A DNA stretch of 64,000 bases, from positions 186,001-250,000 of the forward strand of contig JAUIEJ010000009.1 of the NCBI GenBank assembly GCA_030428885.1. The letters run 5' to 3'. Positions 1 through 64,000 of this stretch are shown here, one piece after another (position 1 is the first letter of the stretch; every line of letters starts with the position of its first letter). The notes beneath the pieces are model-generated. The model saw only the letters and a program-made list of their open reading frames with translations. It was not told the DNA's origin and did no database searches. The DNA is from Gemmatimonadota bacterium. GTDB taxonomy: Bacteria > Gemmatimonadota > Gemmatimonadetes > Longimicrobiales > Gaopeijiaceae. Position numbers and translations under genes: made by a program.

Positions 1-2487
1 CACGCTTTCGCCCTCGAAGAAGCCCTGCCCCGTGGATTCGCCGCCCACCGGCGCGTCACCGAACTGAAGCGCCGGCGCCGGATCGAAGAGCACGGCGCCC
101 TCGGCCATGACGGCGTCGGACATCTGCTGGAGCGGCGCGATGTCCACGATCCAGATGGACCGGCCGTGGGTTCCGGCGATGAGCTCCCGGTCCCGGGGGT
201 GGATCTTCAGGTCGTGCACCGGAACGGTGGGGAAGCCGTTGTGGAACCGCTGCCAGTTGTCGCCGCGATCCGTCGACACCCAGACGCCCAGGTCGGTGCC
301 CACGAAGAGCAGGTTCTCGTTGACCGGGTCCTCCCGGACCACGTGGGCGAAGTTGGGTCCGTCGGCGGGCCATTCCTGGGGAATGCCGGCGGCGATGGAG
401 CGGAAGGCGCCGCCGTCGTCGTCGGTGACCAGCACGTACGGGGTGAAATCGTTGCGCCGGTGGTTGTCGAAGGTGACGTAGAACCGGGCCGGGTCGTGCT
501 TCGAGGGCTCGATGCGGCTCACGTAGGTGCCCTCGGGCACGAGGCCCTCGACCCGGTCGGTGAGTTCGGTCCAGGTGCCCCCGTCGTCGGGGCTCATCCA
601 CAGGCGGCCGTCGTCGGTGCCGGCGTACAGCTTGCCCCGCACCAGGGGCGACTCGTCCAGCGAGACGATGGTGGCGAAGGTCTCGGCCCCCGTCACGTCG
701 GGCGTGATGCCCCCGGTGGTGCGGGTCGACACCTCGATCTTCTCCGGGTCGGCATACGAGAGGTCGTCGGAGATGACCTGGAGATCGTCCCCCCGATTCG
801 TGCTCTTCAGCACCCGGTTCGCCGCGGCGTAGAACACCTCGGGGTCGTGGGGCGAGATGAAGAACGGGGTGTTCCAGTTCCAGCGCAGCTCCCGGGCGGC
901 CGAATCGGCGCGCTGCATGTCACGGAACCGGTCGATGCGGGCCTGGGCCTCGGTGGGGGGCGCGTTCAGCGAGTCGTCCCACACCACGAGAATGGAGTCC
1001 TCGTACTCGATGTAGCGGTCCCGCCACTCGGGCTTCTGCAGCCCGGTCCGGTCGCCCGTGGCCAGGTTGAGGCGGGCCATGTTTCCGCCCTGAGACTCGG
1101 CCCAGACCACGTCGTGATCCGTGGGGTGCTGAGCGGTGACGAAGCCGTCGCCCCCGCTGATGGTGGCCCACATGGCGTTGGTGATGGATCCGCCCGAGCG
1201 ACGGGAGGGCCCACACCAGGTGCCGTTGTCCTGGAGGCCGCCGCACACCCGATACGGCGTGTCCATGTTGTACGTCACGTGGTAGAACTGGCCGATGGGG
1301 AAGGTGTTGGGCACCCACCAGTTTCCGCCCTTGTCCCACGTGATGGCGATGCCGCCGTCGTTGCCCACCACGATGTGGTCCGGATCGCCCGGGTCCATCC
1401 ACATGGCGTGGTGATCGACGTGCACCCCCACGGTGGTGTTGCCGGCGGTGCGGCCCCCGTCGTCGGAGTACTTCACGGGCGTGGACGAGAAGTAGACCCG
1501 GTCGGGGTTCGCCACGTCGACCCGCACCTGGGAGTAGTAGAACGGACGGGTGTTCTCGTCGTTCACCTTCTCCCAACTGGCGCCGGCGTCGTCCGAGCGG
1601 TACAGCCCGTTGCCGCCCGAGCCGTCCTCCTCCTCCTCGGCTTCCACCATGGCGTACATGACGTCGGGGTTGGAGGCCGCCAGGGCGAGGCCGATGCGGC
1701 CCTTGGTGGCCGTGGGGAAGCCGCTGCCCACCACCTCGGTCCAGCTCTCGCCGCCGTCGGTGCTCTTCCAGAGGGCCGAGCCCGGTCCACCGCTCTGGAG
1801 GAAGTAGGGTCCCCGCACCCGCTCCCAGCTCGACGCGAAGAGCACGTCGGGATTTCGCGGATCCAGGACCACGTCCACGAACCCGGCCTCGTCGCTGACG
1901 AACTTCTTCAGTTCCCAGGTCTCCCCGCCGTCGGTGGTCTTGTAGAGACCCCGCTCCGGGTTCGATCCCCAGATGGCGCCGAGAGCGGCCACGTACACGA
2001 TGTCGGGATTCGTGGGATGGACCACGATCCGACCGATGGCCTGGGTCTGCTCCAGCCCCATCAACTCCCACGTCATGCCCCCGTCCACCGACTTGTAGAC
2101 CCCACTGCCCGGCGAGATGGAGTTCCGGGAGTCCGGCTCCCCCGTCCCCGCCCACACCTGGAGGGAGTCGGAGGGGGCGATGGCGAGATCGCCCATGCTG
2201 ATGACTCGGCCCTCGTCGAAGACCGGGCGGAAGGTGACCCCGTTGTTGGTCGTCTTCCAGATGCTTCCGCCGGCGGCGGCCACGAAGAAGGTTTTGGAGG
2301 GCGAGCCGATGCCCTCCACGTCCGAGACCCGGCCCATCATGTTCGCCGGCCCCACCGACCGCCAGCGGAACTGGTCCATCATGTCGTCGTCCAGGGGCGT
2401 GGAAAGCTGGGCACTCGCCGGCGCCACGAGGGCCGCCGTGGCGAAGAACGCCAGCGCCCGGGACCACGAACGCATCGCACCTGCCAT
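1..2487 (-). CDS. Sortilin/VPS10-type secreted beta-propeller (3' end cut by window edge)
   Basis: Secreted protein of the sortilin-like glycosyl-hydrolase-repeat family (about 829 codons visible). The frame stays open to base 1, so the C-terminus lies outside the window. The N-terminus is a signal peptide (MAGAMRSWSRALAFFATAAL, then an ASA-Q cleavage site). Repeated Asp-box motifs follow, such as TTDGGETW, STDGGESW, SDDAGASW and PDDGGTW, which mark blades of a large propeller. GLQDNGTWCGPS and the late GTHGRSIWI motif are typical of these bacterial proteins. The start at 2487 is preferred because AAGGTGAG precedes it; a second in-frame ATG lies 12 bases downstream. Family members are exported, but their substrate is usually unknown. 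No enzymatic residue can be assigned from sequence alone. It is divergent from the ClC gene and shares a 139-bp intergenic region with it. Confidence 0.9.
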   Translation of the reverse strand, partial: MAGAMRSWSRALAFFATAALVAPASAQLSTPLDDDMMDQFRWRSVGPANMMGRVSDVEGIGSPSKTFFVAAAGGSIWKTTNNGVTFRPVFDEGRVISMGDLAIAPSDSLQVWAGTGEPDSRNSISPGSGVYKSVDGGMTWELMGLEQTQAIGRIVVHPTNPDIVYVAALGAIWGSNPERGLYKTTDGGETWELKKFVSDEAGFVDVVLDPRNPDVLFASSWERVRGPYFLQSGGPGSALWKSTDGGESWTEVVGSGFPTATKGRIGLALAASNPDVMYAMVEAEEEEDGSGGNGLYRSDDAGASWEKVNDENTRPFYYSQVRVDVANPDRVYFSSTPVKYSDDGGRTAGNTTVGVHVDHHAMWMDPGDPDHIVVGNDGGIAITWDKGGNWWVPNTFPIGQFYHVTYNMDTPYRVCGGLQDNGTWCGPSRRSGGSITNAMWATISGGDGFVTAQHPTDHDVVWAESQGGNMARLNLATGDRTGLQKPEWRDRYIEYEDSILVVWDDSLNAPPTEAQARIDRFRDMQRADSAARELRWNWNTPFFISPHDPEVFYAAANRVLKSTNRGDDLQVISDDLSYADPEKIEVSTRTTGGITPDVTGAETFATIVSLDESPLVRGKLYAGTDDGRLWMSPDDGGTWTELTDRVEGLVPEGTYVSRIEPSKHDPARFYVTFDNHRRNDFTPYVLVTDDDGGAFRSIAAGIPQEWPADGPNFAHVVREDPVNENLLFVGTDLGVWVSTDRGDNWQRFHNGFPTVPVHDLKIHPRDRELIAGTHGRSIWIVDIAPLQQMSDAVMAEGAVLFDPAPALQFGDAPVGGESTGQGFFEGESV

Positions 2488-2626
2488 GGATCTCACCTTG
2501 GGATTCGGGAACCTGTTGGGAGCCGGGAGGGGGCCCGGGATCATCGGATGAGACATACCAGAGGGCCCGGGTGTTGACCAGCCCTCGGCCGTAGCCCACG
2601 GCGGCCCGAGGCAGTAGCCTCCGGGC

Positions 2627-4414
2627 ATGCTCCCGCCGAAGCGACTCCCCCGGGCTCTGCGCCGGGCCTGGCTGCGCACCTTGGCCCGCCTCTCCGACCG
2701 CCCCCTCTCGGAGAACACGGTCCTCCTGGCCTTCGCCGTGGCCATCGGCCTGGCGGGCGCCCTGGGCGTCGCCCTCTTCTACGGCCTCATCGACCTGGCG
2801 TACCTGCTCCTCTTCGACACCTTCGGCGCTCGCGTGCCCACCTCGTTCGAGTGGGTGCGACGCCCCCTCGTCACCGGCGCCGGCCTGGCGGCGGCGTGGT
2901 GGGTGATGCGACGGCTGGCGCCGGGGGACGACGGGCTGAACGTCCCCGACGTCCAGGTGGCGGTGGCCCGCCGCGGGGGGGTGATCCCCGCCCGGCCGGC
3001 TCTGGCCCGAACCGCCGCCTCGGCCCTCACGGTGGGAGGAGGCGCCTCGGCGGGGTCGGAGGGACCGGTGGCGGTCCTGGGCGCCACCGTGGGGTCGGGA
3101 CTCGGGCGCCTGTTCCGGGTGGAGCCCGGCCGCATGCGCATCCTGGTGGGGGCCGGGGCCGCCGCGGGGATCTCGGCGGCCTTCAGTGCGCCCCTGGCCG
3201 GGGCCTTCTTCGCCCTGGAGCAGATCCTGGGCTCCCTGGCGGTCTCGGCCTTCCCCCCCGTGGTGGTGGCCAGCGTGGTGGCGGCGGTAGCCACCGAGGG
3301 CATCTTCGGCGCCAACCCCGCCTTCGCCGTGGTGGTGCAGCACGGCCCGCCGCTGGCCCGGGAAGTCCTCCTGCTCTACCCCCTCCTGGGCGTGCTCACC
3401 GGGGTGCTGGGCGCGCTCTTCATCAAGATGTACTACGCCGCCCTGGACGGCGGCGCACGGATCCCCGGGCCCGAGGCCCTTCGCCCCTGGCTGGGTGGGG
3501 CGCTGGTGGGGGTGGCCGCCACGGCCACCGGGGGGCTCCTGGTGGGCACCGGGCACCTGGCCATCCCCGAGTTCCTCTTCGGAGGCGCCGCCTGGTGGGT
3601 GCTCCTGGGTCTCGCCGTGGGCAAGATCGCCGTCACGGCTCTCACCTTCGGCGCCGGGGGCAGCGGAGGCGTCTTCACGCCGGCCCTCTACATCGGCGCC
3701 GCCGCCGGCGGGGCGTTCGGCGTGGGGGCCGCGTCCCTCTTCCCCGCCTCGGTGCCCCACCCCGAAGCCTACGCCCTGGTGGGCATGGGCGCCCTGGTGG
3801 TGGCCACGCTGGAGGCCCCCCTCACGGGGATCCTCCTGGTGTTCGAGATCACGGGGGACTACGCCATCGTCCTCCCCCTCATGCTCACGGCGGGGGTCGC
3901 CCACGTCGTGTCCCGGCGACTCCAATCGGCGTCCCTCTACGGCGTGTGGCTGGCCCGTCGCGGCGAGGATCTCACCGGCGGGCGCGACGCCTCCGTCCTG
4001 GCGTCCATGACGGTGGCCGACGCCTACGACCCCGATCCCCAGGTCATCGGCGAAGCCGCCACCGTCACCCAGCTCCTGGAGCACCTCCGCCCCGGCGCCC
4101 GGACCCACTTCCCCGTGGTGGACCGGGACCTCCGGCCGGTGGGCATGGTGGGCATCACCGAACTCGGCCGCCTGGCTCGGGACGAAGCCCATCTCGCCCC
4201 CATACTCCTGGCCGCCGACGTGGCCGACCCGGTGGAGCCGGTCCACCCCGACCACTCCCTCCTCGACGCCCTCCGTCGCATGGGGGCCCGAGGCATCTCG
4301 GCGCTTCCCGTCACCGACCCCACCACGGGCCGCCTCGCCGGGGTCCTGGACCGGGGGCTTCTCCTGGCCGCCTACGAGCGGGCGCTGGCCGGGGGCGCCG
4401 ACGGGAGTCCTTGA
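2627..4414 (+). CDS. ClC-family chloride channel/transporter with C-terminal CBS pair
   Basis: Inner-membrane anion channel or H+/Cl- exchanger of 595 residues. Signature motifs are present in order: GSEGP at 143-147, containing the gating glutamate E145; a helix with FALE ending in E198, the position of the internal proton glutamate of exchanger-type ClCs; and GSGGVFTP at 345-352. A tyrosine (Y438) sits at the usual chloride-coordinating region near the end of the membrane part. Presence of both glutamates suggests an H+-coupled exchanger; this is inference. Residues about 460-590 form two CBS domains, which in relatives bind adenine nucleotides and regulate transport. The stop codon overlaps the likely -35 box of the next gene, so padR1 probably has its own promoter. 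Confidence 0.93.
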   Translation: MLPPKRLPRALRRAWLRTLARLSDRPLSENTVLLAFAVAIGLAGALGVALFYGLIDLAYLLLFDTFGARVPTSFEWVRRPLVTGAGLAAAWWVMRRLAPGDDGLNVPDVQVAVARRGGVIPARPALARTAASALTVGGGASAGSEGPVAVLGATVGSGLGRLFRVEPGRMRILVGAGAAAGISAAFSAPLAGAFFALEQILGSLAVSAFPPVVVASVVAAVATEGIFGANPAFAVVVQHGPPLAREVLLLYPLLGVLTGVLGALFIKMYYAALDGGARIPGPEALRPWLGGALVGVAATATGGLLVGTGHLAIPEFLFGGAAWWVLLGLAVGKIAVTALTFGAGGSGGVFTPALYIGAAAGGAFGVGAASLFPASVPHPEAYALVGMGALVVATLEAPLTGILLVFEITGDYAIVLPLMLTAGVAHVVSRRLQSASLYGVWLARRGEDLTGGRDASVLASMTVADAYDPDPQVIGEAATVTQLLEHLRPGARTHFPVVDRDLRPVGMVGITELGRLARDEAHLAPILLAADVADPVEPVHPDHSLLDALRRMGARGISALPVTDPTTGRLAGVLDRGLLLAAYERALAGGADGSP

Positions 4415-4470
4415 CCTCGGTACTCGCGTCCCGCATATATGTGTCACGCGATATTCGTGTCACGCACATA
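4411..4470 (+). promoter_or_regulatory. Promoter and operator of PadR-permease module 1
   Basis: TTGACC at 4411-4416 and CATATA at 4434-4439 are separated by 17 bp, a good sigma-70-type promoter that overlaps the ClC stop codon. The expected start site is covered by repeats: GTGTCACGC occurs at 4441-4449 and 4457-4465 (16-bp period), flanked by an inverted pair TATGTG (4438-4443) and CACATA (4465-4470). PadR proteins usually repress their own operon from such sites; the link here is positional. Confidence 0.6.
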
Positions 4471-4481
4471 GCGAGTCTTTC

Positions 4482-4805
4482 GTGTCCTCCGACGTCGAGC
4501 CGTTCCTTCCCCTCCGCCCCGTGGAGTTCCACGTCCTCCTTTCCCTGGTGAACGAGGAACGACACGGATACGGCATCATGCAGGACGCCGAGGCCCGGAC
4601 GGGCTCGGCGGTGATCCCCGACGTGGCCACCCTGTACCGGGCCCTCCACCGCATGTCCGAGGCGGGCCTCATCGAGCCGGCGGATCGGAAGGAGGGGCGG
4701 CGCAGCTACTACCGGATCACGGCGCTGGGACGCCGGGTGGCCCGGGCCGAGGCCTCGCGCCTCGACGCCCTCCTGGCGGCGGCCCGGAGCGGCGGACTGC
4801 TGTGA
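4482..4805 (+). CDS. PadR-family transcriptional regulator (module 1)
   Basis: Winged-helix regulator of 107 residues, typical for short (subfamily 2) PadR proteins. The core VEFHVLLSLVNEERHGYGIM followed by VATLYRALHRMSEAGLI is the PadR helix-turn-helix, and RRSYYRITALGR is the wing. It starts with GTG at 4482, since no ATG lies near the conserved N-terminus. Its 3' end overlaps the permease start as GTGA, so the two are translationally coupled. It probably represses the pair through the repeats just upstream. The ligand is unknown; in relatives it is a small hydrophobic or drug-like molecule. Confidence 0.9.
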   Translation: MSSDVEPFLPLRPVEFHVLLSLVNEERHGYGIMQDAEARTGSAVIPDVATLYRALHRMSEAGLIEPADRKEGRRSYYRITALGRRVARAEASRLDALLAAARSGGLL

Positions 4806-7498
4806 ACGACTCCCGGGCGGTGCGGTGGGGGTGGGTCGTCTACCGACGCCTCCTGGCGCCCCTCCAGCCCGGCGCCCTCCGGACCCGCTACGGCGAGGCC
4901 ATGGACGCCGCATTCCGGGAACACCTGGTGGACGCCGTGGCGCGGAGGGGATGGATCGGGTGGACCGCGGTGATGATCCGCACGGCCCGGGGCGCCCTGG
5001 GGGCGCGATTCGACGGAACCACGGCCCGCCGCTCCGGCGGGCCCCGAACGGGAGGGGGTGGGGTGGACGCGACGAGCGAGGTGCGACAGGCGGTGCGGCG
5101 GCTGGGCAGGAGCCCGGGATTCACGGTGGTGGCGGTGGCGACCCTGGCGCTGGGGGTCGGGGCCTTCGCCTCGGTCTTCGGCGTGGCCTCGGGGATCCTG
5201 GTGGCCCCCCTGCCCTACGACGAGCCCCATGAACTCGTCTGGCTCTGGCGCGACTACTGGGGCGACTTCCCCCGGGGGTGGCTGTCCGGCGCCGACATCG
5301 TCCGGCTCCGGAACGAAACCGAGGCGTTCGACGACGTGGCCGCGTTCCGCACGGCCCGGGTCACCCTCACCGACCAGGACGGCTCGGCGCCCCGGGAGGT
5401 GGGGGCGGTGCTCGGTTCCCCCGGCTTCGTGGAGCTCCTGGGCGTCCGGCCCGAGCGCGGGCCCGGGTTCTCTCCAGTGGACTTCCCCCCCGACGCGCCC
5501 GACGAGGTCCTGGTGTCCCACGCCCTCTGGGAGGCGGCGTTCGGCGCCGACCCGGACCTCGTGGGCCGGGACGTGCAGGTCAACGGCACGCCCTACCGGG
5601 TGGTGGGCGTGCTCCCCGACCAGATGGACTTCCAGGTCCACTCCAGTCTGGGGAGCCCCCGGGGCGGCGATCTCTGGTTCGTGCTGGACGTGGACCTCAC
5701 CACGGCCAACGTCTACTCGGGACAGTACGCCGGCCTCGCTCGCATCGCCGACGGGGTGGGCCGACCCGAGGCGGACGCGGCCCTGGCGCGGGTATCCGAC
5801 GCGGTGGATGGGGAGCATTTCCAGAGCAGGGGACTCCGGATCTGGCCCGTGGACCTGAAAGACGATCTCGTGGCCGAGGCCCGCGCCCCCCTGGGGGCCC
5901 TCGTGGGCGCCGCAGCGCTCCTGCTCCTGATCCTCGGGGCGAACCTGGCGACCCTCTTCCTCACCCGGACGGAAGACCGGCTCCGGGAGACCTCCCTCCG
6001 CTCCGCCCTGGGGGCGGGACGCCGGGCCCTGGTCCTCACGGCCCTCCTGGAGCCCGCGCTGGTGGCCCTGGCGGGTCTGGCCGGAGGCCTCCTGGTGGCG
6101 GCCTGGGCCACCCCGGTCCTGGCCCGCATGGGCCGGGGGGTCCTGCCCCGCACCGCCGAGTTGGGCTTCGACCCCCGGGTCGTGGCCGGCGCGGGTCTCG
6201 CCGCCCTCCTGGTGGCGGCGCTGGCGGCCACCGGCCCCCTCTTCCGCGGTCTCACCGCCGACCCGGGTCGGGGCCTCGGTGAAGGGGGGCGCAGCGGGTC
6301 GAGCCGGGGGGCGGTGCGCACCCGATCGGCGCTGGTGGCCACCCAGATGGCGCTGGCCCTGGCCCTGGTGGTGGGCGCCGGCCTCCTCACCCGCTCCCTC
6401 CAGGAACTCCTGGTCCAGGACCCGGGCTTCGATCCGGGATCGGCCCTGACGTTCCGGGTGTCGTTCCGGGGTCCCGGGTACGCCGAAGACGGCACCGTCG
6501 TGGCCGCCCAGGAGGCCGTCCGCCAGGCCCTCACCGGGGTGCCCGGCGTGGTGTCGGCGGGTCACGTGGGCTCCCTTCCCCTCAGCCAGGAGACCGATCA
6601 ATGGGGGGTCCGGTTCCCCGGGGCCCCGGGCAACACGGGCGACCCCGAGGTGGACGGGGAACTCGCCGACGTCTTCAACGTCTCGCCCGGGTACCTGGAG
6701 ACGGCGGGGTTCCGCTTCCTCGAGGGTCGGGCGCCTCGTCCGTCGGGCCCCGACGCGGTCGGCCCGTACGAGGTGGTGATCGACGACGTCTTCGCCCGCC
6801 GATTCTTCCCCGACGGGGGCGCCCTGGGTGCCCTCATGACCGCCGACACCGACACCGCCACCATCGTGGGCGTCGTGGATCAGGCGCGCCTCTACGCCGT
6901 GGAACACGACGACCGGGGGCAGGCCTACATCCCCTCCGACGTGGATCCCCGGAGCAGCGTGTCGTTCGTGGTGCTGCCGAATCGCGGCGTGACCCCCGAC
7001 GACCTGGCGGGGTCTCTCCGGGCCGCCGTCCACGCCTTCGACGCGAGCCTTCCCGTCGACGACATCCGGCCCCTCGGGGCCGACGTGGGATCGGCCCTGG
7101 CCCCGGACCGCCTGAACCTGGGGCTGGCGGCCACTTTCGCCCTGGCGGCCCTGATCCTGGCCGGACTCGGCATCTACGGCGTCGTGGCCGGCGCCGTGAC
7201 CCGGCGGCGCCGGGAGATCGGGGTGCGCATGGCCATGGGCGCCGACGCCCGGCAGGTGGTGGCCATGATCCTGGGCCGAAGCGCCCGCCTCACCCTGGCC
7301 GGCACCCTGGGGGGGCTCCTCCTGGCCGCCGCCCTCGGCCGCTGGCTCTCCTCCCTGCTCTTCGGGGTGACGCCCTTCGACCCCGTCACCTGGGGGCTGG
7401 CCACCCTGACCCTGGGGCTCTTCGCCCTGGCGGCCTCCTGGCTCCCGGCCCACCGGGCCACCCGCATCGCCCCCCGGGAGGCGCTTCAGCGGGAATAG
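4802..7498 (+). CDS. MacB/FtsX-type orphan permease (ADOP family), module 1
   Basis: Large inner-membrane protein (898 residues) of the ADOP class of ABC-like permeases, which are usually encoded without their own ATPase. An N-terminal cytoplasmic stretch (about 1-100) is followed by the RSPGFTVVAVATLALGVG membrane segment at about 104-134, a large periplasmic MacB-like domain, a three-helix FtsX block near 365-510, a second periplasmic domain, and a final FtsX block ending in ATRIAPREALQRE. The internal duplication and the RxxPxFT motif before helix 1 are the hallmarks. It starts at GTG 4802, overlapping padR1. A role in export or envelope stress is inferred from MacB; the substrate is unknown. 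Confidence 0.9.
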   Translation: MNDSRAVRWGWVVYRRLLAPLQPGALRTRYGEAMDAAFREHLVDAVARRGWIGWTAVMIRTARGALGARFDGTTARRSGGPRTGGGGVDATSEVRQAVRRLGRSPGFTVVAVATLALGVGAFASVFGVASGILVAPLPYDEPHELVWLWRDYWGDFPRGWLSGADIVRLRNETEAFDDVAAFRTARVTLTDQDGSAPREVGAVLGSPGFVELLGVRPERGPGFSPVDFPPDAPDEVLVSHALWEAAFGADPDLVGRDVQVNGTPYRVVGVLPDQMDFQVHSSLGSPRGGDLWFVLDVDLTTANVYSGQYAGLARIADGVGRPEADAALARVSDAVDGEHFQSRGLRIWPVDLKDDLVAEARAPLGALVGAAALLLLILGANLATLFLTRTEDRLRETSLRSALGAGRRALVLTALLEPALVALAGLAGGLLVAAWATPVLARMGRGVLPRTAELGFDPRVVAGAGLAALLVAALAATGPLFRGLTADPGRGLGEGGRSGSSRGAVRTRSALVATQMALALALVVGAGLLTRSLQELLVQDPGFDPGSALTFRVSFRGPGYAEDGTVVAAQEAVRQALTGVPGVVSAGHVGSLPLSQETDQWGVRFPGAPGNTGDPEVDGELADVFNVSPGYLETAGFRFLEGRAPRPSGPDAVGPYEVVIDDVFARRFFPDGGALGALMTADTDTATIVGVVDQARLYAVEHDDRGQAYIPSDVDPRSSVSFVVLPNRGVTPDDLAGSLRAAVHAFDASLPVDDIRPLGADVGSALAPDRLNLGLAATFALAALILAGLGIYGVVAGAVTRRRREIGVRMAMGADARQVVAMILGRSARLTLAGTLGGLLLAAALGRWLSSLLFGVTPFDPVTWGLATLTLGLFALAASWLPAHRATRIAPREALQRE

Positions 7499-7540
7499 GA
7501 GAGGTTGCCCGGACCGGCGGCGGCGGGGCAGAATAGGCGC

Positions 7541-9802
7541 ATGCTCCGCCGACCGCTGCCGCTCTCACTCGTCCTCGCCCTGACGTCCCTGCCGGCGTCG
7601 GGGCAAGGGCCCCCGGACGTCACCCCTGGAGGGCTCGTGGCGGCCCTCGATTCGGCCCGTCCCCGAGCCGAAACCCTCCTTCGGGACTTCACCTGGTCCC
7701 ACGACGCCGGACGGATCGAGGTGCCCACCGGCCGTCTCCTCATGTACGCCGTGGGCGACGTGCCGGTGGCGGCCGTGATCGAGGGTGACGGACGATTCCA
7801 CCTCTCTCCACCCGATGCGGTGGAACGGTGGCAGCTCGACCGCGTCGTCGGGGCGCCCGAGGCGGACTTCGACGTCGAGAGCGCGGTGCTCCTGGTGGGC
7901 CCCGACACGTGGCGGTCCCTCGCCGAGGGCCTCACCCTGAGCCCCGTGGCCCAGGCCCGGGACGACCGCCTGCTCCGGGACGCCGTCGACTACCTCCGTT
8001 CCGACGACCAGGTCGATCCGGGGGTCGTGCGGGCCCTCCTCAACCAGGAGGGGGAGCGGTTCATCCACGCCCATCTGAACACCCGCGACGGGGGGCCGTG
8101 GGCCTACCGGTTCGACTCCACCCGACCCGAGGAGGTGAGCCTCTCCAGGGACGGGGCGGGCGACACCTTCGAACCCGTGGTTTCGTTCCACCGCCAGGAA
8201 GACCTTCCCGCCGTCGACGCGCGGGAGGGGGCCCGCCACGGAGCCCAGGTGCTTCGCTACGAGATCGAGAGCTGGATCACCCCCGGCCCCGACTACGCGG
8301 CCCACGCCCGCCTCCATCTCGTCACCGAGTTGCAGGCGGGCCGGTGGGTGCCGTTCTCCCTCTCCCCCGACCTGCGCATCGACAGTCTCCGCTGGGGCGA
8401 CGGGGCCGAGGCGACCTTCGAGCGCCCCCGGGACGACGCCGGTCAGTTCTGGGTCCGCCTGCCGTCCGACCCGGCCGTCCTCGAACTGAACGCCTGGTAC
8501 GCGGGCGAGACGGTCCGGTATCGCGACCTCTGGTACTATTTCGAGCGCCCCACCGGCTGGTATCCCAGCACGGGGAGAACCGACGCCGTGTTCGACATGC
8601 TGTTCCACGTCGACGACCGCTACGCCTTCCTGGGGTCGGGACACCGGGTCGAGGAGTCGTCGTCCGACGGAGTCGTCACCTCCCGATGGGTCATGGACCG
8701 ACCCGAGTCCCAGGCCTCGTTCAATCTCGGAAACTTCGAGGAGATCCAGCGCTCGTACGAGGGACTCCCATCCCTGCGCCTCCAGGTCAACGACGACTTT
8801 CACCGCCGCCTGATGTCGGTGCGGTCCAGCGTGATCCTTCAGGAAAAGGGCGCCGCCGAGGCCGTGGCCACCGACCTCGCCGCCTCCCTGGCGTTCTTTC
8901 AGAGCGTCTACGGACCCATCGACGTGGCGGAATTCAACGCCTCGGAGATTCCGTATTCCCACGGGCAGGCCTTTCCGGGGCTGATCCACCTCTCCATGGG
9001 AACGTTCCTCTCCACCGGGGCCGGCGACGACGGGGGCCGCAACGAGTCGTTCCGCGCCCACGAGGTGGCCCACCAGTGGTGGGGATTCCTCGTCGAACCC
9101 CACCGGGATCGGGATCGCTGGCTCGCCGAGGGCCTCGCCCAGTTCTCGGGCCTCTGGTACATGCAGATCGCCCGAAACAGCCCCGCCACCTACTTCGAGG
9201 CCCTGGAGGACTCACGGGACCGGCTCCTCGACCGGCGCGACGAGATGGGGCCCATCTCGCTGGGACCCCGGCTCGTGGTCGGGGGCCGCCCGGAGGACTA
9301 CCCCCTGGCGACGTACGACAAGGGCGCCTGGGCCATCCACATGCTCCGAAACCTCCTCATGGACCTCGAGACCATGGACGAGTCGGCGTTCCGGACGATG
9401 ATGCGGGACGTCACGACCCGCTTCGGGCACGGCCGGATCACCACCCCCGACTTCCGGGCCGTGGTGGAGGAGCACATGGGCGGCGTGGACATGGGGTGGT
9501 TCTTCGACCAGTGGATCCACGGCACGGGCATCCCGACATGGCGATGGGCGTGGTCCGGAGTCCAGCGTGACGATGGCTATCACCTCACGCTCCGGGTCCG
9601 ACAGAGCGAGGTGCCCGCCACGTTTCGCTCCGTCGTCCCCGTCACCCTCTCGTTCGGCGCCGAAGGCTCGGCCTCGGTTCGGGTGCTGGTGGAGGGTCCC
9701 GAGACGCTGGTGGAGCTCCCCGTGCTCCCCCGGGAGCCCGACACCGTCGTCTTCAACGACTACCTCTCGGTTCTCGCCGACGTCCGGGAGGAGGGGTGGT
9801 GA
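7541..9802 (+). CDS. Secreted M1-like (gluzincin) metallopeptidase
   Basis: Exported zinc metallopeptidase of about 753 residues. Signal peptide: MLRRPLPLSLVLALTSLPAS. The zinc site HEVAH at 507-511 is followed 18 residues later by the third ligand E530 in LAEGLAQF, the exact HExxH-x18-E spacing of family M1. The usual exopeptidase motif GAMEN is replaced by GQAFPG at 475-480, so aminopeptidase activity is not assured. The start at ATG 7541 is chosen because it places the signal peptide at the very N-terminus; an in-frame TTG lies 36 bp upstream. It follows permease 1 by about 40 bp on the same strand and may be cotranscribed. The substrate is unknown. Confidence 0.88.
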   Translation: MLRRPLPLSLVLALTSLPASGQGPPDVTPGGLVAALDSARPRAETLLRDFTWSHDAGRIEVPTGRLLMYAVGDVPVAAVIEGDGRFHLSPPDAVERWQLDRVVGAPEADFDVESAVLLVGPDTWRSLAEGLTLSPVAQARDDRLLRDAVDYLRSDDQVDPGVVRALLNQEGERFIHAHLNTRDGGPWAYRFDSTRPEEVSLSRDGAGDTFEPVVSFHRQEDLPAVDAREGARHGAQVLRYEIESWITPGPDYAAHARLHLVTELQAGRWVPFSLSPDLRIDSLRWGDGAEATFERPRDDAGQFWVRLPSDPAVLELNAWYAGETVRYRDLWYYFERPTGWYPSTGRTDAVFDMLFHVDDRYAFLGSGHRVEESSSDGVVTSRWVMDRPESQASFNLGNFEEIQRSYEGLPSLRLQVNDDFHRRLMSVRSSVILQEKGAAEAVATDLAASLAFFQSVYGPIDVAEFNASEIPYSHGQAFPGLIHLSMGTFLSTGAGDDGGRNESFRAHEVAHQWWGFLVEPHRDRDRWLAEGLAQFSGLWYMQIARNSPATYFEALEDSRDRLLDRRDEMGPISLGPRLVVGGRPEDYPLATYDKGAWAIHMLRNLLMDLETMDESAFRTMMRDVTTRFGHGRITTPDFRAVVEEHMGGVDMGWFFDQWIHGTGIPTWRWAWSGVQRDDGYHLTLRVRQSEVPATFRSVVPVTLSFGAEGSASVRVLVEGPETLVELPVLPREPDTVVFNDYLSVLADVREEGW

Positions 9803-9878
9803 CACCCCGGGCGGATCTCCTCCGTAGGGGCGGGCGAGTCGATCTGCAGTCCCGAGTCCTCGTCTGCCCCCGACCGCC

Positions 9879-10019
9879 ATGTCTCCGTTGAAGTTTCCCG
9901 ACCCGCCCTGCACGCCGAAACCACCCCGGATGCCACCTCCCCCGTCCCCCCCGGGACCCGGCGAGACACTCTGGCCCGACCCCTCCAAGATCCTGAAGAA
10001 GAAGCCGAAGCGCCGGTAG
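9879..10019 (+). CDS. Possible 46-residue proline-rich small protein
   Basis: A short ATG-to-TAG frame in the only gap longer than 300 bp (9803-10128). The product is about one-third proline in its first 35 residues, then WPDPSKIL and a basic tail KKKPKRR. There is no clear ribosome-binding site and no recognised family. In DNA this GC-rich, proline-rich frames arise by chance (the opposite strand reads glycine-rich), so it is only a candidate. It ends just where the hairpin cluster 10019-10104 begins. Confidence 0.22.
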   Translation: MSPLKFPDPPCTPKPPRMPPPPSPPGPGETLWPDPSKILKKKPKRR

Positions 10020-10104
10020 AAGGGGCCTTCGCATCGCTTGCGAGGCGGGTGCGTTTCGCACCACATTGAGGGTTCGGGGCCCGGATCGAACCCCGCCCTC
10101 TTTC
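10019..10104 (+). ncRNA. Candidate structured RNA with four-way junction, 5' of ADC-like gene
   Basis: Three adjacent hairpins are enclosed by a closing helix. Hairpin 1: 10027-10033 with 10039-10045. Hairpin 2: GGTGCG 10048-10053 with CGCACC 10057-10062 (perfect). Hairpin 3: GGGTTCG 10070-10076 with CGAACCC 10087-10093 (perfect). The closing stem pairs GGGGC 10022-10026 with GCCCT 10095-10099 and can extend past a bulged C. G-U pairs in two helices are only possible on the plus strand. It ends about 25 nt before the GTG of the next gene, so it would sit in that gene's leader. It is not a tRNA, because loop sizes do not fit. High GC makes chance hairpins common. Confidence 0.35.
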
Positions 10105-10128
10105 GTCGTAACCAGCGGCCGGACGCCC

Positions 10129-10785
10129 GTGAGCAAGTCGTACTTCTCCACGGGGGTGAGCGCGCTCTTCGAGATGCCCACCTCCGACGCCGAGCGGATT
10201 CTCCCGCCGCACCTCCAGCCCATCGAGGTGCGTCCGCAGCGGAGTATCCTGAGCGTCACTGCGTTCCACTTCCGTGAGAGCGAAGTGGGGCCGTACGCCG
10301 AGTTGCTCCTCAGCGTCGTGGTTCCCCCCATCGTGGGAAGCTGGGAGCGTCACCCCAAGGCGGGCTTCTACCCGTTCCTCGGCGCCACCAGCAGCGCCGC
10401 GAGCCGTCGCCACCTCGCCGACACGCTGCGGATCCCCACCTACCCCGACGACATCGACGCCCAGTTCGTGGAGCGCCCCGATTCGATCCGGGTGCGGATC
10501 CTCTCCGGCGGGGCGCCGGTAGTGGACGTGACCGTCACCCAGCACGAGTGGCACCCCACGACGCACCTGCTCCAGACCCACATGACCGACGGCGACCAGC
10601 GCCTCAAGGCCGACGTGCAGATCAGTGGGCACTACACCATGCACGAGCAGGAAAAGGGTCGCCTCCAGCTCCATCCCCACCCCATCACCTCGGCTCTCTC
10701 CCTGGACGAGGTGTCGCCGTACCCGTTTCGGGAGCACTGGCTGAAGGAAGGCTTCGAGCTCTTCCACCCGGTGGAGACGCTGTAG
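10129..10785 (+). CDS. Acetoacetate decarboxylase-like domain protein
   Basis: Protein of about 218 residues resembling the acetoacetate decarboxylase (ADC) superfamily. The stretch around YAELLLSVVVPP and the preceding V-x-P-x-R-S-I-L-S-V pattern fits the ADC beta-barrel entry, as in ADC-like proteins of unknown activity. I cannot place the catalytic lysine with confidence, so decarboxylase activity is not claimed. The start is taken as GTG 10129 (VSKSYFSTGV...), because the frame upstream runs through the hairpin region. It is a single gene between the M1 peptidase and module 2. The structured leader suggests possible post-transcriptional control. Confidence 0.55.
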   Translation: MSKSYFSTGVSALFEMPTSDAERILPPHLQPIEVRPQRSILSVTAFHFRESEVGPYAELLLSVVVPPIVGSWERHPKAGFYPFLGATSSAASRRHLADTLRIPTYPDDIDAQFVERPDSIRVRILSGGAPVVDVTVTQHEWHPTTHLLQTHMTDGDQRLKADVQISGHYTMHEQEKGRLQLHPHPITSALSLDEVSPYPFREHWLKEGFELFHPVETL

Positions 10786-10822
10786 GGGCGATCCCCCGCC
10801 CTTGCCCGGCCCCTGAAACCCT

Positions 10823-10846
10823 GGTATTCCCTACCTCGTAGGTATT
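10823..10846 (+). promoter_or_regulatory. Probable operator of PadR-permease module 2
   Basis: Palindrome CCTAC-CTC-GTAGG at 10830-10842, bracketed by direct repeats GGTATT at 10823-10828 and 10841-10846. It is an AT-richer island 53 bp upstream of padR2 and a plausible PadR binding site or promoter. Assignment is by position only. Confidence 0.45.
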
Positions 10847-10898
10847 AACCGAACACCGCGGCGCGACGCGGTGGAGGCCCCACGCGAGGACGGGAATC

Positions 10899-11240
10899 GT
10901 GCCCCCCCAACGACCCGGCGACTTCGAACAGCAGGTGCTCCTGGCCGTGTGGCGGCTCGAGGGGGCCGCCTACGGCGCGTCGGTTCGGGACGAACTCGAG
11001 GAACGCACCGGCGCGGGGGTGGCCCAGGGAGCCGTCTACACCACCCTGATCCGCCTCGAGAAGAAGGGCTTCGTCCAGTCCCGCCTCTCCGACCCCACGC
11101 CGGTGCGGGGCGGCAAGGCGAAGCGGCTCTTCCGAATCACCGCCGAAGGACGAGCGGGGGTGCAGGAAGTCCGACGCGCCATGGATCGGCTCTGGGAGGG
11201 CTTGCCCGCCCCGGAGTCCCCCACCGGCGATTCGGTCTGA
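10899..11240 (+). CDS. PadR-family transcriptional regulator (module 2)
   Basis: Winged-helix regulator of 113 residues. The recognition region YGASVRDELEERTG then GAVYTTLIRLEKKGFV is the PadR pattern, and the segment DPTPVRGGKAKRLFRITAEG is the wing. The same PTRGGKAKRLY-type wing occurs in padR4 of this window, so these two are closest to each other. It starts with GTG 10899. It is followed after 6 bp by permease 2 and probably controls that operon from the palindrome at 10830-10842. Confidence 0.9.
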   Translation: MPPQRPGDFEQQVLLAVWRLEGAAYGASVRDELEERTGAGVAQGAVYTTLIRLEKKGFVQSRLSDPTPVRGGKAKRLFRITAEGRAGVQEVRRAMDRLWEGLPAPESPTGDSV

Positions 11241-11246
11241 CGCTCC

Positions 11247-13937
11247 GTGCCCCGCCCCCCTCGGGCAGCCCGGTGGCTGCTCCGCCTGCTGCTTCCGGGC
11301 AGCATCCACGACGCCTTCGCCGGCGACCTCCACGAGCGCTTCGTCCGGGATCACCACCGTGACCCCCGGCGGGCCCGTCGCAACTACTGGCGCGACGTCC
11401 TCTCTCCCACCGTCCTCCACCTCCGACGCGAGGTGAAGGGCATGCCCCTCCCCCCCGGCACCCCCCCGGGCGCCGGACGAGGTGACGGAACCATGACCGC
11501 ACTCCTGGCCGACCTGAAGTTCGCCGTCCGCATGCTGCTCAAGGCCCCGGCCTTCACCGCCGTGGCGGTGCTGTCGCTGGCGCTGGGCATCGGCCCCAAC
11601 ACGGCCATCTTCTCCCTCGTGGACGCGGCGCTGCTCCAGGACTGGGGCGTGCCCGAGCCCGAGGGCATCGTGGACATGTACTCCCTCACCGACGACGGCC
11701 GGTACTTCTACACGTACTACCGGGTGTACGAACTCATCGACGAGGGGGCGGGAGACGTCTTCACCGGCGTCGCCGCGTCGGCCCAGCAGCCGGCCAACGT
11801 CGACCTGGGGGGCGAGGGCGAACTCCTCATGGGCGAGCTGGTCACCGGCAACTACTTCGGCGTACTGGGGGTGCAGCCCGCCCGGGGCCGGGACTTCCTC
11901 CCCGAAGAGGACGCCACCCCCGGCACCCACCCGGTGGTCATCCTCTCCGACCGTTTCTGGCGCACCCGGCTGGGGAGCGACCCCGGGGCCGTGGGCAGCG
12001 ACGTACGCCTCAACGGGCGCCCCTATTCGGTGGTGGGCATCGCTCCCCCCGAGTTCAAGGGCCGGATCGCCCCGGGCATCGGCACCGACTTCTGGGTGCC
12101 CGTCCGCATGTACCCCCATCTGGCGCCCAACCAGATGTCCAACGGCAATCTCTTCTTCATGGGACGCCTTCGAGACGGAGTCACCACCGAGCAGGCCCGA
12201 GCCGTCCTCGACGCCATCGCCACGCGCTACAACGAGGAACGCCCCGACGTCCGCTCCACCCTGACCATCGGTGCGGTCAACCTCGACGAGGTCCGGCTGT
12301 CGCCGAACTTCGACGACACCATCCAGGCCATGACCATCCTCCTCTTCGCGGCGGTGGGCCTGGTGCTCCTGGTGGCGTGCGTGAACCTGGCCAGCTTCCT
12401 CCTGGCCCGGGCCACCGACCGCCGCAAGGAGATGGCCGTGCGCATCTCCATGGGGGCGGGACGGGGCGCCATCGTGCGGCAGCTCCTGGTGGAGTCCCTG
12501 GTTCTGGCGACCCTGGGGGGGGCCGCGGGACTGCTCCTGGGGCTCGCCGCATCCCGGCTGTTGGTGGGCATCGATCCCCCGGTGGACATCCCCCTCAACC
12601 TGGAGGTGGGCTTCAACCTCCGGATCCTGCTGTTCACCATGGGGGTGGCCGGCGTGGCGGCCCTGATCTTCGGCCTCACCCCGGCGCTGGAGGCCACCCG
12701 GGCCCCGGTGGCGGCCACGCTCCGGGACGAGAGCGGGAGCGCCGGCGGCCGGACCAAGGGGCGGGCCCGGGGCTTCATGGTGGCGGCCCAGATGGCCCTC
12801 TCCACCGTGCTCCTCTTCGGGGCGGCCCTCTTCCTTCGCTCCCTCCAGGCCGCCATGTCCCTGGACGTGGGCTTCGACACCGGGCCGGCGGCCGTGGTGA
12901 GCGTCGAGCCCTGGGCCTCGGAGATGACGGACGAGGAGCGGGAGGTGTTCGTGGCCGACCTGATCCGGGAGGCCGGCGACCTACCGGGGGTCACGAGCCT
13001 GGCCGCCACCAGCCGCATGCCCCTGGATCTGGGCACGACCAACACCAACTTCGACATCCCGGGGGTGGAACCGCCCCCCAACGCCGATCGCCACGTGCTG
13101 GAATTCGCCGCGGTGAGTCCGAGCTACTTCGCCACCATGGGCATCGACCTGGTGGAGGGCCGTCTCCTGGACGCCTCCGACGAAGACCCGGAAACGGCGG
13201 CGGGAGTGGGACTCCTGAGTCGGGCGGCCGCCCAGCGGTTCTGGCCGGGAGAATCGGCCGTGGGTCGGGTCATGTTCCGGGGCGGCGATCCCGAGCGGGC
13301 CGTGACGGTGGTGGGGGTGGTGGACGACGCGGCCATCTGGAGTCTCACCGAGTCGCCGCGCCCGTACCTCTACCTGCCCCTCTCCCAGGGCGGGTTCGGG
13401 CGCTACGAGTTGGTGGCCCGGACGAGCCGTTCGCCCGGGCAGGTGGCGGCCGAGATCCGGGACCTGGCGAAGGAACTCCGCCCCGACGTCCTGGTCTCCC
13501 AGACCGGCACCATGAACGACCACCTGGCCTACATCTACTTCCTGCCCCGCATGGCGGCCACCACCATCAGTCTGGTGGGCGTGTTGGCCCTGATCCTGGC
13601 GTGCGTGGGCCTCTACGGCATGGTGAGCTACACGGTGGCGCGCCGCACCCGGGAGGTGGGCATCCGCATGGCCCTGGGGGCCGATCGGGGCGCGGTGGTG
13701 GGCATGGTGGTGCGGGGAGGACTCCTCGTCGTGGCGCTGGGAGGGCTGGTGGGCGTGGGGGCCGCCTTCGGCCTGGGCCAGCTCCTGGAGCGGTTCCTCA
13801 TCGGCGTCGACGGCCTGGACCCCCTGGCCCTCTTCGCGGCCCCCGTGGCCCTCTTCGCCCTTTCAGCCCTGGCCGCCTGGCTTCCGGCACGACGGGTGTC
13901 CCGCATCGATCCGGTGGAGGCCCTTCGCAGCGAATAG
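11247..13937 (+). CDS. MacB/FtsX-type orphan permease (ADOP family), module 2
   Basis: Inner-membrane ADOP permease of 896 residues with the duplicated MacB-FtsX layout. A cytoplasmic N-terminal region (1-100) resembles the short domain found before many ADOP cores (RWLLRLLLPGSIHDAFAGDL, also seen in permease 4). The first membrane helix follows KAPAFTAVAVLSLALGIG at about 100-130. The central FtsX block includes LLVACVNLASFLLARATDRR; the C-terminus ends SRIDPVEALRSE. It starts at GTG 11247, 6 bp after padR2. It ends 12 bp from the convergent copA. The substrate is unknown. Confidence 0.9.
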   Translation: MPRPPRAARWLLRLLLPGSIHDAFAGDLHERFVRDHHRDPRRARRNYWRDVLSPTVLHLRREVKGMPLPPGTPPGAGRGDGTMTALLADLKFAVRMLLKAPAFTAVAVLSLALGIGPNTAIFSLVDAALLQDWGVPEPEGIVDMYSLTDDGRYFYTYYRVYELIDEGAGDVFTGVAASAQQPANVDLGGEGELLMGELVTGNYFGVLGVQPARGRDFLPEEDATPGTHPVVILSDRFWRTRLGSDPGAVGSDVRLNGRPYSVVGIAPPEFKGRIAPGIGTDFWVPVRMYPHLAPNQMSNGNLFFMGRLRDGVTTEQARAVLDAIATRYNEERPDVRSTLTIGAVNLDEVRLSPNFDDTIQAMTILLFAAVGLVLLVACVNLASFLLARATDRRKEMAVRISMGAGRGAIVRQLLVESLVLATLGGAAGLLLGLAASRLLVGIDPPVDIPLNLEVGFNLRILLFTMGVAGVAALIFGLTPALEATRAPVAATLRDESGSAGGRTKGRARGFMVAAQMALSTVLLFGAALFLRSLQAAMSLDVGFDTGPAAVVSVEPWASEMTDEEREVFVADLIREAGDLPGVTSLAATSRMPLDLGTTNTNFDIPGVEPPPNADRHVLEFAAVSPSYFATMGIDLVEGRLLDASDEDPETAAGVGLLSRAAAQRFWPGESAVGRVMFRGGDPERAVTVVGVVDDAAIWSLTESPRPYLYLPLSQGGFGRYELVARTSRSPGQVAAEIRDLAKELRPDVLVSQTGTMNDHLAYIYFLPRMAATTISLVGVLALILACVGLYGMVSYTVARRTREVGIRMALGADRGAVVGMVVRGGLLVVALGGLVGVGAAFGLGQLLERFLIGVDGLDPLALFAAPVALFALSALAAWLPARRVSRIDPVEALRSE

Positions 13938-13949
13938 CGCCGCGTCGCG

Positions 13950-16418
13950 TCAGAGGCGCACCCGCTTCAGGCGGAGGGAGTTGGTCACCACGCTCACGCT
14001 GCTGAAGGCCATGGCCAACGCCGCCAGGATCGGGTGGAGCTGCCGGAGCATCATGGGCAGCGACTCCAGGGGGTAGAGCACGCCCGCCGCCACGGGAATC
14101 AACACGACGTTGTACCCGAAGGCCCAGAAGAGATTCTCCCGGATCGTCCGCAGCGTGGCCTCCGACAACGTCAGGGCGCGACCGACACCGGCCAGATCGC
14201 CCCCCATGAGGGCCACGTCGGCGGTCTCCACCGCCACGTCGGTGCCGGTCCCCATGGCCATGCCAACGTCGGCGGTGGCCAGGGCCGGTGCATCGTTGAT
14301 CCCGTCGCCCACCATGGCCACGGGCCCCCGGGCCTGGAGTTCCCGGACCACGGCGGCCTTCTGGTCGGGCAATACCTCGGCCCGCACCGCGTCGATGCCC
14401 ACCTGACGGGCCACCGCCTCGGCCGTGCGGGCGTTGTCGCCCGTGAGAAGCACCACGTCGAGGCCCCGCTCCCGGAGGGCCGCCACCGCCTCGGGGGCGC
14501 CCTCCTTCACCGCGTCGGCCACGGCCAGCACCCCCACCGCCTCGCCGTCCACCGCCACCCGCAGCGCCGTCCGGGCCCGACCCTCCTGGGTCTCGGCCGC
14601 CGGGTCTCCGGGGGTCGGATCGATCCCGGCCTCCACCAGGTACCGCCGGCTCCCCACCCGGACGTCCCGGCCGTCGACGCGGGCCCGGATGCCCCGCCCC
14701 GCGTCGGCCTCCGCCTCGTCGGCCTCGCCGACGTCCAACCCCCGCTCGCCGGCGCCCCGCACCACGGCCTCCCCCAGGGGGTGCTCGCTCCCCGCCTCCG
14801 CCGCCGCCGCCAGCGACAACACCTCGGCCTCGGACCACGGCCCCACCGACACCACCTCCAGGAGCGTGGGCTGGCCGCGCGTCACGGTGCCGGTCTTGTC
14901 CAGCACCACCGTGGTCAGGGATCGGGCCCGTTCCAGCGCCGAGGCGTCCCGGAAGAGGATGCCGGCCTCCGCCCCCTTCCCCGTCCCCACCATGAGAGCC
15001 GTGGGGGTGGCGAGGCCCAGGGCGCAGGGGCAGGCGATGACGAGTACGGCCACCAGACGGATCAGGCTGTCGGTGAAGCCCGCCCCGACCCCCACGTACC
15101 ACACCCCGAAGGTCACCACGGCCACCACGAGAACGGCGGGCACGAAGACGGCGGCCACCCGGTCGGCCACCGCCTGGATCGGCGCCCGGCTGCCCTGGGC
15201 CTCCTGGACCATGGCCACGATCCGCGCCAGCGCCGTGTCCCGACCCACCCGCGTGGCCCGGACCACCAGGGCGCCGCTGCGATTCAGGGTGGCGCCGGTC
15301 ACCGCATCACCCGGTCCCTTCTCCACCGGATGGCTCTCGCCGGTGAGCATGCTCTCGTCCACCGCCGACCGACCCCGCACCACCTCGGCGTCGGTGGGGA
15401 AGGCCTCCCCGGGACGCACCCGGAGCAGATCGCCCACCCGCACCTCGGCCTGGGGAACGTCCACCTCCCGCCCGTCGTCCCCGATGCGCCGGGCCACCTT
15501 GGGCCGAAGGTCCAGCAGGGCCCGGAGCGCCTCGCCGGTGCGGCCCTTGGCCCGGGCCTCCAGGAGCTTGCCGAGACGGATCAGGGTGAGGATCACGGCC
15601 GCCGTCTCGAAGTAGACGTGCTCGCCCAGGGCCGTGCTTCCCGACGCCAGCGCCAGGGCCACGGGAATCGACCAGGCGTAGGCCACCGACGAGCCCAGGG
15701 CCACGAGGACGTCCATGTTGGCCGTGCGATTCCGCAGCGCCTTGAAGGCCCCCACGTAGTAGTCCCACCCCGTGTAGAACTGCACCGGCGTGGCCAGGGC
15801 CCCCATGAGGAGGTTGGCCCACGGGGCGTGGGACCAGGGGCCCAACAGCCCGAAGTCCCGGGCCATGCTGAAGGCGAAGAGGGGCACCGTGAACACCAGG
15901 CCCACGAAGAAGGCGCGGCGCTGGCGTCGAATCTCGGCCGCCCGGGCCCGGGCTTCCGGGTCGTCGTCCGGGGTTCCGTCCCCCAGGGCGCCCGCCTCCT
16001 CCACCACCCCGTACCCCGCCCGCTCCACCGCCGCCACCAGATCGGCCCGCTCCGCCGTGCCGGCCAACGCCACCACCGTGGCGTGCTCCGTGGCGTAGTT
16101 CACCGACGCTTCGACCACGCCGGGCACCCGGGCCTGGAGGGTGCGCTGGATCGTGGCCGCGCAGTTGGCGCAGGTCATCCCCGTGAGGGGAAGATCGAAG
16201 GTCCGCACCGGCACGTCGTAGCCGGCCCGGCGCACGCCTTCGACCAGGGCGTCCTCGGTCACCTGCTTCGAGTCGAACACCACCGTGGCCCGCTCCGAGG
16301 CGTAGTTCACGGTCGCGTCCTCCACTCCGGGCGCCTTCCGGAGGGTCCGTTCCACGGTGGCGGCGCAGTTGGCGCAGGTCATCCCCGCAACGGGGAAGGT
16401 CAGCTCACGACGGGGCAT
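13950..16418 (-). CDS. copA: Copper-exporting P1B-type ATPase
   Basis: Inner-membrane Cu(I) efflux pump of 822 residues. Two N-terminal heavy-metal domains carry GMTCANC with metal cysteines C15/C18 and C83/C86. The metal channel motif CPC is at 463-465, the phosphorylation site DKTGT at 507-511, the nucleotide-domain HP locus (SEHPLGEAV) and the hinge [12 protein letters not shown] follow. Late helices contain FGYNVVLIP and [12 protein letters not shown], which are the Cu(I)-specific residues of the P1B-1 group. It is encoded downstream of the copZ-like gene (12 bp) and csoR on the same strand, so a copper-induced operon is likely. Confidence 0.95.
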
Positions 16419-16430
16419 CCTCGCCCTCCG

Positions 16431-16640
16431 TCACTCCGCCGGAGGATAGTTGATCTCCACCAGGAGTTCTTCCACCGCCGGCCACGACGTGGCGCCTTCG
16501 TCCCAGGTCACGGTGACGCTCCGGGACCCGGCATCGGCCGACACCGAGGTCACGCCGTCGAGCTCGGCCACTTCGCGCTCGATGGTCTTCACGCAGTGTC
16601 CGCAGGAAATGGTGGGCACGGAAACGGTCTTCTCGGCCAT
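16431..16640 (-). CDS. copZ: Small HMA-domain copper chaperone (CopZ-like)
   Basis: A single heavy-metal-associated domain of 69 residues. The metal loop is ISCGHC, with the CxxC pair, followed by the usual beta-alpha-beta pattern (VTSVSADAGSRSVTV). In relatives such proteins hand Cu(I) to CopA. Its position between csoR and copA supports this role. Other metals cannot be excluded from sequence alone. Confidence 0.9.
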   Translation of the reverse strand: MAEKTVSVPTISCGHCVKTIEREVAELDGVTSVSADAGSRSVTVTWDEGATSWPAVEELLVEINYPPAE

Positions 16641-16674
16641 GATGCTCAGGTGTCGTGGGGAACGGGGGGGCGGC

Positions 16675-16983
16675 TCATCGCCGACCGGCTTCGAACACGT
16701 CCAGAAGCTCTCCGATGACCCGCTCCCGCTCGGCGGGATCGTCGCCGCGGATGGCCGCGGTGGCGCAGTGGTGCAGATGCCGGTCGAGAATCAGGGCCGA
16801 CACCTTGCCCAGGGCCTTCTGCACGGCGTCGATCTGATGCACGACGTCAACGCAGTAGGCCCCGTCTTCCACCATGCGGGCCACACCGCGCACGTGTCCT
16901 TCGACGCTCCGGAGCCGAGCCAGAATGGGCTCGTCGCCGGAGTCCGGCGCTCCGTGGGGGGCCTGGGAAGGCGGGCGGGCCAT
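16675..16983 (-). CDS. csoR: CsoR-type copper-sensing repressor
   Basis: Small all-helical repressor of 102 residues in the DUF156 family. The Cu(I) ligands of CsoR are present with the exact family spacing: C44, H69 and C73 (25 and 4 residues apart), in DGAYCVDVVHQ and DRHLHHC. This separates it from FrmR- or RcnR-type sensors. It starts at ATG 16983; the frame is open far upstream, but homology begins just after this Met. It heads the csoR-copZ-copA set and should release DNA when Cu(I) is bound. The C/G block at 17026-17055 is a candidate operator. Confidence 0.92.
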   Translation of the reverse strand: MARPPSQAPHGAPDSGDEPILARLRSVEGHVRGVARMVEDGAYCVDVVHQIDAVQKALGKVSALILDRHLHHCATAAIRGDDPAERERVIGELLDVFEAGRR

Positions 16984-17025
16984 GTCGTTCTCGGCGGCGG
17001 GCGGGAAAGGGGAACGCCCGAAGAT

Positions 17026-17055
17026 AACCCCTCCCCCCCGGGGGGGGGACCCCCT
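17026..17055 (-). promoter_or_regulatory. C/G-block palindrome upstream of csoR, candidate CsoR operator
   Basis: Seven C then nine G (17033-17048) are flanked by AACCCCT on one side and ACCCCC on the other. CsoR operators in other bacteria are GC-rich pseudo-palindromes with CCC and GGG half-sites, which this resembles. It lies 50-65 bp before the csoR start and just after the heme operon's last stop codon, so it could instead help end heme-operon transcription. Confidence 0.4.
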
Positions 17056-17066
17056 TCCGCCTCGAT

Positions 17067-18101
17067 TCAGGCCAGCAGCGCCTGCCAGGCCGGGTTTTCG
17101 GGCTGGCCTTCCTCCCGTTCGCCGAAGAGCAGCGCCAGGAGTTCGCCGGCCCCGTCGTACAGCTCCAGGGAAGTGACCCACCCCGTTTCGGTGGGCTTGC
17201 GGACGATCCAGGACCCGGCGATCTCGCCCTCCCGCACGTGGAGGTTGAACCGGGGGTCCAGGACGTTCAGCCACCCCTGGGTGTCCACGATGCGCTTCAC
17301 CGGACCGTGGTGGATCTGGAACGTGCCCGGACTGCGCACGAAGATCATGAGGGGCACGCCCTCGGCCGAGCCTCCCTCCAACACGCGCCGGAGGGCGTGA
17401 CCGTCGGTGGGGTGGGCCAGTTCGTCCGACACGAGGCGCAGCGCCTGAACCCGTCCCACCTCGTGGCGCCGGAGCAGGTGGAAGAAGTCGTGGGTGTCGG
17501 CCATGGCCAGCCACTCCTGCTCCAGGGCGGCCCCGTCCACCGCGTCGTCGGGCCGGTCCACCGGCGGCTGGGGCCGCACTTCTACCTCCACCCGCTCCGA
17601 TTGCTCGTCCAGGAGCAGGTCGGCCACCAGAGCCTCGAAGGCGTCCACGTCCGAGCCCTCCCGGAGGTGGATCTTGTGCACGGCCGTGCCGTGGGCGTCG
17701 AAGAACTGGAGCGATCGCCGCACCCCGCCGCGCCCGTCCTGGACCACGGCGAACCCGTGGCGCCAATAGGCCGGGAAGATCCGCAGATCGATCTCCGGGT
17801 CCACCACCTGGGCCGCGTGGCGCCCCACCGACACGTTCCGGTAGACCCCGTCCTTCTCGTGGACGAACACGTCGTTGCGGGTGAGGGCCAGCACGTCGCC
17901 CACCGCCTCCATGCGGGGCAGGAGCGTGGCCACGTCGGCCGAGATCCGCCGCACGGTCCGCCCCACGCCCGTGGCCAGGAGTTGGGCCTCGCTCACCCCC
18001 AGCCGGTCGGCGGCGTTCCGGATCCGGAGGGCGGGTTCGGCGGCCTGGAGGTCGTCCCAGGCGGCCCTCAGGGAATCGGGGTCGGTGCGGGTCGGGGTCA
18101 T
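17067..18101 (-). CDS. hmuS: Heme-handling protein, HmuS/ChuS family
   Basis: Cytoplasmic heme carrier or heme-degrading protein of 344 residues, the usual ChuS/HmuS length. It has the two-repeat architecture: LTRNDVFVHEKDGVYRNV and the second-half DPRFNLHVREGEIAGSWIV correspond to each other, as in the family. The WLNVLDPRFNLH and PTETGWVTSLELYD segments are diagnostic. It starts with an ATG that overlaps the hmuV stop (ATGA). It is last in the hmuTUVS operon, so it would receive heme after import; release of iron from heme is known for some family members and inferred here. Confidence 0.9.
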   Translation of the reverse strand: MTPTRTDPDSLRAAWDDLQAAEPALRIRNAADRLGVSEAQLLATGVGRTVRRISADVATLLPRMEAVGDVLALTRNDVFVHEKDGVYRNVSVGRHAAQVVDPEIDLRIFPAYWRHGFAVVQDGRGGVRRSLQFFDAHGTAVHKIHLREGSDVDAFEALVADLLLDEQSERVEVEVRPQPPVDRPDDAVDGAALEQEWLAMADTHDFFHLLRRHEVGRVQALRLVSDELAHPTDGHALRRVLEGGSAEGVPLMIFVRSPGTFQIHHGPVKRIVDTQGWLNVLDPRFNLHVREGEIAGSWIVRKPTETGWVTSLELYDGAGELLALLFGEREEGQPENPAWQALLA

Positions 18102-18922
18102 GTCGTCGTCGTCATGGAAGGAGGCCCGGTCACGAGGACCAGGGGGGTGCCGCCGACGGGGTCGGTGGTCACCAGGGTGTCGAGTCCGAAGGCGGCGCGC
18201 ACCACCTCGGGGGTGAGCACGCGTGCGGGGGGCCCGGAGGCCACGGTCCGGCCCCGGGCGAGAACCAGGAGGTCGTCGGAGTAGCGGGCGGCGATGTTCA
18301 GGTCGTGCCCCACCACCAGAATGCCGATCCCTTCGCGGGCGAGTTCCCGCAGAAGCCCCATGATCTCGTGCTGCCGGCCCAGGTCCTGGGCCGACAGGGG
18401 CTCGTCCAGCAGCAGGTAGCGCCCGCCGTCGGGCGGCGTGGTCCAGATCTGGGCCAGGACCCGGGCCAGATGGACCCGCTGGCGTTCCCCTCCCGACAGG
18501 GTGGGATACGACCGGCCGCGGAGACCGTGGGCGCCGGCCCTGTGCAGGGCGGCCGACACCACCCGGGCATCGGTGGGAGCGTCGCTGACGCCCGCGTGGG
18601 GCATCCGTCCCAGCTCCACCACTGCCTCCACCGACAGGTCGAAGGTCAGGGACGAATGCTGGGTCAGCACGCCTCGCCGGCGGGCGTGGTCGCAGAGGGG
18701 CCAGTGCGACAGCGCCCGGCCTTCCAGGGTGACGTCGCCGCCGGCACAGCGGCATTCCCCGGAGAGGGCGCGGAGCAGCGTCGACTTGCCCGCCCCGTTG
18801 GGGCCCACCACCGACAGCACCCGGCCCGGCTGCACGTGAACGTCCACGCCGTCCACCAGCCGCCGGCCCCCGGCGGTCACCGTCACCGAACGGCCCCGGA
18901 GTCCCTCGAGACCCGGGCTCAC
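18098..18922 (-). CDS. hmuV: Heme ABC transporter ATPase
   Basis: ATP-binding subunit of 274 residues. Walker A is GPNGAGKST at 40-48, the ABC signature LSGGE at 142-146, Walker B LLLDEP at 170-175, and the switch histidine lies in GHDLN. The sequence HWPLCDHARRRGVLTQ is close to HmuV/FecE-type importers. The start is GTG 18922, overlapping the permease stop as GTGA, and its own stop overlaps hmuS. It energises heme import through HmuU. Confidence 0.93.
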   Translation of the reverse strand: MSPGLEGLRGRSVTVTAGGRRLVDGVDVHVQPGRVLSVVGPNGAGKSTLLRALSGECRCAGGDVTLEGRALSHWPLCDHARRRGVLTQHSSLTFDLSVEAVVELGRMPHAGVSDAPTDARVVSAALHRAGAHGLRGRSYPTLSGGERQRVHLARVLAQIWTTPPDGGRYLLLDEPLSAQDLGRQHEIMGLLRELAREGIGILVVGHDLNIAARYSDDLLVLARGRTVASGPPARVLTPEVVRAAFGLDTLVTTDPVGGTPLVLVTGPPSMTTTT

Positions 18923-19962
18923 GACGAACTCGCTCCCGCGAGACGACCGCGGCGGCGGTCCCGCACCACGAGCCAGAGAAAGAACGGGCCGCCCACCAGG
19001 GCGGTCACGACCCCCACCGGGAGTTCGGCCGGAGCCACCACGGTCCGGGACGCGAGATCGGCCGCCACCAACAGGACCGCCCCCAGCAGGGCGGCCCCGG
19101 GCAGGACGATGCGGTGATCGGGCCCCGCCACCATGCGCACCACGTGGGGCGTGACCAACCCCACGAAACCGATGATTCCGGCGAGGGCCACGGCGGTGCC
19201 CACCGTGACCGCCGAAATCGTCACCACCGCACGCTTCACCCCGTCGACGTCGACCCCCAGGTGCCGGGCCTCGGCCGATCCCAGGAGCAGGGCGTTGAGG
19301 GGCCGGGCGAGGAAGAAGGCCGGGACCACGCCCAGGAGGAGCAGGGGCGCGCCGGCGGCGATGGAGGGCCAGGTCACCCCGCCGAGGCCGCCCAGGGTCC
19401 AGAAGAGGAAGTCCCGGAGTTCCTGGTCGTCGCTTCCGAACACGAAGAGGCCCGTGGCCGCCGCCGCCACGGCGTTCACGGCGATGCCCGCCAGGAGCAT
19501 GGTGGCCATGGAGGTCTCCCCGTCCACCGTGGCGATGCGGTAGACCACCACCACCGCCGCGAGACCGCCGGCGAAGGCCCCCAATGCCAGCGCCGCCGGC
19601 CCGGCCAGTCCCACCAGGGTGCCGGCCCCCGCCAGGGTCACCCCCAGCGCGGCCAGGGCGGCCCCGCTGGAGACGCCGATGAGACCCGGGTCGGCCAGGG
19701 GATTGCGAAACAGGCCCTGGAGCGCGGCCCCCGCCACCCCCAGCGCGGCCCCCACCAGGACACCCAACACCACCCGGGGCGCCCGGACCAGGGTGAGGGT
19801 CACGGCCTCGTAGGGCTCGAAGGCCCCCACCCCGTCCAGACCGATCCGGTCGGCCAGGATCGCCACGATGCGTCCCGGGGGGATGGGCACCGCCCCGGTT
19901 CCCAGCGACACGAGGCAGACCGCCACCAGGGCCGCCCCCAGGACCGGAAGCACCGCCTTCAC
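18919..19962 (-). CDS. hmuU: Heme ABC transporter permease (FecCD family)
   Basis: Inner-membrane permease of about 347 residues with about ten helices, in the BtuC/FecCD/HmuU fold. Family motifs include ALQGLFRNPLADPGLIGVSSGA near the front and IGFVGLVTPHVVRMVAGPDH in the second half. The GTG at 19962 overlaps the hmuT stop (GTGA) and precedes the first hydrophobic segment, so it is the likely start even though the frame is open further upstream. It lies between hmuT and hmuV. Confidence 0.93.
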   Translation of the reverse strand: MKAVLPVLGAALVAVCLVSLGTGAVPIPPGRIVAILADRIGLDGVGAFEPYEAVTLTLVRAPRVVLGVLVGAALGVAGAALQGLFRNPLADPGLIGVSSGAALAALGVTLAGAGTLVGLAGPAALALGAFAGGLAAVVVVYRIATVDGETSMATMLLAGIAVNAVAAAATGLFVFGSDDQELRDFLFWTLGGLGGVTWPSIAAGAPLLLLGVVPAFFLARPLNALLLGSAEARHLGVDVDGVKRAVVTISAVTVGTAVALAGIIGFVGLVTPHVVRMVAGPDHRIVLPGAALLGAVLLVAADLASRTVVAPAELPVGVVTALVGGPFFLWLVVRDRRRGRLAGASSS

Positions 19963-20864
19963 GGCGACGGGCGAGGGTCGTGGAGCGCCGACCTCAGGCG
20001 CAGCGCCGTCTCCGCCGTGCGAGGGCCGAATCCGATGAACCCCAGGATCTCCACCGGCACCACCCGGCCGTTCCGCACGGCGGGCGTCGCCCCCAGGGCC
20101 GGATCCGCCGCCAGGCCCTCGACGCCGCCGAGGCGCTCCAGCAGCTCGGCGTCCACCACCAGCACGTCGGGTCGAGCGGCCACCACGGCCTCGGGGGTGA
20201 GGGGTTTGTAGCCCTCGAACCCGTCCACAGCGTTCACCGCCCCCACCAGGCGCAGCATGGCGTCGGCCGCCGTGCCCCGACCCGACACCTGGAGCGTGGC
20301 GCCGCCCCGGCCCCACACGAAGAGGGCGCGAGGCCCGCCCCCCACCTCCGCGTCACGTGCAGCCAGCCGGTCCAGATCGACGGCGATGCGGGCAGCGAGC
20401 TCCTCGCCCTCCGCCGCCCGTCCCAGGGCCGCCGCCACACGCCGCACCTTGTCGATGGCCGCCCGGGGATGCTCGTCGGCGGGAACCGTCACCACGTCCA
20501 CCCCCGCCGAGCGGAGCTGATCGAGGACCGCCGGGGGCCCGCTCCCTTCCAGGGCCAGCACCAGGTCGGGGCGGAGCGACAGCACCCCTTCCGCCCCCAG
20601 GGTCCGGAAGTACCCGACATCGGGAAGGGCGCGGGCGGCCTCGGGAAAGACGCTGGACTGGTCGACCCCCACCAGGAGCCCCTCGGCCCCCAGGGCGAAG
20701 ACCGTTTCGGTGATCGATCCCCCCAGGGCCACGACCCGGGGCTCGGGCGCCTCCTGAGCCACCAGCGCGCCCACGGCCCCCGGCGCCGCGAGGGCGGCGC
20801 AGACGGCGATCCACGGCGTCAGGAGCTGTGGACGGGGGAGGGAGGGTTGCATCACCGACTCCAT
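19959..20864 (-). CDS. hmuT: Periplasmic heme-binding protein
   Basis: Cluster-A-type substrate-binding protein of 301 residues. It has a signal peptide (LLTPWIAVCAALAAPGAVGAL). The core begins RVVALGGSITETVFALGAE, and the motif VGYFRTLGAEGVLSL contains the tyrosine that ligates heme iron in HmuT/PhuT proteins. First in the operon and behind the Fur-like box. ATG 20864 is given; a second ATG at 20852 is also possible, because TGGAG sits at a good distance in front of it. No TonB-dependent outer-membrane receptor is encoded next to it. Confidence 0.92.
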   Translation of the reverse strand: MESVMQPSLPRPQLLTPWIAVCAALAAPGAVGALVAQEAPEPRVVALGGSITETVFALGAEGLLVGVDQSSVFPEAARALPDVGYFRTLGAEGVLSLRPDLVLALEGSGPPAVLDQLRSAGVDVVTVPADEHPRAAIDKVRRVAAALGRAAEGEELAARIAVDLDRLAARDAEVGGGPRALFVWGRGGATLQVSGRGTAADAMLRLVGAVNAVDGFEGYKPLTPEAVVAARPDVLVVDAELLERLGGVEGLAADPALGATPAVRNGRVVPVEILGFIGFGPRTAETALRLRSALHDPRPSP

Positions 20865-20872
20865 GGGTGAAC

Positions 20873-20889
20873 TTGAGATTCATTCTCAA
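20873..20889 (-). promoter_or_regulatory. Fur-like box of the heme operon
   Basis: TTGAGATTCATTCTCAA is an inverted repeat that fits the 7-1-7 Fur layout (TGAGATT-C-ATTCTCA, against the consensus TGATAAT-N-ATTATCA). It lies 9 bp upstream of hmuT and about 77 bp before the divergent nitroreductase. Iron-dependent repression of heme uptake is the expected role; binding is inferred. Confidence 0.65.
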
Positions 20890-20965
20890 CACCAGAACCG
20901 GTCTGGACGGTAGGGTGTCGCCCCGTTGATCGTCAACCCGCCCGTCGCCTCTCCACGAATCCCCC

Positions 20966-21526
20966 ATGCACGTTCACGACGCCCTCCGCACCCGCCGCAC
21001 GATCCATCGCTACCGCCCCGACCCGGTGCCCGGCGACGTGGTGCGGCGGGCCCTCGAAGCCGCGATCCTCGCACCCAACCACCGCCTCACCCAGCCGTGG
21101 CGGTTCGTCCTGCTCGGGCGCGACTCCCGGCGGCCCCTGGCCGACCGCAACGTGGCCCTGAAGACCGCCGGCGACGGCGCCCCCCTCTCTCCCGAGGCCT
21201 GCGACCGGATCAGGGGAAAGATCCTGGATCCCCCGGGCTGCCTCGTGGTGGGGTGCGTCCGGAGCGACGATCCCCTCCGCTGGATGGAGGACCGGGAGGC
21301 CGTGGCCTGCGCCGTCCAGAACGTCTGCCTCTCCCTCCACGGCGACGGCGTGGGGAGCAAGTGGAGTTCGGGGGGGATCACCCGCCACGCCGACGCCTAC
21401 GCCGCGGCCGGGCTCGACCCCGACGACGTGGAGATCGTGGGCTTCGTCTGGATGGGGTACGCGGCCGAGACCCCCGCCGCGCCGGCCCGGAGTCCCCTGG
21501 ACGAGGTCTACCGCGAAGCGCCCTGA
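20966..21526 (+). CDS. Nitroreductase-family flavoprotein (YdjA-like)
   Basis: FMN-dependent oxidoreductase fold, 186 residues. The N-terminal RTRRTIHRYRPDPVP and ILAPNHRLTQPWRFVLLG are the FMN-binding pattern of small nitroreductases; the N-H-x-x-T-x-P-W form is close to YdjA. The central VACAVQNVCLSLHGDGVGSKW segment matches the dimer-interface helix. It is divergent from the heme operon across the Fur-like box, so it might be iron-regulated. Its last 19 bp overlap the convergent M23 peptidase gene. The physiological substrate is unknown. Confidence 0.88.
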   Translation: MHVHDALRTRRTIHRYRPDPVPGDVVRRALEAAILAPNHRLTQPWRFVLLGRDSRRPLADRNVALKTAGDGAPLSPEACDRIRGKILDPPGCLVVGCVRSDDPLRWMEDREAVACAVQNVCLSLHGDGVGSKWSSGGITRHADAYAAAGLDPDDVEIVGFVWMGYAAETPAAPARSPLDEVYREAP

Positions 21527-22395
21527 GGATCGGTCGAGCCCGGGAGCGCCAGGAAGCTCCGGGGGTCCACGCTGGTGGTGCCGATGCGCACCACCCAGTG
21601 CAGGTGGGGTCCCGTCACCCGACCCGTGGCCCCGACCCGCCCGATGGGGGTGCCCGCCGCCACCGTGTCGCCTTCCGCCACGAGCTGCTCGCTGAGGTGG
21701 AAGTACCCGCTCAGCAGTCCCCCCCCGTGGTTCAGGTACACGATGTTGCCCGCCAGGAGGAAGGTGTCCACCAGGGCCACCACACCCCGGCTCGGCGCCA
21801 CCACCACATCGCCCGGATCCCCGTCCAGGTCCAGCCCCAGGTGGCGGCTCGACACCTGACCGTTGAACACCCGACCGTCGCCGAAGCCGCTGGTGACCCG
21901 GTCGTCGCGGGGAATCACCCGTTCGTCGGTCCAGAGCCGGGGCGCCGCGTGGGCCTGGCGGGCCACCTCCGCCGCCTTCGCCTGATCCTCCCGCAACCGG
22001 GCCGCGTCGGCGTCGTTGAGGGGCGACCCCAGACGCGGGGCCACCGTGAGCTGAGCGTGGCGGTACTCCCCCCGAGCCACGGGAATGCGGGGCGCCAGGG
22101 CCTGAGCCGAGCCGTCGTCGAAGACCACCCGCAGGTCGGCCGTCAGGGCGTCCTCGGTCTCCACGGGGACCGGCGCCAGACCGACGAAGGCGCCGTCGGC
22201 CCTGCGCTCGAAATGGAGCGCTTCGCCCCCGGCCTCGCCCACGACCGAGGCGACGGCGTCGCCGGCCCCGGGGGTCACCACGAGTTGAAAGAGGTGCCCC
22301 TGGACGGGGCGTTCGGGCACCCACGAGACCACGGGGTCGGTGGGTGAGGCGGCCACCGTCGCGGCCGAAACGAGCAGGGTCAGGAGCGCATGCAT
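21508..22395 (-). CDS. Secreted M23-family (LytM-like) metallopeptidase
   Basis: Exported protein of 295 residues: signal peptide MHALLTLLVSAATVAAS, an unassigned beta-rich N-terminal part, then a peptidase M23 domain near 175-280. Zinc ligands appear in SSRHLGLDLDG (H and D of HxxxD) and in GPHLHW (HxH). Such enzymes cleave peptidoglycan cross-bridges or act as amidase activators. All expected metal residues are present, so activity is plausible. The start at ATG 22395 gives a clean signal peptide and follows TTGGAG. It is divergent from the gene at 22472. Confidence 0.9.
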   Translation of the reverse strand: MHALLTLLVSAATVAASPTDPVVSWVPERPVQGHLFQLVVTPGAGDAVASVVGEAGGEALHFERRADGAFVGLAPVPVETEDALTADLRVVFDDGSAQALAPRIPVARGEYRHAQLTVAPRLGSPLNDADAARLREDQAKAAEVARQAHAAPRLWTDERVIPRDDRVTSGFGDGRVFNGQVSSRHLGLDLDGDPGDVVVAPSRGVVALVDTFLLAGNIVYLNHGGGLLSGYFHLSEQLVAEGDTVAAGTPIGRVGATGRVTGPHLHWVVRIGTTSVDPRSFLALPGSTDPQGASR

Positions 22396-22471
22396 GGCTC
22401 CAATGTGGACCGTCGGCCCCGGGCCACGCCACACCCGGGCTCCCGCCGGGATCCCCGGGGTATGGGACTCC

Positions 22472-23071
22472 ATGACGACCTCCGCGCCCTCTCGCCGTGG
22501 CCTCGGGCCGCCCGCCCTCGCCGCCGCGCTCCTCGCCGCGTTCGCGGCCACCGGTCCGGCCCGGGCCCAGGTCGACCCCTCACCCGCCGACACCGTGGCC
22601 GCCGAGTATCTTCGGGGCTTCCAGGCCGCGGTGTGGGACGGCCTGGCCCAGCGGCTCCACCCCGACGCCCTGGCCTACCTGCGCCTGGCCATCGACATCC
22701 AGGTGGACGCCGACACCACCGGATGGGCCCTGTCCAACCTGGGCGGCGCCGCCACCCGGGCCGAATACGACGAGCGCGACGACGCCCGCATCTTCATCGA
22801 CGTCATGGGCTGGACCCAGGACCACGCCCGGGGGCTCCTGTCGTCGCTGGTGTCCCGGGAGGCCGAACTCATCGGGATCGTGGCCGAGTCCGACGACGTC
22901 GCCCACGCCGTCTACCGGGTCCGCACCATCGCCTACGGCGCCGAACCCGTGGTGCAGGTGGCCACCCTGGTCCTCACCGATCGGGGCTGGAAGGTCCGGG
23001 AGTCTCCCGAGATCCGCACCCTCCACACCGCCCTCCGAGGTGTGCCGGTGCCCCGGGACCCGCCCCGATGA
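22472..23071 (+). CDS. Secreted protein of unknown function
   Basis: Product of about 199 residues with a signal peptide (LAAALLAAFAATGPARAQ). The mature part is acidic and compact: GFQAAVWDGLAQRLHPDALAYL, then a C-terminal half rich in beta strands ending in VLTDRGWKVRESPEI, which resembles NTF2/SnoaL-type small folds. No family is assigned. The start at ATG 22472 places the signal peptide at the N-terminus. It is convergent with the kinase gene, 10 bp apart. Confidence 0.75.
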   Translation: MTTSAPSRRGLGPPALAAALLAAFAATGPARAQVDPSPADTVAAEYLRGFQAAVWDGLAQRLHPDALAYLRLAIDIQVDADTTGWALSNLGGAATRAEYDERDDARIFIDVMGWTQDHARGLLSSLVSREAELIGIVAESDDVAHAVYRVRTIAYGAEPVVQVATLVLTDRGWKVRESPEIRTLHTALRGVPVPRDPPR

Positions 23072-23081
23072 CGCACCTGGG

Positions 23082-25679
23082 CTACGGGCCTTCGGCGCGT
23101 TCCCTCCACATCGACGCCGTCTCCGGGTCCCCCGCCCGTTCGTACCACTCGGCCAGTCCCTCGGCCACGGTGGTGCGCACTCGCCCCCCGTCTTCCGCAG
23201 CTTCCTGGCCGGCCCACGCCGCCTGGAGCACGGCCAGGGCCTCGTCCATCTGCCCCAGATCGGTGAGGGCCCGTCCCCACGAAGCCCGGGCCGCCAGGGT
23301 CCGCAAATGCCCCGGTGGAAGGGCCTCGTCCAGGATCTCCACCGCCTCCCGGAGCAGGGGCTCGGCCTGCTCCGGCGCCCCGCCGCGACGGTGGGCGCCC
23401 CCGAGGGTGGCCAGGGCGATCCCCGTATCGGGAGACCGGGGGCCCGTGGACGCCCGGTCCATGGCCACCGCCTCCTCCAGATAGGGCACGGCCTCGTCGA
23501 ATCGCTCCACCCCCAGGAGGGCCAGTCCGTAGTCGTGGAGGACGGCCGCCAGGTCCCGGGGGCCGATCTCGAGCCGCCGCGCCAGTTCCAGGGACTCCAG
23601 GTAGAGGGCCTCGGCCTCGTCGAATCGGCCCTGGGCGTCCACGGCGTTGGCCAGGGTCTTGTTGGCGGCCACCAGGAAGGGATAGTCGGGGCCCACCGAC
23701 GCCCGGAGCCCGTCCACCGCGGCGCGCAGCAGCGGCTCGGCCTCCGCCGAGCGGCCGGCGCCGTGGAGCACCAACCCCAGGTTCTGGGTCATGATGGACG
23801 TCTGGGGGTGTTCGGGGCCCAGGATCTCTCCCACCATCTCCACCGCCCGCCCCAGGGTTGCGGCCGCGTCGTTCAGGCGCCCCTGCCGGTACTGGAGTCC
23901 CCCGAGCACGTTGAGATTCTGGGCCACCTCCATGGAGACCTCGCCGGCACCGGCTCGCACCTCCACGGCCTCGGCCAGGAGCGCTTCGGCCTCCTCCAAC
24001 TGCCCCAGCGAGGCCAGGACGCTGCCCAACTCGAACTGGAGATCGGCCCGCACGCGGGGGGACACGTCGTCGGCTGCATCCGCGGCGGCCAGGCCCTGCC
24101 GGTAGTACTCCGCCGCCGCCACGGGATCGCCGTTGCCCATCTGGAGCCGCGCCAGCGACACCAGACTGGCGCGAACCTCGGGATGGCCCTCCCCGTGGGC
24201 GGCGCGATGGGACTCCAGCGCCGCCAGCAGCAGCGGCTCGGCCCGATCGTAGAGGCCCAGATCGCCCTGCACCGACCCCAGGAGCCGCTGCATTCGGGCC
24301 CGCACCTCGGGTTGGTCCACCAGGGCGGTGTCGAGCTGGTCCGACGCCCGCTCCAGGAAGGCGGCGATTCGGAGGGTGTCGAGCCGCTGCCCGCCTTCCG
24401 CGAACGGATTGGAGGCGGTGAAGAGGCTCTCCAGGAACCCGCTCACCGACGCCGCCACGTCCCGCTCGGCCCGGGCCACCCGGGCCTGCTGGACGGCCAC
24501 GCCCAGGCCGCCGGTGAGCCCCAGGAGGGCCGCCACCGCCGCGGCCACCGCCACCCGGTTGCGTCCCACGAACTTCCGGACGCGGTACCCGGTGGACGGG
24601 GCCCGGGCCAGGAGCGGCCGCCCTTCCCGGTACCGCACGAGATCGTCCCGGAACGCCGCGGCCGACGGGTAGCGGCGGCCCGGGTCGGCGCGCAGCGCCA
24701 TGAGGAGGATCGTGTCGAGTTCGCCCCGCAACTGGCGTCGCACCCCGGGTTCGGGGGCCAGGGTGCTGGGGGTGGCCGTGGTCTCCCGGGTCGTGGGATC
24801 GACCTCGGGCCGGCGCCCCGTGAGGATCCGGTGGAGCACCACCCCCAGGGAGTAGACGTCCGACGCCGTGCCCAGAGGAGCCCCGGCGAGCTGTTCCGGA
24901 GACGCGTACTCGGGGGTGAAGACCCGCCGGTCCACCCGGGTCAGGGGCTCCTCACCGTCGTCGCCCTCGTCCACGGTGAGCAGCCGGGCGATCCCGAAGT
25001 CCAGGAGCTTCACCTGGCCCTCTTCATCCACCAGGATGTTCGACGGCTTCAGGTCGCGGTGCACCACCAGATTGCGGTGGGCGTGATCCACGGCGTCGGC
25101 GATCTGTTCGAAGAGCCGGAGGCGCTCTCCCACCGCCAGGTCGTGGGCCTCGCACCATCGATCCACGGGCTCGCCCCGGACCAGTTCCATGGCCAGCCAG
25201 GGCCGGCCGTCGTCGGTGACCCCCCCGTCGTACATGCGGGCGATGTTGCCATGCTCCAGCCCGGCCAGGATCTGGCGCTCCCGGCGGAACCTCGCCTGGA
25301 GTTCCCGGGGATCGATGCCCGACGCCCCCACCACCTTCAGGGCCACCTCCCGTCGGAACTGGTCGTCGTCGCGCACCGCCCGGTACACCACGGCCATGCC
25401 CCCCCGACCGATCTCGTCGATGACCCGGTAGGGACCGGCCGATGGAAGGGCGGCGGGGGCCGGGCCGTCGCCCTCGTCCATGAGGAGCACGAGGTCGTCG
25501 AAGGGCGCGTCCAACAGCGGCGTGCCGGTGACGTCGGCGGCCAGGAGGCTCTCCACCTCCCGCCGTAGGTCGCCGTCTCCGGCGCAGGCCTCATCGAGAA
25601 AGGCGGCCCGCTCGCCGGCGGGGCGCTCGGCGGCGTCGAGGAAGACGTCCTGGATCCGGGTCCAGCGCGGAGGTTCCAT
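23082..25679 (-). CDS. Ser/Thr protein kinase with C-terminal TPR repeats
   Basis: Hanks-type kinase of 865 residues. An N-terminal stretch (1-80) with FLDEACAGDGDLRREVESLL is common to this kinase type. The kinase domain at about 84-340 has the glycine loop IGRGGMAVVY at 90-99, catalytic K115, HRDLKPSN with D209, and DFG at 227-229, so it should be active. A membrane helix follows near 380-400 (VAVAAAVAALLGLTGGLGVAV), then TPR-like repeats to the end, probably periplasmic. It lies 33 bp downstream of an ECF sigma gene on the same strand, a pairing common in Planctomycetes, Acidobacteria and Gemmatimonadota. Confidence 0.93.
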   Translation of the reverse strand: MEPPRWTRIQDVFLDAAERPAGERAAFLDEACAGDGDLRREVESLLAADVTGTPLLDAPFDDLVLLMDEGDGPAPAALPSAGPYRVIDEIGRGGMAVVYRAVRDDDQFRREVALKVVGASGIDPRELQARFRRERQILAGLEHGNIARMYDGGVTDDGRPWLAMELVRGEPVDRWCEAHDLAVGERLRLFEQIADAVDHAHRNLVVHRDLKPSNILVDEEGQVKLLDFGIARLLTVDEGDDGEEPLTRVDRRVFTPEYASPEQLAGAPLGTASDVYSLGVVLHRILTGRRPEVDPTTRETTATPSTLAPEPGVRRQLRGELDTILLMALRADPGRRYPSAAAFRDDLVRYREGRPLLARAPSTGYRVRKFVGRNRVAVAAAVAALLGLTGGLGVAVQQARVARAERDVAASVSGFLESLFTASNPFAEGGQRLDTLRIAAFLERASDQLDTALVDQPEVRARMQRLLGSVQGDLGLYDRAEPLLLAALESHRAAHGEGHPEVRASLVSLARLQMGNGDPVAAAEYYRQGLAAADAADDVSPRVRADLQFELGSVLASLGQLEEAEALLAEAVEVRAGAGEVSMEVAQNLNVLGGLQYRQGRLNDAAATLGRAVEMVGEILGPEHPQTSIMTQNLGLVLHGAGRSAEAEPLLRAAVDGLRASVGPDYPFLVAANKTLANAVDAQGRFDEAEALYLESLELARRLEIGPRDLAAVLHDYGLALLGVERFDEAVPYLEEAVAMDRASTGPRSPDTGIALATLGGAHRRGGAPEQAEPLLREAVEILDEALPPGHLRTLAARASWGRALTDLGQMDEALAVLQAAWAGQEAAEDGGRVRTTVAEGLAEWYERAGDPETASMWRERAEGP

Positions 25680-25712
25680 ACCGGTCCCTATCCCTTCACC
25701 GGCGCGCGGGGA

Positions 25713-26291
25713 TCACGCCAGCTCCCGAGCGAGCCACGCCCGGGCCGCCCGCCAGTCCCGTTTCACCGTGGGTTCGGACACCCCCAGGGCCTCGCCCGTC
25801 TCCTCCACCGACATGCCGGCGAAGTACCGGCACTCCACGACCCGGGCCTGCCGGGGGCTCAGCTCCTCCAGGCGGTCCAGCGCCGCGTCCAGGGCCAGCA
25901 CACCCTCGGGAGCCACCCCGGCGCCCGCCGCCAACGCACCGGCCGGGGCGTCGTCCAGCGACACGTCGGCCTTGCCGCTCCCCCGCTTCAGGGCGGTCTT
26001 CCGCTCCGCGGCCCGCACCAGCACCTGCCGCATGGCCCGGGCGGCGACCCCCATGAAGTGGCTCCGCCCCTCCCACGCCAGTTCCCGGGACGGCACCAGG
26101 CGCAGATAGGCTTCGTGGACCAGGGCGGTGGTGTTGATGGTCTCCCCCGCCCGTCCCCGGCGCACGTGGCGCGCCAAGCCGCGCAGTTCTTCGTAGACGG
26201 CCTGGAAGACGCGGTCGAAGGCCGCTTCGTCGCCGGCCGCCGCGGACCGGAGCAGGCGCGTGACGTCCGGAGGGGAGGACTCGGGAGGCAT
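25713..26291 (-). CDS. ECF-type RNA polymerase sigma factor (kinase-linked group)
   Basis: Sigma factor of 192 residues. Region 2 is FDRVFQAVYEELRGLARHV followed by INTTALVHEAYLRL, the pattern of the ECF group usually linked to Ser/Thr kinases. Region 4 has ELSPRQARVVECRYFAGMSVEETGE with the DNA-reading helix GVSEPTVKRDW. The start at ATG 26291 opens the conserved N-terminus. It is upstream of the TPR kinase, and the kinase may modulate it; this is inferred from context. It is divergent from padR3. No anti-sigma factor gene is seen. Confidence 0.92.
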   Translation of the reverse strand: MPPESSPPDVTRLLRSAAAGDEAAFDRVFQAVYEELRGLARHVRRGRAGETINTTALVHEAYLRLVPSRELAWEGRSHFMGVAARAMRQVLVRAAERKTALKRGSGKADVSLDDAPAGALAAGAGVAPEGVLALDAALDRLEELSPRQARVVECRYFAGMSVEETGEALGVSEPTVKRDWRAARAWLARELA

Positions 26292-26394
26292 GCCGGCATG
26301 ATAGGTCCGGGCCGTGCGCCGGGCCACGGTCTCACCTCCGATTCGGGCCCGTGGCCATGCCCGCTGCAACGATTCCGGCCGCCCCGGCGTCCCA

Positions 26395-26415
26395 CTATAG
26401 TCGCGACACCTATAG
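26395..26415 (+). promoter_or_regulatory. Probable promoter/operator of PadR-permease module 3
   Basis: CTATAG occurs at 26395-26400 and 26410-26415, 15 bp apart, with the palindrome TCGCGA between them (26401-26406). It is a short AT-rich island 22 bp before padR3, between it and the divergent sigma gene. TATAG could serve as a -10 element. Regulator binding is inferred. Confidence 0.45.
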
Positions 26416-26436
26416 CTACCCCAACCCCGCACTCCC

Positions 26437-26790
26437 ATGGCCGGCCCCCACCCCGACGCCCCCACGCCCCTGGAGCTCGAGATCCTGGTGGCCCTGGGGT
26501 CGGGTCCCCTCCACGGCTACGGCATCATCCAGGACATCGAGGGGCGGACCCGGGCCTTCGGCAACCTGCGCTCCGGCACCCTCTACCTGGCCCTCCGCCG
26601 GCTGAAGCAGGCCGGGCGCGTGGAGCCCTGCCCGGCGCCGCCCGACGAACGGGGGGGCGACAGCCGGCGGAAATTCGTGCGGCTCACCGAGGCCGGACGG
26701 GAGGCGGCCCGCGCCGAACTGCTGGCCATGCACCGCACCGTGGCCGTGGGCGTGGCCCGGCGCCTCGTGGACCCCCGGGAGGGCGGATGA
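26437..26790 (+). CDS. PadR-family transcriptional regulator (module 3)
   Basis: Winged-helix protein of 117 residues: LELEILVALGSGPLHGYGII, then GTLYLALRRLKQAGRVE, then a wing with SRRKFVRLTEAG. Its stop overlaps the permease start as ATGA. The CTATAG repeats just upstream are the likely site of autoregulation. The ligand is unknown. Confidence 0.9.
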   Translation: MAGPHPDAPTPLELEILVALGSGPLHGYGIIQDIEGRTRAFGNLRSGTLYLALRRLKQAGRVEPCPAPPDERGGDSRRKFVRLTEAGREAARAELLAMHRTVAVGVARRLVDPREGG

Positions 26791-29453
26791 CCCCGGTGCC
26801 CGATCCCCGCCGTCTCGACGCGTGGGTGCTTGGCCTGGCGCTGCGGTGCTGGCCCCGGTCGATCCGGGCCGAAGCCGAAGACGAACTCCGGGCCACCTTC
26901 GAAGCCCGGCGCGGTCGGGGCGGCGGCGCGATGGATCTGGTTCTCGAGGGACTCGACGTGGCCTGGGCCGGGATCCGGGCTCGATTCTCGTCGGCGGGGC
27001 GGGCCCCGTCGACCCCACCACGGGAGGACGGGATGATGGGAACGACGGCGTCGGTGGTCCGGCACGGGCTCCGGGGACTCGCCCGCAGCCGGGGGTGGGC
27101 CGTGCTCACCGGCGGCGTGCTGGCCGTGGGTGTGGCGGCCACGGCCGGGGTGTTCGCAGTGGTCGACGCGGTGGCGGTGCGGGACCTGCCCTACCCCGCC
27201 CCGGATCGCCTCGTACGCATCGGCGCCGAGCGGGAGGGACGCCCCGGATTGTCGACCTTGTCCGGGCCCAACGTCCGGGATGTCGCCCGGGCGTCCCGCA
27301 CCGTGGCCTCTCTCGCCGCCGTCACGCCCAGCACCATGGGCATCGCCGCCGCCGACGGTTCGCCGGAGCTGGTCCGGGGCGGGTGGGTGTCGGGGGAATT
27401 CTTCGCCACCCTGGAGGTGGCCGCCGCCCACGGCCGGGTGTTGGGCGCCGCCGACGACGCGCTCACGGCCCCCTTCACCGTGGTGCTGGGCCACGCCCTG
27501 GCCCGGAGGCTCTTCGGTGACGAGCCGGCCCCCGGGCGAACCCTGGCCATCGACGGTCGCCTCGCCACGGTAGTGGGCGTGATGGGCCCGGACTTCCACC
27601 CGCCCGAGGGGGTGAACCTGGGCGAAACCGCCCTCTGGGCCCCCCTGGCCCACGCCCCCCTCCCCGTGGAGGAGCGGGGTCTGGCCTTTCTCGACGTGGT
27701 GGGCCGCCTGGCCCCCGACGCCACCCTGTCCACCGCCGAGTCGGAGCTTCTTCGCATCGGCCAGGGGCTGGTGGAGACCCACGACCTGTCGCCTCGGGCC
27801 TTCGCGGCCCTGGCCACCCGCCCACTCCGATCCGAGACCGTGGAGGGCACCCGCCCCGTCCTGGCCCTCCTCCTGGCGGCGGTGGGGTTGGTTCTGGCCA
27901 TCGCGGCGTTGAACGCCGCCAACCTGATCCTGCTCCGGGTCCTCGACCGGGTCGACGCCCTCCGGGTGCGCATGGCCCTGGGGGCGTCCCGGGCCCGGGT
28001 CGTGGGCGAATCGGTAGTGGAATCGACGGCGGTGGCGGTGCTGGGCGGAGGCGTGGGACTCGCCGTGGCGTCGGCTGCGGTGAAGGCGGTGGTGGCGGCC
28101 CGGCCGGTGGATCTGCCCCGGCTCTCCGAAGCCACGGTGGACGTCCGCACGGCGGTGGTCGCTCTGGGGCTCACTCTCGCCGTGGGCGCGGTGGCCGGGC
28201 TCGTCCCGGCGCTGGTCGCCGTGGGCGAGGCCTCCCTGGCCCGGACCCGGCGCGCCGGTTCGAGCCGCGGCCGGCGAGCCCGCCTCCTGCGCGACGGGGT
28301 GGTGGTGCTCCAGGTGGCCGTGGGGCTCGCCTTGGCCGGGAGCGCCGCCCTGGTGGCCCGGAGCCTGGGCGAGCGCCGGAGCGTGCCCGTGGGTCTCGAT
28401 CCGGCCCACCTCCACGTGGCCACGCTCCGCATCGAGGGGATCGGGGGCGAGGCCTTCCGACCCGCCACCCTGGACGACCTCCTGGAGGGGTTCCGGGCTC
28501 GACCCGGGGTCGTGGCGGCGGGGCTCGGGTCGGGATCCCCCTACGTCCCCGGCGGCTTCGTCGGGTATCTGGAGCCCGACGGGGTCGAGGTCTCCGCCGA
28601 AGACCGCATGCGGGGCCGGGTGGAATTCCACCGCACCAGCGCCGAACCCCTGGCTCTCCTGGGCATTCCCCTCCTTCGCGGTCGCGACCTGGCCCCCTCC
28701 GACCGAGAGGACACGGAGGCGGTGGTGGTCGTGTCGGCCGCCACGGCCCGGGCGTGGTGGGGCGACGTCGATCCCCTGGGCCGCATGGTGGTCCTGGGCG
28801 GAGACGGCACCTTCACCCCGCGGCGGGTGGTGGGCGTCGCCGCCGATCCCCGGTACCGGGGGCCCGCCACGGCCCCGGAGCAGCACGTCTGGATTCCGTG
28901 GCGCCAGATGCCCGCAGCGCCCCTGGACCTCCGGGTCCGCACCGACGGCGCGGTGTCGCCCGAACGGGTCATCGCCGAGGGCGTGGCGGGCGTTCCGGGC
29001 ATCCAGGTGCGAGGCGTCCGGTCCGTGGAACGGGAGCGCGCCGCCCGCTTCGTCGAACCCACCTTCTTCACCGTGCTCTTCGCCTTCTTCGCCACCGCCG
29101 CCCTGCTCTTCGCCGTGGTGGGACTCTACTCGACCCTGGCCCAGGGGGTGCGGGCCCGGCGCACCGAGCTGGGGATCCGCATGGTCCTGGGCGCCCATCG
29201 GGGCCGGCTGATCCGGGGCGTGGTGATCCGGGGCGCCGCCGTGACCGGCGCCGGGCTGGCCGTGGGCGCCCTGCTCTCCTTCGCTGGAGCCCGCCTCACG
29301 TCATCGCTCCTCTTCGGGGTCCGGCCCGGCGACCTGACCGCCTGGAGCGCCGCCGCCGGCGTTCTCCTCCTGGCGGCGCTGGCCGCCAGCGGCGTCCCGG
29401 CGTGGCGGGCGGGCCGGACCGAACCGGTCCGGAACCTGCGCCCGGAGGGATGA
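26787..29453 (+). CDS. MacB/FtsX-type orphan permease (ADOP family), module 3
   Basis: Inner-membrane permease of 888 residues. It has the ADOP layout: a cytoplasmic N-terminus of about 100 residues (with ALRCWPRSIRAEAEDELRAT, as in other PadR-linked permeases), a first helix at about 104-130, a periplasmic MacB-like domain, an FtsX block with LAIAALNAANLILLRVLDRVD, and a C-terminal FtsX block ending GRTEPVRNLRPEG. The helix-1 flank is less canonical (RSRGWAVLTGGVLAVGV) than in modules 1, 2 and 5. The start at ATG 26787 overlaps padR3; the frame is open much further upstream, but that part is not family-like. The substrate is unknown. Confidence 0.9.
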   Translation: MTPVPDPRRLDAWVLGLALRCWPRSIRAEAEDELRATFEARRGRGGGAMDLVLEGLDVAWAGIRARFSSAGRAPSTPPREDGMMGTTASVVRHGLRGLARSRGWAVLTGGVLAVGVAATAGVFAVVDAVAVRDLPYPAPDRLVRIGAEREGRPGLSTLSGPNVRDVARASRTVASLAAVTPSTMGIAAADGSPELVRGGWVSGEFFATLEVAAAHGRVLGAADDALTAPFTVVLGHALARRLFGDEPAPGRTLAIDGRLATVVGVMGPDFHPPEGVNLGETALWAPLAHAPLPVEERGLAFLDVVGRLAPDATLSTAESELLRIGQGLVETHDLSPRAFAALATRPLRSETVEGTRPVLALLLAAVGLVLAIAALNAANLILLRVLDRVDALRVRMALGASRARVVGESVVESTAVAVLGGGVGLAVASAAVKAVVAARPVDLPRLSEATVDVRTAVVALGLTLAVGAVAGLVPALVAVGEASLARTRRAGSSRGRRARLLRDGVVVLQVAVGLALAGSAALVARSLGERRSVPVGLDPAHLHVATLRIEGIGGEAFRPATLDDLLEGFRARPGVVAAGLGSGSPYVPGGFVGYLEPDGVEVSAEDRMRGRVEFHRTSAEPLALLGIPLLRGRDLAPSDREDTEAVVVVSAATARAWWGDVDPLGRMVVLGGDGTFTPRRVVGVAADPRYRGPATAPEQHVWIPWRQMPAAPLDLRVRTDGAVSPERVIAEGVAGVPGIQVRGVRSVERERAARFVEPTFFTVLFAFFATAALLFAVVGLYSTLAQGVRARRTELGIRMVLGAHRGRLIRGVVIRGAAVTGAGLAVGALLSFAGARLTSSLLFGVRPGDLTAWSAAAGVLLLAALAASGVPAWRAGRTEPVRNLRPEG

Positions 29454-29461
29454 GCTGCGCC

Positions 29462-30013
29462 CTAGACCCACACCCCGCAGCGGAAGCCGCGGGCCCCGTA
29501 GTACGAGTCGGCGCCGTTGTGGTAGATGAAGACCGTGCCGTAGCGGTGGTCGCCGAAGATGGCCCCTCCGAGCCCGCGAATGTCCGCCGGGGTCTTCAGC
29601 CAGCTCGAGGTCTTCGTGTCCACCGGGCCCAGGGCCTGCAGCCGGCGGTACGCCGCCTCGTCGAGGAGCTCGGCCCCCATGGCCGACGCCCGCTCCAGGG
29701 CGCTCCCGTCCGGCGGGTGCTTCTTCCGGCCGACCCGGGCCTCCCGGTCGTAGCACACACTGCGACGCCCCTTCGGGCTCTCCACCACGCAGTCCACGAA
29801 CCGCACCGCCCCGGTCTCGGCGTCCACGTCCACGACGTCGGGCTCCCCCCCGCTGGCCTCCATCTCCGCCAGCGTGTCCAGAGCCGCCGGGGCCGCGTTC
29901 AGTCGAGCCCGGACCTCGGCCCAGGCGAGTCCCTCGTGGCGGTGCATGTGGGCGGCGAACCGCGCCTCGAGGGTGCCCAGCAGTCTGTCCCGGGCTTCGT
30001 CACGACTCGGCAT
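29462..30013 (-). CDS. DUF4256 family protein
   Basis: Cytoplasmic protein of 183 residues that matches DUF4256 over its whole length. Characteristic blocks are RFAAHMHRHEGLAWAEV, GGEPDVV, VVESPKGRRSVCYD, VDTKTSSWLKTP and the C-terminal VFIYHNGADSYYGARGFR. The function is unknown. It starts 1 bp after the methyltransferase stop and is the last gene of a three-gene operon with it and a serine-hydrolase lipoprotein. Confidence 0.88.
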   Translation of the reverse strand: MPSRDEARDRLLGTLEARFAAHMHRHEGLAWAEVRARLNAAPAALDTLAEMEASGGEPDVVDVDAETGAVRFVDCVVESPKGRRSVCYDREARVGRKKHPPDGSALERASAMGAELLDEAAYRRLQALGPVDTKTSSWLKTPADIRGLGGAIFGDHRYGTVFIYHNGADSYYGARGFRCGVWV

Positions 30014-30014
30014 G

Positions 30015-30806
30015 TCAGGCCACCCCCCATGCGATGATGTGCGTACCTGCTCCGGGCGAAGCGGCGCTGGCCCGGAGTTCCTGATCGAACAGCATCTGCC
30101 ACTCGGGAGTCCCGTCGGCGGGGAGTCCCATATCGCCTCGGGGCAGCAACCACCCGCTGGCATGGAACTCCAGGTGCCGCAGGCCCCCGTCCTGGAGCAG
30201 GCCGCGCAGTTCGTCGACCCGATAGAGATGGCACTCGTGCCCGTCGTTCACGGTCCGGGGCAGATCACCGGTCCGGAACACGTCGAGGTTGACCTCCATG
30301 GGGAGAGCGAGAATTCCCTCCAGGTGCCGGTGCACCGTTCCCCAGAGGCTCATGACCGACAGCCCCACCCACCCACCGGGGCGGGTCACCCGCTTGAGTT
30401 CGGCCACGGCGTCGGCCGCCCGGTCCAGGCAGTACGACAGCGGCCCGCCCAGCGCCAGCGCGACGTCGAACCCATCGGCCTCGAAGGCCCCGAGGTCGGT
30501 GATGCTCCCCAGGGTCCACGCCTCGGCGTCGGGCACCGCGGCGCGGCAGGCCCGCAACTGTTCCGGCGAGAGATCGAGGCAGGTGACCCGAGCCCCCCGG
30601 TCCCGCACGACCCGGGCGAAGGTCCCGGGGCCGCACCCGGCATCCAACACGTGGTCGCCGGCCTTCACCCGCTGCTCCACGTGGTGCCGGTAGACCCGGT
30701 ACTCGAAGCGCGCGCGGGCATCCTTCTCCCACCGGGCGCGCTCCCGCTCACCGAACCGATCGTAGAAGGCGGCCGTGTGTTCGGGATCGTAGGGCAGGCG
30801 GGTCAT
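30015..30806 (-). CDS. SAM-dependent methyltransferase
   Basis: Class I methyltransferase of 263 residues. Motif I is HVLDAGCGPGTFAR, followed by an acidic residue after strand 2 (VTCLDLSPEQL), and motif IV-V appears as DVALALGGPLSYCLD and VTRPGGWVGLSVMS. The substrate cannot be inferred; the group resembles UbiE-type or generic small-molecule methyltransferases. It starts with an ATG that overlaps the upstream serine-hydrolase stop (ATGA). Confidence 0.9.
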   Translation of the reverse strand: MTRLPYDPEHTAAFYDRFGERERARWEKDARARFEYRVYRHHVEQRVKAGDHVLDAGCGPGTFARVVRDRGARVTCLDLSPEQLRACRAAVPDAEAWTLGSITDLGAFEADGFDVALALGGPLSYCLDRAADAVAELKRVTRPGGWVGLSVMSLWGTVHRHLEGILALPMEVNLDVFRTGDLPRTVNDGHECHLYRVDELRGLLQDGGLRHLEFHASGWLLPRGDMGLPADGTPEWQMLFDQELRASAASPGAGTHIIAWGVA

Positions 30807-32143
30807 GGGTCGATCCGGAGTCCCGCCACGCTGTCGAACAGCGTCAGCCAGTGGAGCCGCCGGTACCGTCCGTCGTCCTTCTCCGTGAACCCCATCTCCA
30901 CCCCGAGGTCGGGAAGATAGAACCCGGTGGCCGGATAGGCGTCGTGGGCCGGACCGTCGTCGATGCTCACCCGGGCGAAGCCGTCGGCCCACTCCACGCC
31001 CACGGCGCCGATCCCGGGGAGCCGGTAGACCCCTTCGATGGCGGCGGGATCCTCGTCGGCGGCCAGGCCCCGGGCGTCGAACCGCGGCACGCCTTCCCCG
31101 CGCCCGGTCTCGGCCACCCGCACCAGTGCCCGGGTGAGCTGGAGTTCCTGGGGGCGGGCCCCGAGCGTGTTGCTGGTCCAGGCGACCACGAGCCCGGAGG
31201 TGTGGTCGTGATAGATCACGCCGTGGAATCCGGCGAGGTGCCCATCGAAGTAGGCCGGCCCCTCTCCGACGCGGAACCAGTTGCCCCCATCGAGGGCCGA
31301 AGTCTCGCCCGTGGGGAATCGCGGGCGAGCGCGCACCTCGTCCCCCGCGACGGCGGCGCCCACCGACCCGTCGATCATGGCCGTGCCCCACCGCGCCATG
31401 TCCCGGGCCGACAGGTAGAGGTTGGACGACCCGTAGAACGGCTCATCGTCGGCCGCGTCGGCGTCCATCACCACGCCGTCCACGAGGCGGTACCCCCGGG
31501 TCCGTACCCCGGACCAATCGGCGAAGCGGGCGGGGCGCAGAAACACCCCGTCCATTCCCAGGGGCTCGAGGAACCGCTCCCGGAGGAACGATTCCCAGGG
31601 CGACCCCGTGACCCGCTCGGTCACCAGGGCCAGCACATCGAAGCACTCGTTGCAGTAGGCGAACCGGGATCCGGGCTCGAAGAGCGGCACCGTGTCGAGG
31701 GCGGCCACCTCCTCCTCGTTGGTCAACCCGGTGGCATCGTCCAGTTCGGCGAGCCCCGCGCTGTGCTCCAGGAGGTGGCGCAGCGTGGTGCCGCGGTGGG
31801 GAAACGCCGGCACGAACCGCTGCACCGGATCGTCGAGGTCGAGGTGGCCCTCGGCCTGGAGGTGCCGGAGACCCGCGGCCACGAAGGTCTTGGCCAGCGA
31901 CGCGCCGTCGGTCGGGGTATCCGGGGTGAACGGCTCCCCCTCGTCCCGGTTCGCCAGGCCCCACCCTCCCTCGAATACGGGGACCCCCCAGCGGGTGACC
32001 ACCACGGCTCCCGAAAACCCCGTGGAGTCGTGGACCGCGTCCATGAACGCCTGGAGCCGCGCCTCGGTGGTGGGGGTCTCCGGGGCACACGCCACCGCCA
32101 TCAGCAGGGCGCCCACGGCCCCGGCTCGGCGACGCCGGCTCAC
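30803..32143 (-). CDS. Beta-lactamase-fold serine hydrolase, likely lipoprotein
   Basis: Class C beta-lactamase/DD-peptidase-like protein of about 446 residues. The N-terminus from GTG 32143 reads as a lipoprotein signal (basic RRRR, hydrophobic stretch, AVAC with C19). The catalytic motif SLAK is at 82-85 and the second motif YCN at 163-165, so the active site is intact. A C-terminal part after about 340 looks like the beta-barrel domain common in these esterase/peptidase relatives. Many such proteins are esterases or peptidases, not antibiotic-resistance enzymes. It is first of an operon with the methyltransferase and DUF4256. The start is uncertain, as the frame is open further upstream. 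Confidence 0.82.
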   Translation of the reverse strand: MSRRRRAGAVGALLMAVACAPETPTTEARLQAFMDAVHDSTGFSGAVVVTRWGVPVFEGGWGLANRDEGEPFTPDTPTDGASLAKTFVAAGLRHLQAEGHLDLDDPVQRFVPAFPHRGTTLRHLLEHSAGLAELDDATGLTNEEEVAALDTVPLFEPGSRFAYCNECFDVLALVTERVTGSPWESFLRERFLEPLGMDGVFLRPARFADWSGVRTRGYRLVDGVVMDADAADDEPFYGSSNLYLSARDMARWGTAMIDGSVGAAVAGDEVRARPRFPTGETSALDGGNWFRVGEGPAYFDGHLAGFHGVIYHDHTSGLVVAWTSNTLGARPQELQLTRALVRVAETGRGEGVPRFDARGLAADEDPAAIEGVYRLPGIGAVGVEWADGFARVSIDDGPAHDAYPATGFYLPDLGVEMGFTEKDDGRYRRLHWLTLFDSVAGLRIDP

Positions 32144-32253
32144 CCGGCCCCAGCGCTGCGACGCTGCACCCTGGTCCCCCTCGTGGCGCGTGGTCCTCGT
32201 CAACGACCTGCGAGCGATCCTACGGTCGCCCCCCCGAACACACCAGCGCACAG

Positions 32254-32282
32254 CCGGGCCCGTCGGCTTGCCGGGGGCCCGG
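32254..32282. other. Strong inverted repeat between divergent genes
   Basis: CCGGGCCC (32254-32261) pairs with GGGCCCGG (32275-32282) around a 13-nt loop. It lies in the 201-bp region between the divergent serine-hydrolase and M20 genes, about 60 bp before the M20 start. It could be a leader hairpin or binding site; there is no T-run to suggest a terminator. Confidence 0.4.
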
Positions 32283-32344
32283 ATCCACCGCACTCTGAGC
32301 CCACCTCACCCCACCCCTGCACCACCCCCGTCGGGAGGACTTCC

Positions 32345-33979
32345 GTGCGTCTCATCGCCCGGCGCGTGCTCGCGCCCATCCTCACCCTGGCCCTGCTGGC
32401 CCCCGGCGTCCTGAGCGCCCAGGTCGACGACGATCGCCTCGAGGCCCTCAAGGCCGAGGCCCAGCAGAACGTCCAGAACAACGCCAAGATGGTCCAGGAA
32501 ATCGTCGACATGCTCTACTCGTTCGGCGAGTTGGGCATGCAGGAATTCGAGACGCAGCGGTATCTCACGGGACTCCTTGAAGACGAGGGCTTCGAGATCG
32601 AGCTCGGCGTCGCGGGTATGCCCTCGGCATGGACCGCCCGCTGGGGCTCGGGAAGCCCGGTGATCGCCCTGGGCTCGGACGTCGACGGCATCCCCCAATC
32701 GAACCAGAAGCCCGGCGTGGGCTACCGGGACGCCGTCGTCGACCTCGCCCCGGGTCACGGGGAAGGTCACAACTCCGGACAGGCCGTGAACATCGTGGCG
32801 GCCCTGGCGGTGAAGGAGATCATGGAGCGGGAAGGCCTATCCGGCACGCTCCTCATCTGGCCCGGGGTCGCCGAGGAGCAGGTGGCGTCGAAGGCGTACT
32901 TCGTCCGCGAGGGGGTGTTCGACGGCGTCGACGTGAACCTCTTCACCCACGTGAGCTCCAACTTCGGCATGTCCTGGGGCCAGGCCGGCGGAAACGCTCT
33001 CTGGTCGGTGCAGTTCAAGTTCAACGGCGAGACGGCCCACTCGGCGGGCTCGCCCTGGCGGGGGCGCTCGGCGCTGGACGCCGCCATGCTCATGGCCCAG
33101 GCGTGGGAGTACAAGCGGGAGCATCTCCAGCCCGCGGCGCGGTCCCACTACATCATCGTCGACGGCGGAGACCAGCCCAACGTGGTGCCCCAGCGCTCCA
33201 CCATCTGGTTCTACTTCCGGGAGCGGGACTACGAAAAGACGAAGGAGATGTACGACGCCGCCGTGAAGATGGCCGAAGGTGCGGCCCTCATGACGGGCAC
33301 CCAGATCGACACCATCATGACGGTGGGCGCCGCGTACGGGCGCCACTTCAGCCGCCCCGTGGCCGAGGCGACCTACGCCAACATCCAGGCCGTGGGACTT
33401 CCGGAGTGGAGCGAGGACGACCAGACACTGGCCCGGGGACTCCAGGAGGAACTGGGCGTGACCGTCCGCGGACTCGCCGACTCCCTTCCCGAGCTCGCCG
33501 GCCCCGTGGACCTGTCCCGCTCCCTGGGAGGAGGCTCGGACGACATCGGCGACATCTCGTGGAACATGCCCACCGTGACCCTCCGGTACCCGTCGAACAT
33601 TCCCGGCGGCCCCGGCCACAACTGGGCCAACGGCATCGCCATGGCCACGCCCATCGCCCACAAGGGTGCGGTGGCCGGCGCCGAGGTACAGGCCCGCACG
33701 CTTCTCGACCTGCTCCTCAAGCCCGAGCTCATCGACGAGGCATGGACGTATTTCAACGACGTCCAGACCGCCGAGGAGGAGTACATTCCCTTCATCACCG
33801 AGCACGACCAGCCGGCCATCTGGCTCAACGAAGACATCATGGCCCGCTGGCGTCCGCTCATGCGGGAGTTCTACTACGACCCCTCCCGCTTCGACACCTA
33901 CCTGGAGCAGTTGGGCATCGAGTACCCCACGGTGCGCACCAAGCCCATCAGCCAGGACGACGACGGCGCGGGCAACTGA
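32345..33979 (+). CDS. Secreted M20-family amidohydrolase (AbgB-like)
   Basis: Exported metal-dependent amidohydrolase of 544 residues with a signal peptide (LAPILTLALLAPGVLSAQ). It resembles p-aminobenzoyl-glutamate hydrolase subunit B and related M20D proteins. ALGSDVDGIP, PGHGEGHNSG and the EE pair in WPGVAEEQ hold the expected metal-site residues, and GGSDDIGDISWNMPT with GGPGHNW is the AbgB-type second half. It starts at GTG 32345, preceded by AGGA at good spacing. The natural substrate is unknown. A long perfect hairpin follows the stop codon. Confidence 0.9.
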   Translation: MRLIARRVLAPILTLALLAPGVLSAQVDDDRLEALKAEAQQNVQNNAKMVQEIVDMLYSFGELGMQEFETQRYLTGLLEDEGFEIELGVAGMPSAWTARWGSGSPVIALGSDVDGIPQSNQKPGVGYRDAVVDLAPGHGEGHNSGQAVNIVAALAVKEIMEREGLSGTLLIWPGVAEEQVASKAYFVREGVFDGVDVNLFTHVSSNFGMSWGQAGGNALWSVQFKFNGETAHSAGSPWRGRSALDAAMLMAQAWEYKREHLQPAARSHYIIVDGGDQPNVVPQRSTIWFYFRERDYEKTKEMYDAAVKMAEGAALMTGTQIDTIMTVGAAYGRHFSRPVAEATYANIQAVGLPEWSEDDQTLARGLQEELGVTVRGLADSLPELAGPVDLSRSLGGGSDDIGDISWNMPTVTLRYPSNIPGGPGHNWANGIAMATPIAHKGAVAGAEVQARTLLDLLLKPELIDEAWTYFNDVQTAEEEYIPFITEHDQPAIWLNEDIMARWRPLMREFYYDPSRFDTYLEQLGIEYPTVRTKPISQDDDGAGN

Positions 33980-33990
33980 TCCGCACGGGA

Positions 33991-34030
33991 AGGCCCGGAC
34001 CGGGAGGCCCTGTCCCCCCGGTCCGGGCCT
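33991..34030 (+). terminator. Perfect 14-bp hairpin after the M20 gene
   Basis: AGGCCCGGACCGGG (33991-34004) and its exact complement (34017-34030) enclose a 12-nt loop, beginning 12 bp after the M20 stop. No U-tract follows, so it is a terminator-like hairpin rather than a textbook intrinsic terminator. Confidence 0.65.
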
Positions 34031-34076
34031 GCTCCGCGGCCTTGCGCCTCGGAGTCGGTGGGTGAAACGTCCACCT

Positions 34077-34397
34077 ATGCCCGCCGAACGAGCCTACTTC
34101 CGCATCCGGTACCCGTTGACCGCCCGGCCGAACTTCTTCGTCCAGGGCGTGCGGACCAGGGTCCTCGACGTCGCCGAGTACGGAATCAGCTTCCAGGCCG
34201 ATCCCCTTCCCGACCTCCACGAAGGAGATCGCCTCGCCGGGCGCCTCCAGATCGACGACCGCCACACGCTCCAGATCGAGGGCGACGTGGTCTGGATCAC
34301 CGAGGGCCTGGCGGCCATCCGCCTTCTCGAGCCCATTCCCTACAAGGTGATCCTCGACGAGCAGCTCCACCTCCGGACGCGCTACCCGGGGCGCTGA
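34077..34397 (+). CDS. Single-domain PilZ protein
   Basis: Cytoplasmic protein of 106 residues. The PilZ c-di-GMP motifs are recognisable: RxxxR as RAYFR at 5-9, and the second motif as DVAEYG at 31-36, where the usual serine of D/NxSxxG is alanine (A33). Binding of c-di-GMP is therefore plausible but possibly weakened. Such proteins act as adaptors for motility or envelope control. It stands alone after the hairpin at 33991-34030, and its end overlaps the convergent YdeI-like gene by 16 bp. Confidence 0.8.
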   Translation: MPAERAYFRIRYPLTARPNFFVQGVRTRVLDVAEYGISFQADPLPDLHEGDRLAGRLQIDDRHTLQIEGDVVWITEGLAAIRLLEPIPYKVILDEQLHLRTRYPGR

Positions 34398-34984
34398 TCC
34401 CGCAGACCCCGTCCCGCCAGGATCGACGCGGCGCATCGCTCGATCCGGGCAACCCGGGTGCTCGACCGCTTCGCGCCGGTGAAGTGGAGCAGATACTCCC
34501 TCTGCCGCCCCGGGGTGAGGCGGTGGAAGGCCGCGTCCAACGCCGGATCGTCCCGGAACCGGGCCTGGAGTTCCTCCGGATGGTTCAGGGCGCCCCGGTC
34601 CCCGGTCTCCACCACCGCCCCCCGCTCTTCGGCGGCCACGGCCTGGGCCACGAAGTCCCGCACCCGGGCCTCGTGGTTCTCCACCTCCTCGGGACCGGTG
34701 AACTCGACCCGCATCTGGGACCTCGAGTGGGGCCCCGGCGACACCAGGAGTCCCGCAGGATCCTCCAGGAGCACGCCCTTGAAGAACATGACGGAGCAGT
34801 GCGCTTTGAACGGCTGGAGAATGGCCACGTTGGCCCCGTCGTGCATGTAGCAGGGCTTGCCCCATTTCAAGGCTTCCTCCAACCCGCAGTCCAGGAGGAT
34901 CTCGCGAAGCCGCGCCATCTCCCCTCTCCAGCGGGGGGCTCGGGCCAGGAAATCGTCCACCGCGGAATGTCCAGGTTTCGCCAT
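34382..34984 (-). CDS. YdeI/DUF1801-family protein
   Basis: Cytoplasmic protein of 200 residues. The N-terminal half is DUF1801-like (LKWGKPCYMHDGANVAILQPFKAH), and the C-terminal half is the YdeI/OmpD-associated region with LTPGRQREYLLHFTGAK and a following basic helix. The family has been linked to envelope stress and bacteriocin tolerance in enterobacteria; the biochemical role is unknown. It is convergent with PilZ and divergent from the penicillin-binding protein gene. Confidence 0.88.
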   Translation of the reverse strand: MAKPGHSAVDDFLARAPRWRGEMARLREILLDCGLEEALKWGKPCYMHDGANVAILQPFKAHCSVMFFKGVLLEDPAGLLVSPGPHSRSQMRVEFTGPEEVENHEARVRDFVAQAVAAEERGAVVETGDRGALNHPEELQARFRDDPALDAAFHRLTPGRQREYLLHFTGAKRSSTRVARIERCAASILAGRGLRDQRPG

Positions 34985-35112
34985 GCTGCCGCCGTCATTC
35001 GGGGTGTTCGTGGGACTCCGTATGGGGTACCGGCCGCCCCGGATGTGGTTCCTGGCACGATTCGTGTTCGAGAGGGGGGGCGAACATTCGTTCCCCCAGC
35101 TCGTCCGTCATC

Positions 35113-37239
35113 GTGCCCGACTATTCCGCGACCTGGTCCCGCTGGATTCTCGGCGGCGTCGCTTTCGCCCTCCTGGGCCTCTTCCTCGCCGGCGCATCCC
35201 TTCTGACGCCGGAGTGCGACAGTTGCCGTGAGCAGCTCGCGTCTCTTCGCACCACCTCGCCCTACGACGAGGCGCTGACGCTCTACGACCACCAGGGTGC
35301 CTCCCTGGCCGTGGTGGGAGGCGAGAAGCGCTTCACCGTGCCCTTCGACTCCATCCCGGTCCTCGTGCGCGACGCCTGGGTGGCCATCGAAGACCGCCGC
35401 TTCCGCCGGCACGGCGGAGTGGACTGGCTCGGAGTGGGGCGCGCCGTGTGGGCCAACCTCGCGTCGGGCGGCGTCGCCGAGGGGGCCAGCACCATCCCCA
35501 TGCAGGTGGTCCGGACCGTGTGGACCCGGGAGACGGCCGAGATGTCCCGCTGGGGGCGTAAGGTCTTCGAGGCCCGCATGGCTCCCGAACTCGTGGACGT
35601 CCTGGGCCACGACCGGGTCCTGGACCTCTACCTCAACGGCCTCTACATGGGCGAGGGCGTCTACGGTGCCGGGGCCGCGGCCCGCCACTACTTCGGCCGC
35701 TCCCTGTCCCAGCTCGACCTCGCCGAGGTGGCCACGTTGGTGGCCCTCGGAAAGACCCCGGCCCGGTACAATCCCCGCGAGCATCCGGAGCGGGCCCGGA
35801 CCCGACGGGACCTCGTGCTGGCGAGCCTGGCCCGACAGGGCATCATCACGCCGGAGCAGCGCGACAGCGCCCAGGCCCGCCCGGTGGAAACCCTCCCCAC
35901 GCCGCCCCTGACCTACACCCGGTCGTGGGCCACCGCGGCGGTGCGGCGAGAGCTGCGGCAGGTGGCCCCGGATCTGGTGGGCCGGCCGGGGCTCCGGGTG
36001 TTCACCACCATCGACGCGCCCGTTCAGGCCCGTGCCGACTCCCTGCTCCGAGCGCACGTCGCGGCCATCGAAGCGGGGGAGCGAGGCACCCGGGCCCATC
36101 CCGACGAAGCCGTGCAGGCGTCGCTCCTCGCCCTGGACAGCCGCTCCGGCGAAATCCGCGCGGTGGTGGGGGGACGGGACTTCCAGGAGTCCCCGCTGAA
36201 CCGGGCGCTCCAATCCCACCGGCAGGTGGGCTCTCTGGCCAAGCCCCTGGTCTACGCCTCGGCCCTGGAACTGGGGGTGTCGGGCGCCCACATGGTCTCC
36301 ACCGACACCCTGGCCGTGGAGACCGAAGCCGGCGTCTGGGCCCCGCGAGACCACGTGGACGAAGCGCACCTTCTTCCGGCGGAGGTCATCATCCGCTCCT
36401 CCAACCGGGGCGCCGTGCGTCTCGGGCAGGAGGTGGGCGCGCACCGGTTCGTCGATGCGCTGGCCCGGATGGGCGTCGACTCCGACGCCCAACCCTATCC
36501 GTCGGTGTTCCTGGGAGCCTTCGAGACCAGCCTGGTCTCCATCACCAGTGCCTACGCCGCGTTCGAGAACGGCGGCCGCGCCGTCTCCCCCCACCTGATC
36601 CGGCGCATCGAGGATTGGGACGGGACCGTGCTCTGGGAGCGGGCCCCGGCGGTCGAACACACCCTGCTCCAGGAGTCCTCCGCCTTCCTGGTGCTCAGTG
36701 CGCTGCAGGGTGTGGTGGATCGGGGCACCGGCTGGCGGGTGCGCACGGCACTGAGCCCCGACCGCCCGGCCGCCGGCAAGACCGGCACCTCCAACGACGG
36801 CCGGGACGCCTGGTTCGTGGGCGCCGTGCCCGGTATGGCCCTCGGGGTGTGGGTCGGCCACGACCAGCCCCTGGCCGTGACCCGCGGCGGGAGCGGGAGC
36901 ACCCTGGCCGCCCCCCTCTGGGGCGCCGTGGCGGCCACCCTCCCACCCGCCGATCCGGCCCTCCTGGAGAGCGGCGCCTGGACGCCCCCGTCCACCGTCC
37001 GAGCGGTGGAGGTCGACGAACGGGGCCGGGTCGTCCTGGCCGGGTGCGAAGCCACCGGCCCCCGTCGACGCGTATGGGTGAAGAACGACCACCTCGCCGA
37101 CGCCGTCTCGGCATGCGCGCCGTCCCTCCCCCGGGCCGGACGCGGGGCCCTGGGCATGGAACTCGGACGCCTCCGCATCCCCGCCGCGACGGTGGGATCC
37201 GGCTCCAGCGGATCCGGGGCGCCCCTCATCCCCCGTTGA
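35113..37239 (+). CDS. Class A penicillin-binding protein (transglycosylase/transpeptidase)
   Basis: Bifunctional cell-wall synthase of 708 residues. Short cytoplasmic tail, then membrane anchor at about 12-32. The glycosyltransferase 51 domain has EDRRFRRHGG with catalytic E93, but the second motif reads GASTIPMQ at 124-131 instead of the usual G-x-STITQQ. The transpeptidase domain is intact: SLAK at 374-377, SSN at 429-431 and KTGT at 556-559. Three cysteines lie near the anchor (ECDSC) and C-terminus. It starts with GTG 35113. Its end overlaps the convergent permease 4 gene by 14 bp. Confidence 0.92.
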   Translation: MPDYSATWSRWILGGVAFALLGLFLAGASLLTPECDSCREQLASLRTTSPYDEALTLYDHQGASLAVVGGEKRFTVPFDSIPVLVRDAWVAIEDRRFRRHGGVDWLGVGRAVWANLASGGVAEGASTIPMQVVRTVWTRETAEMSRWGRKVFEARMAPELVDVLGHDRVLDLYLNGLYMGEGVYGAGAAARHYFGRSLSQLDLAEVATLVALGKTPARYNPREHPERARTRRDLVLASLARQGIITPEQRDSAQARPVETLPTPPLTYTRSWATAAVRRELRQVAPDLVGRPGLRVFTTIDAPVQARADSLLRAHVAAIEAGERGTRAHPDEAVQASLLALDSRSGEIRAVVGGRDFQESPLNRALQSHRQVGSLAKPLVYASALELGVSGAHMVSTDTLAVETEAGVWAPRDHVDEAHLLPAEVIIRSSNRGAVRLGQEVGAHRFVDALARMGVDSDAQPYPSVFLGAFETSLVSITSAYAAFENGGRAVSPHLIRRIEDWDGTVLWERAPAVEHTLLQESSAFLVLSALQGVVDRGTGWRVRTALSPDRPAAGKTGTSNDGRDAWFVGAVPGMALGVWVGHDQPLAVTRGGSGSTLAAPLWGAVAATLPPADPALLESGAWTPPSTVRAVEVDERGRVVLAGCEATGPRRRVWVKNDHLADAVSACAPSLPRAGRGALGMELGRLRIPAATVGSGSSGSGAPLIPR

Positions 37240-39901
37240 GGACCTCCGCCGGCGCGATGCGCGTCGTGCGCCGCGCCGGAATCCAGGCCGCGAGCCCCGC
37301 GAGAACGAGAACGAAGAGAGCGGCTCCGACGTAGGTCGCCGGATCCCGCGCGGAGATCTCGAACAGCACGCCCTCGGTGAGGCGGGAAAGCCAGGTAGCC
37401 GCCAGCAGACCCAGGGCCAACCCGGCGAGGGCCGGCCCCAGGATCGAAGCCACGATTCGCCGGGACTCCCCCATCGCCGGGGCTCCGAGAGCCATGCGCA
37501 CCGCCACCTCCCGGGTCTGTTCGGCGAGGAAATGGCGCACGACCCCGGCGATGCCGACGACCGTGAGAAGGGCCGCCAGGAATCCGAGAGCGAGCATCAG
37601 GACCGCCCTGGCGCGGAGGTGGGAGGTGGACTCGGCGAGCGCCGCCGAGAGACTCCCCGTCTCCACCACCTCTCCATCGGAGAGTTCCTCGCCGGCGATC
37701 TCTCGACCGCGGCCCACCACGCCCAGGGGATCCCCGGTGGTGTGGACGGCGAACGACACGAAGCCGAACCGCTCCAGGCCACCGAAGCGGTAGACCTGGG
37801 TGAACGGCTCCCGGAGAATCCAGAAGCGACTGTCCCCGACGACGGCCACCACCTCGGCCACGTCGTCTTCGCCGTAGTGCACGCGACGTCCCACCGGATC
37901 CGCCTCTCCGAAGAGGGCTCGGGCCGCCGACTCGCTGAGGGCGACCTGTTCCGGAGCATCGCTGGCCGGGGTCCGAGCGGGGATCGTCCCCGACTGAACG
38001 GAGATGTCCAGCGTTTCGAAGTACTCCACCGAGACGTTGGTACTGACCAGGGAGTGGGTCGGCGACTCCGACTGAGACGAGGAACGCATGTCGATGACCA
38101 TGGCGCCGCCCACCACGGGAAGGGTCGACGCCATGGCGACCGAGGTCACGCCCGGAAGGCCGGCGAGCCGAGCCTGAGTCCGTTCCAGCGCGGCCGATCG
38201 CACCACCGGATCGACCCCTTCTCCCCGCTCCAACCGTACCGACACGTGGGCAACGCCCGCCGCGTCGTATCCGGGGTCGATGACCGCCGCTCGAACGGCG
38301 CTGCGGAGCAGGAGACCCGTGCCGACCAGAAGCACGGCCGTCAGTCCGGATTGGGCCAGGAGCAGCGCCCGCTGGGCCCGGCGGCCCGAGCGACCGGCCC
38401 CGGAACCGCGATGTCCCTCGGCCAGAACCATGCCCGGCAACCGCCTCGCCCCCCGCAGCGCCGGCACGAGTCCGGCCAGCAGCGCGGTCGTCAGCGTCGC
38501 CCCGGCGGCAAACACCATCACCGTGGCGTTGAGCGACACCTCACCCTCCCGAGGCAGCCCCCCCACGGTGGCCGCGAACGCGGAGACGAACGGGTCGAAG
38601 GCGAGGGTCGCGAGAAGCACTCCGAGGCCTCCACCGAGGGCGCACACGACGATCACCTCGGAAAACACGGATCCGAACAGAGCCGGCCTCGACGCGCCGA
38701 GGGCGGTTCTCACGGCGAGTTCGGACCGCCGCGCAGCCCCTCGCACGAGGATCAGATTGGCGAGGTTCACGCAGGCCACCGCCAACACCACCAGAGTGGT
38801 CAGGAACAGGAAGAGGAGCTGGGTCCGGATGCCCGACACGATGTCGTCCAGGAGCAACATCGCCCGGGCTCCGAACCGCGTCAGATCCGGGTCGTCCTCC
38901 CCCAGACGCGCGGCGATCTCGTCGAGCCGCTCGCTGACGGCGGCGACCGAAGCCCCCGCCTCGAGTCGACCGATCCCCTGCCGGATGTAGTGCTCGGTGT
39001 CGGACGTGAGCGGCGTCCAGAACGACCATCGGGCGTTGTCCGGGAACGGGAACTCCGCGGGCAGCACTCCGACCACCGTGAAGATGCGATCCCCGAACGC
39101 GAAGGTGCTTCCCTCCACCGCGGGGTCACCCCCGTACAGATCTCGCCACACGCCGGTACTGATCACCGCCACCGGTGCACCCGCCGCGAATTCCGCGGAA
39201 CCCGGTAGGCGACCGATCAACGGATCCAGGCCCACGGTCTCGAAGAATCCCTCGTCGACGAGGAGCCCGTAGCCCCCGTCCAACGTCTGGTCACCCCGAA
39301 CGATGGGCTCCCGCAAGAGTGCGTACGACCCGATGCTCTCGAGCCCGACCAACGCACCGCGCCAGGCCTCCAGGTGGTCGGCCGATACGTGGTGGGAGTC
39401 CCAGATCGACCGGAACAATGCGTTTTCGGAGGTGCGCCACTCCTCGTTCTCGAGGTAGAGATTCACCACCCGATCGGACTCGGGAAACGGCAACGGCCGC
39501 AGCAGCACGCCTTCCGTGACACTGAACAGGAGGGTCGCCGCCCCGAGCGACAACGCGAGGGTGACGATGCCCGTGAGCGCGAAGGCCGGGCGCCGCATCA
39601 GGGAGCGGATCGCGATCCGGAGTTCTCTCGTCCATCGCATCATGTCCCCCCCTCCCTTCCACGTGATCGAACGCCGGCGGTGACCCCGCCCGGCCTCGAG
39701 CCTCGCCGCCCGTCGACGCAGGCTCCCGCACGGAATGCCCAGCACCTCACCCCAGTACCATCGCCAGGCGGCGAAGCGCCCCCCGGACTGCAGGCGCACG
39801 AGGAATCCCTCCGCGAGGTCCCCTTCCACCGGCTCCCGGAGTTCCCGCGGCAGCAAACTCCGCAGGATCCACCGAGCCACGACCGGCGGCTGGATGCTCA
39901 T
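37226..39901 (-). CDS. MacB/FtsX-type orphan permease (ADOP family), module 4
   Basis: Inner-membrane permease of 891 residues with the duplicated ADOP layout. The N-terminal domain VARWILRSLLPRELREPVEGDL is clearly related to that of permease 2 (RWLLRLLLPGSIHDAFAGDL). The first helix follows RRPAFALTGIVTLALSLG. The FtsX block has VLAVACVNLANLILVRGAARR, and the protein ends TRIAPAEVLNGG. The start at ATG 39901 overlaps the padR4 stop (ATGA). The coding sequence looks less GGCC-rich than permeases 1-3, but I could not compute this. The substrate is unknown. Confidence 0.9.
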   Translation of the reverse strand: MSIQPPVVARWILRSLLPRELREPVEGDLAEGFLVRLQSGGRFAAWRWYWGEVLGIPCGSLRRRAARLEAGRGHRRRSITWKGGGDMMRWTRELRIAIRSLMRRPAFALTGIVTLALSLGAATLLFSVTEGVLLRPLPFPESDRVVNLYLENEEWRTSENALFRSIWDSHHVSADHLEAWRGALVGLESIGSYALLREPIVRGDQTLDGGYGLLVDEGFFETVGLDPLIGRLPGSAEFAAGAPVAVISTGVWRDLYGGDPAVEGSTFAFGDRIFTVVGVLPAEFPFPDNARWSFWTPLTSDTEHYIRQGIGRLEAGASVAAVSERLDEIAARLGEDDPDLTRFGARAMLLLDDIVSGIRTQLLFLFLTTLVVLAVACVNLANLILVRGAARRSELAVRTALGASRPALFGSVFSEVIVVCALGGGLGVLLATLAFDPFVSAFAATVGGLPREGEVSLNATVMVFAAGATLTTALLAGLVPALRGARRLPGMVLAEGHRGSGAGRSGRRAQRALLLAQSGLTAVLLVGTGLLLRSAVRAAVIDPGYDAAGVAHVSVRLERGEGVDPVVRSAALERTQARLAGLPGVTSVAMASTLPVVGGAMVIDMRSSSQSESPTHSLVSTNVSVEYFETLDISVQSGTIPARTPASDAPEQVALSESAARALFGEADPVGRRVHYGEDDVAEVVAVVGDSRFWILREPFTQVYRFGGLERFGFVSFAVHTTGDPLGVVGRGREIAGEELSDGEVVETGSLSAALAESTSHLRARAVLMLALGFLAALLTVVGIAGVVRHFLAEQTREVAVRMALGAPAMGESRRIVASILGPALAGLALGLLAATWLSRLTEGVLFEISARDPATYVGAALFVLVLAGLAAWIPARRTTRIAPAEVLNGG

Positions 39902-40224
39902 GGAGCCTGCTCGGGCACGGCGGCGCCGTCCCACATGCGGTCCATCACCTCCCGGGTGCGGCGAAGCGCCTCGAGCCCGCCCGGCGTCACGGCATACAGT
40001 CGCTTGGCCTTCCCACCACGCGTGGGGCTCGGGTCGCCCATGGTGGACGCCACCTCACCCCGCTCTTCCATGCGCATGAGGGTGTTGTAGAGGGACCCCA
40101 CCGAGACCTTTCGACCCGCCCCCTCGAGGAGCTCCTCCTGGATGGCCAGGGCATAGGCCCGGTCGCCGGCTCGGCGAACGGCGAGGAGGACCAGGAACTC
40201 GAGATCGGTGAGCAGGTCGGCCAT
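39898..40224 (-). CDS. PadR-family transcriptional regulator (module 4)
   Basis: Winged-helix protein of 108 residues: DLEFLVLLAVRRAGDRAYALAI, then GSLYNTLMRMEERGEV, and the wing PTRGGKAKRLYAVTPGG. The wing is nearly the same as in padR2, and the two linked permeases also share their N-terminal domain, so modules 2 and 4 look like duplicates. Overlaps permease 4 by ATGA. Operator candidate: the palindrome at 40266-40278. Confidence 0.9.
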   Translation of the reverse strand: MADLLTDLEFLVLLAVRRAGDRAYALAIQEELLEGAGRKVSVGSLYNTLMRMEERGEVASTMGDPSPTRGGKAKRLYAVTPGGLEALRRTREVMDRMWDGAAVPEQAP

Positions 40225-40265
40225 GGGGCGATCGGGAAGACGTCAGGGGGGCGGTCCAGTTATTT

Positions 40266-40278
40266 ACTCAAAATGAGT
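40266..40278 (-). promoter_or_regulatory. Probable operator of PadR-permease module 4
   Basis: ACTCA-AAA-TGAGT, perfect 5-bp arms, in the most AT-rich stretch seen in the window (40259-40290), 42 bp before padR4. On the coding strand it would lie between or near promoter boxes (TTCATA ... AATAAC). Role inferred from position. Confidence 0.5.
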
Positions 40279-40341
40279 TAATATGAAGATGGACGGCCCG
40301 CAAGACTTCGATTCCTGCACGCGTCGGTGGGCCCGGGCCGG

Positions 40342-41271
40342 CTACCGGACCCGCTGACCCACCATGAAGACCTCGTCGAACTCGTCCCGGAGCACGAAGG
40401 AGTCACTCGACCCGTCGTCACCGAGTTCGAACTCGAAGAAGTTGCCGGCCCAGGTTTCCCACAACACGCCGTCGTAGGCCTCACCCGGCAGAAACCACCC
40501 CTGGGCGCCGGTGGGGATCATCCACATGTCGAGGGCGTTGAACCACTCGTCCTCGCCCCCGCCCTCGGCGGGCGCACCTTCCCAATCCGCGTGAAGAACG
40601 CCGTCGTCGGTATGGGAGAACGTCACCGAGAAGGGCGGCGATTCGCCCTGCTCTCCGACCCAGCGGGCCTCGAATCGGCCGAGGGTCATGGCCGCCTGTT
40701 CCGGCGTGGCCGTGAACACCATGCTCGGCTCCACCTCGATGTCGAAGGCGAAGCGGTGGGGGCCCCAGCGCAGGGCCAGCGTGCCGCCCCGGGAGTGGAC
40801 GTCTTCGAAGTCCCAGGTGAGGACTTCCCGGAAGGGCGCGTCGTTCTCCATCTCCACGGCGAAGCGGATCTGATCGTCTTCGGGGGCGGGGCCCTCCGTG
40901 TGGAAGATCAGGGTGTCGGGCTCGAAGAAGAGCTCCGCCGGCATCATGCCGTCGTCCATGTCGATCCAGAGGGAATAGGTGCCGGCCGGCACCTCCACGC
41001 CCTCGAAGGTGATGGGCTTCTGGAACGAGATCCGGGTGGCCCAGTTCGCCCCTGGCGTCCAGGTGTGCTCCCACACCACGGCGTCGGGCCCGAAGAGGGG
41101 ACTCCGCCCCCGGGTCCGGGGCCGGAAGTAGTCGATCCTGAACTCCGTGCCGTCGATGGTCTGGATCACCGTCGACGGCTCGCTGGCCCGGATCTGGGCC
41201 TCCCCTTCCTGGGGAATGGCCGCCGCGACGGCCAGGACGACGAGGGCGGAGCAGCGGAACCGGGTCTTCAT
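40342..41271 (-). CDS. Secreted DUF2911 protein, copy 1
   Basis: Exported protein of 309 residues with a signal peptide (LVVLAVAAAIPQEGEAQ). The DUF2911 core is ASEPSTVIQTIDGTEFRIDY, RGRSPLFG, and VEVPAGTYSLWIDM. It shares this core with the gene at 48605 in this window. The function of DUF2911 is unknown; family members are secreted and abundant in Bacteroidota and Gemmatimonadota. The gene upstream on the same strand (41307) may be cotranscribed, 35 bp away. Confidence 0.88.
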   Translation of the reverse strand: MKTRFRCSALVVLAVAAAIPQEGEAQIRASEPSTVIQTIDGTEFRIDYFRPRTRGRSPLFGPDAVVWEHTWTPGANWATRISFQKPITFEGVEVPAGTYSLWIDMDDGMMPAELFFEPDTLIFHTEGPAPEDDQIRFAVEMENDAPFREVLTWDFEDVHSRGGTLALRWGPHRFAFDIEVEPSMVFTATPEQAAMTLGRFEARWVGEQGESPPFSVTFSHTDDGVLHADWEGAPAEGGGEDEWFNALDMWMIPTGAQGWFLPGEAYDGVLWETWAGNFFEFELGDDGSSDSFVLRDEFDEVFMVGQRVR

Positions 41272-41306
41272 GGAGGGGTCTCCGGGCCGGAGAGGGGGGG
41301 CGACGC

Positions 41307-41723
41307 TCAGCCGTACCGGGCGTCGATGGCGCGTCGGATCTGTTCCAGGGACTGTCCCTCGGCGTGGCGCCGGATGGCGATGCGTGCCTCACCCTGACAG
41401 ATGAGGCAGCCCCGGGCCATGCCCTTGTCGTAGTAACAGGTCAGGAGGGAGCGGTTGCCCATGAGCATGCAGCCGCAGTGGCACGCCAACCCGTCGGCGA
41501 CCTCGGGCATCTCCCGGATTCCGTCGAAGAGGGCGATCACCTCGTCACCGTGGCCCTCCGACCGCAGCGTTTCGGCGCTCACCACCTCCTTCCCCGTGAT
41601 GCCCTCCCGGGGCTCGGGGTGGCTCACAAGCTCCCGTCGACGGGCCTCCAGTCGAAGGGGGAGCGCGAACAGCCCGAGTGCGACTCCGGGCAGGGCCTTC
41701 AGGAACGAACGGCGGTCGGGCAT
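41307..41723 (-). CDS. Tat-exported Cys-rich PCYCGC-type protein
   Basis: Protein of about 138 residues. The N-terminus MPDRRSFLKALPGVALGLF is a twin-arginine signal (RRSFLK). The mature part carries CHCGC, then NRSLLTC, then GCLICQGEA: five clustered cysteines plus one, in the pattern of the PCYCGC-motif family. Such a cluster suggests metal binding or thiol chemistry in the periplasm; which one is not known. ATG 41723 is preferred over an upstream in-frame GTG because it begins at the Tat motif. Confidence 0.8.
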   Translation of the reverse strand: MPDRRSFLKALPGVALGLFALPLRLEARRRELVSHPEPREGITGKEVVSAETLRSEGHGDEVIALFDGIREMPEVADGLACHCGCMLMGNRSLLTCYYDKGMARGCLICQGEARIAIRRHAEGQSLEQIRRAIDARYG

Positions 41724-41790
41724 GGATCCACTCACGGTACAGGGTATCGTTCAGTATCTCGACGCCTTCGGCGGAATGCCAGAGCGATCT

Positions 41791-43005
41791 TCAGGGCCGG
41801 AAACGCCACACGACGGCGGTCTGGCGGTCGAGGTCGTCCCTCGCCACCCCGAGCAGCAGGTCGCCGCGCACGGCCTCGAGTTCGAAGCCGTCGGGCAGGG
41901 TGAGGTGGCCGGCCAGTCCCCCTTCGGCGGCGAACACGAACCACCGTTGGGGAGGGGCGGCGGGGTACTCGGCGACCCAGATGCGCCCCCGGTCGTCGTC
42001 CAGGACGGCGGTGGGACCGGTGAGGGGATTGCCGTTGCCCAGGGAGGGGAGCGTCTCGGGAAACTCGGCCTCCTCCACCGATCTCCGAAACGCCGGCGTC
42101 ACCGTCGACATCCCCTCGAGGGTGCGGCCCTTCCATGCCTCCTGCGTCTCGGCGGAGAGGGGCCGAGGCGGGAGTTCGAGGCGCTCCGACGCCCGCCGGT
42201 CCCCGTGTGCGTCGTACAACTCGAACCGGTAGTCGCCGCCGTCGATGAACAGAAACCGCCCGGCCGCCTCGGCTCCGAACCGGGACGCCCGAAAGGGGCG
42301 GAGAGGGGGCAGGTCGTGCGCCGCCGAGGGCGCCAGCGACTGGAGGGTCAGGGGCGGAAGCCCCGGAATCCCGGGGAGGAGTCCCATGGAACGCCCGTCC
42401 AGATCCCACAGCCCCCACGCCCGGTCCTCACCGGGCACCGCCGCCAGGGCCAGGATCCGCCCGTCGGGGAACAGCCCTTCGAAGCGGGCCTGTCCCCCTC
42501 GCACCGCGTCCAGCACGAAGGAGCGCACGAACTGGAAGTCCCCGTCGAACACCGAGATCCGGTTCCAGCGGGAGTCGAACACCAGCAGGGAGTCCCTCAC
42601 GAACCCGATGTGGTTCAGTGCCCCGAACTCCCCGGGCCCCTGCCCCGATCGGCCCATGGTCCGGTCGAGGCCCGCCAGCGTGTAGCGACGCAGTCGCGTC
42701 ATGGCCATTTCGCCCAACACGAACGAGGTGTCGGAATCGAAGGCCATGGACGCGATGAGGTGGAAGGGCTCGAGCCCGCCCTCCGACCCGTCGAACACGG
42801 CGACCGGCGCGTCGTCGATCCGCCACTCCAGGGCGTCGATCCGCCCCCGGGGCGTCGTACGCACGGCGACCCCCGCCGAATCACGCACCGCCACCGCCGG
42901 AAGCGCGGGGACACCCCCCTCGTCCGACTCCTCACCCCCCGGTGCCGCCTCGCCCCCGCAGCTCCCGAGCAACACCGCGATCCCCACCCACACCCACCCC
43001 TTCAT
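41791..43005 (-). CDS. Propeller-like lipoprotein with DSAGVAV motif, copy 1
   Basis: Predicted lipoprotein of 404 residues (MKGWVWVGIAVLLGSCGG, lipid Cys at 16). After a short linker it has VRDSAGVAVRTTP, a motif shared with the genes at 44480 and 53174. The rest is a run of beta-rich repeats (SGQGPGEFGALNHIGFVRDSLLVFD and others), as in six-bladed NHL/6-bladed propeller proteins. No catalytic site is seen. The start at ATG 43005 gives the lipoprotein signal and is preceded by GGGGAGG. The function is unknown. Confidence 0.8.
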   Translation of the reverse strand: MKGWVWVGIAVLLGSCGGEAAPGGEESDEGGVPALPAVAVRDSAGVAVRTTPRGRIDALEWRIDDAPVAVFDGSEGGLEPFHLIASMAFDSDTSFVLGEMAMTRLRRYTLAGLDRTMGRSGQGPGEFGALNHIGFVRDSLLVFDSRWNRISVFDGDFQFVRSFVLDAVRGGQARFEGLFPDGRILALAAVPGEDRAWGLWDLDGRSMGLLPGIPGLPPLTLQSLAPSAAHDLPPLRPFRASRFGAEAAGRFLFIDGGDYRFELYDAHGDRRASERLELPPRPLSAETQEAWKGRTLEGMSTVTPAFRRSVEEAEFPETLPSLGNGNPLTGPTAVLDDDRGRIWVAEYPAAPPQRWFVFAAEGGLAGHLTLPDGFELEAVRGDLLLGVARDDLDRQTAVVWRFRP

Positions 43006-43081
43006 CCCGCCCCTCCCCGTCGCTCGCCTCACTCGAACCCGCTCAAGCCTCGCGGTGAGAGGCCGCCGAGGGCAATGGAAC

Positions 43082-44386
43082 TCAGGCGGGGATCGACTCC
43101 AACAGGTCGGGAAGTCCCTCCCGACGGAGCAGTTCCATACCGAACCGCTGGTTCGAGATTCCCTCCCGGAGCCGATAGCTGAATCGGAGCCGGTCGCCGG
43201 AGAGCTCGCCCTCGAAGTGGCAGAACCGCAGGCGAGGGTGATCGGCGAGTTCGTCGGCCAACTCCACCAGGTGCGACGAGAAGAGGAACATGCTGGTCTT
43301 CGCCCGAGCGCAGCCCAGAAGCACCGCCCGGGTCGCGTCCAGGGCGTCCCTCACGTTGGTGCCGCGAAACACCTCGTCGAAGATGGCCACCGTTCGCTCC
43401 CCGCGAGCGACGGCTTCCACCACGTTCTTCACCCGGCGCACTTCGGCGAGGAAGTAGCTGACTCCCTGCCTCAGGTTGTCTTCCGGACTCAACCCCGTCG
43501 TCAGCCGATCCACCGGCGTGAACCGGAAGCTGCGCGCGGGCACCGGAAGGCCGCAGTGGGCCAGATACAGGCATACGCCCACGGCCTTCAGATAGGTGGT
43601 CTTGCCGGCCATGTTGGGACCGGTGAGAACGACGAGGGCGTCACCGCCCTCGAGGTCTACGGGATTGCCCACCGGTTCGGGAACGAATGGATGCCACAGT
43701 CCCTCCCCTCGCAGGGTCGAGCCCCCCTCGTCGAGGCGGGGGAGTACGAACCCCTCGTCCAGGAGTCGAGCCACGCCGGAGAGGGCGTCCAACTCCGCGA
43801 CGATCTCCAGCAACCGCTCCACCGAGGCGCGAGCTTCGCCACGGAGCTCTCGGTCGTACGTCAACGCGGCCCAGGCGGTGCGAGCCGGACGAAGGAACGA
43901 CTGGAGCGATCCGGCGACCTTCAGGCCTTCGGCGACCAGGTCGTCGAGCCCCCTCGGTAGGTCCCCGTCCGCGATCCCGCGGGCGTAGCCGGTGAACGAA
44001 GCAACGAAGTGCCGGGTCGCCCCGACTCCACGTCGCGCATGACGCACCACCTCCGGGAATCGGACGGCGTACCACAGGGCCTCGGCGAACGAGATCACCG
44101 TCCATCGCCTCGGCAGCGTCGTGTACCTCGACTCGAGGTAGCGCCGAACGCGGCGGACACCGTCGTCGCGAACGCCGAACGACAACTCGGAGCCGGCGAG
44201 GTACCGGATCGCCTCGTGCCGAATCCGGATCTCGGCGGCGCTCGAAGTCGGGCCACGGAGGATCTCCCGGAGTTTGCGACTCCCCTCCTCGGTCCGGGTG
44301 TGATCCAAAGTCGTGGCGACGGAGGGGCCCCCGTCCCGGGCGTCGAACAGTTCGAGATCCCTGCGGGTCTGCGCGTCGACGAACAT
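43082..44386 (-). CDS. MutS-related ATPase lacking the mismatch-recognition domain
   Basis: Protein of 434 residues that begins at the MutS core (domain III), with VDAQTRRDLELF and TLDHTRTEEGSRKLREIL, the classic start of that domain. Domain I with its F-x-E mismatch wedge and domain II are absent. The ATPase part is intact: Walker A GPNMAGKTT at 256-264, Walker B TVAIFDEVF at 332-340, and FLFSSHLVELADEL for the trans signature. A GGAGG precedes the ATG, so this is a complete gene and not a truncation. Such short MutS homologues are thought to act on DNA structures other than mismatches; this is inference. Confidence 0.85.
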   Translation of the reverse strand: MFVDAQTRRDLELFDARDGGPSVATTLDHTRTEEGSRKLREILRGPTSSAAEIRIRHEAIRYLAGSELSFGVRDDGVRRVRRYLESRYTTLPRRWTVISFAEALWYAVRFPEVVRHARRGVGATRHFVASFTGYARGIADGDLPRGLDDLVAEGLKVAGSLQSFLRPARTAWAALTYDRELRGEARASVERLLEIVAELDALSGVARLLDEGFVLPRLDEGGSTLRGEGLWHPFVPEPVGNPVDLEGGDALVVLTGPNMAGKTTYLKAVGVCLYLAHCGLPVPARSFRFTPVDRLTTGLSPEDNLRQGVSYFLAEVRRVKNVVEAVARGERTVAIFDEVFRGTNVRDALDATRAVLLGCARAKTSMFLFSSHLVELADELADHPRLRFCHFEGELSGDRLRFSYRLREGISNQRFGMELLRREGLPDLLESIPA

Positions 44387-44479
44387 GGAGGTCCTCCCGT
44401 CGATGGGTAGCGGGTGCTCGATCTGCCCCGCGACGTCCGCCGCTCGTAGCTACGCCGGCCGGACCACTCCGGCAAGGGT

Positions 44480-45682
44480 TCAACCGGTGCCCCTACCGCC
44501 ACGTACGAGTGGGTACCGGCGCACCTGCTCCACGTCGAGTTCGGTGGTGGCCACGCCCAGCACGAAGTCGGCACCGATCTGTTTCACGTTCAGCCCGGAA
44601 GGCGTCTCCACGGTGCCCAACGCCCGCCCGTCGGGTTCGAAGACCGTCCACGTCTGGGGTCCCTCGGGATTCCAGGAATACCCCTGGGCCCAGACGAGCC
44701 CGAGGTCGTCGACCAGGAGCGAGGTGAACGACGGCACCGTCTCCATCCGCGGCAGGTCGTCGACGATCTCCGCGACGTACGGGTGGGCCTCCACGTACTC
44801 GGTGCGCATCTCCTCAGTCACTAACCTCGAGGCTCGGTCGATGCGCGCGATGCGGGTGAGCCGGCCCCCGCGGTCGTAGATCATGATCTGCGGCTCGACG
44901 CCCGAGGTGATCCAGGCCTCGGACGCCCGGACAGCGGCCGATCGCCTGGCGGCAAACGGGATCGTGGAGGCGTGGGGGACCCCGTTTGCGTAGTACACGA
45001 AGATCCGGGCATCCGTGCGCTCGGTGACGTCCAGGACCTCCCCCCGCTCCGGATCGACCCACCGGTACACCGTCGTCTCTTCCCGCAGCCCGGCCGGAAC
45101 CGGCAGCATCACGGGTGCATCCAGCGGTGCCAACAGCGCCGCCCCGTCTTCCGCGAGTCCCTGAGGCGCCACGGCGGCGGACCAGATCCGAGGCGTGACG
45201 ATCACCGGATCGGTCGGAGACTCGCCGCGGACCACGGTCAGCCGTTTGAGCCGAACATCCCAGATGGTGAGGGAATCCGCTCCGGGGGCGGGAACCAGGG
45301 TGGGCGCCACGAACTCCCCCGGCCCCTCCCCTTCCCGCCCAACGGACTGGACCCAGGCTCCGTCGGTGTCGAAGAAGCGCACCGACAGGCTCCCCCGATC
45401 GAGGACCGCGACCCGCCCGTCGGGCACCTGCCGGAGGCCGGTGATGCGGTAGAACTCCTGCTGCCCACCCTCGGAGTCGCCCAGGACCAGGTCCGGCGTA
45501 TCGGCCACCGTCCAATCCAGAGACGCTTCGGCCACGACGCCCGGGGTCACCGCCACGGCGACCCCCGCGCTATCGGCCACGGCGAAGGTGTCCCTCCCGG
45601 CCACACCCCCTCCGCCCTCGCCGCAGGCCATGAGGAGCGTGGCCCCCAGCAACGCCCCCGCCCCCCGGCCGCCCGGCTTCAT
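44480..45682 (-). CDS. Propeller-like lipoprotein with DSAGVAV motif, copy 2
   Basis: Predicted lipoprotein of 400 residues (MKPGGRGAGALLGATLLMAC, Cys 20). The mature part starts FAVADSAGVAVAVTPG and then VLGDSEGGQQEFYRITGLR, followed by GREGEGPGEFVAPT, a motif matching SGQGPGEF in copy 1. The ATG overlaps the stop of the upstream DinB gene (ATGA). Probably a surface or periplasmic beta-propeller; its ligand is unknown. Confidence 0.8.
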   Translation of the reverse strand: MKPGGRGAGALLGATLLMACGEGGGGVAGRDTFAVADSAGVAVAVTPGVVAEASLDWTVADTPDLVLGDSEGGQQEFYRITGLRQVPDGRVAVLDRGSLSVRFFDTDGAWVQSVGREGEGPGEFVAPTLVPAPGADSLTIWDVRLKRLTVVRGESPTDPVIVTPRIWSAAVAPQGLAEDGAALLAPLDAPVMLPVPAGLREETTVYRWVDPERGEVLDVTERTDARIFVYYANGVPHASTIPFAARRSAAVRASEAWITSGVEPQIMIYDRGGRLTRIARIDRASRLVTEEMRTEYVEAHPYVAEIVDDLPRMETVPSFTSLLVDDLGLVWAQGYSWNPEGPQTWTVFEPDGRALGTVETPSGLNVKQIGADFVLGVATTELDVEQVRRYPLVRGGRGTG

Positions 45683-46200
45683 CGATCCTCCCCCAGCTCA
45701 CCCTCGCCCCGGCGCACCCACCCCGGCGGCTCGACCCCCTCCCGCCGGAGCCACGCGTTCAACTGGGCCGCGTGGTGCTGGACGTGGCGGAGCTCGTACA
45801 GCACCACCTCCAGGGCCGGGATTCCGAGCCGCCCGCTGCCCCGAACCTCCACGGAGTCCCCCCCTCGCAAGCCGCTCACCACCGTGCGGACCCGCTGGAG
45901 CGTCTGCTCCAGATAGGCGAGGAGGTCGCCCTTCGCGTACGGCACGCCGTAGGGAGGCGGGACCCTCTGCAGTTCGTACTCGAAGCGATCGAAGGGGGGC
46001 GACGAGTAGGGCTCGTCCGCCGGGTGCAGGTCGAAGCCCACGAAGAAGAGCGTGTGGTAGGCCAGGAACCAGTAGCCCATGGTCTCGGCGTGCCGCTCCC
46101 AGAGTTCGTCCGGGCAGGCCTCGATGGCCCGCCGAAGCATCTCCACGGCGCCGCCGAACTGTCGCCACACGGACTCGTACACCTCGGATTCGCTCACCAC
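45679..46200 (-). CDS. DinB-like four-helix protein
   Basis: Protein of 173 residues in the DinB/YfiT fold group. AYHTLFFVGFDLH has the first histidine of the metal triad, and LYELRHVQHHAAQLNAWLR holds the conserved H-x-x-H-H cluster typical of DinB-domain thiol-dependent enzymes. The substrate is unknown. The start is GTG 46200 (another GTG follows immediately), with AAGGAGA in front. It is coupled by ATGA to the lipoprotein at 44480. It is divergent from the GNAT gene at 46278. Confidence 0.82.
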   Translation of the reverse strand: MVSESEVYESVWRQFGGAVEMLRRAIEACPDELWERHAETMGYWFLAYHTLFFVGFDLHPADEPYSSPPFDRFEYELQRVPPPYGVPYAKGDLLAYLEQTLQRVRTVVSGLRGGDSVEVRGSGRLGIPALEVVLYELRHVQHHAAQLNAWLRREGVEPPGWVRRGEGELGEDR

Positions 46201-46277
46201 GCCCTCTCCTTCCCGCGAGGAAACACGCCTAGAGTAGGGAGTGCTGCGCTCGCCCCGCCACCCGGCCACCCCCGCCC

Positions 46278-46766
46278 ATGATCCGACCCGCCCAACCCGA
46301 CGACTTCGCCCGCATCTGGCCCTTCTTCCGGGACATCGTCCGCCGGGGCGACACCTACGCCATCGACCCGGACATCGGCCGGGAAGACGCCCGGGCTCTC
46401 TGGATGGAGCGGAGCGGTCACGTCTTCGTGGCCGAGGTCGACGACGAGATCCTCGGCACCTACACCCTGAAGGCGAACCAAGGCGGGGGCGGCGCCCACG
46501 TCTGCAACTGCGGGTACATGGTGTCGCCGACCGCCCGGGGCCGGGGCGTCGCCACCCGGATGTGCCTGCACTCCCAGGCCACCGCCCGCGAGCTCGGCTT
46601 CCGGGCCATGCAGTTCAACCTGGTGGTGGCGTCCAACATGGGCGCCGTGCGGCTCTGGAAGAAGTTGGGCTACCGGGAGGTGGGGCGGATTCCAGAGGCG
46701 TTCCGCCTACCTACCGGCGAGTTCGTCGACGCCTTCGTCATGCACAAGCGTCTGGACGAGGGCTGA
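46278..46766 (+). CDS. GNAT-family N-acetyltransferase
   Basis: Acetyltransferase of 162 residues. The acetyl-CoA pyrophosphate loop is TARGRGVATRMCL (the R/Q-x-x-G-x-G/A pattern), preceded by the GYMVSP strand; the C-terminal LVVASNMGAVRLWKKLGYREVGRIPEAF is the usual end of the fold. It resembles uncharacterised small-molecule or antibiotic acetyltransferases. It is convergent with the next gene, one base apart. Confidence 0.92.
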   Translation: MIRPAQPDDFARIWPFFRDIVRRGDTYAIDPDIGREDARALWMERSGHVFVAEVDDEILGTYTLKANQGGGGAHVCNCGYMVSPTARGRGVATRMCLHSQATARELGFRAMQFNLVVASNMGAVRLWKKLGYREVGRIPEAFRLPTGEFVDAFVMHKRLDEG

Positions 46767-46767
46767 G

Positions 46768-48423
46768 TCACGGGGCTCGACGCCTCTGCCCCCACCGGAC
46801 GAACCCCACCACGCCCAGTAGCGCGCCCGCCGCCAGAAGCCAGACCCAGGGCTGCCGGGCCCGGAGGGAGCGGCGCAGGCGCTCCGCGTCCGCGAAGTCC
46901 GGATCCAGACGAAGGGCCTCGTCCACCTCTGCCGCCGCCTCGTCCGGCCGCCCCGTTCCCAGGTAGGCCCGGGCCAGATTGAGGTGGGCGCGGGGCGACT
47001 CGGGAAACACCCGCACAGCCTCCTCGACCCACGCCACCGCGGCGTCGGCGTCCCCTCGCCCCGACGCGGCTCCGGCGGCCCGGTACAGGATGGGCTCCGA
47101 GAGCACCCGACCCGGGGCGCCATCGACCCCCACCTCGAACACCACGGGATCGCCGCTGTCTTCGGCGACGAAGCGATGATCGCCGGTGGGCAGGAGGAGG
47201 AAGGCGCCCTCCCCGTAGTCCAGGAAGAGGGAGTCGCCGGAGGCCCTCACCCACATCGTCACCGCCCCGCCGTCGAGCCCATACTCGCCGACGTACGCCG
47301 CGACATCCGCCGCCGGAAGCGACCGCCAGGCCACGGCGCTCCCGTCCACGACCTCCAGAGGCCGGACGACGGCCGACGGCGACGCAGGTCCCCGCCGTGC
47401 CTCCCGGATCCGATCCAGCAGAAGCGCGATCCCCCGATTCGACACGAAGCGGTCGTGGAAGGTGTCGGCCCGGAGCACCACCACCAGATCGTCGTCCGGA
47501 TACACGGCCACCACGTGTCCCCCGTACCCCCGGGCCGAAAACCCACCCGAGTCCTCCACCCACCACATGTAGCCGTAGCCCGGCGGTTGGCTCCCCCCGA
47601 GTCGGGTCTCGGAGTGGGCGGTGGTGCTCTCCCGCACCCAGTCCTCCGGAATCAACGGCTCGCCGCGCCATCGCCCGCCGCGGGCGAAGAGCAGCCCGAA
47701 TCGCGCCAGGTCCCGGGTCGACATGCGGAAGTGGAACGACGGATGCTCGGAGGCCTCCGAGCGCGATTCGAAGGCGTGGGACCGCCGGTAGTCTTCCATG
47801 CCCAACGGCGTCGCGAGCCGAGCGTCCACGGCGTCGAGCACCGACTCGCCGGTCATGCGGTGGAATGCGGTGCCGGCGGCGTTGAAGTCCCAGTTGTTGT
47901 ACCACCACCGCTCGCCGGGGACGGCGCTCCCCCGGGCCGGGCGCTCGTCGGCCATCTCCGCCGCCTCCGCGGCCGCCGGATGGTAGACCCCGGAGCGGGA
48001 GGTGATCAGATCCACGACCCGCGCACTCTTCTCCACCTCGGTGAGGGGCAACCGGTCGTCGATCTCCAGATCCTCCAGGGTGCGATCCAGGTCGATGCGC
48101 CCCGGGACCATGCCGTAGAGCGCGCTGAGGAAGCTCTTCCGGATGGAGTGGACCGGAAAGCGCCGCGACACGTCACCCCAGGTGAAGACCACGGCCCCCT
48201 GGTGCACCACCATTCCCGCCGCCACACCCCGCCGACGACCGAACTCGAGCACGGCCTCGACACCTTCCACCGAAAAGCCGGCCTCCACCGGGTCGGCGTA
48301 CACCGCCCACCCGGGATCCGGCTCCCGGGACCCGGGCGAGCCATCCTGGGCCAGGACCGCCGCCGGAAGGGCCAGAAGCCCGGCCGTCGCGCTGCCCCAC
48401 CGCCTCCAACCCGTGACCCTCAT
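46768..48423 (-). CDS. Beta-lactamase-fold serine hydrolase with C-terminal TPR and membrane anchor
   Basis: Exported protein of 551 residues. Signal peptide MRVTGWRRWGSATAGLLALP (to LAQ). The serine-hydrolase domain spans about 40-360, with SIRK at 93-96 and YNN at 175-177. A middle region follows, then TPR-like repeats near 460-520 (AHLNLARAYLGTGRPDEAAAE) and a last membrane helix VWLLAAGALLGVVGFV with a basic tail. The catalytic domain is probably held at the outer face of the inner membrane. TPR plus C-terminal anchor is an unusual extension of this family. The substrate is unknown. Confidence 0.85.
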   Translation of the reverse strand: MRVTGWRRWGSATAGLLALPAAVLAQDGSPGSREPDPGWAVYADPVEAGFSVEGVEAVLEFGRRRGVAAGMVVHQGAVVFTWGDVSRRFPVHSIRKSFLSALYGMVPGRIDLDRTLEDLEIDDRLPLTEVEKSARVVDLITSRSGVYHPAAAEAAEMADERPARGSAVPGERWWYNNWDFNAAGTAFHRMTGESVLDAVDARLATPLGMEDYRRSHAFESRSEASEHPSFHFRMSTRDLARFGLLFARGGRWRGEPLIPEDWVRESTTAHSETRLGGSQPPGYGYMWWVEDSGGFSARGYGGHVVAVYPDDDLVVVLRADTFHDRFVSNRGIALLLDRIREARRGPASPSAVVRPLEVVDGSAVAWRSLPAADVAAYVGEYGLDGGAVTMWVRASGDSLFLDYGEGAFLLLPTGDHRFVAEDSGDPVVFEVGVDGAPGRVLSEPILYRAAGAASGRGDADAAVAWVEEAVRVFPESPRAHLNLARAYLGTGRPDEAAAEVDEALRLDPDFADAERLRRSLRARQPWVWLLAAGALLGVVGFVRWGQRRRAP

Positions 48424-48604
48424 GGCGTGCCGCTCCCCTCGGTGCGTGCATCGTGTCAGGAGCGGTACGAAGGCGAGGCGGCCCCCCTTCAATCGAGCGG
48501 TCCCCGTTGCCCTCATATCCACACCTGTCGAGGTTCGGTGACCCGTCCCTGCCGCACGCTCCGCCGACCCCTCCGGGCCCGGTGGCCGCTCCGGCGCGCC
48601 CGCG

Positions 48605-49642
48605 ATGTCCGTGCTCCGAAGCCCCTTCCTCCGCCCCTCGCCCCTGGTCGTGGTCCATTGCGCCGCGCTCCTGCTGGCCACCGGCGCCTCGGCCCAGATC
48701 ACCGCCAGCGAGGCGGCCTCCACCACCCAGACCATCAGCGGAACCGAGCTGGAGGTGGCCTACTCCCGGCCGTCGCTCCGGGGCCGGGGCACGCCCTTCG
48801 GCGACATCGTGGCGTTCGACGACACCTGGACCGGCGGAGCGAACCAGTCCACCACCTTTCGCACCTCGAGGGACGTCGTCGTGGGCGGGGCCCCCGTGCC
48901 GGCGGGGCTGTACTCGGTCTGGCTCGAGGTCGTCGAGGGGCCCGAGTGGCGCGTCATGCTCCACGCTGACACGACCCTCTTCCACGTGCCCCATCCGCCC
49001 ATCGACAGCGCCCAGATCGTGGGCACGGCCCGCCGCGAGCAGGGAGCCGACGTGCTGGAGACCCTGGCCTGGCGGTTCGACGACGTGACGTGGAACGGCG
49101 CCGTCCTCACCCTGGCGTGGGGCCGCGAGCGCATCCGGATCCCCGTGGAGGTCGATCCGGGCATCACCCTCTCGGTCACCGCCGAGGAAGCCGCGCGCTA
49201 CGTGGGCACCTGGCGCATCGACGATTCGGGCGCCCGCCCCCCGGCCGACCGCATCGACGACGCCCTGGCCACCCCCGATCTCGGCAACGACGTCCGGAAC
49301 TACTGGGAGATGATGCGCGACACCCCGACGGAGCGGGAGATCGACATCGTATGGGACTCCGCAGACGGCCGCCTCTACCGCACCGATCCCCCCTTCGTCC
49401 AGGTCTGGGCACCGTTCGCCGGATTGGGCGAGGGGGACCCTCGCTTCGAACTCCTGGTGCCCCGGGCCGAGGGCATCTTCGCCCCCACCATGGCCCTGGG
49501 CGGTGAACTCATGTCGTTCAACGCCGAGTTCTCCAATTTCATGGAGTTCACCGCCTTCGACGACGACGGCCGGGCCCTGGCGTTCGAGGTTCGGAACGGC
49601 GACGACGAGGTGGTGATGACGGGGGCGCGGGCGGGCGGCTGA
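48605..49642 (+). CDS. Secreted DUF2911 protein, copy 2
   Basis: Exported protein of 345 residues; signal peptide SPLVVVHCAALLLATGASAQ. The core ITASEAASTTQTISGTELEVAY, RGRGTPFG and VPAGLYSVWLEV matches copy 1 at 40342 and defines DUF2911. The C-terminal part, with AARYVGTWRIDDS, is a lipocalin-like tail of unknown role. Divergent from the serine-hydrolase gene across 181 bp, in which I saw no clear operator. Confidence 0.88.
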   Translation: MSVLRSPFLRPSPLVVVHCAALLLATGASAQITASEAASTTQTISGTELEVAYSRPSLRGRGTPFGDIVAFDDTWTGGANQSTTFRTSRDVVVGGAPVPAGLYSVWLEVVEGPEWRVMLHADTTLFHVPHPPIDSAQIVGTARREQGADVLETLAWRFDDVTWNGAVLTLAWGRERIRIPVEVDPGITLSVTAEEAARYVGTWRIDDSGARPPADRIDDALATPDLGNDVRNYWEMMRDTPTEREIDIVWDSADGRLYRTDPPFVQVWAPFAGLGEGDPRFELLVPRAEGIFAPTMALGGELMSFNAEFSNFMEFTAFDDDGRALAFEVRNGDDEVVMTGARAGG

Positions 49643-49653
49643 GGCGACCGGCG

Positions 49654-49685
49654 GGTCGGCGGCGGCGGCCGCCGCCCCCCCGACC
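49654..49685. terminator. Hairpin between convergent genes
   Basis: GGTCGG (49654-49659) pairs with CCGACC (49680-49685), enclosing GGCGGCGG/CCGCCGCC (49661-49676). It lies between the convergent DUF2911 and CsaA-like genes and could stop transcription both ways. There is no U-run. Confidence 0.5.
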
Positions 49686-49706
49686 GGCCCACCCGTCCAC
49701 CCCCGA

Positions 49707-50045
49707 TCAGAGGAGCTTCGCCCCGTTGGGCACCCTCCGCTCCGGCCGCGCCAGGACGATGGCCCCGTTCTCGTCGGGGAATCCAGTCACGAGAAACTCC
49801 GACTTGAAGGGCCCGATCTGCTTCGGCGGAAAGTTGACCACTCCCACCACCTGGGTCCCCACCAGCTCGGCGGGCTCGTAGAGATCGGTCACCTGGGCGC
49901 TGCTCTTCCGCACGCCCAACGCGTCGCCGAAATCGGCCCAGATGCGGTACGCCGGCTTCCGCGCCTCGGGAAACGGCTCGACACGAACCACGGTGCCCAC
50001 CCGCAGTTCGACCCGCTCGAAGTCCGACCAACCGATCTCTTCCAC
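49707..50045 (-). CDS. CsaA-like tRNA-binding-domain protein
   Basis: Protein of 112 residues: an OB-fold tRNA-binding domain with DFERVELRVGTVVRVEPF, KPAYRIWADFGD and QVVGVVNFPPKQIGPFKSE, which match CsaA closely. CsaA is a dimeric chaperone-like protein in Bacillus. The start is GTG 50045, because AGGAGG lies six bases upstream and the length then equals that of CsaA; a longer frame to 50087 lacks these signs. Confidence 0.9.
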   Translation of the reverse strand: MEEIGWSDFERVELRVGTVVRVEPFPEARKPAYRIWADFGDALGVRKSSAQVTDLYEPAELVGTQVVGVVNFPPKQIGPFKSEFLVTGFPDENGAIVLARPERRVPNGAKLL

Positions 50046-50127
50046 CGCGTTCCTCCTGGGGGTTGTCGCGGGGTCCACTCTGACCATTCTACGAGGGGCG
50101 CAACCCTCAAACTCGACCGCCCGACCC

Positions 50128-52803
50128 CTATTCGGCCTCCAGCGCCCGAGACGGCGCGATGCGCGCGGCCCGGGAGGCCGGGGCCCAACAAGCCAGCCAC
50201 ACCGCCGCCACCAGCACGGCGGTCACGGCGAGGTAGGTGAGGGGATCGGTGGGCGTCACCCCGTACAGCAGGGTCGCCATGAGGGAGGTCAGGGCCACGG
50301 CGCCCACGAGGCCGATCCCCACGCCCGCGCCAGCCAACGCCAACCCCTGCCGCACCACCATGCGGCGCACGGTGTCCGACCGGGCGCCCAGAGCCATGCG
50401 GATCCCGATCTCCCGGGTGCGGCGGCTCACCAGGTAGGCCACCACCCCGTAGATCCCCACCACGCCGAGAAGGAGGGCCACCGCCCCGGCGGCTGCCAGC
50501 ACCACCGTGGTGAACGACGTCCGGGCGGCGGCATCCTCCACCACCTGGGTCAGAGGCCGGGCGTCGGCCAGGGGGATCCGGGCGTGGAGGGCCCGCGTCT
50601 CTTCCCGGAGGAGCGGCAGGACCGAGAGGGGGTCCCCCGAAACCCTCGCCACCAACTCCAGGCCCCGGGTGACCCGCGGCGCCCCGGACGACGCCGACAG
50701 CGTGGGGAAGTAGATCGCCTCTTCCGCCGGCACCTCGAGGCGCGTGAGCCGAACGTCGTCGGTGACCCCGACGATCTCCCACCACTCCTGGTCGTCGAAC
50801 CCCGTGCGCACGCGCCGCCCCAGGGCGTTCCCCCCGGGCCACCACCGATCGGCGAACGCCCGGCTCACCACCACGCCCCGGAGCCCCACGGCGTCGTCGC
50901 CCCCCCGGAGTCCCCGCCCCTCGACGATGTCGATGCCCATCGTCTCGAAATACCCGGCGGATGCCCAGCGCACGTGGGCCATGATGGGCAGGTCGTCGTC
51001 GCCCCGGGGGTGATCCTCCAGCTCCACGTTGAAGAACGACCCTTCGGTGAGGGGGAGGTCGCTCACGAACCCGCTGGCCACCACCCCCGGCACCGCATCG
51101 ACCCGGTCCAGCAGCTGGCGCTGGAACTCCGCGGTGGCCCGGGCGTCGGCGATCTCGCCGGCGGGAACCGTGAGGCGGACGGCCACCACTCCCTCGGCGT
51201 CGAAGCCCGTATCCACGGCACGGAGCGCCAGGGCGCTGCGCACCATGAGACCCGCGCCGACGAGGAGCACCAGGGCCAGGGCCACTTGCCCCACCACCAG
51301 ACCCGACCGCAGCCGCTGCCGATCCCGACCACCGGTTCCCCCCCGAGCGCCGCCGGACCGGAGTTCGGCGGCGATGCCCCGAGAACCGAACCGCAGCATG
51401 GGCACGAGTCCGAAGACCAGTGCCGCCCCCAGGGCCAGGGCCACGGCCACCGTGGCGGCCCGGCCATCGACGCCCACCGCCCACACCCGGGGCAGGCTCG
51501 TGGGTGCCATGGCCACCGCCCACGTCACGGCTCCCCGGGCCACGGCCAGTCCCAGCGCCGCACCCCCCAGACAGAGCAGGAGGCTCTCCACGAACAGCGC
51601 CCGCCCCACCTGCATCCGACCGGCCCCCAGGGCAGCCCGTACCACCAGTTCCCGGCTCCGCTCCTCCCGCCGCACCATGAGGAGGTTCACCACGTTGGCG
51701 CAGGCGATGAGGAGCACCAGCGCCACGGTGCCCACAAGCACCTGAAGGGTCCGGCGCACGTCGCCCACCACCGCTTCCTTCAGCGGGATCACCCGGGACC
51801 GCATTCCGCCGTCCAGGAGGTAGTCGGTGCCCTCCCGCAGGCTGGGCAGCCGGCTCACCACCGACGCCAGCTCCCGGCGGGCCTCGTCGACCGATACACC
51901 CGCCCCGACTCGGGCCACGGCGCCGGGCGAGAAGTCCCCCGAAGGAGCCCGGGCCGGATCGATGACCATGGGCACCCAGAAGCGGGTATCCCGGGCCGGC
52001 CAGGCGAACCCGGCCTCCATCACCCCCACCACCCGTCGGGCCACCCCGTCCAGGCGCACCGTGGCGCCCACGATGCCCGGGTCGCTGCCGAAAGCGCTTC
52101 GCCACAACCCGTGGCTCAACACCACCACCGCCTCCCCGCCCGGCCGACCCTCCTCGTCGGCGAAGGTCCGGCCCGCCGCCGGGCGGGCCCGGAGCACCTC
52201 GAAGAATCCCGGCGTCACCACCGCCCCCGTGACCCGCTCCGGCTCGTCGCCCACGGCGAGGTTGGCCGCCGTGGGCCGATGCAGCGCCATCCCCTCCAGG
52301 GCGGCGACGTGCTCGACGTAGGTGAGGTAGAGCCCCTGGGGCGTGCCCATGCGGTCGCCGTCTTCGCCCACCACGTGCCCCACTTCCATCAGGTCGTCGG
52401 GGGCCTCGAAGGGCAGAGGACGAAGCAGCACGCCGTCCACCAGCGAGAACACGGCCGTGTTGGCCCCGATCCCCAGGGCGAGGGTCACCAGGGTGATCAC
52501 CGTGAACCCGGGTGAGCGCACCAGACCCCGCACGGCGAAGCGCACGTCGTTCCACCATCCCATCGTCGTCATCGTCTGCCGCCGTTCGTCGAGTGCGTCG
52601 AACACGCACGTGAACACTCGCCACCGGAGGCGAAGTCGGGCCCCGAGAGGCACGGGCCCCCGGGCGTCCAGTCGCCGCCATGCGTAGACCAGCTCCGCCT
52701 CCCACTCCCCTCGCCACGGGCCCCGGCGCGCCCGGGGCACGAGACGGCTCACCCACCGGATCCAGAGTGCGCCCGGAGGATCGGATTCGGGCCGCTCCCT
52801 CAC
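50128..52803 (-). CDS. MacB/FtsX-type orphan permease (ADOP family), module 5
   Basis: Inner-membrane permease of 891 residues. An N-terminal cytoplasmic region rich in W and R (RRGPWRGEWEAELVYAWRRL, a pattern seen before many ADOP cores) is followed by RSPGFTVITLVTLALGIG as helix 1. The FtsX block has LLIACANVVNLLMVRREERSRE and the end reads ARIAPSRALEAE. It starts with GTG 52803, overlapping padR5 (GTGA). It lies downstream of padR5 in a two-gene operon. The substrate is unknown. Confidence 0.9.
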   Translation of the reverse strand: MRERPESDPPGALWIRWVSRLVPRARRGPWRGEWEAELVYAWRRLDARGPVPLGARLRLRWRVFTCVFDALDERRQTMTTMGWWNDVRFAVRGLVRSPGFTVITLVTLALGIGANTAVFSLVDGVLLRPLPFEAPDDLMEVGHVVGEDGDRMGTPQGLYLTYVEHVAALEGMALHRPTAANLAVGDEPERVTGAVVTPGFFEVLRARPAAGRTFADEEGRPGGEAVVVLSHGLWRSAFGSDPGIVGATVRLDGVARRVVGVMEAGFAWPARDTRFWVPMVIDPARAPSGDFSPGAVARVGAGVSVDEARRELASVVSRLPSLREGTDYLLDGGMRSRVIPLKEAVVGDVRRTLQVLVGTVALVLLIACANVVNLLMVRREERSRELVVRAALGAGRMQVGRALFVESLLLCLGGAALGLAVARGAVTWAVAMAPTSLPRVWAVGVDGRAATVAVALALGAALVFGLVPMLRFGSRGIAAELRSGGARGGTGGRDRQRLRSGLVVGQVALALVLLVGAGLMVRSALALRAVDTGFDAEGVVAVRLTVPAGEIADARATAEFQRQLLDRVDAVPGVVASGFVSDLPLTEGSFFNVELEDHPRGDDDLPIMAHVRWASAGYFETMGIDIVEGRGLRGGDDAVGLRGVVVSRAFADRWWPGGNALGRRVRTGFDDQEWWEIVGVTDDVRLTRLEVPAEEAIYFPTLSASSGAPRVTRGLELVARVSGDPLSVLPLLREETRALHARIPLADARPLTQVVEDAAARTSFTTVVLAAAGAVALLLGVVGIYGVVAYLVSRRTREIGIRMALGARSDTVRRMVVRQGLALAGAGVGIGLVGAVALTSLMATLLYGVTPTDPLTYLAVTAVLVAAVWLACWAPASRAARIAPSRALEAE

Positions 52804-53114
52804 GGCGCGCCTCCCTCCGGGGCGAAGAGGGGCACCAGAGCCGGAAACCGCCGCGCCACCTCGTCCAGGGAGGCCTCGCCCACCGGCGTGAGGGCGTAGT
52901 AGCGCCGCGGCGGGCGACGCTCCGCCCGGGCCGTGGCCTCGTCTTCCCAGTCCCCCGACAACACGCCGCGACGCTCGAGCCTGCGCAGCAGCGGATACAC
53001 GGTGCCGTCGGGCAGTCCCGTGGCATCCATGATGTCGAAGCCGTACCGGTGCCCGCCCCGAATGGCCAGGAGCACGGCGGCTGTGGGATAGGTGAGGCTG
53101 AAGAGGCGTCCCAT
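52800..53114 (-). CDS. PadR-family transcriptional regulator (module 5)
   Basis: Winged-helix protein of 104 residues: TAAVLLAIRGGHRYGFDIM, then GTVYPLLRRLERRGVLSG, then the wing RRYYALTPVG. Its stop overlaps permease 5. The palindrome at 53120-53137 ends only 5 bp before the ATG, so either the transcript is nearly leaderless or the site overlaps the promoter. Confidence 0.9.
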   Translation of the reverse strand: MGRLFSLTYPTAAVLLAIRGGHRYGFDIMDATGLPDGTVYPLLRRLERRGVLSGDWEDEATARAERRPPRRYYALTPVGEASLDEVARRFPALVPLFAPEGGAP

Positions 53115-53119
53115 GACGT

Positions 53120-53137
53120 TACCAAGAATTCTAGGTA
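53120..53137 (-). promoter_or_regulatory. Palindromic operator/promoter of PadR-permease module 5
   Basis: TACCAAGAATTCTAGGTA is an 18-bp palindrome with one mismatched pair. On the coding strand it contains TAGAAT, a good -10 hexamer, so a bound regulator would block the promoter. No convincing -35 is seen. Confidence 0.6.
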
Positions 53138-53173
53138 CCCGATACCATCGGACCGCTCGGCCCGCCCGTCAAG

Positions 53174-54379
53174 CTACCCGCCCCGCCCCTCCCCCACCTC
53201 GTCCACCCGGAACACGGTGACGGCCTGCACGTCGAACGCGTCGTGCACGGTGGCCAGGATCAAACCCCCGCGGATGTCCAGGACCGTCACCGGCGTGGGA
53301 AACTCCACCTGGCGCGTCCACCCGTCGGCCGCCCTCACGACGCTCAGGCGGGACGTGGGGAGGGTGGCCACGTCGTAGTGCTCGATCCAGATGTGGTCGG
53401 CATCATCGCCGAACACGTCGCGGAAGTACGGAAGGGGCCGCTGATCGTCGATCTCCAGGTCCCGCAGGGAGCGAGCGATCAGGGCGTCCACGTCGGCCTC
53501 CGAACTCCCGGGATTCGCCCTTCGCAACGTCTCGTCCAACCACTCCTCGTACCGGGCCACGTCCGCGGCCTCGGGGTACCGGGCCTCCGGCGTCCAGCGG
53601 AGGATGCGCGACACCGACCCCGCCTCGTCCAGCCACCGCACCTCGGCCTCTCCGGCCCATCCCTCCACCCACCCGTCCCCGGCGACCGTGGCCGTCCCGT
53701 ACGCCCTGAACGGGTTCGCCCCCGTGCCCGCTTCGGCCTTCGACTGGCGGTAGCGGCCAACCGTGTCGGCCGTGAGATCGTCGGGGTTCACCCGCACGAG
53801 ATGCGCCCACAGCCAGGGGCCCTGCATCTCGGCGGTGCGGTAGGCCGAGGTCGACATCCACCATCGACCCCGGCGGTCGACGCCCCGGAGGCGCAGTGCG
53901 GTGGCGAGGTCCCATCGCCCCTGGAGCGTCACCACCTGCCCCACGCCGTCCCGGGTCAGGCGCACCAGTCGGCCGTTGCCGTCGTCGTCGACCCAGACCG
54001 ACGCGGCGTCGGCCACCCGTACCGCCACCGGCCGGAGGGCCTCGCCAGGGCCCTGGCCCGACGGCATGGAGACCACGAAGGAACCCCCGCTCACCACCGA
54101 CACCACCTCGCCGTTGCCCGTGTCGGCGAGGACGGCGCTGTCCGGGGCCACGAGAGCGCCCGCGAGAATACGCCGGAACTCGTACTCCCCGGGGTCGAAG
54201 CCATGGGTCCAGACCGGGACGGCCCTCACCACCGGAGCATGGGTCAGCGCCCCGTGGAGGGTGACGACGGCGACCCCGGCGCTGTCCGCGACGTCGGCCT
54301 CCAGACCCGCGGCGGGCGGATCGGCGCAGGCTGTCAGGAGTCCCAGACCCAGAATCACCGCCCAGGGCGACCGCCTCAT
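53174..54379 (-). CDS. Propeller-like lipoprotein with DSAGVAV motif, copy 3
   Basis: Predicted lipoprotein of 401 residues (MRRSPWAVILGLGLLTAC, Cys 18). The mature part begins VADSAGVAVVTLHG and later has SGQGPGEALRP, both shared with copies 1 and 2. It lacks obvious catalytic residues. Overlaps the upstream P-loop kinase gene by ATGA. Function unknown; a periplasmic or surface propeller is likely. Confidence 0.8.
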   Translation of the reverse strand: MRRSPWAVILGLGLLTACADPPAAGLEADVADSAGVAVVTLHGALTHAPVVRAVPVWTHGFDPGEYEFRRILAGALVAPDSAVLADTGNGEVVSVVSGGSFVVSMPSGQGPGEALRPVAVRVADAASVWVDDDGNGRLVRLTRDGVGQVVTLQGRWDLATALRLRGVDRRGRWWMSTSAYRTAEMQGPWLWAHLVRVNPDDLTADTVGRYRQSKAEAGTGANPFRAYGTATVAGDGWVEGWAGEAEVRWLDEAGSVSRILRWTPEARYPEAADVARYEEWLDETLRRANPGSSEADVDALIARSLRDLEIDDQRPLPYFRDVFGDDADHIWIEHYDVATLPTSRLSVVRAADGWTRQVEFPTPVTVLDIRGGLILATVHDAFDVQAVTVFRVDEVGEGRGG

Positions 54380-54921
54380 GGCTCGGGGCCCTTCCCGCCC
54401 AACACCGCCGCGGCAATCTCGGCGGCGCAATCCGCCGCCGTTCGTCCCTCGGTGTTCACCACCCGCGTGCCGGGCCGATCCAGGGGGACGTTGTTCCACC
54501 GGGTCATGAACTCGTCGAGCCCCTCGGGGGTGCGGAGCTTCCGCATTTCGGCGCGGGCCGGCGCCACCACGCGACGTCTCAGCTCGTCCACGCCGCACGC
54601 GAGGTACACGGGCACGAACTCCCCGCCCCGGGTCACGATCTCCCGCTCCAGGGCGGCCACCGTCGCGTCGTCGTGGGGCGAGGAGTAGCAGTTCGTGAAC
54701 ACCACGGTGGCCCCACCCTCGTCGGCCGACGCCGCGAGGGCCGTGCGCCGCAGGCGGTGCGTCAGCGCCCAGAACTCGGGGGTCCCGAAGTCGAAGAGCG
54801 CCTTCGCCACGTCGATGGTGAGGTGGTTGTGGAAGTTGCGCACGCCGTGCGACGCCTGAAGCTCGCAGGCGATGGTGTATTTCCCCGACGCGGGCGGGCC
54901 GTGGAGGAAGATGAGCTTCAT
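54376..54921 (-). CDS. Zeta-toxin-like P-loop kinase, copy 1
   Basis: Small P-loop ATPase/kinase of 181 residues. Walker A is GPPASGKYT at 8-16, followed by RNFHNHLTID. The hydrophobic strand VVFTNCYSS and the arginine-rich lid (DELRRRVVAPARAEMRKLRT) fit zeta-toxin/shikimate-kinase-like folds. No antitoxin gene lies next to it, so toxin activity is not implied. It is 40% or so similar by eye to copy 2 at 56998, sharing the FHNH motif. Overlaps the downstream lipoprotein by ATGA. Confidence 0.75.
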   Translation of the reverse strand: MKLIFLHGPPASGKYTIACELQASHGVRNFHNHLTIDVAKALFDFGTPEFWALTHRLRRTALAASADEGGATVVFTNCYSSPHDDATVAALEREIVTRGGEFVPVYLACGVDELRRRVVAPARAEMRKLRTPEGLDEFMTRWNNVPLDRPGTRVVNTEGRTAADCAAEIAAAVLGGKGPEP

Positions 54922-55069
54922 GGCGGCAGCCCCCGTCCAGGGAGAGGTTCGACGTCGTCGCATCGTAGGGGCACCGTCCATGCCCCGCCAGCGAAACGGT
55001 CCGGGGCCGTTGCCCTCCGGACGCACCAACGACAGTCTGCATGATCGCGCAGGACACGAAGGGGTCCCC

Positions 55070-55552
55070 ATGAAGAGCATCCACACCGCCCGCCTGATCC
55101 TCCGCCCCCTGGCTCCGAGCGATCTCGCAGATCTCCACGGGCTCTACGCCGAGGGCGATCTGATGCGCTACATCACCGGTCGCCCGCGCACGCTGGACGA
55201 GTCCCGACAGCGCCTCGACAAGGACCTCGGCCACCACCGGGACTTCGGCTTCGGCCTCTGTCTGGTGGAATTGGCCGCCACCGGCGAGGTCATCGGGCGC
55301 GCGGGACTCGAACCTCGCCCCACGGAGATGGGACTCCAGGGCGAACTCGCCTGGATGATCGCAGCGCCCCACCAGGGTCGCGGCTACGCCACCGAGGCGG
55401 GGCGGGCGCTCGTGGAATTCGGCCGTCGACTGGGCCTCGCGCGGGTGTTCGCCGTGACCCACCCCGACAACGCACCCTCGATCCGCGTGATGGAGAAGGT
55501 GGGGCTGACCCGGGTGGGGGTCAGGGACGGGGAACTGGAGTACGAGGGGTAG
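55070..55552 (+). CDS. GNAT-family N-acetyltransferase (RimJ/RimL-like)
   Basis: Acetyltransferase of 160 residues. It begins IHTARLILRPLAPSDL, the RimJ/RimL/YdaF pattern, and has ELAWMIAAPHQGRGYATEAGRALVEF for CoA binding and HPDNAPSIRVMEKVGLTRV at the end. The substrate may be a protein N-terminus or small molecule. Divergent from the kinase at 54376 and convergent with the lipoprotein at 55521, whose end it overlaps by 32 bp. Confidence 0.92.
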   Translation: MKSIHTARLILRPLAPSDLADLHGLYAEGDLMRYITGRPRTLDESRQRLDKDLGHHRDFGFGLCLVELAATGEVIGRAGLEPRPTEMGLQGELAWMIAAPHQGRGYATEAGRALVEFGRRLGLARVFAVTHPDNAPSIRVMEKVGLTRVGVRDGELEYEG

Positions 55553-56147
55553 CGCAGGCGTCTTCGCCGTCGACGGAGTGGTCGTGCGGGCCCCATCCGA
55601 TGCGATACGACGTTCGAACCGAATCGGCACCGGCACTTCCCACGGCGTCTTGGCGGAGGATGGCCCAGAACCCGGACTCGTCGTCCCAGTGCGCGACCGT
55701 CGCCTGCCCCGAGTCCCCCCCCGGGGCGAACCGAATCGCCCGCTGGTAGCAATACGTGGGCTCCACCACACCGGCGAAGAACTCCCCCCACGTCTCGATG
55801 AAGACCGTCTGCCCCTCGGCCTCCTCCCAGCCGAACTCGACCTCGATGTACTCGAGCGTGCCTCGCACCGGACAGTCGTCGAAGGGGCGCGCGTCCGACG
55901 CGCACGGGCGAGACACCATAAACGTCGTGGTGAAGGCGGCCGTGGAGTCCGAGTATCCCGCGTACGGGGCCACGGAGATGGACGGATACAATGCGTGGAG
56001 GTCCCTCGCGGCCATCCCCATGGCCACGCCGTCCATCTCCGAGACGGGGAGGACCTGGACGTGCTCCGCCACCGGAGGGCTCGAGGCCTTCGAGCAGCCC
56101 CCGGCGAGGGCGAGCATCAACATGGCGAGCGCAACGACCCTTCTCAT
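55521..56147 (-). CDS. Putative lipoprotein of unknown function
   Basis: Predicted lipoprotein of 208 residues (MRRVVALAMLMLALAGGC, Cys 18). The mature part has several cysteines (SRPCASDARPFDDCPVRG and YCYQR), possibly disulfide-bonded in the periplasm. No family recognised. The ATG overlaps the CPBP protease stop (ATGA), so it is the last gene of the five-gene overlapping chain 55521-58506. Confidence 0.75.
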   Translation of the reverse strand: MRRVVALAMLMLALAGGCSKASSPPVAEHVQVLPVSEMDGVAMGMAARDLHALYPSISVAPYAGYSDSTAAFTTTFMVSRPCASDARPFDDCPVRGTLEYIEVEFGWEEAEGQTVFIETWGEFFAGVVEPTYCYQRAIRFAPGGDSGQATVAHWDDESGFWAILRQDAVGSAGADSVRTSYRIGWGPHDHSVDGEDACATPRTPVPRP

Positions 56148-57001
56148 GGGCTGACGGAGGGGGGGCCGCGCCGACGATCCCGCCGGTACAGGAGCCTGAA
56201 GCCCAGAGTCATGAGGAAAAAGATCGAGAGGTAACTCGCGGCCCCCACCTGGGTGGTGCGCGCCGCCGAGTCGGGATCGACGATCATCTCCAGGAGGCCC
56301 GTTTCGGCCCTGTCTCCCACCGACCAACCCGCGAAGTTCCACGCCGCGTGGAGTCCGATGGGCACGGCGAGGCTCCGGGTCGCGAGGGCACTCATGCCCC
56401 AGAGCAGTCCGCCGGGCACCACGCCGAGGGCGATGGTGCTCAGATCCCACCCGTACGACAGGTGGCTCAACCCGAAGGCCACGGCCGTCACAGCGACCGC
56501 GGGCCCCGCACCGACGATCGCCGTGAGCCGCCGGAGCGGATATCCGCGAAAGCCGACCTCCTCCATGCAGGAGGTGCCGACGAAGCGAGCGAAGTAGACG
56601 AGAGCGATCAGGACGCCCGTCTCGGGAACCCACTCGAATCGCAAGGGGCCCGCGAACGTCCCGACGATCCACACATGGACTGCATAGGACACCGCGCCGA
56701 TCAGGAGTCCCACTCCGAACTTGGCGAGGCTCGAGGCCGGCGCCACCACCGACGCGGAGGAGGCGGGACCTCCATCGACTCGCCGGAGGACCCGGGGAAG
56801 TGCGAGCAGCAGGAGACTGCTCCCGAACCCCCACGCGATCAACCGCCACAACTCCGTGGGAACGAAGAGAGACGTGACGAACCCCACACCCAGGGTGACC
56901 GCGAGGTACCCGACCCAGAAGAGGCCCACGGAGAGGATCACCCTCCCCGGGGCCTCGCCCCTTGGCTCCCCGTCCTCCGTGCCCGCGTGATCCGCACTCA
57001 T
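56144..57001 (-). CDS. CPBP-family intramembrane metalloprotease (CAAX-protease-like)
   Basis: Membrane protein of 285 residues with about eight helices. The CPBP motifs are in order: CMEEVGFRGYPL (EExxxR), FGLSHLSYG (FxxxH), and HAAWNFAGW (HxxxN). All catalytic residues are present. Bacterial members are often linked to peptide maturation or self-immunity to bacteriocins, but most are uncharacterised. Coupled by ATGA overlaps to the kinase upstream and to the lipoprotein downstream. Confidence 0.9.
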   Translation of the reverse strand: MSADHAGTEDGEPRGEAPGRVILSVGLFWVGYLAVTLGVGFVTSLFVPTELWRLIAWGFGSSLLLLALPRVLRRVDGGPASSASVVAPASSLAKFGVGLLIGAVSYAVHVWIVGTFAGPLRFEWVPETGVLIALVYFARFVGTSCMEEVGFRGYPLRRLTAIVGAGPAVAVTAVAFGLSHLSYGWDLSTIALGVVPGGLLWGMSALATRSLAVPIGLHAAWNFAGWSVGDRAETGLLEMIVDPDSAARTTQVGAASYLSIFFLMTLGFRLLYRRDRRRGPPSVSP

Positions 57002-57600
57002 TCCCGGCGGTCGTCCTTTCGCAGCGGAAGCCCCCGGCGAGCCACGATCTCGTCCGCGACGTCGGAGGCCTCCCGGTTCGTATTGTCGATCCGGAGGTGG
57101 TGCTCCGGGTAGAAGAAGTCGCCGTCGGTATTCAGCCGGTATCGTCGATCGTTCTCGAGGACCCGGCGCTCCGACGCGTCCACATCGCGCTTGGAAGGTT
57201 TCTCGGCGAGGCGGAGTTCCGTGCGGTTGCGACGGAGACGCTCGTCCAGCGAAGCGAACAACTCTACGAAGTGCACCCTGGCATTCTTCGCCGCGAACCG
57301 CGCCATCAGCCCATCGATGAAGCGCCGGTCCCCCGCTTCGTCCAGGGCCCACACGTAGGTGAAGATCAGCCCCGGCCCGTCGCCGCGAACCACTTCGTCG
57401 AACACCTGGTCCCGAAACGACGAGACCAGCCGATTGAACGGCGGAGAGCCGAACGGAAAGAGCTTCAACGCCGGCTCGATGGACATGTGATTGTGGAACA
57501 GCAGCAGACCCGTGCGGTCGGCGAGCTCCAGTCCCACGGTCATCTTCCCCACGGCCGGAGGGCCGAAGAGCACCACCAGGTGCGGTTCTACGCCTCCCAC
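56998..57600 (-). CDS. Zeta-toxin-like P-loop kinase, copy 2
   Basis: P-loop protein of 200 residues. Walker A is GPPAVGKMT at 11-19, then LLFHNHMSIEP, the same FHNH motif as copy 1. FIDGLMARFAAKNARVHFVEL and the DERLRRNRTELRL region form the lid. The C-terminus HHLRIDNTNREASDVADEI is typical of nucleotide-kinase-like proteins. The start is GTG 57600, within the last codons of the GNAT gene. Substrate unknown; no antitoxin is adjacent. Confidence 0.75.
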   Translation of the reverse strand: MGGVEPHLVVLFGPPAVGKMTVGLELADRTGLLLFHNHMSIEPALKLFPFGSPPFNRLVSSFRDQVFDEVVRGDGPGLIFTYVWALDEAGDRRFIDGLMARFAAKNARVHFVELFASLDERLRRNRTELRLAEKPSKRDVDASERRVLENDRRYRLNTDGDFFYPEHHLRIDNTNREASDVADEIVARRGLPLRKDDRRE

Positions 57601-58142
57601 TCTCGCCTCAGGATCGAGAATCGGGCCTCGTCGAACACCTCGCCCCGCTCGACCCGGCTCGAACGCAGCACGCCCTCCTTCACCATGCCGATCTTCTCCA
57701 TGACGCGCTGGGAACCGAGGTTGTCGACGTCGGCCCGGGCGTGCACCCGGATCAGGTCGGGTCGGGCGCCGAACGCCGCATCGATCACCGCCCGGGCCGC
57801 CTCCGTGCACAGTCCACGCTTCCAGTGGGTGCGCGCCACCGAGTACCCGAGCTCCGCCGATCGTTGGGCGACGTCGATCCGCAGGTTCACACCCCCGACC
57901 ACGACCCCCTCCAGGGTCATGGCCCAGGACGGGTGGGTCGCTCGATCCCGAAGCACCTGTTGAGCGATGAACTGCTTCGCGTGCTCCCGCTCGTACGGTC
58001 GGGGAAGGATTCTCAAGAACCGGGACCACTCCGAGTCCCGCGCATAGGCGAAGACGTCATCCACGTCGTCGAACCGGAACGGCCGCAGGATCAGACGCTC
58101 CGTCGTGATGACCTCCGGCAGGACCGCGTCATTCAACGCCAT
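57588..58142 (-). CDS. GNAT-family N-acetyltransferase (RimJ/RimL-like)
   Basis: Acetyltransferase of 184 residues. [20 protein letters not shown] opens the domain, [24 protein letters not shown] is the CoA-binding region (the usual G-x-G/A is replaced by W-K-R-G-L), and [18 protein letters not shown] closes it. The start at ATG 58142 overlaps the end of the DUF2200 gene by 14 bp, and its stop overlaps the kinase start. Confidence 0.9.
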
Positions 58143-58506
58143 CGCCCCGCAGGATCTTCTCCATCTTTCGCCCCTTCGCCAGTTCATCGACCAGCTTGTC
58201 GAGGTACCGCGTCTTCCGGGTGAGGGGCGTCTCGATGTCTTCGATGCGGTAGCCGCAGATGACGCCCCGAATCAGATGGGCGTTGTCGTGGATCGTCGCC
58301 TCCGCGAAGAACTCCTGGAAGGTCGTCGTCCCGTCGATGTGGGCCTGGAGCTGTTCGCCGGTGAACCCCGTGAGCCACCGGATGACCTCGTGGAGCTCCT
58401 CCCTGGTACGCCCCTTCTTCTCGACCTTGTTCACGTAGTGCGGATACACCGATGAGAAACGCATCTCGGCGATGCGCTTGTCGTGCTCGGGCGTCGTGGT
58501 CGGCAT
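58129..58506 (-). CDS. DUF2200 family protein
   Basis: Small cytoplasmic protein of 125 residues that fits DUF2200 throughout: [32 protein letters not shown], and [26 protein letters not shown]. The first part matches very closely. Function unknown. First gene of the overlapping chain that continues to 55521. Confidence 0.9.
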
Positions 58507-58550
58507 GGTGGCCCCTCGTCCGTCGTTTCATGGGACTCCTCGGCGGTTCA

Positions 58551-58566
58551 GGCCCACTCCTGGGCC
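58551..58566 (-). terminator. Short hairpin after the alkylmercury-lyase-like gene
   Basis: GGCCCA (58551-58556) pairs with TGGGCC (58561-58566) over a 4-nt loop, about 50 bp past the TAG of the lyase-like gene and before DUF2200. No U-run. It could end that transcript or lie in the leader of the next one. Confidence 0.35.
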
Positions 58567-58616
58567 CATCCCGATCCGCTCGCATGGTACCGGCTCGGGC
58601 CGTGCAGCCGCCAGTG

Positions 58617-59312
58617 CTACTTCAGGCTCCAGAACGGGCCCGCGAGCCCCACGTCGGCGAAGATGGCCTCCATCCGTTCCACGGTGGGGCGTCGCCACTC
58701 CAGAGCCTCCCGCCCGCGATACCAGAGGCGCGCCAGGTGCCAGCACTGGGCCATGGTCAGGACGGCCCCCGGTCCGACGTCACGGGATGCGCACCAGCGC
58801 TGGGCATGCTCTTCCGACCGGAAGACGAGAATCGTCGCTCAGGTGAATCCGACGTTCTCCCAGAACCGTTTCGGCGGGACCAGGAAGTGGACCACCGCAT
58901 GGGACTCGACATGGCCCTGGCGCACGCCGAAGACGAGGGAATCCCCGCAGTCGGCACACTGGGTGTGGACCTCGGCGTCGACACCCAGCAAAGCCGAAAC
59001 ACCCAGGGCGTCCCAGGCGCAGTTCGCCCAGTACGTGCGTTGCGCCGTCGTCACCGGGTACGCCGTGGGCACCGCCGAAAACGGAAAGGCCATCCACACG
59101 TTCCGCGTGCCCGGAGCCAGGGCGATGGCATGGGCTGCGGCCAGCCGATCGATGGACCGGGCGACGGCGTCGAGGGGCAGATCCAGGGCCGAGGCCAGGC
59201 CGGCGGCCGTGGGCGCGCGGGCCGTCTCCATGAACGACTGGTAGATCCCGTGACGGACCCGTCGGTCGATCTCGTCCTCGTGGCCCGGAAGAGGCTCGCG
59301 GTGCATCGCCAC
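58617..59312 (-). CDS. Alkylmercury-lyase (MerB)-like protein with in-frame TGA, probable selenoprotein
   Basis: Protein of 231 residues if the TGA at 58839-58841 is read as selenocysteine (Sec158). N-terminal winged-helix part, then YWANCAWDALG with C98 and D101, matching MerB C96 and D99; VHTQC119 matches MerB C117. The sequence ENVGFT-U-ATILVF then places Sec158 in the region of MerB C159/C160. After the TGA the same frame continues with FRSEEHAQRWC and ends VGLAGPFWSLK before TAG at 58617, which is the typical C-terminus of MerB-like proteins in my recollection. A hairpin with a GGUC loop lies 19 nt past the TGA. MerB cleaves carbon-mercury bonds; the substrate here is inferred. Start GTG 59312 follows AGGGAG. 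A C-to-stop nonsense mutation cannot be excluded. Confidence 0.75.
58810..58825 (-). promoter_or_regulatory. Candidate bacterial SECIS hairpin
   Basis: On the coding strand TCTTCC-GGTC-GGAAGA forms a 6-bp perfect stem with a GGUC tetraloop. A seventh pair is possible past one bulged G. Nineteen bases separate the UGA from the loop; in E. coli fdhF the loop GGUC lies 18 bases after UGA, recalled from the published element. It lies inside the coding frame, as bacterial SECIS elements do. Binding by SelB is inferred. Confidence 0.6.
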
Positions 59313-59330
59313 TACGTACTCCCTACGCCG

Positions 59331-59350
59331 ATTCTACGTGTGGACACGTA
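59331..59350 (-). promoter_or_regulatory. Promoter with perfect inverted repeat upstream of the lyase-like gene
   Basis: TACGTGTGGACACGTA (59335-59350) has perfect 7-bp arms and a 2-nt spacer. On the minus strand it abuts and partly overlaps a -10-like TAGAAT (59331-59336). This is the layout of a repressor operator. A TACGTA half-site recurs at 59313-59318. The divergent gene at 59426 may share it. The regulator is not identified and is not encoded next door. Confidence 0.55.
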
Positions 59351-59425
59351 CGCCGCCCCGGCTCGAAACGGTGGATTCTCATGGGGACACCACTCGGTTC
59401 CCTGACCCTGAACGAGGCTACCCCA

Positions 59426-59977
59426 ATGCGAAACCCCCTCCTGGTCGTAGCGCTCCTGTTCACCGGTGCCATGATCGCCGGCGTTCCCGAGACGCTTGCG
59501 GCTCAGACCCCCACCCTGCGCTACCAGATCGCTGGAATCTCCTGCGTGCCCGCGGCCCCGACGGTGTACCAACAGATGGTCGTTACGGATGAGGCGAGCA
59601 TCCAGTTCGCGCAAGGAAACGTGGGGCGACTCAGCATGCTCTGCCCCATCCCCTTCGTCGGTTCCTTCCGGCATGAGGCGGTCGGCCTCACGGTCCTGTT
59701 GAAGGACCCGGACGGCCCTGGCGCCGCCCAGGTGGACGTGAGCCTCCGAAGGATCGCGAGGTCGGATGGATCCGGATCGGCTCATCCCGACGCCCAACTC
59801 AGCTCCAGCCGGGACTGCGCGCCGGAGAACACGGGCTGGCAAGAGTGCGTCGTCTGGTTCCAGGACGACCTGGACTTCGATCGCTACTACTACTTCGTCC
59901 GCGTCAACGTCGTGCGAGAATCCCGCGGCCAGGCCGTTGCGTTCGGGGGCATCCGCCTCGAGGGACGAGTCCTCTAG
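59426..59977 (+). CDS. Secreted protein of unknown function
   Basis: Exported protein of 183 residues with a signal peptide (MRNPLLVVALLFTGAMIAG, cleaved near LAA-Q). The mature part has four cysteines (GISCVPAAP, MLCP, RDCAPENTGWQECVV) suited to two disulfides, with a beta-rich pattern. No family recognised. ATG 59426 is preferred, because GAGG precedes it and it starts the signal peptide; the frame is open 45 bp further upstream. It diverges from the lyase-like gene across the palindrome at 59335. Confidence 0.7.
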   Translation: MRNPLLVVALLFTGAMIAGVPETLAAQTPTLRYQIAGISCVPAAPTVYQQMVVTDEASIQFAQGNVGRLSMLCPIPFVGSFRHEAVGLTVLLKDPDGPGAAQVDVSLRRIARSDGSGSAHPDAQLSSSRDCAPENTGWQECVVWFQDDLDFDRYYYFVRVNVVRESRGQAVAFGGIRLEGRVL

Positions 59978-60034
59978 CCTGCGCGCCCGGGGTGGGGCAG
60001 GCTCCCGTGTCCCATCCCGGTCGGCGGGCCCCGA

Positions 60035-60724
60035 CTACTCCAGTCTCGGAGCATCGGCCACTCCCTTCCCGATCAACCACCCAGCCAGCACCATCTCCTG
60101 CACCGCAATCGGCACCGTCAGCAGTACCTCGAACAGCACGGGGGGAACGTCTGGCGTGAGGGCCAGGAGGTCGAGCCCCCCACCCACCAGGAGAAGGGCC
60201 GCTCCGAACACACCCCAGATCGCGATGGCGGGAGGGACGAGTCGGCTCTTCCAGAGCACGGAATTCAGCAGCAGAGAACCCAGGGGGAACGCAACGACGA
60301 CCGAAATCAGAAAGGCGGACTCGTTCACCGCCTGGAGCGTGCCCAACTGCGTCGCCAGTGCGCCCGTCGACGCCGTCCCGGCGTGGAACGCCTCGCTGAG
60401 GGAGACCATGGCCAGCAGATTGCCGTCCACCACGACCAGGGCCGCGGCCTCCATGATCCGCAGTCCCACGTACGAGAGGGCCGCCGTTTCGGACGCTCGT
60501 CGCAGGATCGGGTAGAAGACCAGGGCGATGAGGGGAATCGCGAACACGCCGATCAACTCGATCAGCACCCCGACCATCACCATACTTCGATTCGGGAAGG
60601 CGACCTCGAGAACGTCGTCCGAATTCAGGAAAGGGCCGTGGAGTGCCTGCCCGGCCATGAAGAAGCCGGTGGCGACGATGAACAGCGCGCCCACAACCGC
60701 GGCGGTCCGGCGCTGGCCCGTCAT
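60035..60724 (-). CDS. DUF4386 family membrane protein
   Basis: Integral membrane protein of 229 residues with about six helices. TAAVVGALFIVATGFFMAG opens it, and VLIELIGVFAIPLIALVFYPILRR, then LGSLLLNSVLWKSRLVPPAIAIWG, are typical of DUF4386. Function unknown. It follows a lipoprotein gene on the same strand by 35 bp. Confidence 0.85.
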   Translation of the reverse strand: MTGQRRTAAVVGALFIVATGFFMAGQALHGPFLNSDDVLEVAFPNRSMVMVGVLIELIGVFAIPLIALVFYPILRRASETAALSYVGLRIMEAAALVVVDGNLLAMVSLSEAFHAGTASTGALATQLGTLQAVNESAFLISVVVAFPLGSLLLNSVLWKSRLVPPAIAIWGVFGAALLLVGGGLDLLALTPDVPPVLFEVLLTVPIAVQEMVLAGWLIGKGVADAPRLE

Positions 60725-60759
60725 GATGCCATCCTCTCCGTATGAACTCCCATCCCTCG

Positions 60760-61224
60760 TCAGCAGAGGGCTCCGCGGCGGAGGCTGTTGCGGACCACGA
60801 AGACGGAGTCCGACTGAATAACGCCCAAAACGCTCACCTCCCCCACGCACATTCCCTCGGGGCGTGACCCGCCGACGATCACGTCGATCCAGTAGTCGGT
60901 GCCTCGAGCGAACCACACGGCGTACCCGGCCTCGAACCGAAGAGACCGGTCCAGTTCGCGAAGCACCGTGACGACGGGGTGCGTTCCCTCGGCCAACTCG
61001 ATCCGACGTTCGCCGGGCTGAGAGAGGAGCACTGAGACCTCACCCACGAAGACCCGGAGTTGGAGCGCGTCGGTTGGGGGGGCCTGGAACCGAATGGTCA
61101 ACGCCGGATCACCCGGACCGGTCGAATCGGAGCAGCCCACAGCCAGCGAGAGGAGTGCCACGAGTCCCAAGGCGGTGCGCCTTCGAATCGACGCTCCCCG
61201 ACGAGCCCTTCCCCTGTGCGCCAT
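60760..61224 (-). CDS. Putative small lipoprotein
   Basis: Predicted lipoprotein of 154 residues: basic start (RGRARRGASIRRR), hydrophobic TALGLVALLSLAVGC with a lipobox, then SDSTGPGDPALTIRF. The short beta-rich domain resembles lipoproteins with the SDSTGP linker found in Gemmatimonadota-like genomes. A C-terminal Cys pair (MCVGEV ... GALC) may form a disulfide. Function unknown. Start ATG 61224. Confidence 0.72.
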   Translation of the reverse strand: MAHRGRARRGASIRRRTALGLVALLSLAVGCSDSTGPGDPALTIRFQAPPTDALQLRVFVGEVSVLLSQPGERRIELAEGTHPVVTVLRELDRSLRFEAGYAVWFARGTDYWIDVIVGGSRPEGMCVGEVSVLGVIQSDSVFVVRNSLRRGALC

Positions 61225-61329
61225 CTCCGCGACTCCGTCGTTGACGACACGGCCCTGACAGCGGTGCACCAACGAACGCTACCCAAAGAAGCACCTTTGC
61301 CGCAAGGACCCTTCCCCTCGTCATTCCGA

Positions 61330-61343
61330 CCGCCGTTCGGCGG
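61330..61343 (-). terminator. Short hairpin after the GNAT gene
   Basis: CCGCC (61330-61334) pairs with GGCGG (61339-61343) over a 4-nt loop, 11 bp past the GNAT stop. Weak and without a U-run. The surrounding 129 bp hold no other feature I could support. Confidence 0.35.
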
Positions 61344-61353
61344 CTGGATGAGC

Positions 61354-61896
61354 CTACTCCGTGGCGTAGAGCACCTGCTCGGCACCGAATCGGGTCAGCC
61401 TCCGCTCCGGCCGCATTCCCAGGCGCTCCAGCAGCCGGCGCGAACGGGTGTTGCTCGCCTGGGTCTCCGCCACGACGCGGGGCAATCCGAGCGTGTCGCG
61501 GGCGTGGGCGAGAGCCGCACCGACGCTCTCCGCGGCATAGCCGAGTCCCCAGAATTCCGGCATCAACTCGAAGGAGACTTCCGTATCCGCACCCTCGTGG
61601 TGGTCGTCCAACGTCACGAGGCCGACGAAGGCGTCCTCCTTCAGCGTCCGGACGGCCCAGCAGATGCCAGCTTGGGGCCGTGCGAGCATCTCGACGAACT
61701 GCTTCCGGACGATCTCCTCCCGGACGGGGCCACCGAGGTGGCGTCGTACCGCGGGATCTGCCCGAAGCCTCACCACGTCCGGAAGGTCCGAGGCCTGCAC
61801 CGGGGTGAGCCGACACCGGTCGGTAGTGATGGACACGGGGTCTTCACCCCAGTCTCCGGGCCCCGCCGGAGGCTCTTCGTCAGCCGGCCGATTCAC
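61354..61896 (-). CDS. GNAT-family N-acetyltransferase (RimJ/RimL-like)
   Basis: Acetyltransferase of about 180 residues. SITTDRCRLTPVQASDLPDV opens the domain; VSFELMPEFWGLGYAAESVGAALAHA is the CoA region and ASNTRSRRLLERLGMRPERRL the end. Its GTG start at 61896 is the longest option; the domain proper begins near a second GTG about 60 bp later. Substrate unknown. Confidence 0.88.
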   Translation of the reverse strand: MNRPADEEPPAGPGDWGEDPVSITTDRCRLTPVQASDLPDVVRLRADPAVRRHLGGPVREEIVRKQFVEMLARPQAGICWAVRTLKEDAFVGLVTLDDHHEGADTEVSFELMPEFWGLGYAAESVGAALAHARDTLGLPRVVAETQASNTRSRRLLERLGMRPERRLTRFGAEQVLYATE

Positions 61897-61999
61897 CCAG
61901 GACTCGGGGCGCGCGAGGAACGTACCTCAAACGGATCACGTTCTCATCCATCTGATCGTGGGCCACCAGTCGAAGCGGCGGTCGAGGGCCGGCGAAGTC

Positions 62000-62521
62000 C
62001 TAGCCGGCATCCACGCCGAGCAACGCCCTCGCCTCTTCCTGCTCCGCCTCGAGGTTTGCCGTGGCGTCGGCGGTGAGCGCTCGAGCCGAGCGCTGGGCGA
62101 TGTGGAGCGTGGCACCGGCGGTGGCCGCCCCGAACAACGCGACCATGGGGACTCCCGCGACCACGTCTCGAAGGCCCAGGGGCAGTCCCATGGACAGTCG
62201 AATGAGGGCACCGACCCCGAGCGACACCGCGACCGCGACCGTTCCCCCCATGAGAGCCGTGCGACCCACTCGGATACCGAGAAGAGGGCGGTCGAAATGC
62301 CGAAGACGAAGGTAGCCGGAGAAGGCGAAGCCGGTCACGAACCCGGTGATCCCGACATTGGTCGCGATGGCGAGGATCAGCCTCCAGGGCGCGATCGGCG
62401 CTTCGAGCCCCACGAGCAACTCCATGGCGCCGAACACGGAGAACGCGCCCGCGAACCACGTTGCACCCCAGACCACGGCGTTGCCGATCGCACCCCGTAG
62501 ACGTCGAAAGACGCTCCTCAC
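62000..62521 (-). CDS. Small membrane protein of unknown function
   Basis: Protein of 173 residues with four likely helices (AVVWGATWFAGAFSVFGAMELL, ATNVGITGFVTGFAFSGYL, LMGGTVAVAVSLGVGALI, VPMVALFGAATAGATL), and a C-terminal charged helix LEAEQEEARALLG. No family recognised. It is preceded upstream by a 79-bp gap after the gene at 62601 on the same strand. Confidence 0.68.
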   Translation of the reverse strand: MRSVFRRLRGAIGNAVVWGATWFAGAFSVFGAMELLVGLEAPIAPWRLILAIATNVGITGFVTGFAFSGYLRLRHFDRPLLGIRVGRTALMGGTVAVAVSLGVGALIRLSMGLPLGLRDVVAGVPMVALFGAATAGATLHIAQRSARALTADATANLEAEQEEARALLGVDAG

Positions 62522-62600
62522 TGGCCCACCTCCTCGGCGATGCGGGGACTGCTCATCGCCCCCATGCTACGCAGGGTGGGACCGGATCCGCCAGACCGAT

Positions 62601-63173
62601 TCACCGACCCGTCCCGAACCTCAAGCCAAGCGCCAGACCGACCAAGTCGACCCGTCTCTCCCTGGTGACCACCGTCTCCGATCGACGGGAAATCCACAGG
62701 AAGTCCTGGCGGGCACCCACTTCGAACTGGGCGCCCTGGCCCACCCCGAACCGGATCACCGCGTCGAGCCGCAGCGACAAGTCCCAGTCGTCGCCCCAGC
62801 GCACGGCGCCCCCGCTGGGGACCAGTGCCAACTCCCCGGGGCCAACCTCGAACGGAGCGGCCATTCCCGCCCGGATCTGAAGCCCTGCGGACCCGGGAAA
62901 ATCGCAGATCGGAGGAAGGGAGTCGGAGCATCCGTTCTCGGCGACCTGGACGCCTGCCATCAAGACCGGAGTCACCCCCGTGGATCGGGCCTCCCACCGC
63001 ACCTCGGCGGCACCGAGCTTCGTATCCCCCGGATCGAGGTCCTGGCCTCCGCCCAGAACCAACGACAGGGCGCCCCCCTGCCCAGCCAACTGCACGGGTG
63101 CCATCGCGCAGAGGAGGACGACGACCCATGTGGAGTCCCATGTGAAATCACGCATCACAGACGCCCTCGTCAT
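62601..63173 (-). CDS. Secreted, possibly beta-barrel protein
   Basis: Protein of 190 residues with a signal-like N-terminus (STWVVVLLCAMAPVQLAGQ). The mature part alternates polar and hydrophobic residues (LSLRLDAVIRFGVGQGAQFEVGARQDFLWI, LVGLALGLRFGTGR) and ends in an aromatic-poor strand, as small outer-membrane barrels can. Family not recognised. The ATG overlaps the upstream gene's stop (ATGA). Confidence 0.62.
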   Translation of the reverse strand: MTRASVMRDFTWDSTWVVVLLCAMAPVQLAGQGGALSLVLGGGQDLDPGDTKLGAAEVRWEARSTGVTPVLMAGVQVAENGCSDSLPPICDFPGSAGLQIRAGMAAPFEVGPGELALVPSGGAVRWGDDWDLSLRLDAVIRFGVGQGAQFEVGARQDFLWISRRSETVVTRERRVDLVGLALGLRFGTGR

Positions 63174-63499
63174 GGATCGGCCCTACGGCCATCCGTGGCC
63201 CCGATCGCCTCCAATAGACGTTCTCGTTCGGCGTTCAGGGACGCCATCTCGCGATCCCGCCGGAGCGCCGGAACCAGGGAGACCCACAGTCCCACCGCGC
63301 CCGCAGCGACGAACGCCACCCCCCACCCGGCGACCTGCGACACGACACCCAGGGTGAGTACGAAGGCGCTCAGGGCCGTGAACGGGCCCCGACCGCCATA
63401 CACATCGTAGCGAAGGTCCTTCAGACGGAGCTCGAGGTCTCTGAGTTCTGCCTCGTGGACCGCCCGCTCACCCCTCGTCACATCTCGATCAACGCTCAC
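63170..63499 (-). CDS. Small membrane protein with helical hairpin
   Basis: Protein of 109 residues: a charged, likely coiled-coil N-terminus (AVHEAELRDLELRLKDLRYD), then two membrane helices (FTALSAFVLTLGVVSQVA and WGVAFVAAGAVGLWVSLV), then another charged helix. Function unknown. The GTG 63499 overlaps the stop of the upstream membrane protein (GTGA), and the stop overlaps the gene at 62601, so three genes are coupled. Confidence 0.62.
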   Translation of the reverse strand: MSVDRDVTRGERAVHEAELRDLELRLKDLRYDVYGGRGPFTALSAFVLTLGVVSQVAGWGVAFVAAGAVGLWVSLVPALRRDREMASLNAERERLLEAIGATDGRRADP

Positions 63500-64000
63500 G
63501 CGGGCCTCCCTGAGCCGGCGGGGCGCGGCTCGGGACCCGGGAAGAGGTAGAGAGCCAGGAGCCAACCCACCCACAGTCCGGTGGAGACTTTCTGAACGAT
63601 CGGCAGGAAGGTCGAGGCCGACTCGGAAAAGTAGATGGCGGCGTTCCACAGCGTGCCTGAGATGCAGGCCACTCCCGTGAGCAGCATGGCCAGTCTCGAC
63701 TGGCTCCACAGCATGTGGAAGATGGCCACCATCGCGACCACGAAGAACACCAACGTGACCCCGACCAACACGTCATGCATGGGGGTTACGACCAGGGACG
63801 CGTACACCATCGAGCCGATTCCGGCGATCTCGATGGTCTTCCGGTGAAGTCGCGTGGGCCCTCGGCCCGCCACGGCGTGAAACACCAGCCCGATGCCGGT
63901 ACAGAACACCAGAACCGCAGCCACGGCGACGGGACGCGCCGCGTTTGCGACTCCGTTGGTGGTCTGTGGTTGAAAGAGACTCGAGATGGACTGCTCGAAC
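63496..64000 (-). CDS. Multi-helix membrane protein (5' end beyond window)
   Basis: At least 167 residues, and the frame stays open to base 64000, so its start lies outside. Helices are seen at AVAAVLVFCTGIGLVFHAVA, GIGSMVYASLVVTPMHDV, TLVFFVVAMVAIFHMLW, LAMLLTGVACISGTLWNAAIY and VSTGLWVGWLLALYLFPG. It resembles uncharacterised DUF998-like proteins, but I cannot assign it firmly. First visible member of a three-gene overlapping set. Confidence 0.65.
   Translation of the reverse strand, partial: FEQSISSLFQPQTTNGVANAARPVAVAAVLVFCTGIGLVFHAVAGRGPTRLHRKTIEIAGIGSMVYASLVVTPMHDVLVGVTLVFFVVAMVAIFHMLWSQSRLAMLLTGVACISGTLWNAAIYFSESASTFLPIVQKVSTGLWVGWLLALYLFPGPEPRPAGSGRPA

Follow-up and report, generated by a model that had tools for sequence, protein, structure and literature searches.

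The organomercurial lyase MerB holds the metal of its substrate with Cys96, Asp99, and Cys159, and Asp99 also acts in proton transfer (PMC4525700, PMC8261052). A related protein, SaoL (NCBIfam NF040728, pfam MerB), has been catalogued as a MerB-like organometallic lyase selenoprotein (PMC9312934, PMC13188914), so the idea of a selenocysteine (Sec)-containing MerB relative is not new. The original prediction for the gene studied here knew of no described selenoprotein of this family, and in that respect it overlooked SaoL. We analyzed the gene in a window of 64,000 nucleotides, the whole stretch of DNA under study. It represents a real Sec subfamily of MerB, distinct from SaoL and apparently undescribed in the open-access journal literature. 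The subfamily is absent from a 2026 inventory of 119 families, in which SaoL is the only MerB family, and deep-Sep (PMC12013277) makes no mention of MerB or mercury.

On re-reading the sequence, we found 157 codons from a GTG start, a single TGA, and a further 73 codons up to a TAG, as first described for this lyase-like frame, including its end in GLAGPFWSLK (Table 1). When the TGA was counted as one residue, the translation matched Pfam MerB (PF03243) with 104.4 bits (gathering cut-off 27, E=5.5e-30); the match covers residues 78-198 of the 231-residue protein and thus spans the TGA. The NCBIfam MerB models gave 42.5 and 34.8 bits, far under their cut-offs of 193 and 200. An alignment with MerB C160S (3f2g), in which positions were counted by hand in the printed alignment, pairs Cys98 with Cys96, Asp101 with Asp99, Cys119 with Cys117, and codon 158 with Cys159. 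The proposed fit of Cys98 and Asp101 to the MerB residues is borne out, and the TGA, which had been placed at the second catalytic-region cysteine, falls exactly on Cys159.

Table 1 Features of the Sec-MerB locus (positions in the window).
Feature	Position	Strand	Remarks
Sec-MerB gene	58617..59312	minus	GTG start 59310-59312, in-frame TGA, TAG stop 58617-58619; 231 residues, predicted Sec at 158
Shine-Dalgarno-like AGGGAG	59319..59324	minus	6 nt upstream of the GTG start; read from sequence
Cys98 codon	59019..59021	minus	MerB Cys96 position; invariant
Asp101 codon	59010..59012	minus	MerB Asp99 position; Asp throughout the Sec forms, replaced by Cys in the Cys-Cys-Cys clade
TGA codon 158, predicted to be read as Sec	58839..58841	minus	MerB Cys159 position (alignment to 3f2g and MerB2 5c17)
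Predicted bacterial SECIS hairpin CUUCC-GGUC-GGAAG	58811..58824	minus	Apical GGUC 58816-58819; 14-27 nt after the UGA

The protein shares with MerB (PF03243; 1S6L, 3F0O, 3F2G) the fold, the Pfam family, the counterparts of Cys96 and Asp99, and the position of the second catalytic cysteine. It differs in having predicted Sec in place of Cys159 and no counterpart of Cys160, in its identity of about 20% to the solved MerB structures, and in its location outside any mer operon. MerB2 (5C17) was the best PDB match in both sequence and fold. Counterparts of Cys96 and Cys159 are common to both proteins, but MerB2 has Ser at the Asp99 position, where the present protein has Asp, and Cys159 where Sec is predicted here.

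We rejected membership in SaoL: the protein scored 48.7 bits with the SaoL model against a cut-off of 140, and the best E value among 35 members was 5.5e-14. Both families are MerB-related and Sec-containing, and SaoL is the only such family in two inventories (PMC9312934, PMC13188914). The catalogued SaoL motif is CU (PMC13188914), whereas the present family has Thr or Ala before the Sec; the SaoL model has 159 positions, compared with 231 residues here; and SaoL has neighbors of the Sec-assisted organometallic (SAO) operon, none of which surround the present gene in the window. We regard the two as separate because of the low score, the lack of a CU motif, and the lack of SAO neighbors, a distinction drawn by model score, catalogued motif, length, and neighbors. 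No protein in 400 Chloroflexota genomes exceeded the cut-off of the SaoL model.

The genome of the host (5.39 Mb, 95% complete) was found to contain the whole set of Sec genes to which the original prediction had been tied: selA (519 bits), selB (317 bits, above cut-off), selD (355 bits), and tRNA-Sec (74.5 bits), the last called by ARAGORN as tRNA-SeC with anticodon tca (UCA). The host selD has an in-frame TGA of its own with a GGUU-loop hairpin downstream of it, and so serves as an internal positive control.

We then compared relatives of the gene. A homologue was present in 40 of the 121 genomes of the host's GTDB family, with the TGA in 38 of them, and a scan of genome contigs uncovered further members in Acidobacteriota, Thermomicrobiota, and Chloroflexota. 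Across Gemmatimonadota, 73 of 395 genomes had a homologue, a count that takes in Cys-type and more distant MerB relatives; a published survey reports one Gemmatimonadetes genome with MerB (PMC8261052). After removal of sequences more than 90% alike, the active sites comprised 71 of the type Cys98-Asp101-Sec158 (CDU) and nine of the type Cys-Cys-Cys (CCC); a further eight, in more remote MerB-like proteins, were Cys-Asp-Cys, and closer Cys-Asp-Cys relatives were found in Chloroflexota (L160, L161, and L167). The TGA was aligned to residue 158 in every inspected Sec-type locus that reaches this position, and Cys98 and Asp101 were kept in all Sec-type sequences covering those positions. That TGA stands at one aligned codon in 71 distinct homologues from Gemmatimonadota, Acidobacteriota, Chloroflexota, and Thermomicrobiota (<90% identity) is far beyond chance. 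At this codon, relatives thus carry either TGA or a Cys codon; together with the Sec machinery, this backs the earlier suggestion that the TGA probably encodes a catalytic Sec.

Could the TGA be a misread TGC or TGT? Most of the genomes compared are metagenome-assembled, but the TGA occurs in assemblies from many projects, including the single-contig chromosomes CP126532.1 and OX638356.1, and we consider the chance of a sequencing or assembly error negligible. Reassignment of the genetic code was ruled out, since 29 of 48 of these genes themselves end in TGA, which thus works as a regular stop in their genomes.

The sequence beyond the TGA was found to evolve as coding sequence. With the hairpin left out, the median dN/dS in about 75 related pairs was 0.28 after the TGA, compared with 0.22 before it, and seven of the 14 invariant alignment columns lie after codon 158 (one, the Sec column itself, is counted separately). 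Judged from these comparisons, purifying selection is continued past the TGA.

The presence of the Sec form was also linked to selA. In the host family, selA was detected in 37 of 38 Sec-type genomes and in 53 of 81 genomes without the gene (p=6e-5), and among all first-round genomes in 72 of 75 Sec-type and 5 of 12 CCC-type genomes (p=1.4e-5; both tests ignore relatedness). The Chloroflexota follow-up gave 10 of 10 Sec-type genomes and none of three with Cys-Asp-Cys. Overall, selA was scored in 82 of 85 Sec-type genomes (G388 and G403 on fragments below the cut-off only) and in 5 of 15 Cys-type genomes, leaving 10 of 15 without it. The three Sec-type genomes with no selA over the cut-off are G098, G420, and that of locus L056, perhaps due to incompleteness. 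In L056, from a Terriglobia metagenome-assembled genome, the Sec-type frame extends 240 codons beyond the TGA, perhaps owing to a frameshift or to genome incompleteness.

A hairpin, CUUCC-GGUC-GGAAG, was found 14-27 nt past the UGA across 48 Sec-type sequences and is a predicted SECIS; its loop and spacing presumably resemble those of the E. coli fdhF SECIS. The five pairs are intact in 44-48 of the 48, mostly through invariance, with a few G-U changes. Since the pairs hardly vary, compensatory change offers no evidence for a SECIS, and the evidence comes instead from codon choice. Arg is CGG in 46 of 48 sequences (background 0.32), Ser is TCG in 45 of 45 (0.35), Glu is GAA in 38 of 47 (0.33), and Phe is TTC in 48 of 48 (0.77); the p-values for this bias ignore relatedness. 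Among further loci recognized by the pattern, and counted separately from the 48, the GGTC loop was present in 26 of 27; the pattern does not pick up L139, L140, and L155, of which two are Sec loci and one is broken. The motif was absent from the Cys-type relatives. By folding energy, the hairpin did not exceed shuffled controls in stability (z +0.5 to +1), and a search of the whole window with Rfam returned nothing at the gathering threshold.

An AlphaFold2 model, built from 35 sequences with Cys substituted for Sec, reached a pLDDT of 94.8 and a pTM of 0.90. All 11 Foldseek matches in the PDB at E<0.001 were MerB or MerB2, and the part after the Sec forms an integral piece of the modelled domain. 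The model suggests that the readthrough protein adopts a complete MerB fold. The N-terminal part is winged-helix-like, with weak fold matches to regulators.

These results bear on whether the UGA is an ordinary stop that leaves a 157-residue MerB fragment or a pseudogene. Such a reading could draw on the three Sec-type genomes lacking selA over the cut-off and on a decayed copy in the close relative G044, but it does not account for the identical TGA codon in 71 distinct sequences, the selection and invariant residues past the TGA, the frozen codons in the hairpin, the linkage to selA, or the need of the fold for the part after the TGA. We regard an ordinary stop as highly improbable, and Sec is almost certainly inserted at residue 158, as judged from sequence comparison. 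The copy in G044 (L130; same genus, single-contig) carries a further TGA, its tail is short, and it is probably decaying.

The proposed mechanism follows that of MerB. Directed by the hairpin immediately downstream, SelB and tRNA-Sec would decode the in-frame UGA and place Sec at residue 158. The Sec158 selenolate would, by position, stand in for the Cys159 thiolate and, together with Cys98, bind an alkyl-mercury compound through its metal. With proton transfer from Asp101 to the alkyl group, the bond between carbon and metal would break, and thiols or another protein would take over the metal ion. At neutral pH a selenol is ionized, and its affinity for mercury exceeds that of a thiol. Sec would thus be a stronger, already ionized ligand for a soft metal than Cys and would speed metal capture, and release of the metal from Sec may require a partner that supplies a thiol or selenol. 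On balance, the protein is probably a Sec-dependent member of the MerB fold that acts as an organomercury lyase.

We examined the genomic context for clues to the substrate. The neighbors in the window (56144-58506 and 60035-60916) are ordinary: DUF2200, a GNAT acetyltransferase, an Rce1-like protease, and DUF4386. No mer operon, mercury, or SAO genes were found beside the gene (for SAO, among the ten neighboring ORFs of the window). A conserved operon partner was sought as a substrate clue and none was found; neighbors recur within genera only, not between them. The host has a true MerA elsewhere in its genome (548 bits, C20:258701-260086), and carriers of the gene were not enriched for MerA (p=0.73).

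The missing MerA association and the lack of mer neighbors are consistent with a Sec-dependent MerB-fold lyase that acts not on organomercury but on another organometal or organometalloid, such as tin, lead, arsenic, or selenium alkyls, as is the assignment of the related SaoL to an SAO system without a settled substrate (PMC13188914). We consider this unlikely: the triad is exactly that of MerB with Se for S, the closest matches among solved structures belong to mercury enzymes, and the context points to no alternative. A different function altogether, as a Sec/Cys metal-binding carrier, sensor, or redox protein on the MerB fold, would agree with the winged-helix-like N-terminal part, the lack of a conserved operon, and a clade in which Asp is swapped for Cys along with Sec for Cys, removing the presumed proton donor. 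However, Asp101 and Cys98 are kept in all Sec forms covering the site, and a mere binder would not need Asp101, which makes such a role quite improbable.

That clade, with Cys at both the Asp99 and Cys159 positions, comprises loci L112-L119, L040, and L111 and the plasmid-borne L153 and L154; the form is present on plasmids of Sphingomonas panacis and Paraburkholderia. In the tree, the CCC sequences form one clade (support 100/99) that groups with CDU sequences, so the simplest history is a single change from Sec to Cys paired with a change of Asp101 to Cys. We infer the direction Sec to Cys, the tree root being set for drawing only. Such a double replacement points to a different chemistry, and the loss of Asp in this sister clade implies that the MerB-like fold is not tied to one chemistry.

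If the preferred reading as an organomercury lyase is correct, Cys-Asp-Sec lyases could be widespread in bacteria without mer operons and constitute a hidden, undescribed reservoir of organomercury demethylation, with a derived clade that turned to Cys-Cys-Cys on giving up Sec. We put the chance of this larger picture a little short of even. Surveys would miss such lyases, since gene callers take the UGA for a stop and curation demands Cys159; this residue is a screening criterion in published merB surveys (PMC8261052, PMC12874090), in which the present group would be discarded or cut short. If the enzymes are active, a widespread organometal-degrading enzyme has been overlooked, and if they act on mercury, the potential for methylmercury demethylation is currently underestimated. 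The predicted Sec occupies the very catalytic position that binds mercury in an enzyme of solved structure, and one family naturally offers Sec, Cys (C-D-C), and Cys-Cys-Cys variants with which the role of Se-Hg affinity in catalysis becomes testable.

Other loci were also noted. Plasmid 1 of Rubrobacter radiotolerans RSPS-4, a cultured actinobacterium, carries a Cys-Asp-TGA relative (L155, about 2935-3404) that is frame-broken and annotated as a 90-residue merB. Two MerA-like flavoprotein reductases below the MerA cut-off (G088:C26:57853-59205 and G056:C11:3286-4638) have one in-frame TGA each and are possible further selenoproteins.

Follow-up and report, generated by a model that had tools for sequence, protein, structure and literature searches.

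A MerB-family gene of a Gemmatimonadota bacterium with a predicted selenocysteine codon and a downstream SECIS-type hairpin

Selenium binds mercury more tightly than does sulphur. Selenocysteine (Sec) is specified in bacteria by a UGA codon together with a hairpin, the SECIS element, and that of E. coli fdhF consists of a GGUC loop on a short stem positioned 18 nt after the UGA, with SelB reading the G and U of the loop; the upper stem of this element contains a bulged U. A published model of the bacterial SECIS (bSECIS) allows a loop of 3-9 nt with a G within the first two loop positions and a stem of 4-16 bp (PMC13188914), along with a spacing of 16-37 nt and a minimum free energy at or below -7.5 (PMC13188914). 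Amongst organometallic lyases, SaoL (NF040728) is a MerB-like protein of a different system that is already recognised as a selenoprotein and bears a CU motif (PMC13188914). It is the sole MerB-like entry in a catalogue from 2026 that covers 119 families and subfamilies of prokaryotic selenoproteins (PMC13188914), and the 'alkylmercury lyase MerB-like protein' of a 2022 review has the same representative accession as SaoL (PMC9312934). For MerB itself, Cys96, Asp99 and Cys159 have been treated as catalytic (PMC8261052, PMC4525700).

Within the window, the whole 64,000-nucleotide stretch that was analysed, a predicted MerB-family selenoprotein gene was located on the minus strand at 58617..59312. 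It would encode 231 amino acids with a TGA read through, ending at a TAG stop and starting at a GTG codon at 59312, with an ATG at 59306 as another possible start. The in-frame TGA (58839..58841, minus strand), which we read as Sec, is residue 158 of the product and takes the place of MerB Cys159. The read-through product matched the Pfam MerB family (PF03243) with 104.4 bits against a gathering score of 27, in a match that spanned the TGA, and the 73 amino acids downstream of the TGA matched MerB when searched alone (5.7e-6). A reading made earlier from the letters of this DNA, hereafter the sequence-only reading, had placed the stop codon at a Cys site, and the alignment bore this out, in that the TGA codon fell on the Cys of the MerB2 (5c17) segment 'GGTCKQIHYF' that corresponds to MerB Cys159. 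The codons for Cys98-Ala-Trp-Asp101 (motif WANCAWD; 59010..59021, minus strand) supply, by alignment, the equivalents of MerB Cys96 and Asp99, so that Cys98 and Asp101 are both present at the catalytic-site positions and the third is the TGA/Sec codon.

An AlphaFold2 model of the protein, with Cys placed at the TGA, had a pLDDT of 94.7 and a MerB fold, and structural comparison of this model gave VIA Z scores of 19.1 to MerB2 (5c17) and 16.3 to MerB (3f0o). The score against NF009710, the equivalog model of plasmid-type MerB, was 42.4 bits and thus below the 193-bit cut-off. Judged by these matches, the gene is a member of a divergent MerB subfamily and no equivalog of the plasmid-type MerB. 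Many genome annotations probably list genes of this subfamily as truncated MerB.

On the minus strand from 58841 to 58810, the TGA is followed by 13 nt and then by TCTTCC-GGTC-GGAAGA, giving a TGA-to-loop spacing of 19 nt. The putative SECIS hairpin (58810..58825, minus strand) is made up of the 5' stem arm TCTTCC (58825-58820), the loop GGTC (58819-58816) and the 3' stem arm GGAAGA (58815-58810). RNAfold returned an identical 6-bp stem and tetraloop at 58825-58810, such that both the letters and the folding agreed with the element and the loop distance given in the sequence-only reading. The spacing of 19 nt, the 4-nt GGUC loop, the 6 bp and the energy of -13.5 kcal/mol over 51 nt all lay within the bSECIS limits, and an Rfam scan of the region returned no match to a SECIS-like family. 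The stability of this single sequence was rejected as evidence for a SECIS, given that the hairpin was of average stability for the local GC-rich DNA (z = 0.00) and that a loose bSECIS filter was passed by 21% of random TGAs. The combination of a GGTC loop with 6 pairs at 16-25 nt past a TGA was another matter, being found at only one of the 982 TGAs in the window (any frame, both strands) and at none in 20 mononucleotide-shuffled strands; the sequence-only reading had judged a chance origin unlikely.

Homologues were gathered from relatives, from 395 genomes of the phylum, from GTDB species contigs and from further retrieved stretches; the distinct genes obtained numbered 72 with TGA and 31 with Cys. 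All 72 of the former, which originated from the Gemmatimonadota, Acidobacteriota and Chloroflexota, carried the TGA at one fixed site, and protein conservation carried on past it. Either TGA homologues without a hairpin, or a hairpin equally conserved in Cys homologues, had been named in the sequence-only reading as an outcome that would speak against a SECIS. What was found at 16-25 nt past the codon was a hairpin whose tetraloop contained GG and whose stem had no fewer than 5 bp, in 66 of the 72 TGA genes and in none of the 31 Cys genes, that is, conservation in TGA homologues only. Likewise, TTCCGGTCGGA was present at the fixed place in 64/72 TGA genes versus 0/31 Cys genes. In the apical loop (58816..58819, minus strand), the GG was retained in 72/72 TGA homologues and the T in 68/72. 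Five of the six exceptions (L029, L047, L051, L055 and L112) were folded by RNAfold into an apical hairpin with a larger, 6-nt loop that still held the GG. The sixth (L044, from genome G002 of the same genus; gene at about 1516-1818, minus strand) had a stem mismatch, TTC to TGC, together with a second in-frame TGA; this MerB gene may be decaying, and some other genomes of the genus are without the gene. From these comparisons, the same predicted combination of UGA and hairpin recurs across several phyla, in dozens of bacteria from soil and water.

Conservation of the stem was limited to the top 5-6 bp, with no conserved lower stem amongst the TGA homologues. A bulged G lower in the stem, as described in the sequence-only reading, can indeed be drawn here, with C58827 pairing with G58809 around G58826, but it was not conserved: positions 14 and 32 could pair in 24 of the 72 TGA homologues, compared to 25.6 by shuffling. 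A lower stem with a bulged G was hence rejected as part of the element, its pairing being at the shuffled level.

No relatives were found on viral contigs. Plasmid relatives had up to 33.5% identity, and the two that were read through (H1 and H2) had a Cys at the site and another Cys replacing Asp101. One further Cys-type MerB (L084; G293:C167:2786-3154) had an in-frame TAG in the stretch searched.

The hairpin could be explained as a by-product of a conserved F-R-S-E peptide in GC-rich coding DNA, with the TGA being a true stop or the mark of a pseudogene; TTC CGG TCG GAA does encode the FRSE peptide of the subfamily, and the single-sequence fold is ordinary, at a z of 0.00. The FRSE peptide, however, was kept only where the TGA was present, whilst the Cys homologues varied at +7 (Ala, Arg, Glu, Pro, Asp and others) and +9 (Pro, Arg, Ala and others). 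Moreover, the synonymous codons of the TGA genes were fixed far past codon usage. Arg at +7 was encoded by CGG in 70/72 genes (22.5 expected when the genes' own codon usage is applied) and by AGG in the other two, and Ser at +8 was encoded by TCG in 68/68 (26.1 expected). Pairing bases were kept even where the amino acid varied: residue +5 could be A, L, F, V, I, G or Y, yet the third base of its codon was C in 71/72 (33.6 expected), and residue +10 could be E, G, A, D or V, yet the first base of its codon was always G, the pairing partner. Given that the Arg and Ser codons are fixed, and that the +5 third base and +10 first base are fixed despite varying amino acids, the constraint is, as read from these alignments, one that acts on the RNA and not on the protein. 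The same single TGA, with an intact protein downstream, also recurs in dozens of genomes, and we therefore regard a by-product of the peptide as highly improbable.

Along the gene, the frequency of the commonest third base lay between 0.96 and 1.00 from codon +5 to codon +8 and was mostly 0.4-0.6 elsewhere; just upstream of the TGA it rose to 0.65-0.88, and an invariant Trp codon trivially gave 1.0. The five inner stem pairs were nearly invariant and too conserved to covary. The outermost pair (16/31) was T-A in 30 sequences and C-G in 20, but the tree accounts for this by approximately two or three changes, so that covariation is thin; U-G wobbles were seen at pair 18/29.

The same genome was found to encode SelA (519 bits, with a Pfam SelA match), SelB (317 bits, with the RNA-binding winged helices SelB-wing_2 and SelB-wing_3), a tRNA-Sec (74.5 bits, anticodon TCA) and SelD (355 bits), the last having an in-frame TGA of its own followed by a hairpin. 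As all four are encoded, decoding of UGA as Sec is to be expected in this organism. At the SelD locus (L080; G000:C15:127054-127992), the TGA lay at codon 11 of the match and was followed by the GC-rich hairpin GGCGCAG-GTT-CTGCGCC. Another SelB candidate, located on contig C7, was identified as EF-Tu, with ordinary tRNA genes next to it, and was discarded. Across genomes, tRNA-Sec was detected in 50/52 of those with a TGA-type MerB versus 13/23 of those with Cys types only, a comparison for which Fisher tests are descriptive only as shared ancestry is ignored. The two TGA-MerB genomes in which tRNA-Sec went undetected, G218 and G381, both had SelA, and their selC search matched tRNA-Ser and tRNA-Cys only; assembly gaps or a diverged selC are perhaps responsible (loci L101, L117, L145 and L146). 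Seven of the MerB genomes searched were without both tRNA-Sec and SelA, and all of these carried a Cys-type MerB.

The frame stays open if TGA is translated, which would also be expected under a general reassignment of TGA to sense (Trp, Gly or Cys) in the lineage, leaving the hairpin some other role. Such a reassignment we consider vanishingly improbable, for the homologues have one TGA each, at the Cys159 site, where close relatives have TGC, and the presence of SelA, SelB, tRNA-Sec and SelD in the genome also argues against it. Furthermore, reading TGA as sense in this DNA fuses unrelated frames into runs of 1000-2000 amino acids with about 15 TGAs, which indicates that TGA is an ordinary stop elsewhere. 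The hairpin is instead, very probably, a bacterial SECIS of otherwise standard type that directs UGA to be read as Sec in a MerB-type gene. Through its winged-helix domain, SelB would bind the GGUC loop with its stem of 5-6 bp and deliver Sec-tRNA-Sec (anticodon UCA), and the ribosome would then decode the UGA, which lies 19 nt upstream, as Sec rather than as a stop. Translation would thereby yield a complete MerB-family protein in which Cys98, Asp101 and Sec158 occupy the positions of MerB Cys96, Asp99 and Cys159.

For the phylogeny of the family, the residues at the codon and at the hairpin were masked. It was found that the TGA sequences made up the bulk of one subfamily of 80 sequences, and that ten Cys sequences were nested inside this subfamily as sister to two TGA sequences (support 91/92). 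From this tree, Sec looks to be ancestral in the subfamily, and, as the ten Cys sequences nest within it, the simplest reading is that the nested clade underwent a change of TGA to TGC with loss of the hairpin. This clade also has Asp101 changed to Cys. The motif W-x-N/P-C-x-W/Y-C, with the MerB Asp99 position changed to Cys alongside a Cys at 159, was seen in the Cys-type loci L018, L024, L082, L088, L089, L091, L092, L094, L100 and L116 as well as in the plasmid loci L152 and L153, the latter of which is annotated as merB despite the absent catalytic Asp. If correct, the nested reversion from Sec to Cys with its loss of the hairpin would constitute a natural experiment on SECIS decay, and would allow a single enzyme to be compared in its Sec and Cys forms for Hg-Se chemistry.

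The role of the protein would most likely be the cleavage of carbon-metal bonds, probably those of organomercurials; the selenolate would serve as the second metal ligand, and the Hg(II) released could pass to the MerA of the genome. The substrate is nevertheless uncertain because there is no mer operon around the gene. It is possible, at somewhat less than an even chance, that the Sec reading is right and the substrate is not an organomercurial but another organometal or organometalloid, or that the role is one in redox or metal binding. No mer genes were found around the locus and none recurred in the neighbourhoods of 23 homologues, SaoL, the other MerB-like selenoprotein, is described as an organometallic lyase that belongs to a different system (PMC13188914), and the change of Asp101 to Cys in the nested clade suggests that the chemistry may vary within the subfamily. 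Conversely, the Sec members retain the places of the MerB catalytic triad (Cys98, Asp101 and the Cys159 site), and a MerA (548 bits) is encoded on another contig of the genome. In the same 23 neighbourhoods, 3 of the 110 neighbouring ORFs (homologues amongst L046-L075) matched DoxX/MauE-type small membrane proteins, possibly by chance.

We put at about evens the fuller proposal of an old and separate subfamily of organomercurial lyases, with Sec as one of two mercury ligands, that spread through the Gemmatimonadota, Acidobacteriota and Chloroflexota and in which a nested lineage reverted to Cys, lost the SECIS and changed the Asp99 position to Cys. What gives the locus its interest is less the hairpin, a SECIS of standard type, than the gene that carries it, which encodes a MerB-type lyase with a predicted Sec at the metal-binding site. 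As selenium has the tighter binding to mercury, a MerB with Sec at this position would offer a direct test of why a cell should bear the cost of selenium in the detoxification of mercury or of organometals.

Compared with the known systems, the element resembles fdhF and the bSECIS model in its GGUC loop and in its short stem, which lies within the coding region 18-19 nt past the UGA, so that the likeness to fdhF in loop and UGA distance drawn in the sequence-only reading holds. It differs from fdhF in having neither a bulged U in the upper stem nor a conserved lower stem. By its profile matches, the protein is a predicted MerB-superfamily selenoprotein of a subfamily other than SaoL. Like SaoL, it belongs to the MerB superfamily, with NF040728 aligning to residues 18-139, but it was not filed as SaoL because it scored 48.7 bits against the SaoL cut-off of 140, and its motif is TU where that of SaoL is CU; the two are set apart by model score and motif. 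None of the NCBIfam models calls the present subfamily. With MerB and MerB2 (PF03243; 3f0o and 5c17) the protein shares the predicted fold and the Cys96, Asp99 and Cys159 positions, and it departs from them in its predicted Sec for Cys at 159, its identity of about 20-25% and its location outside a mer operon.
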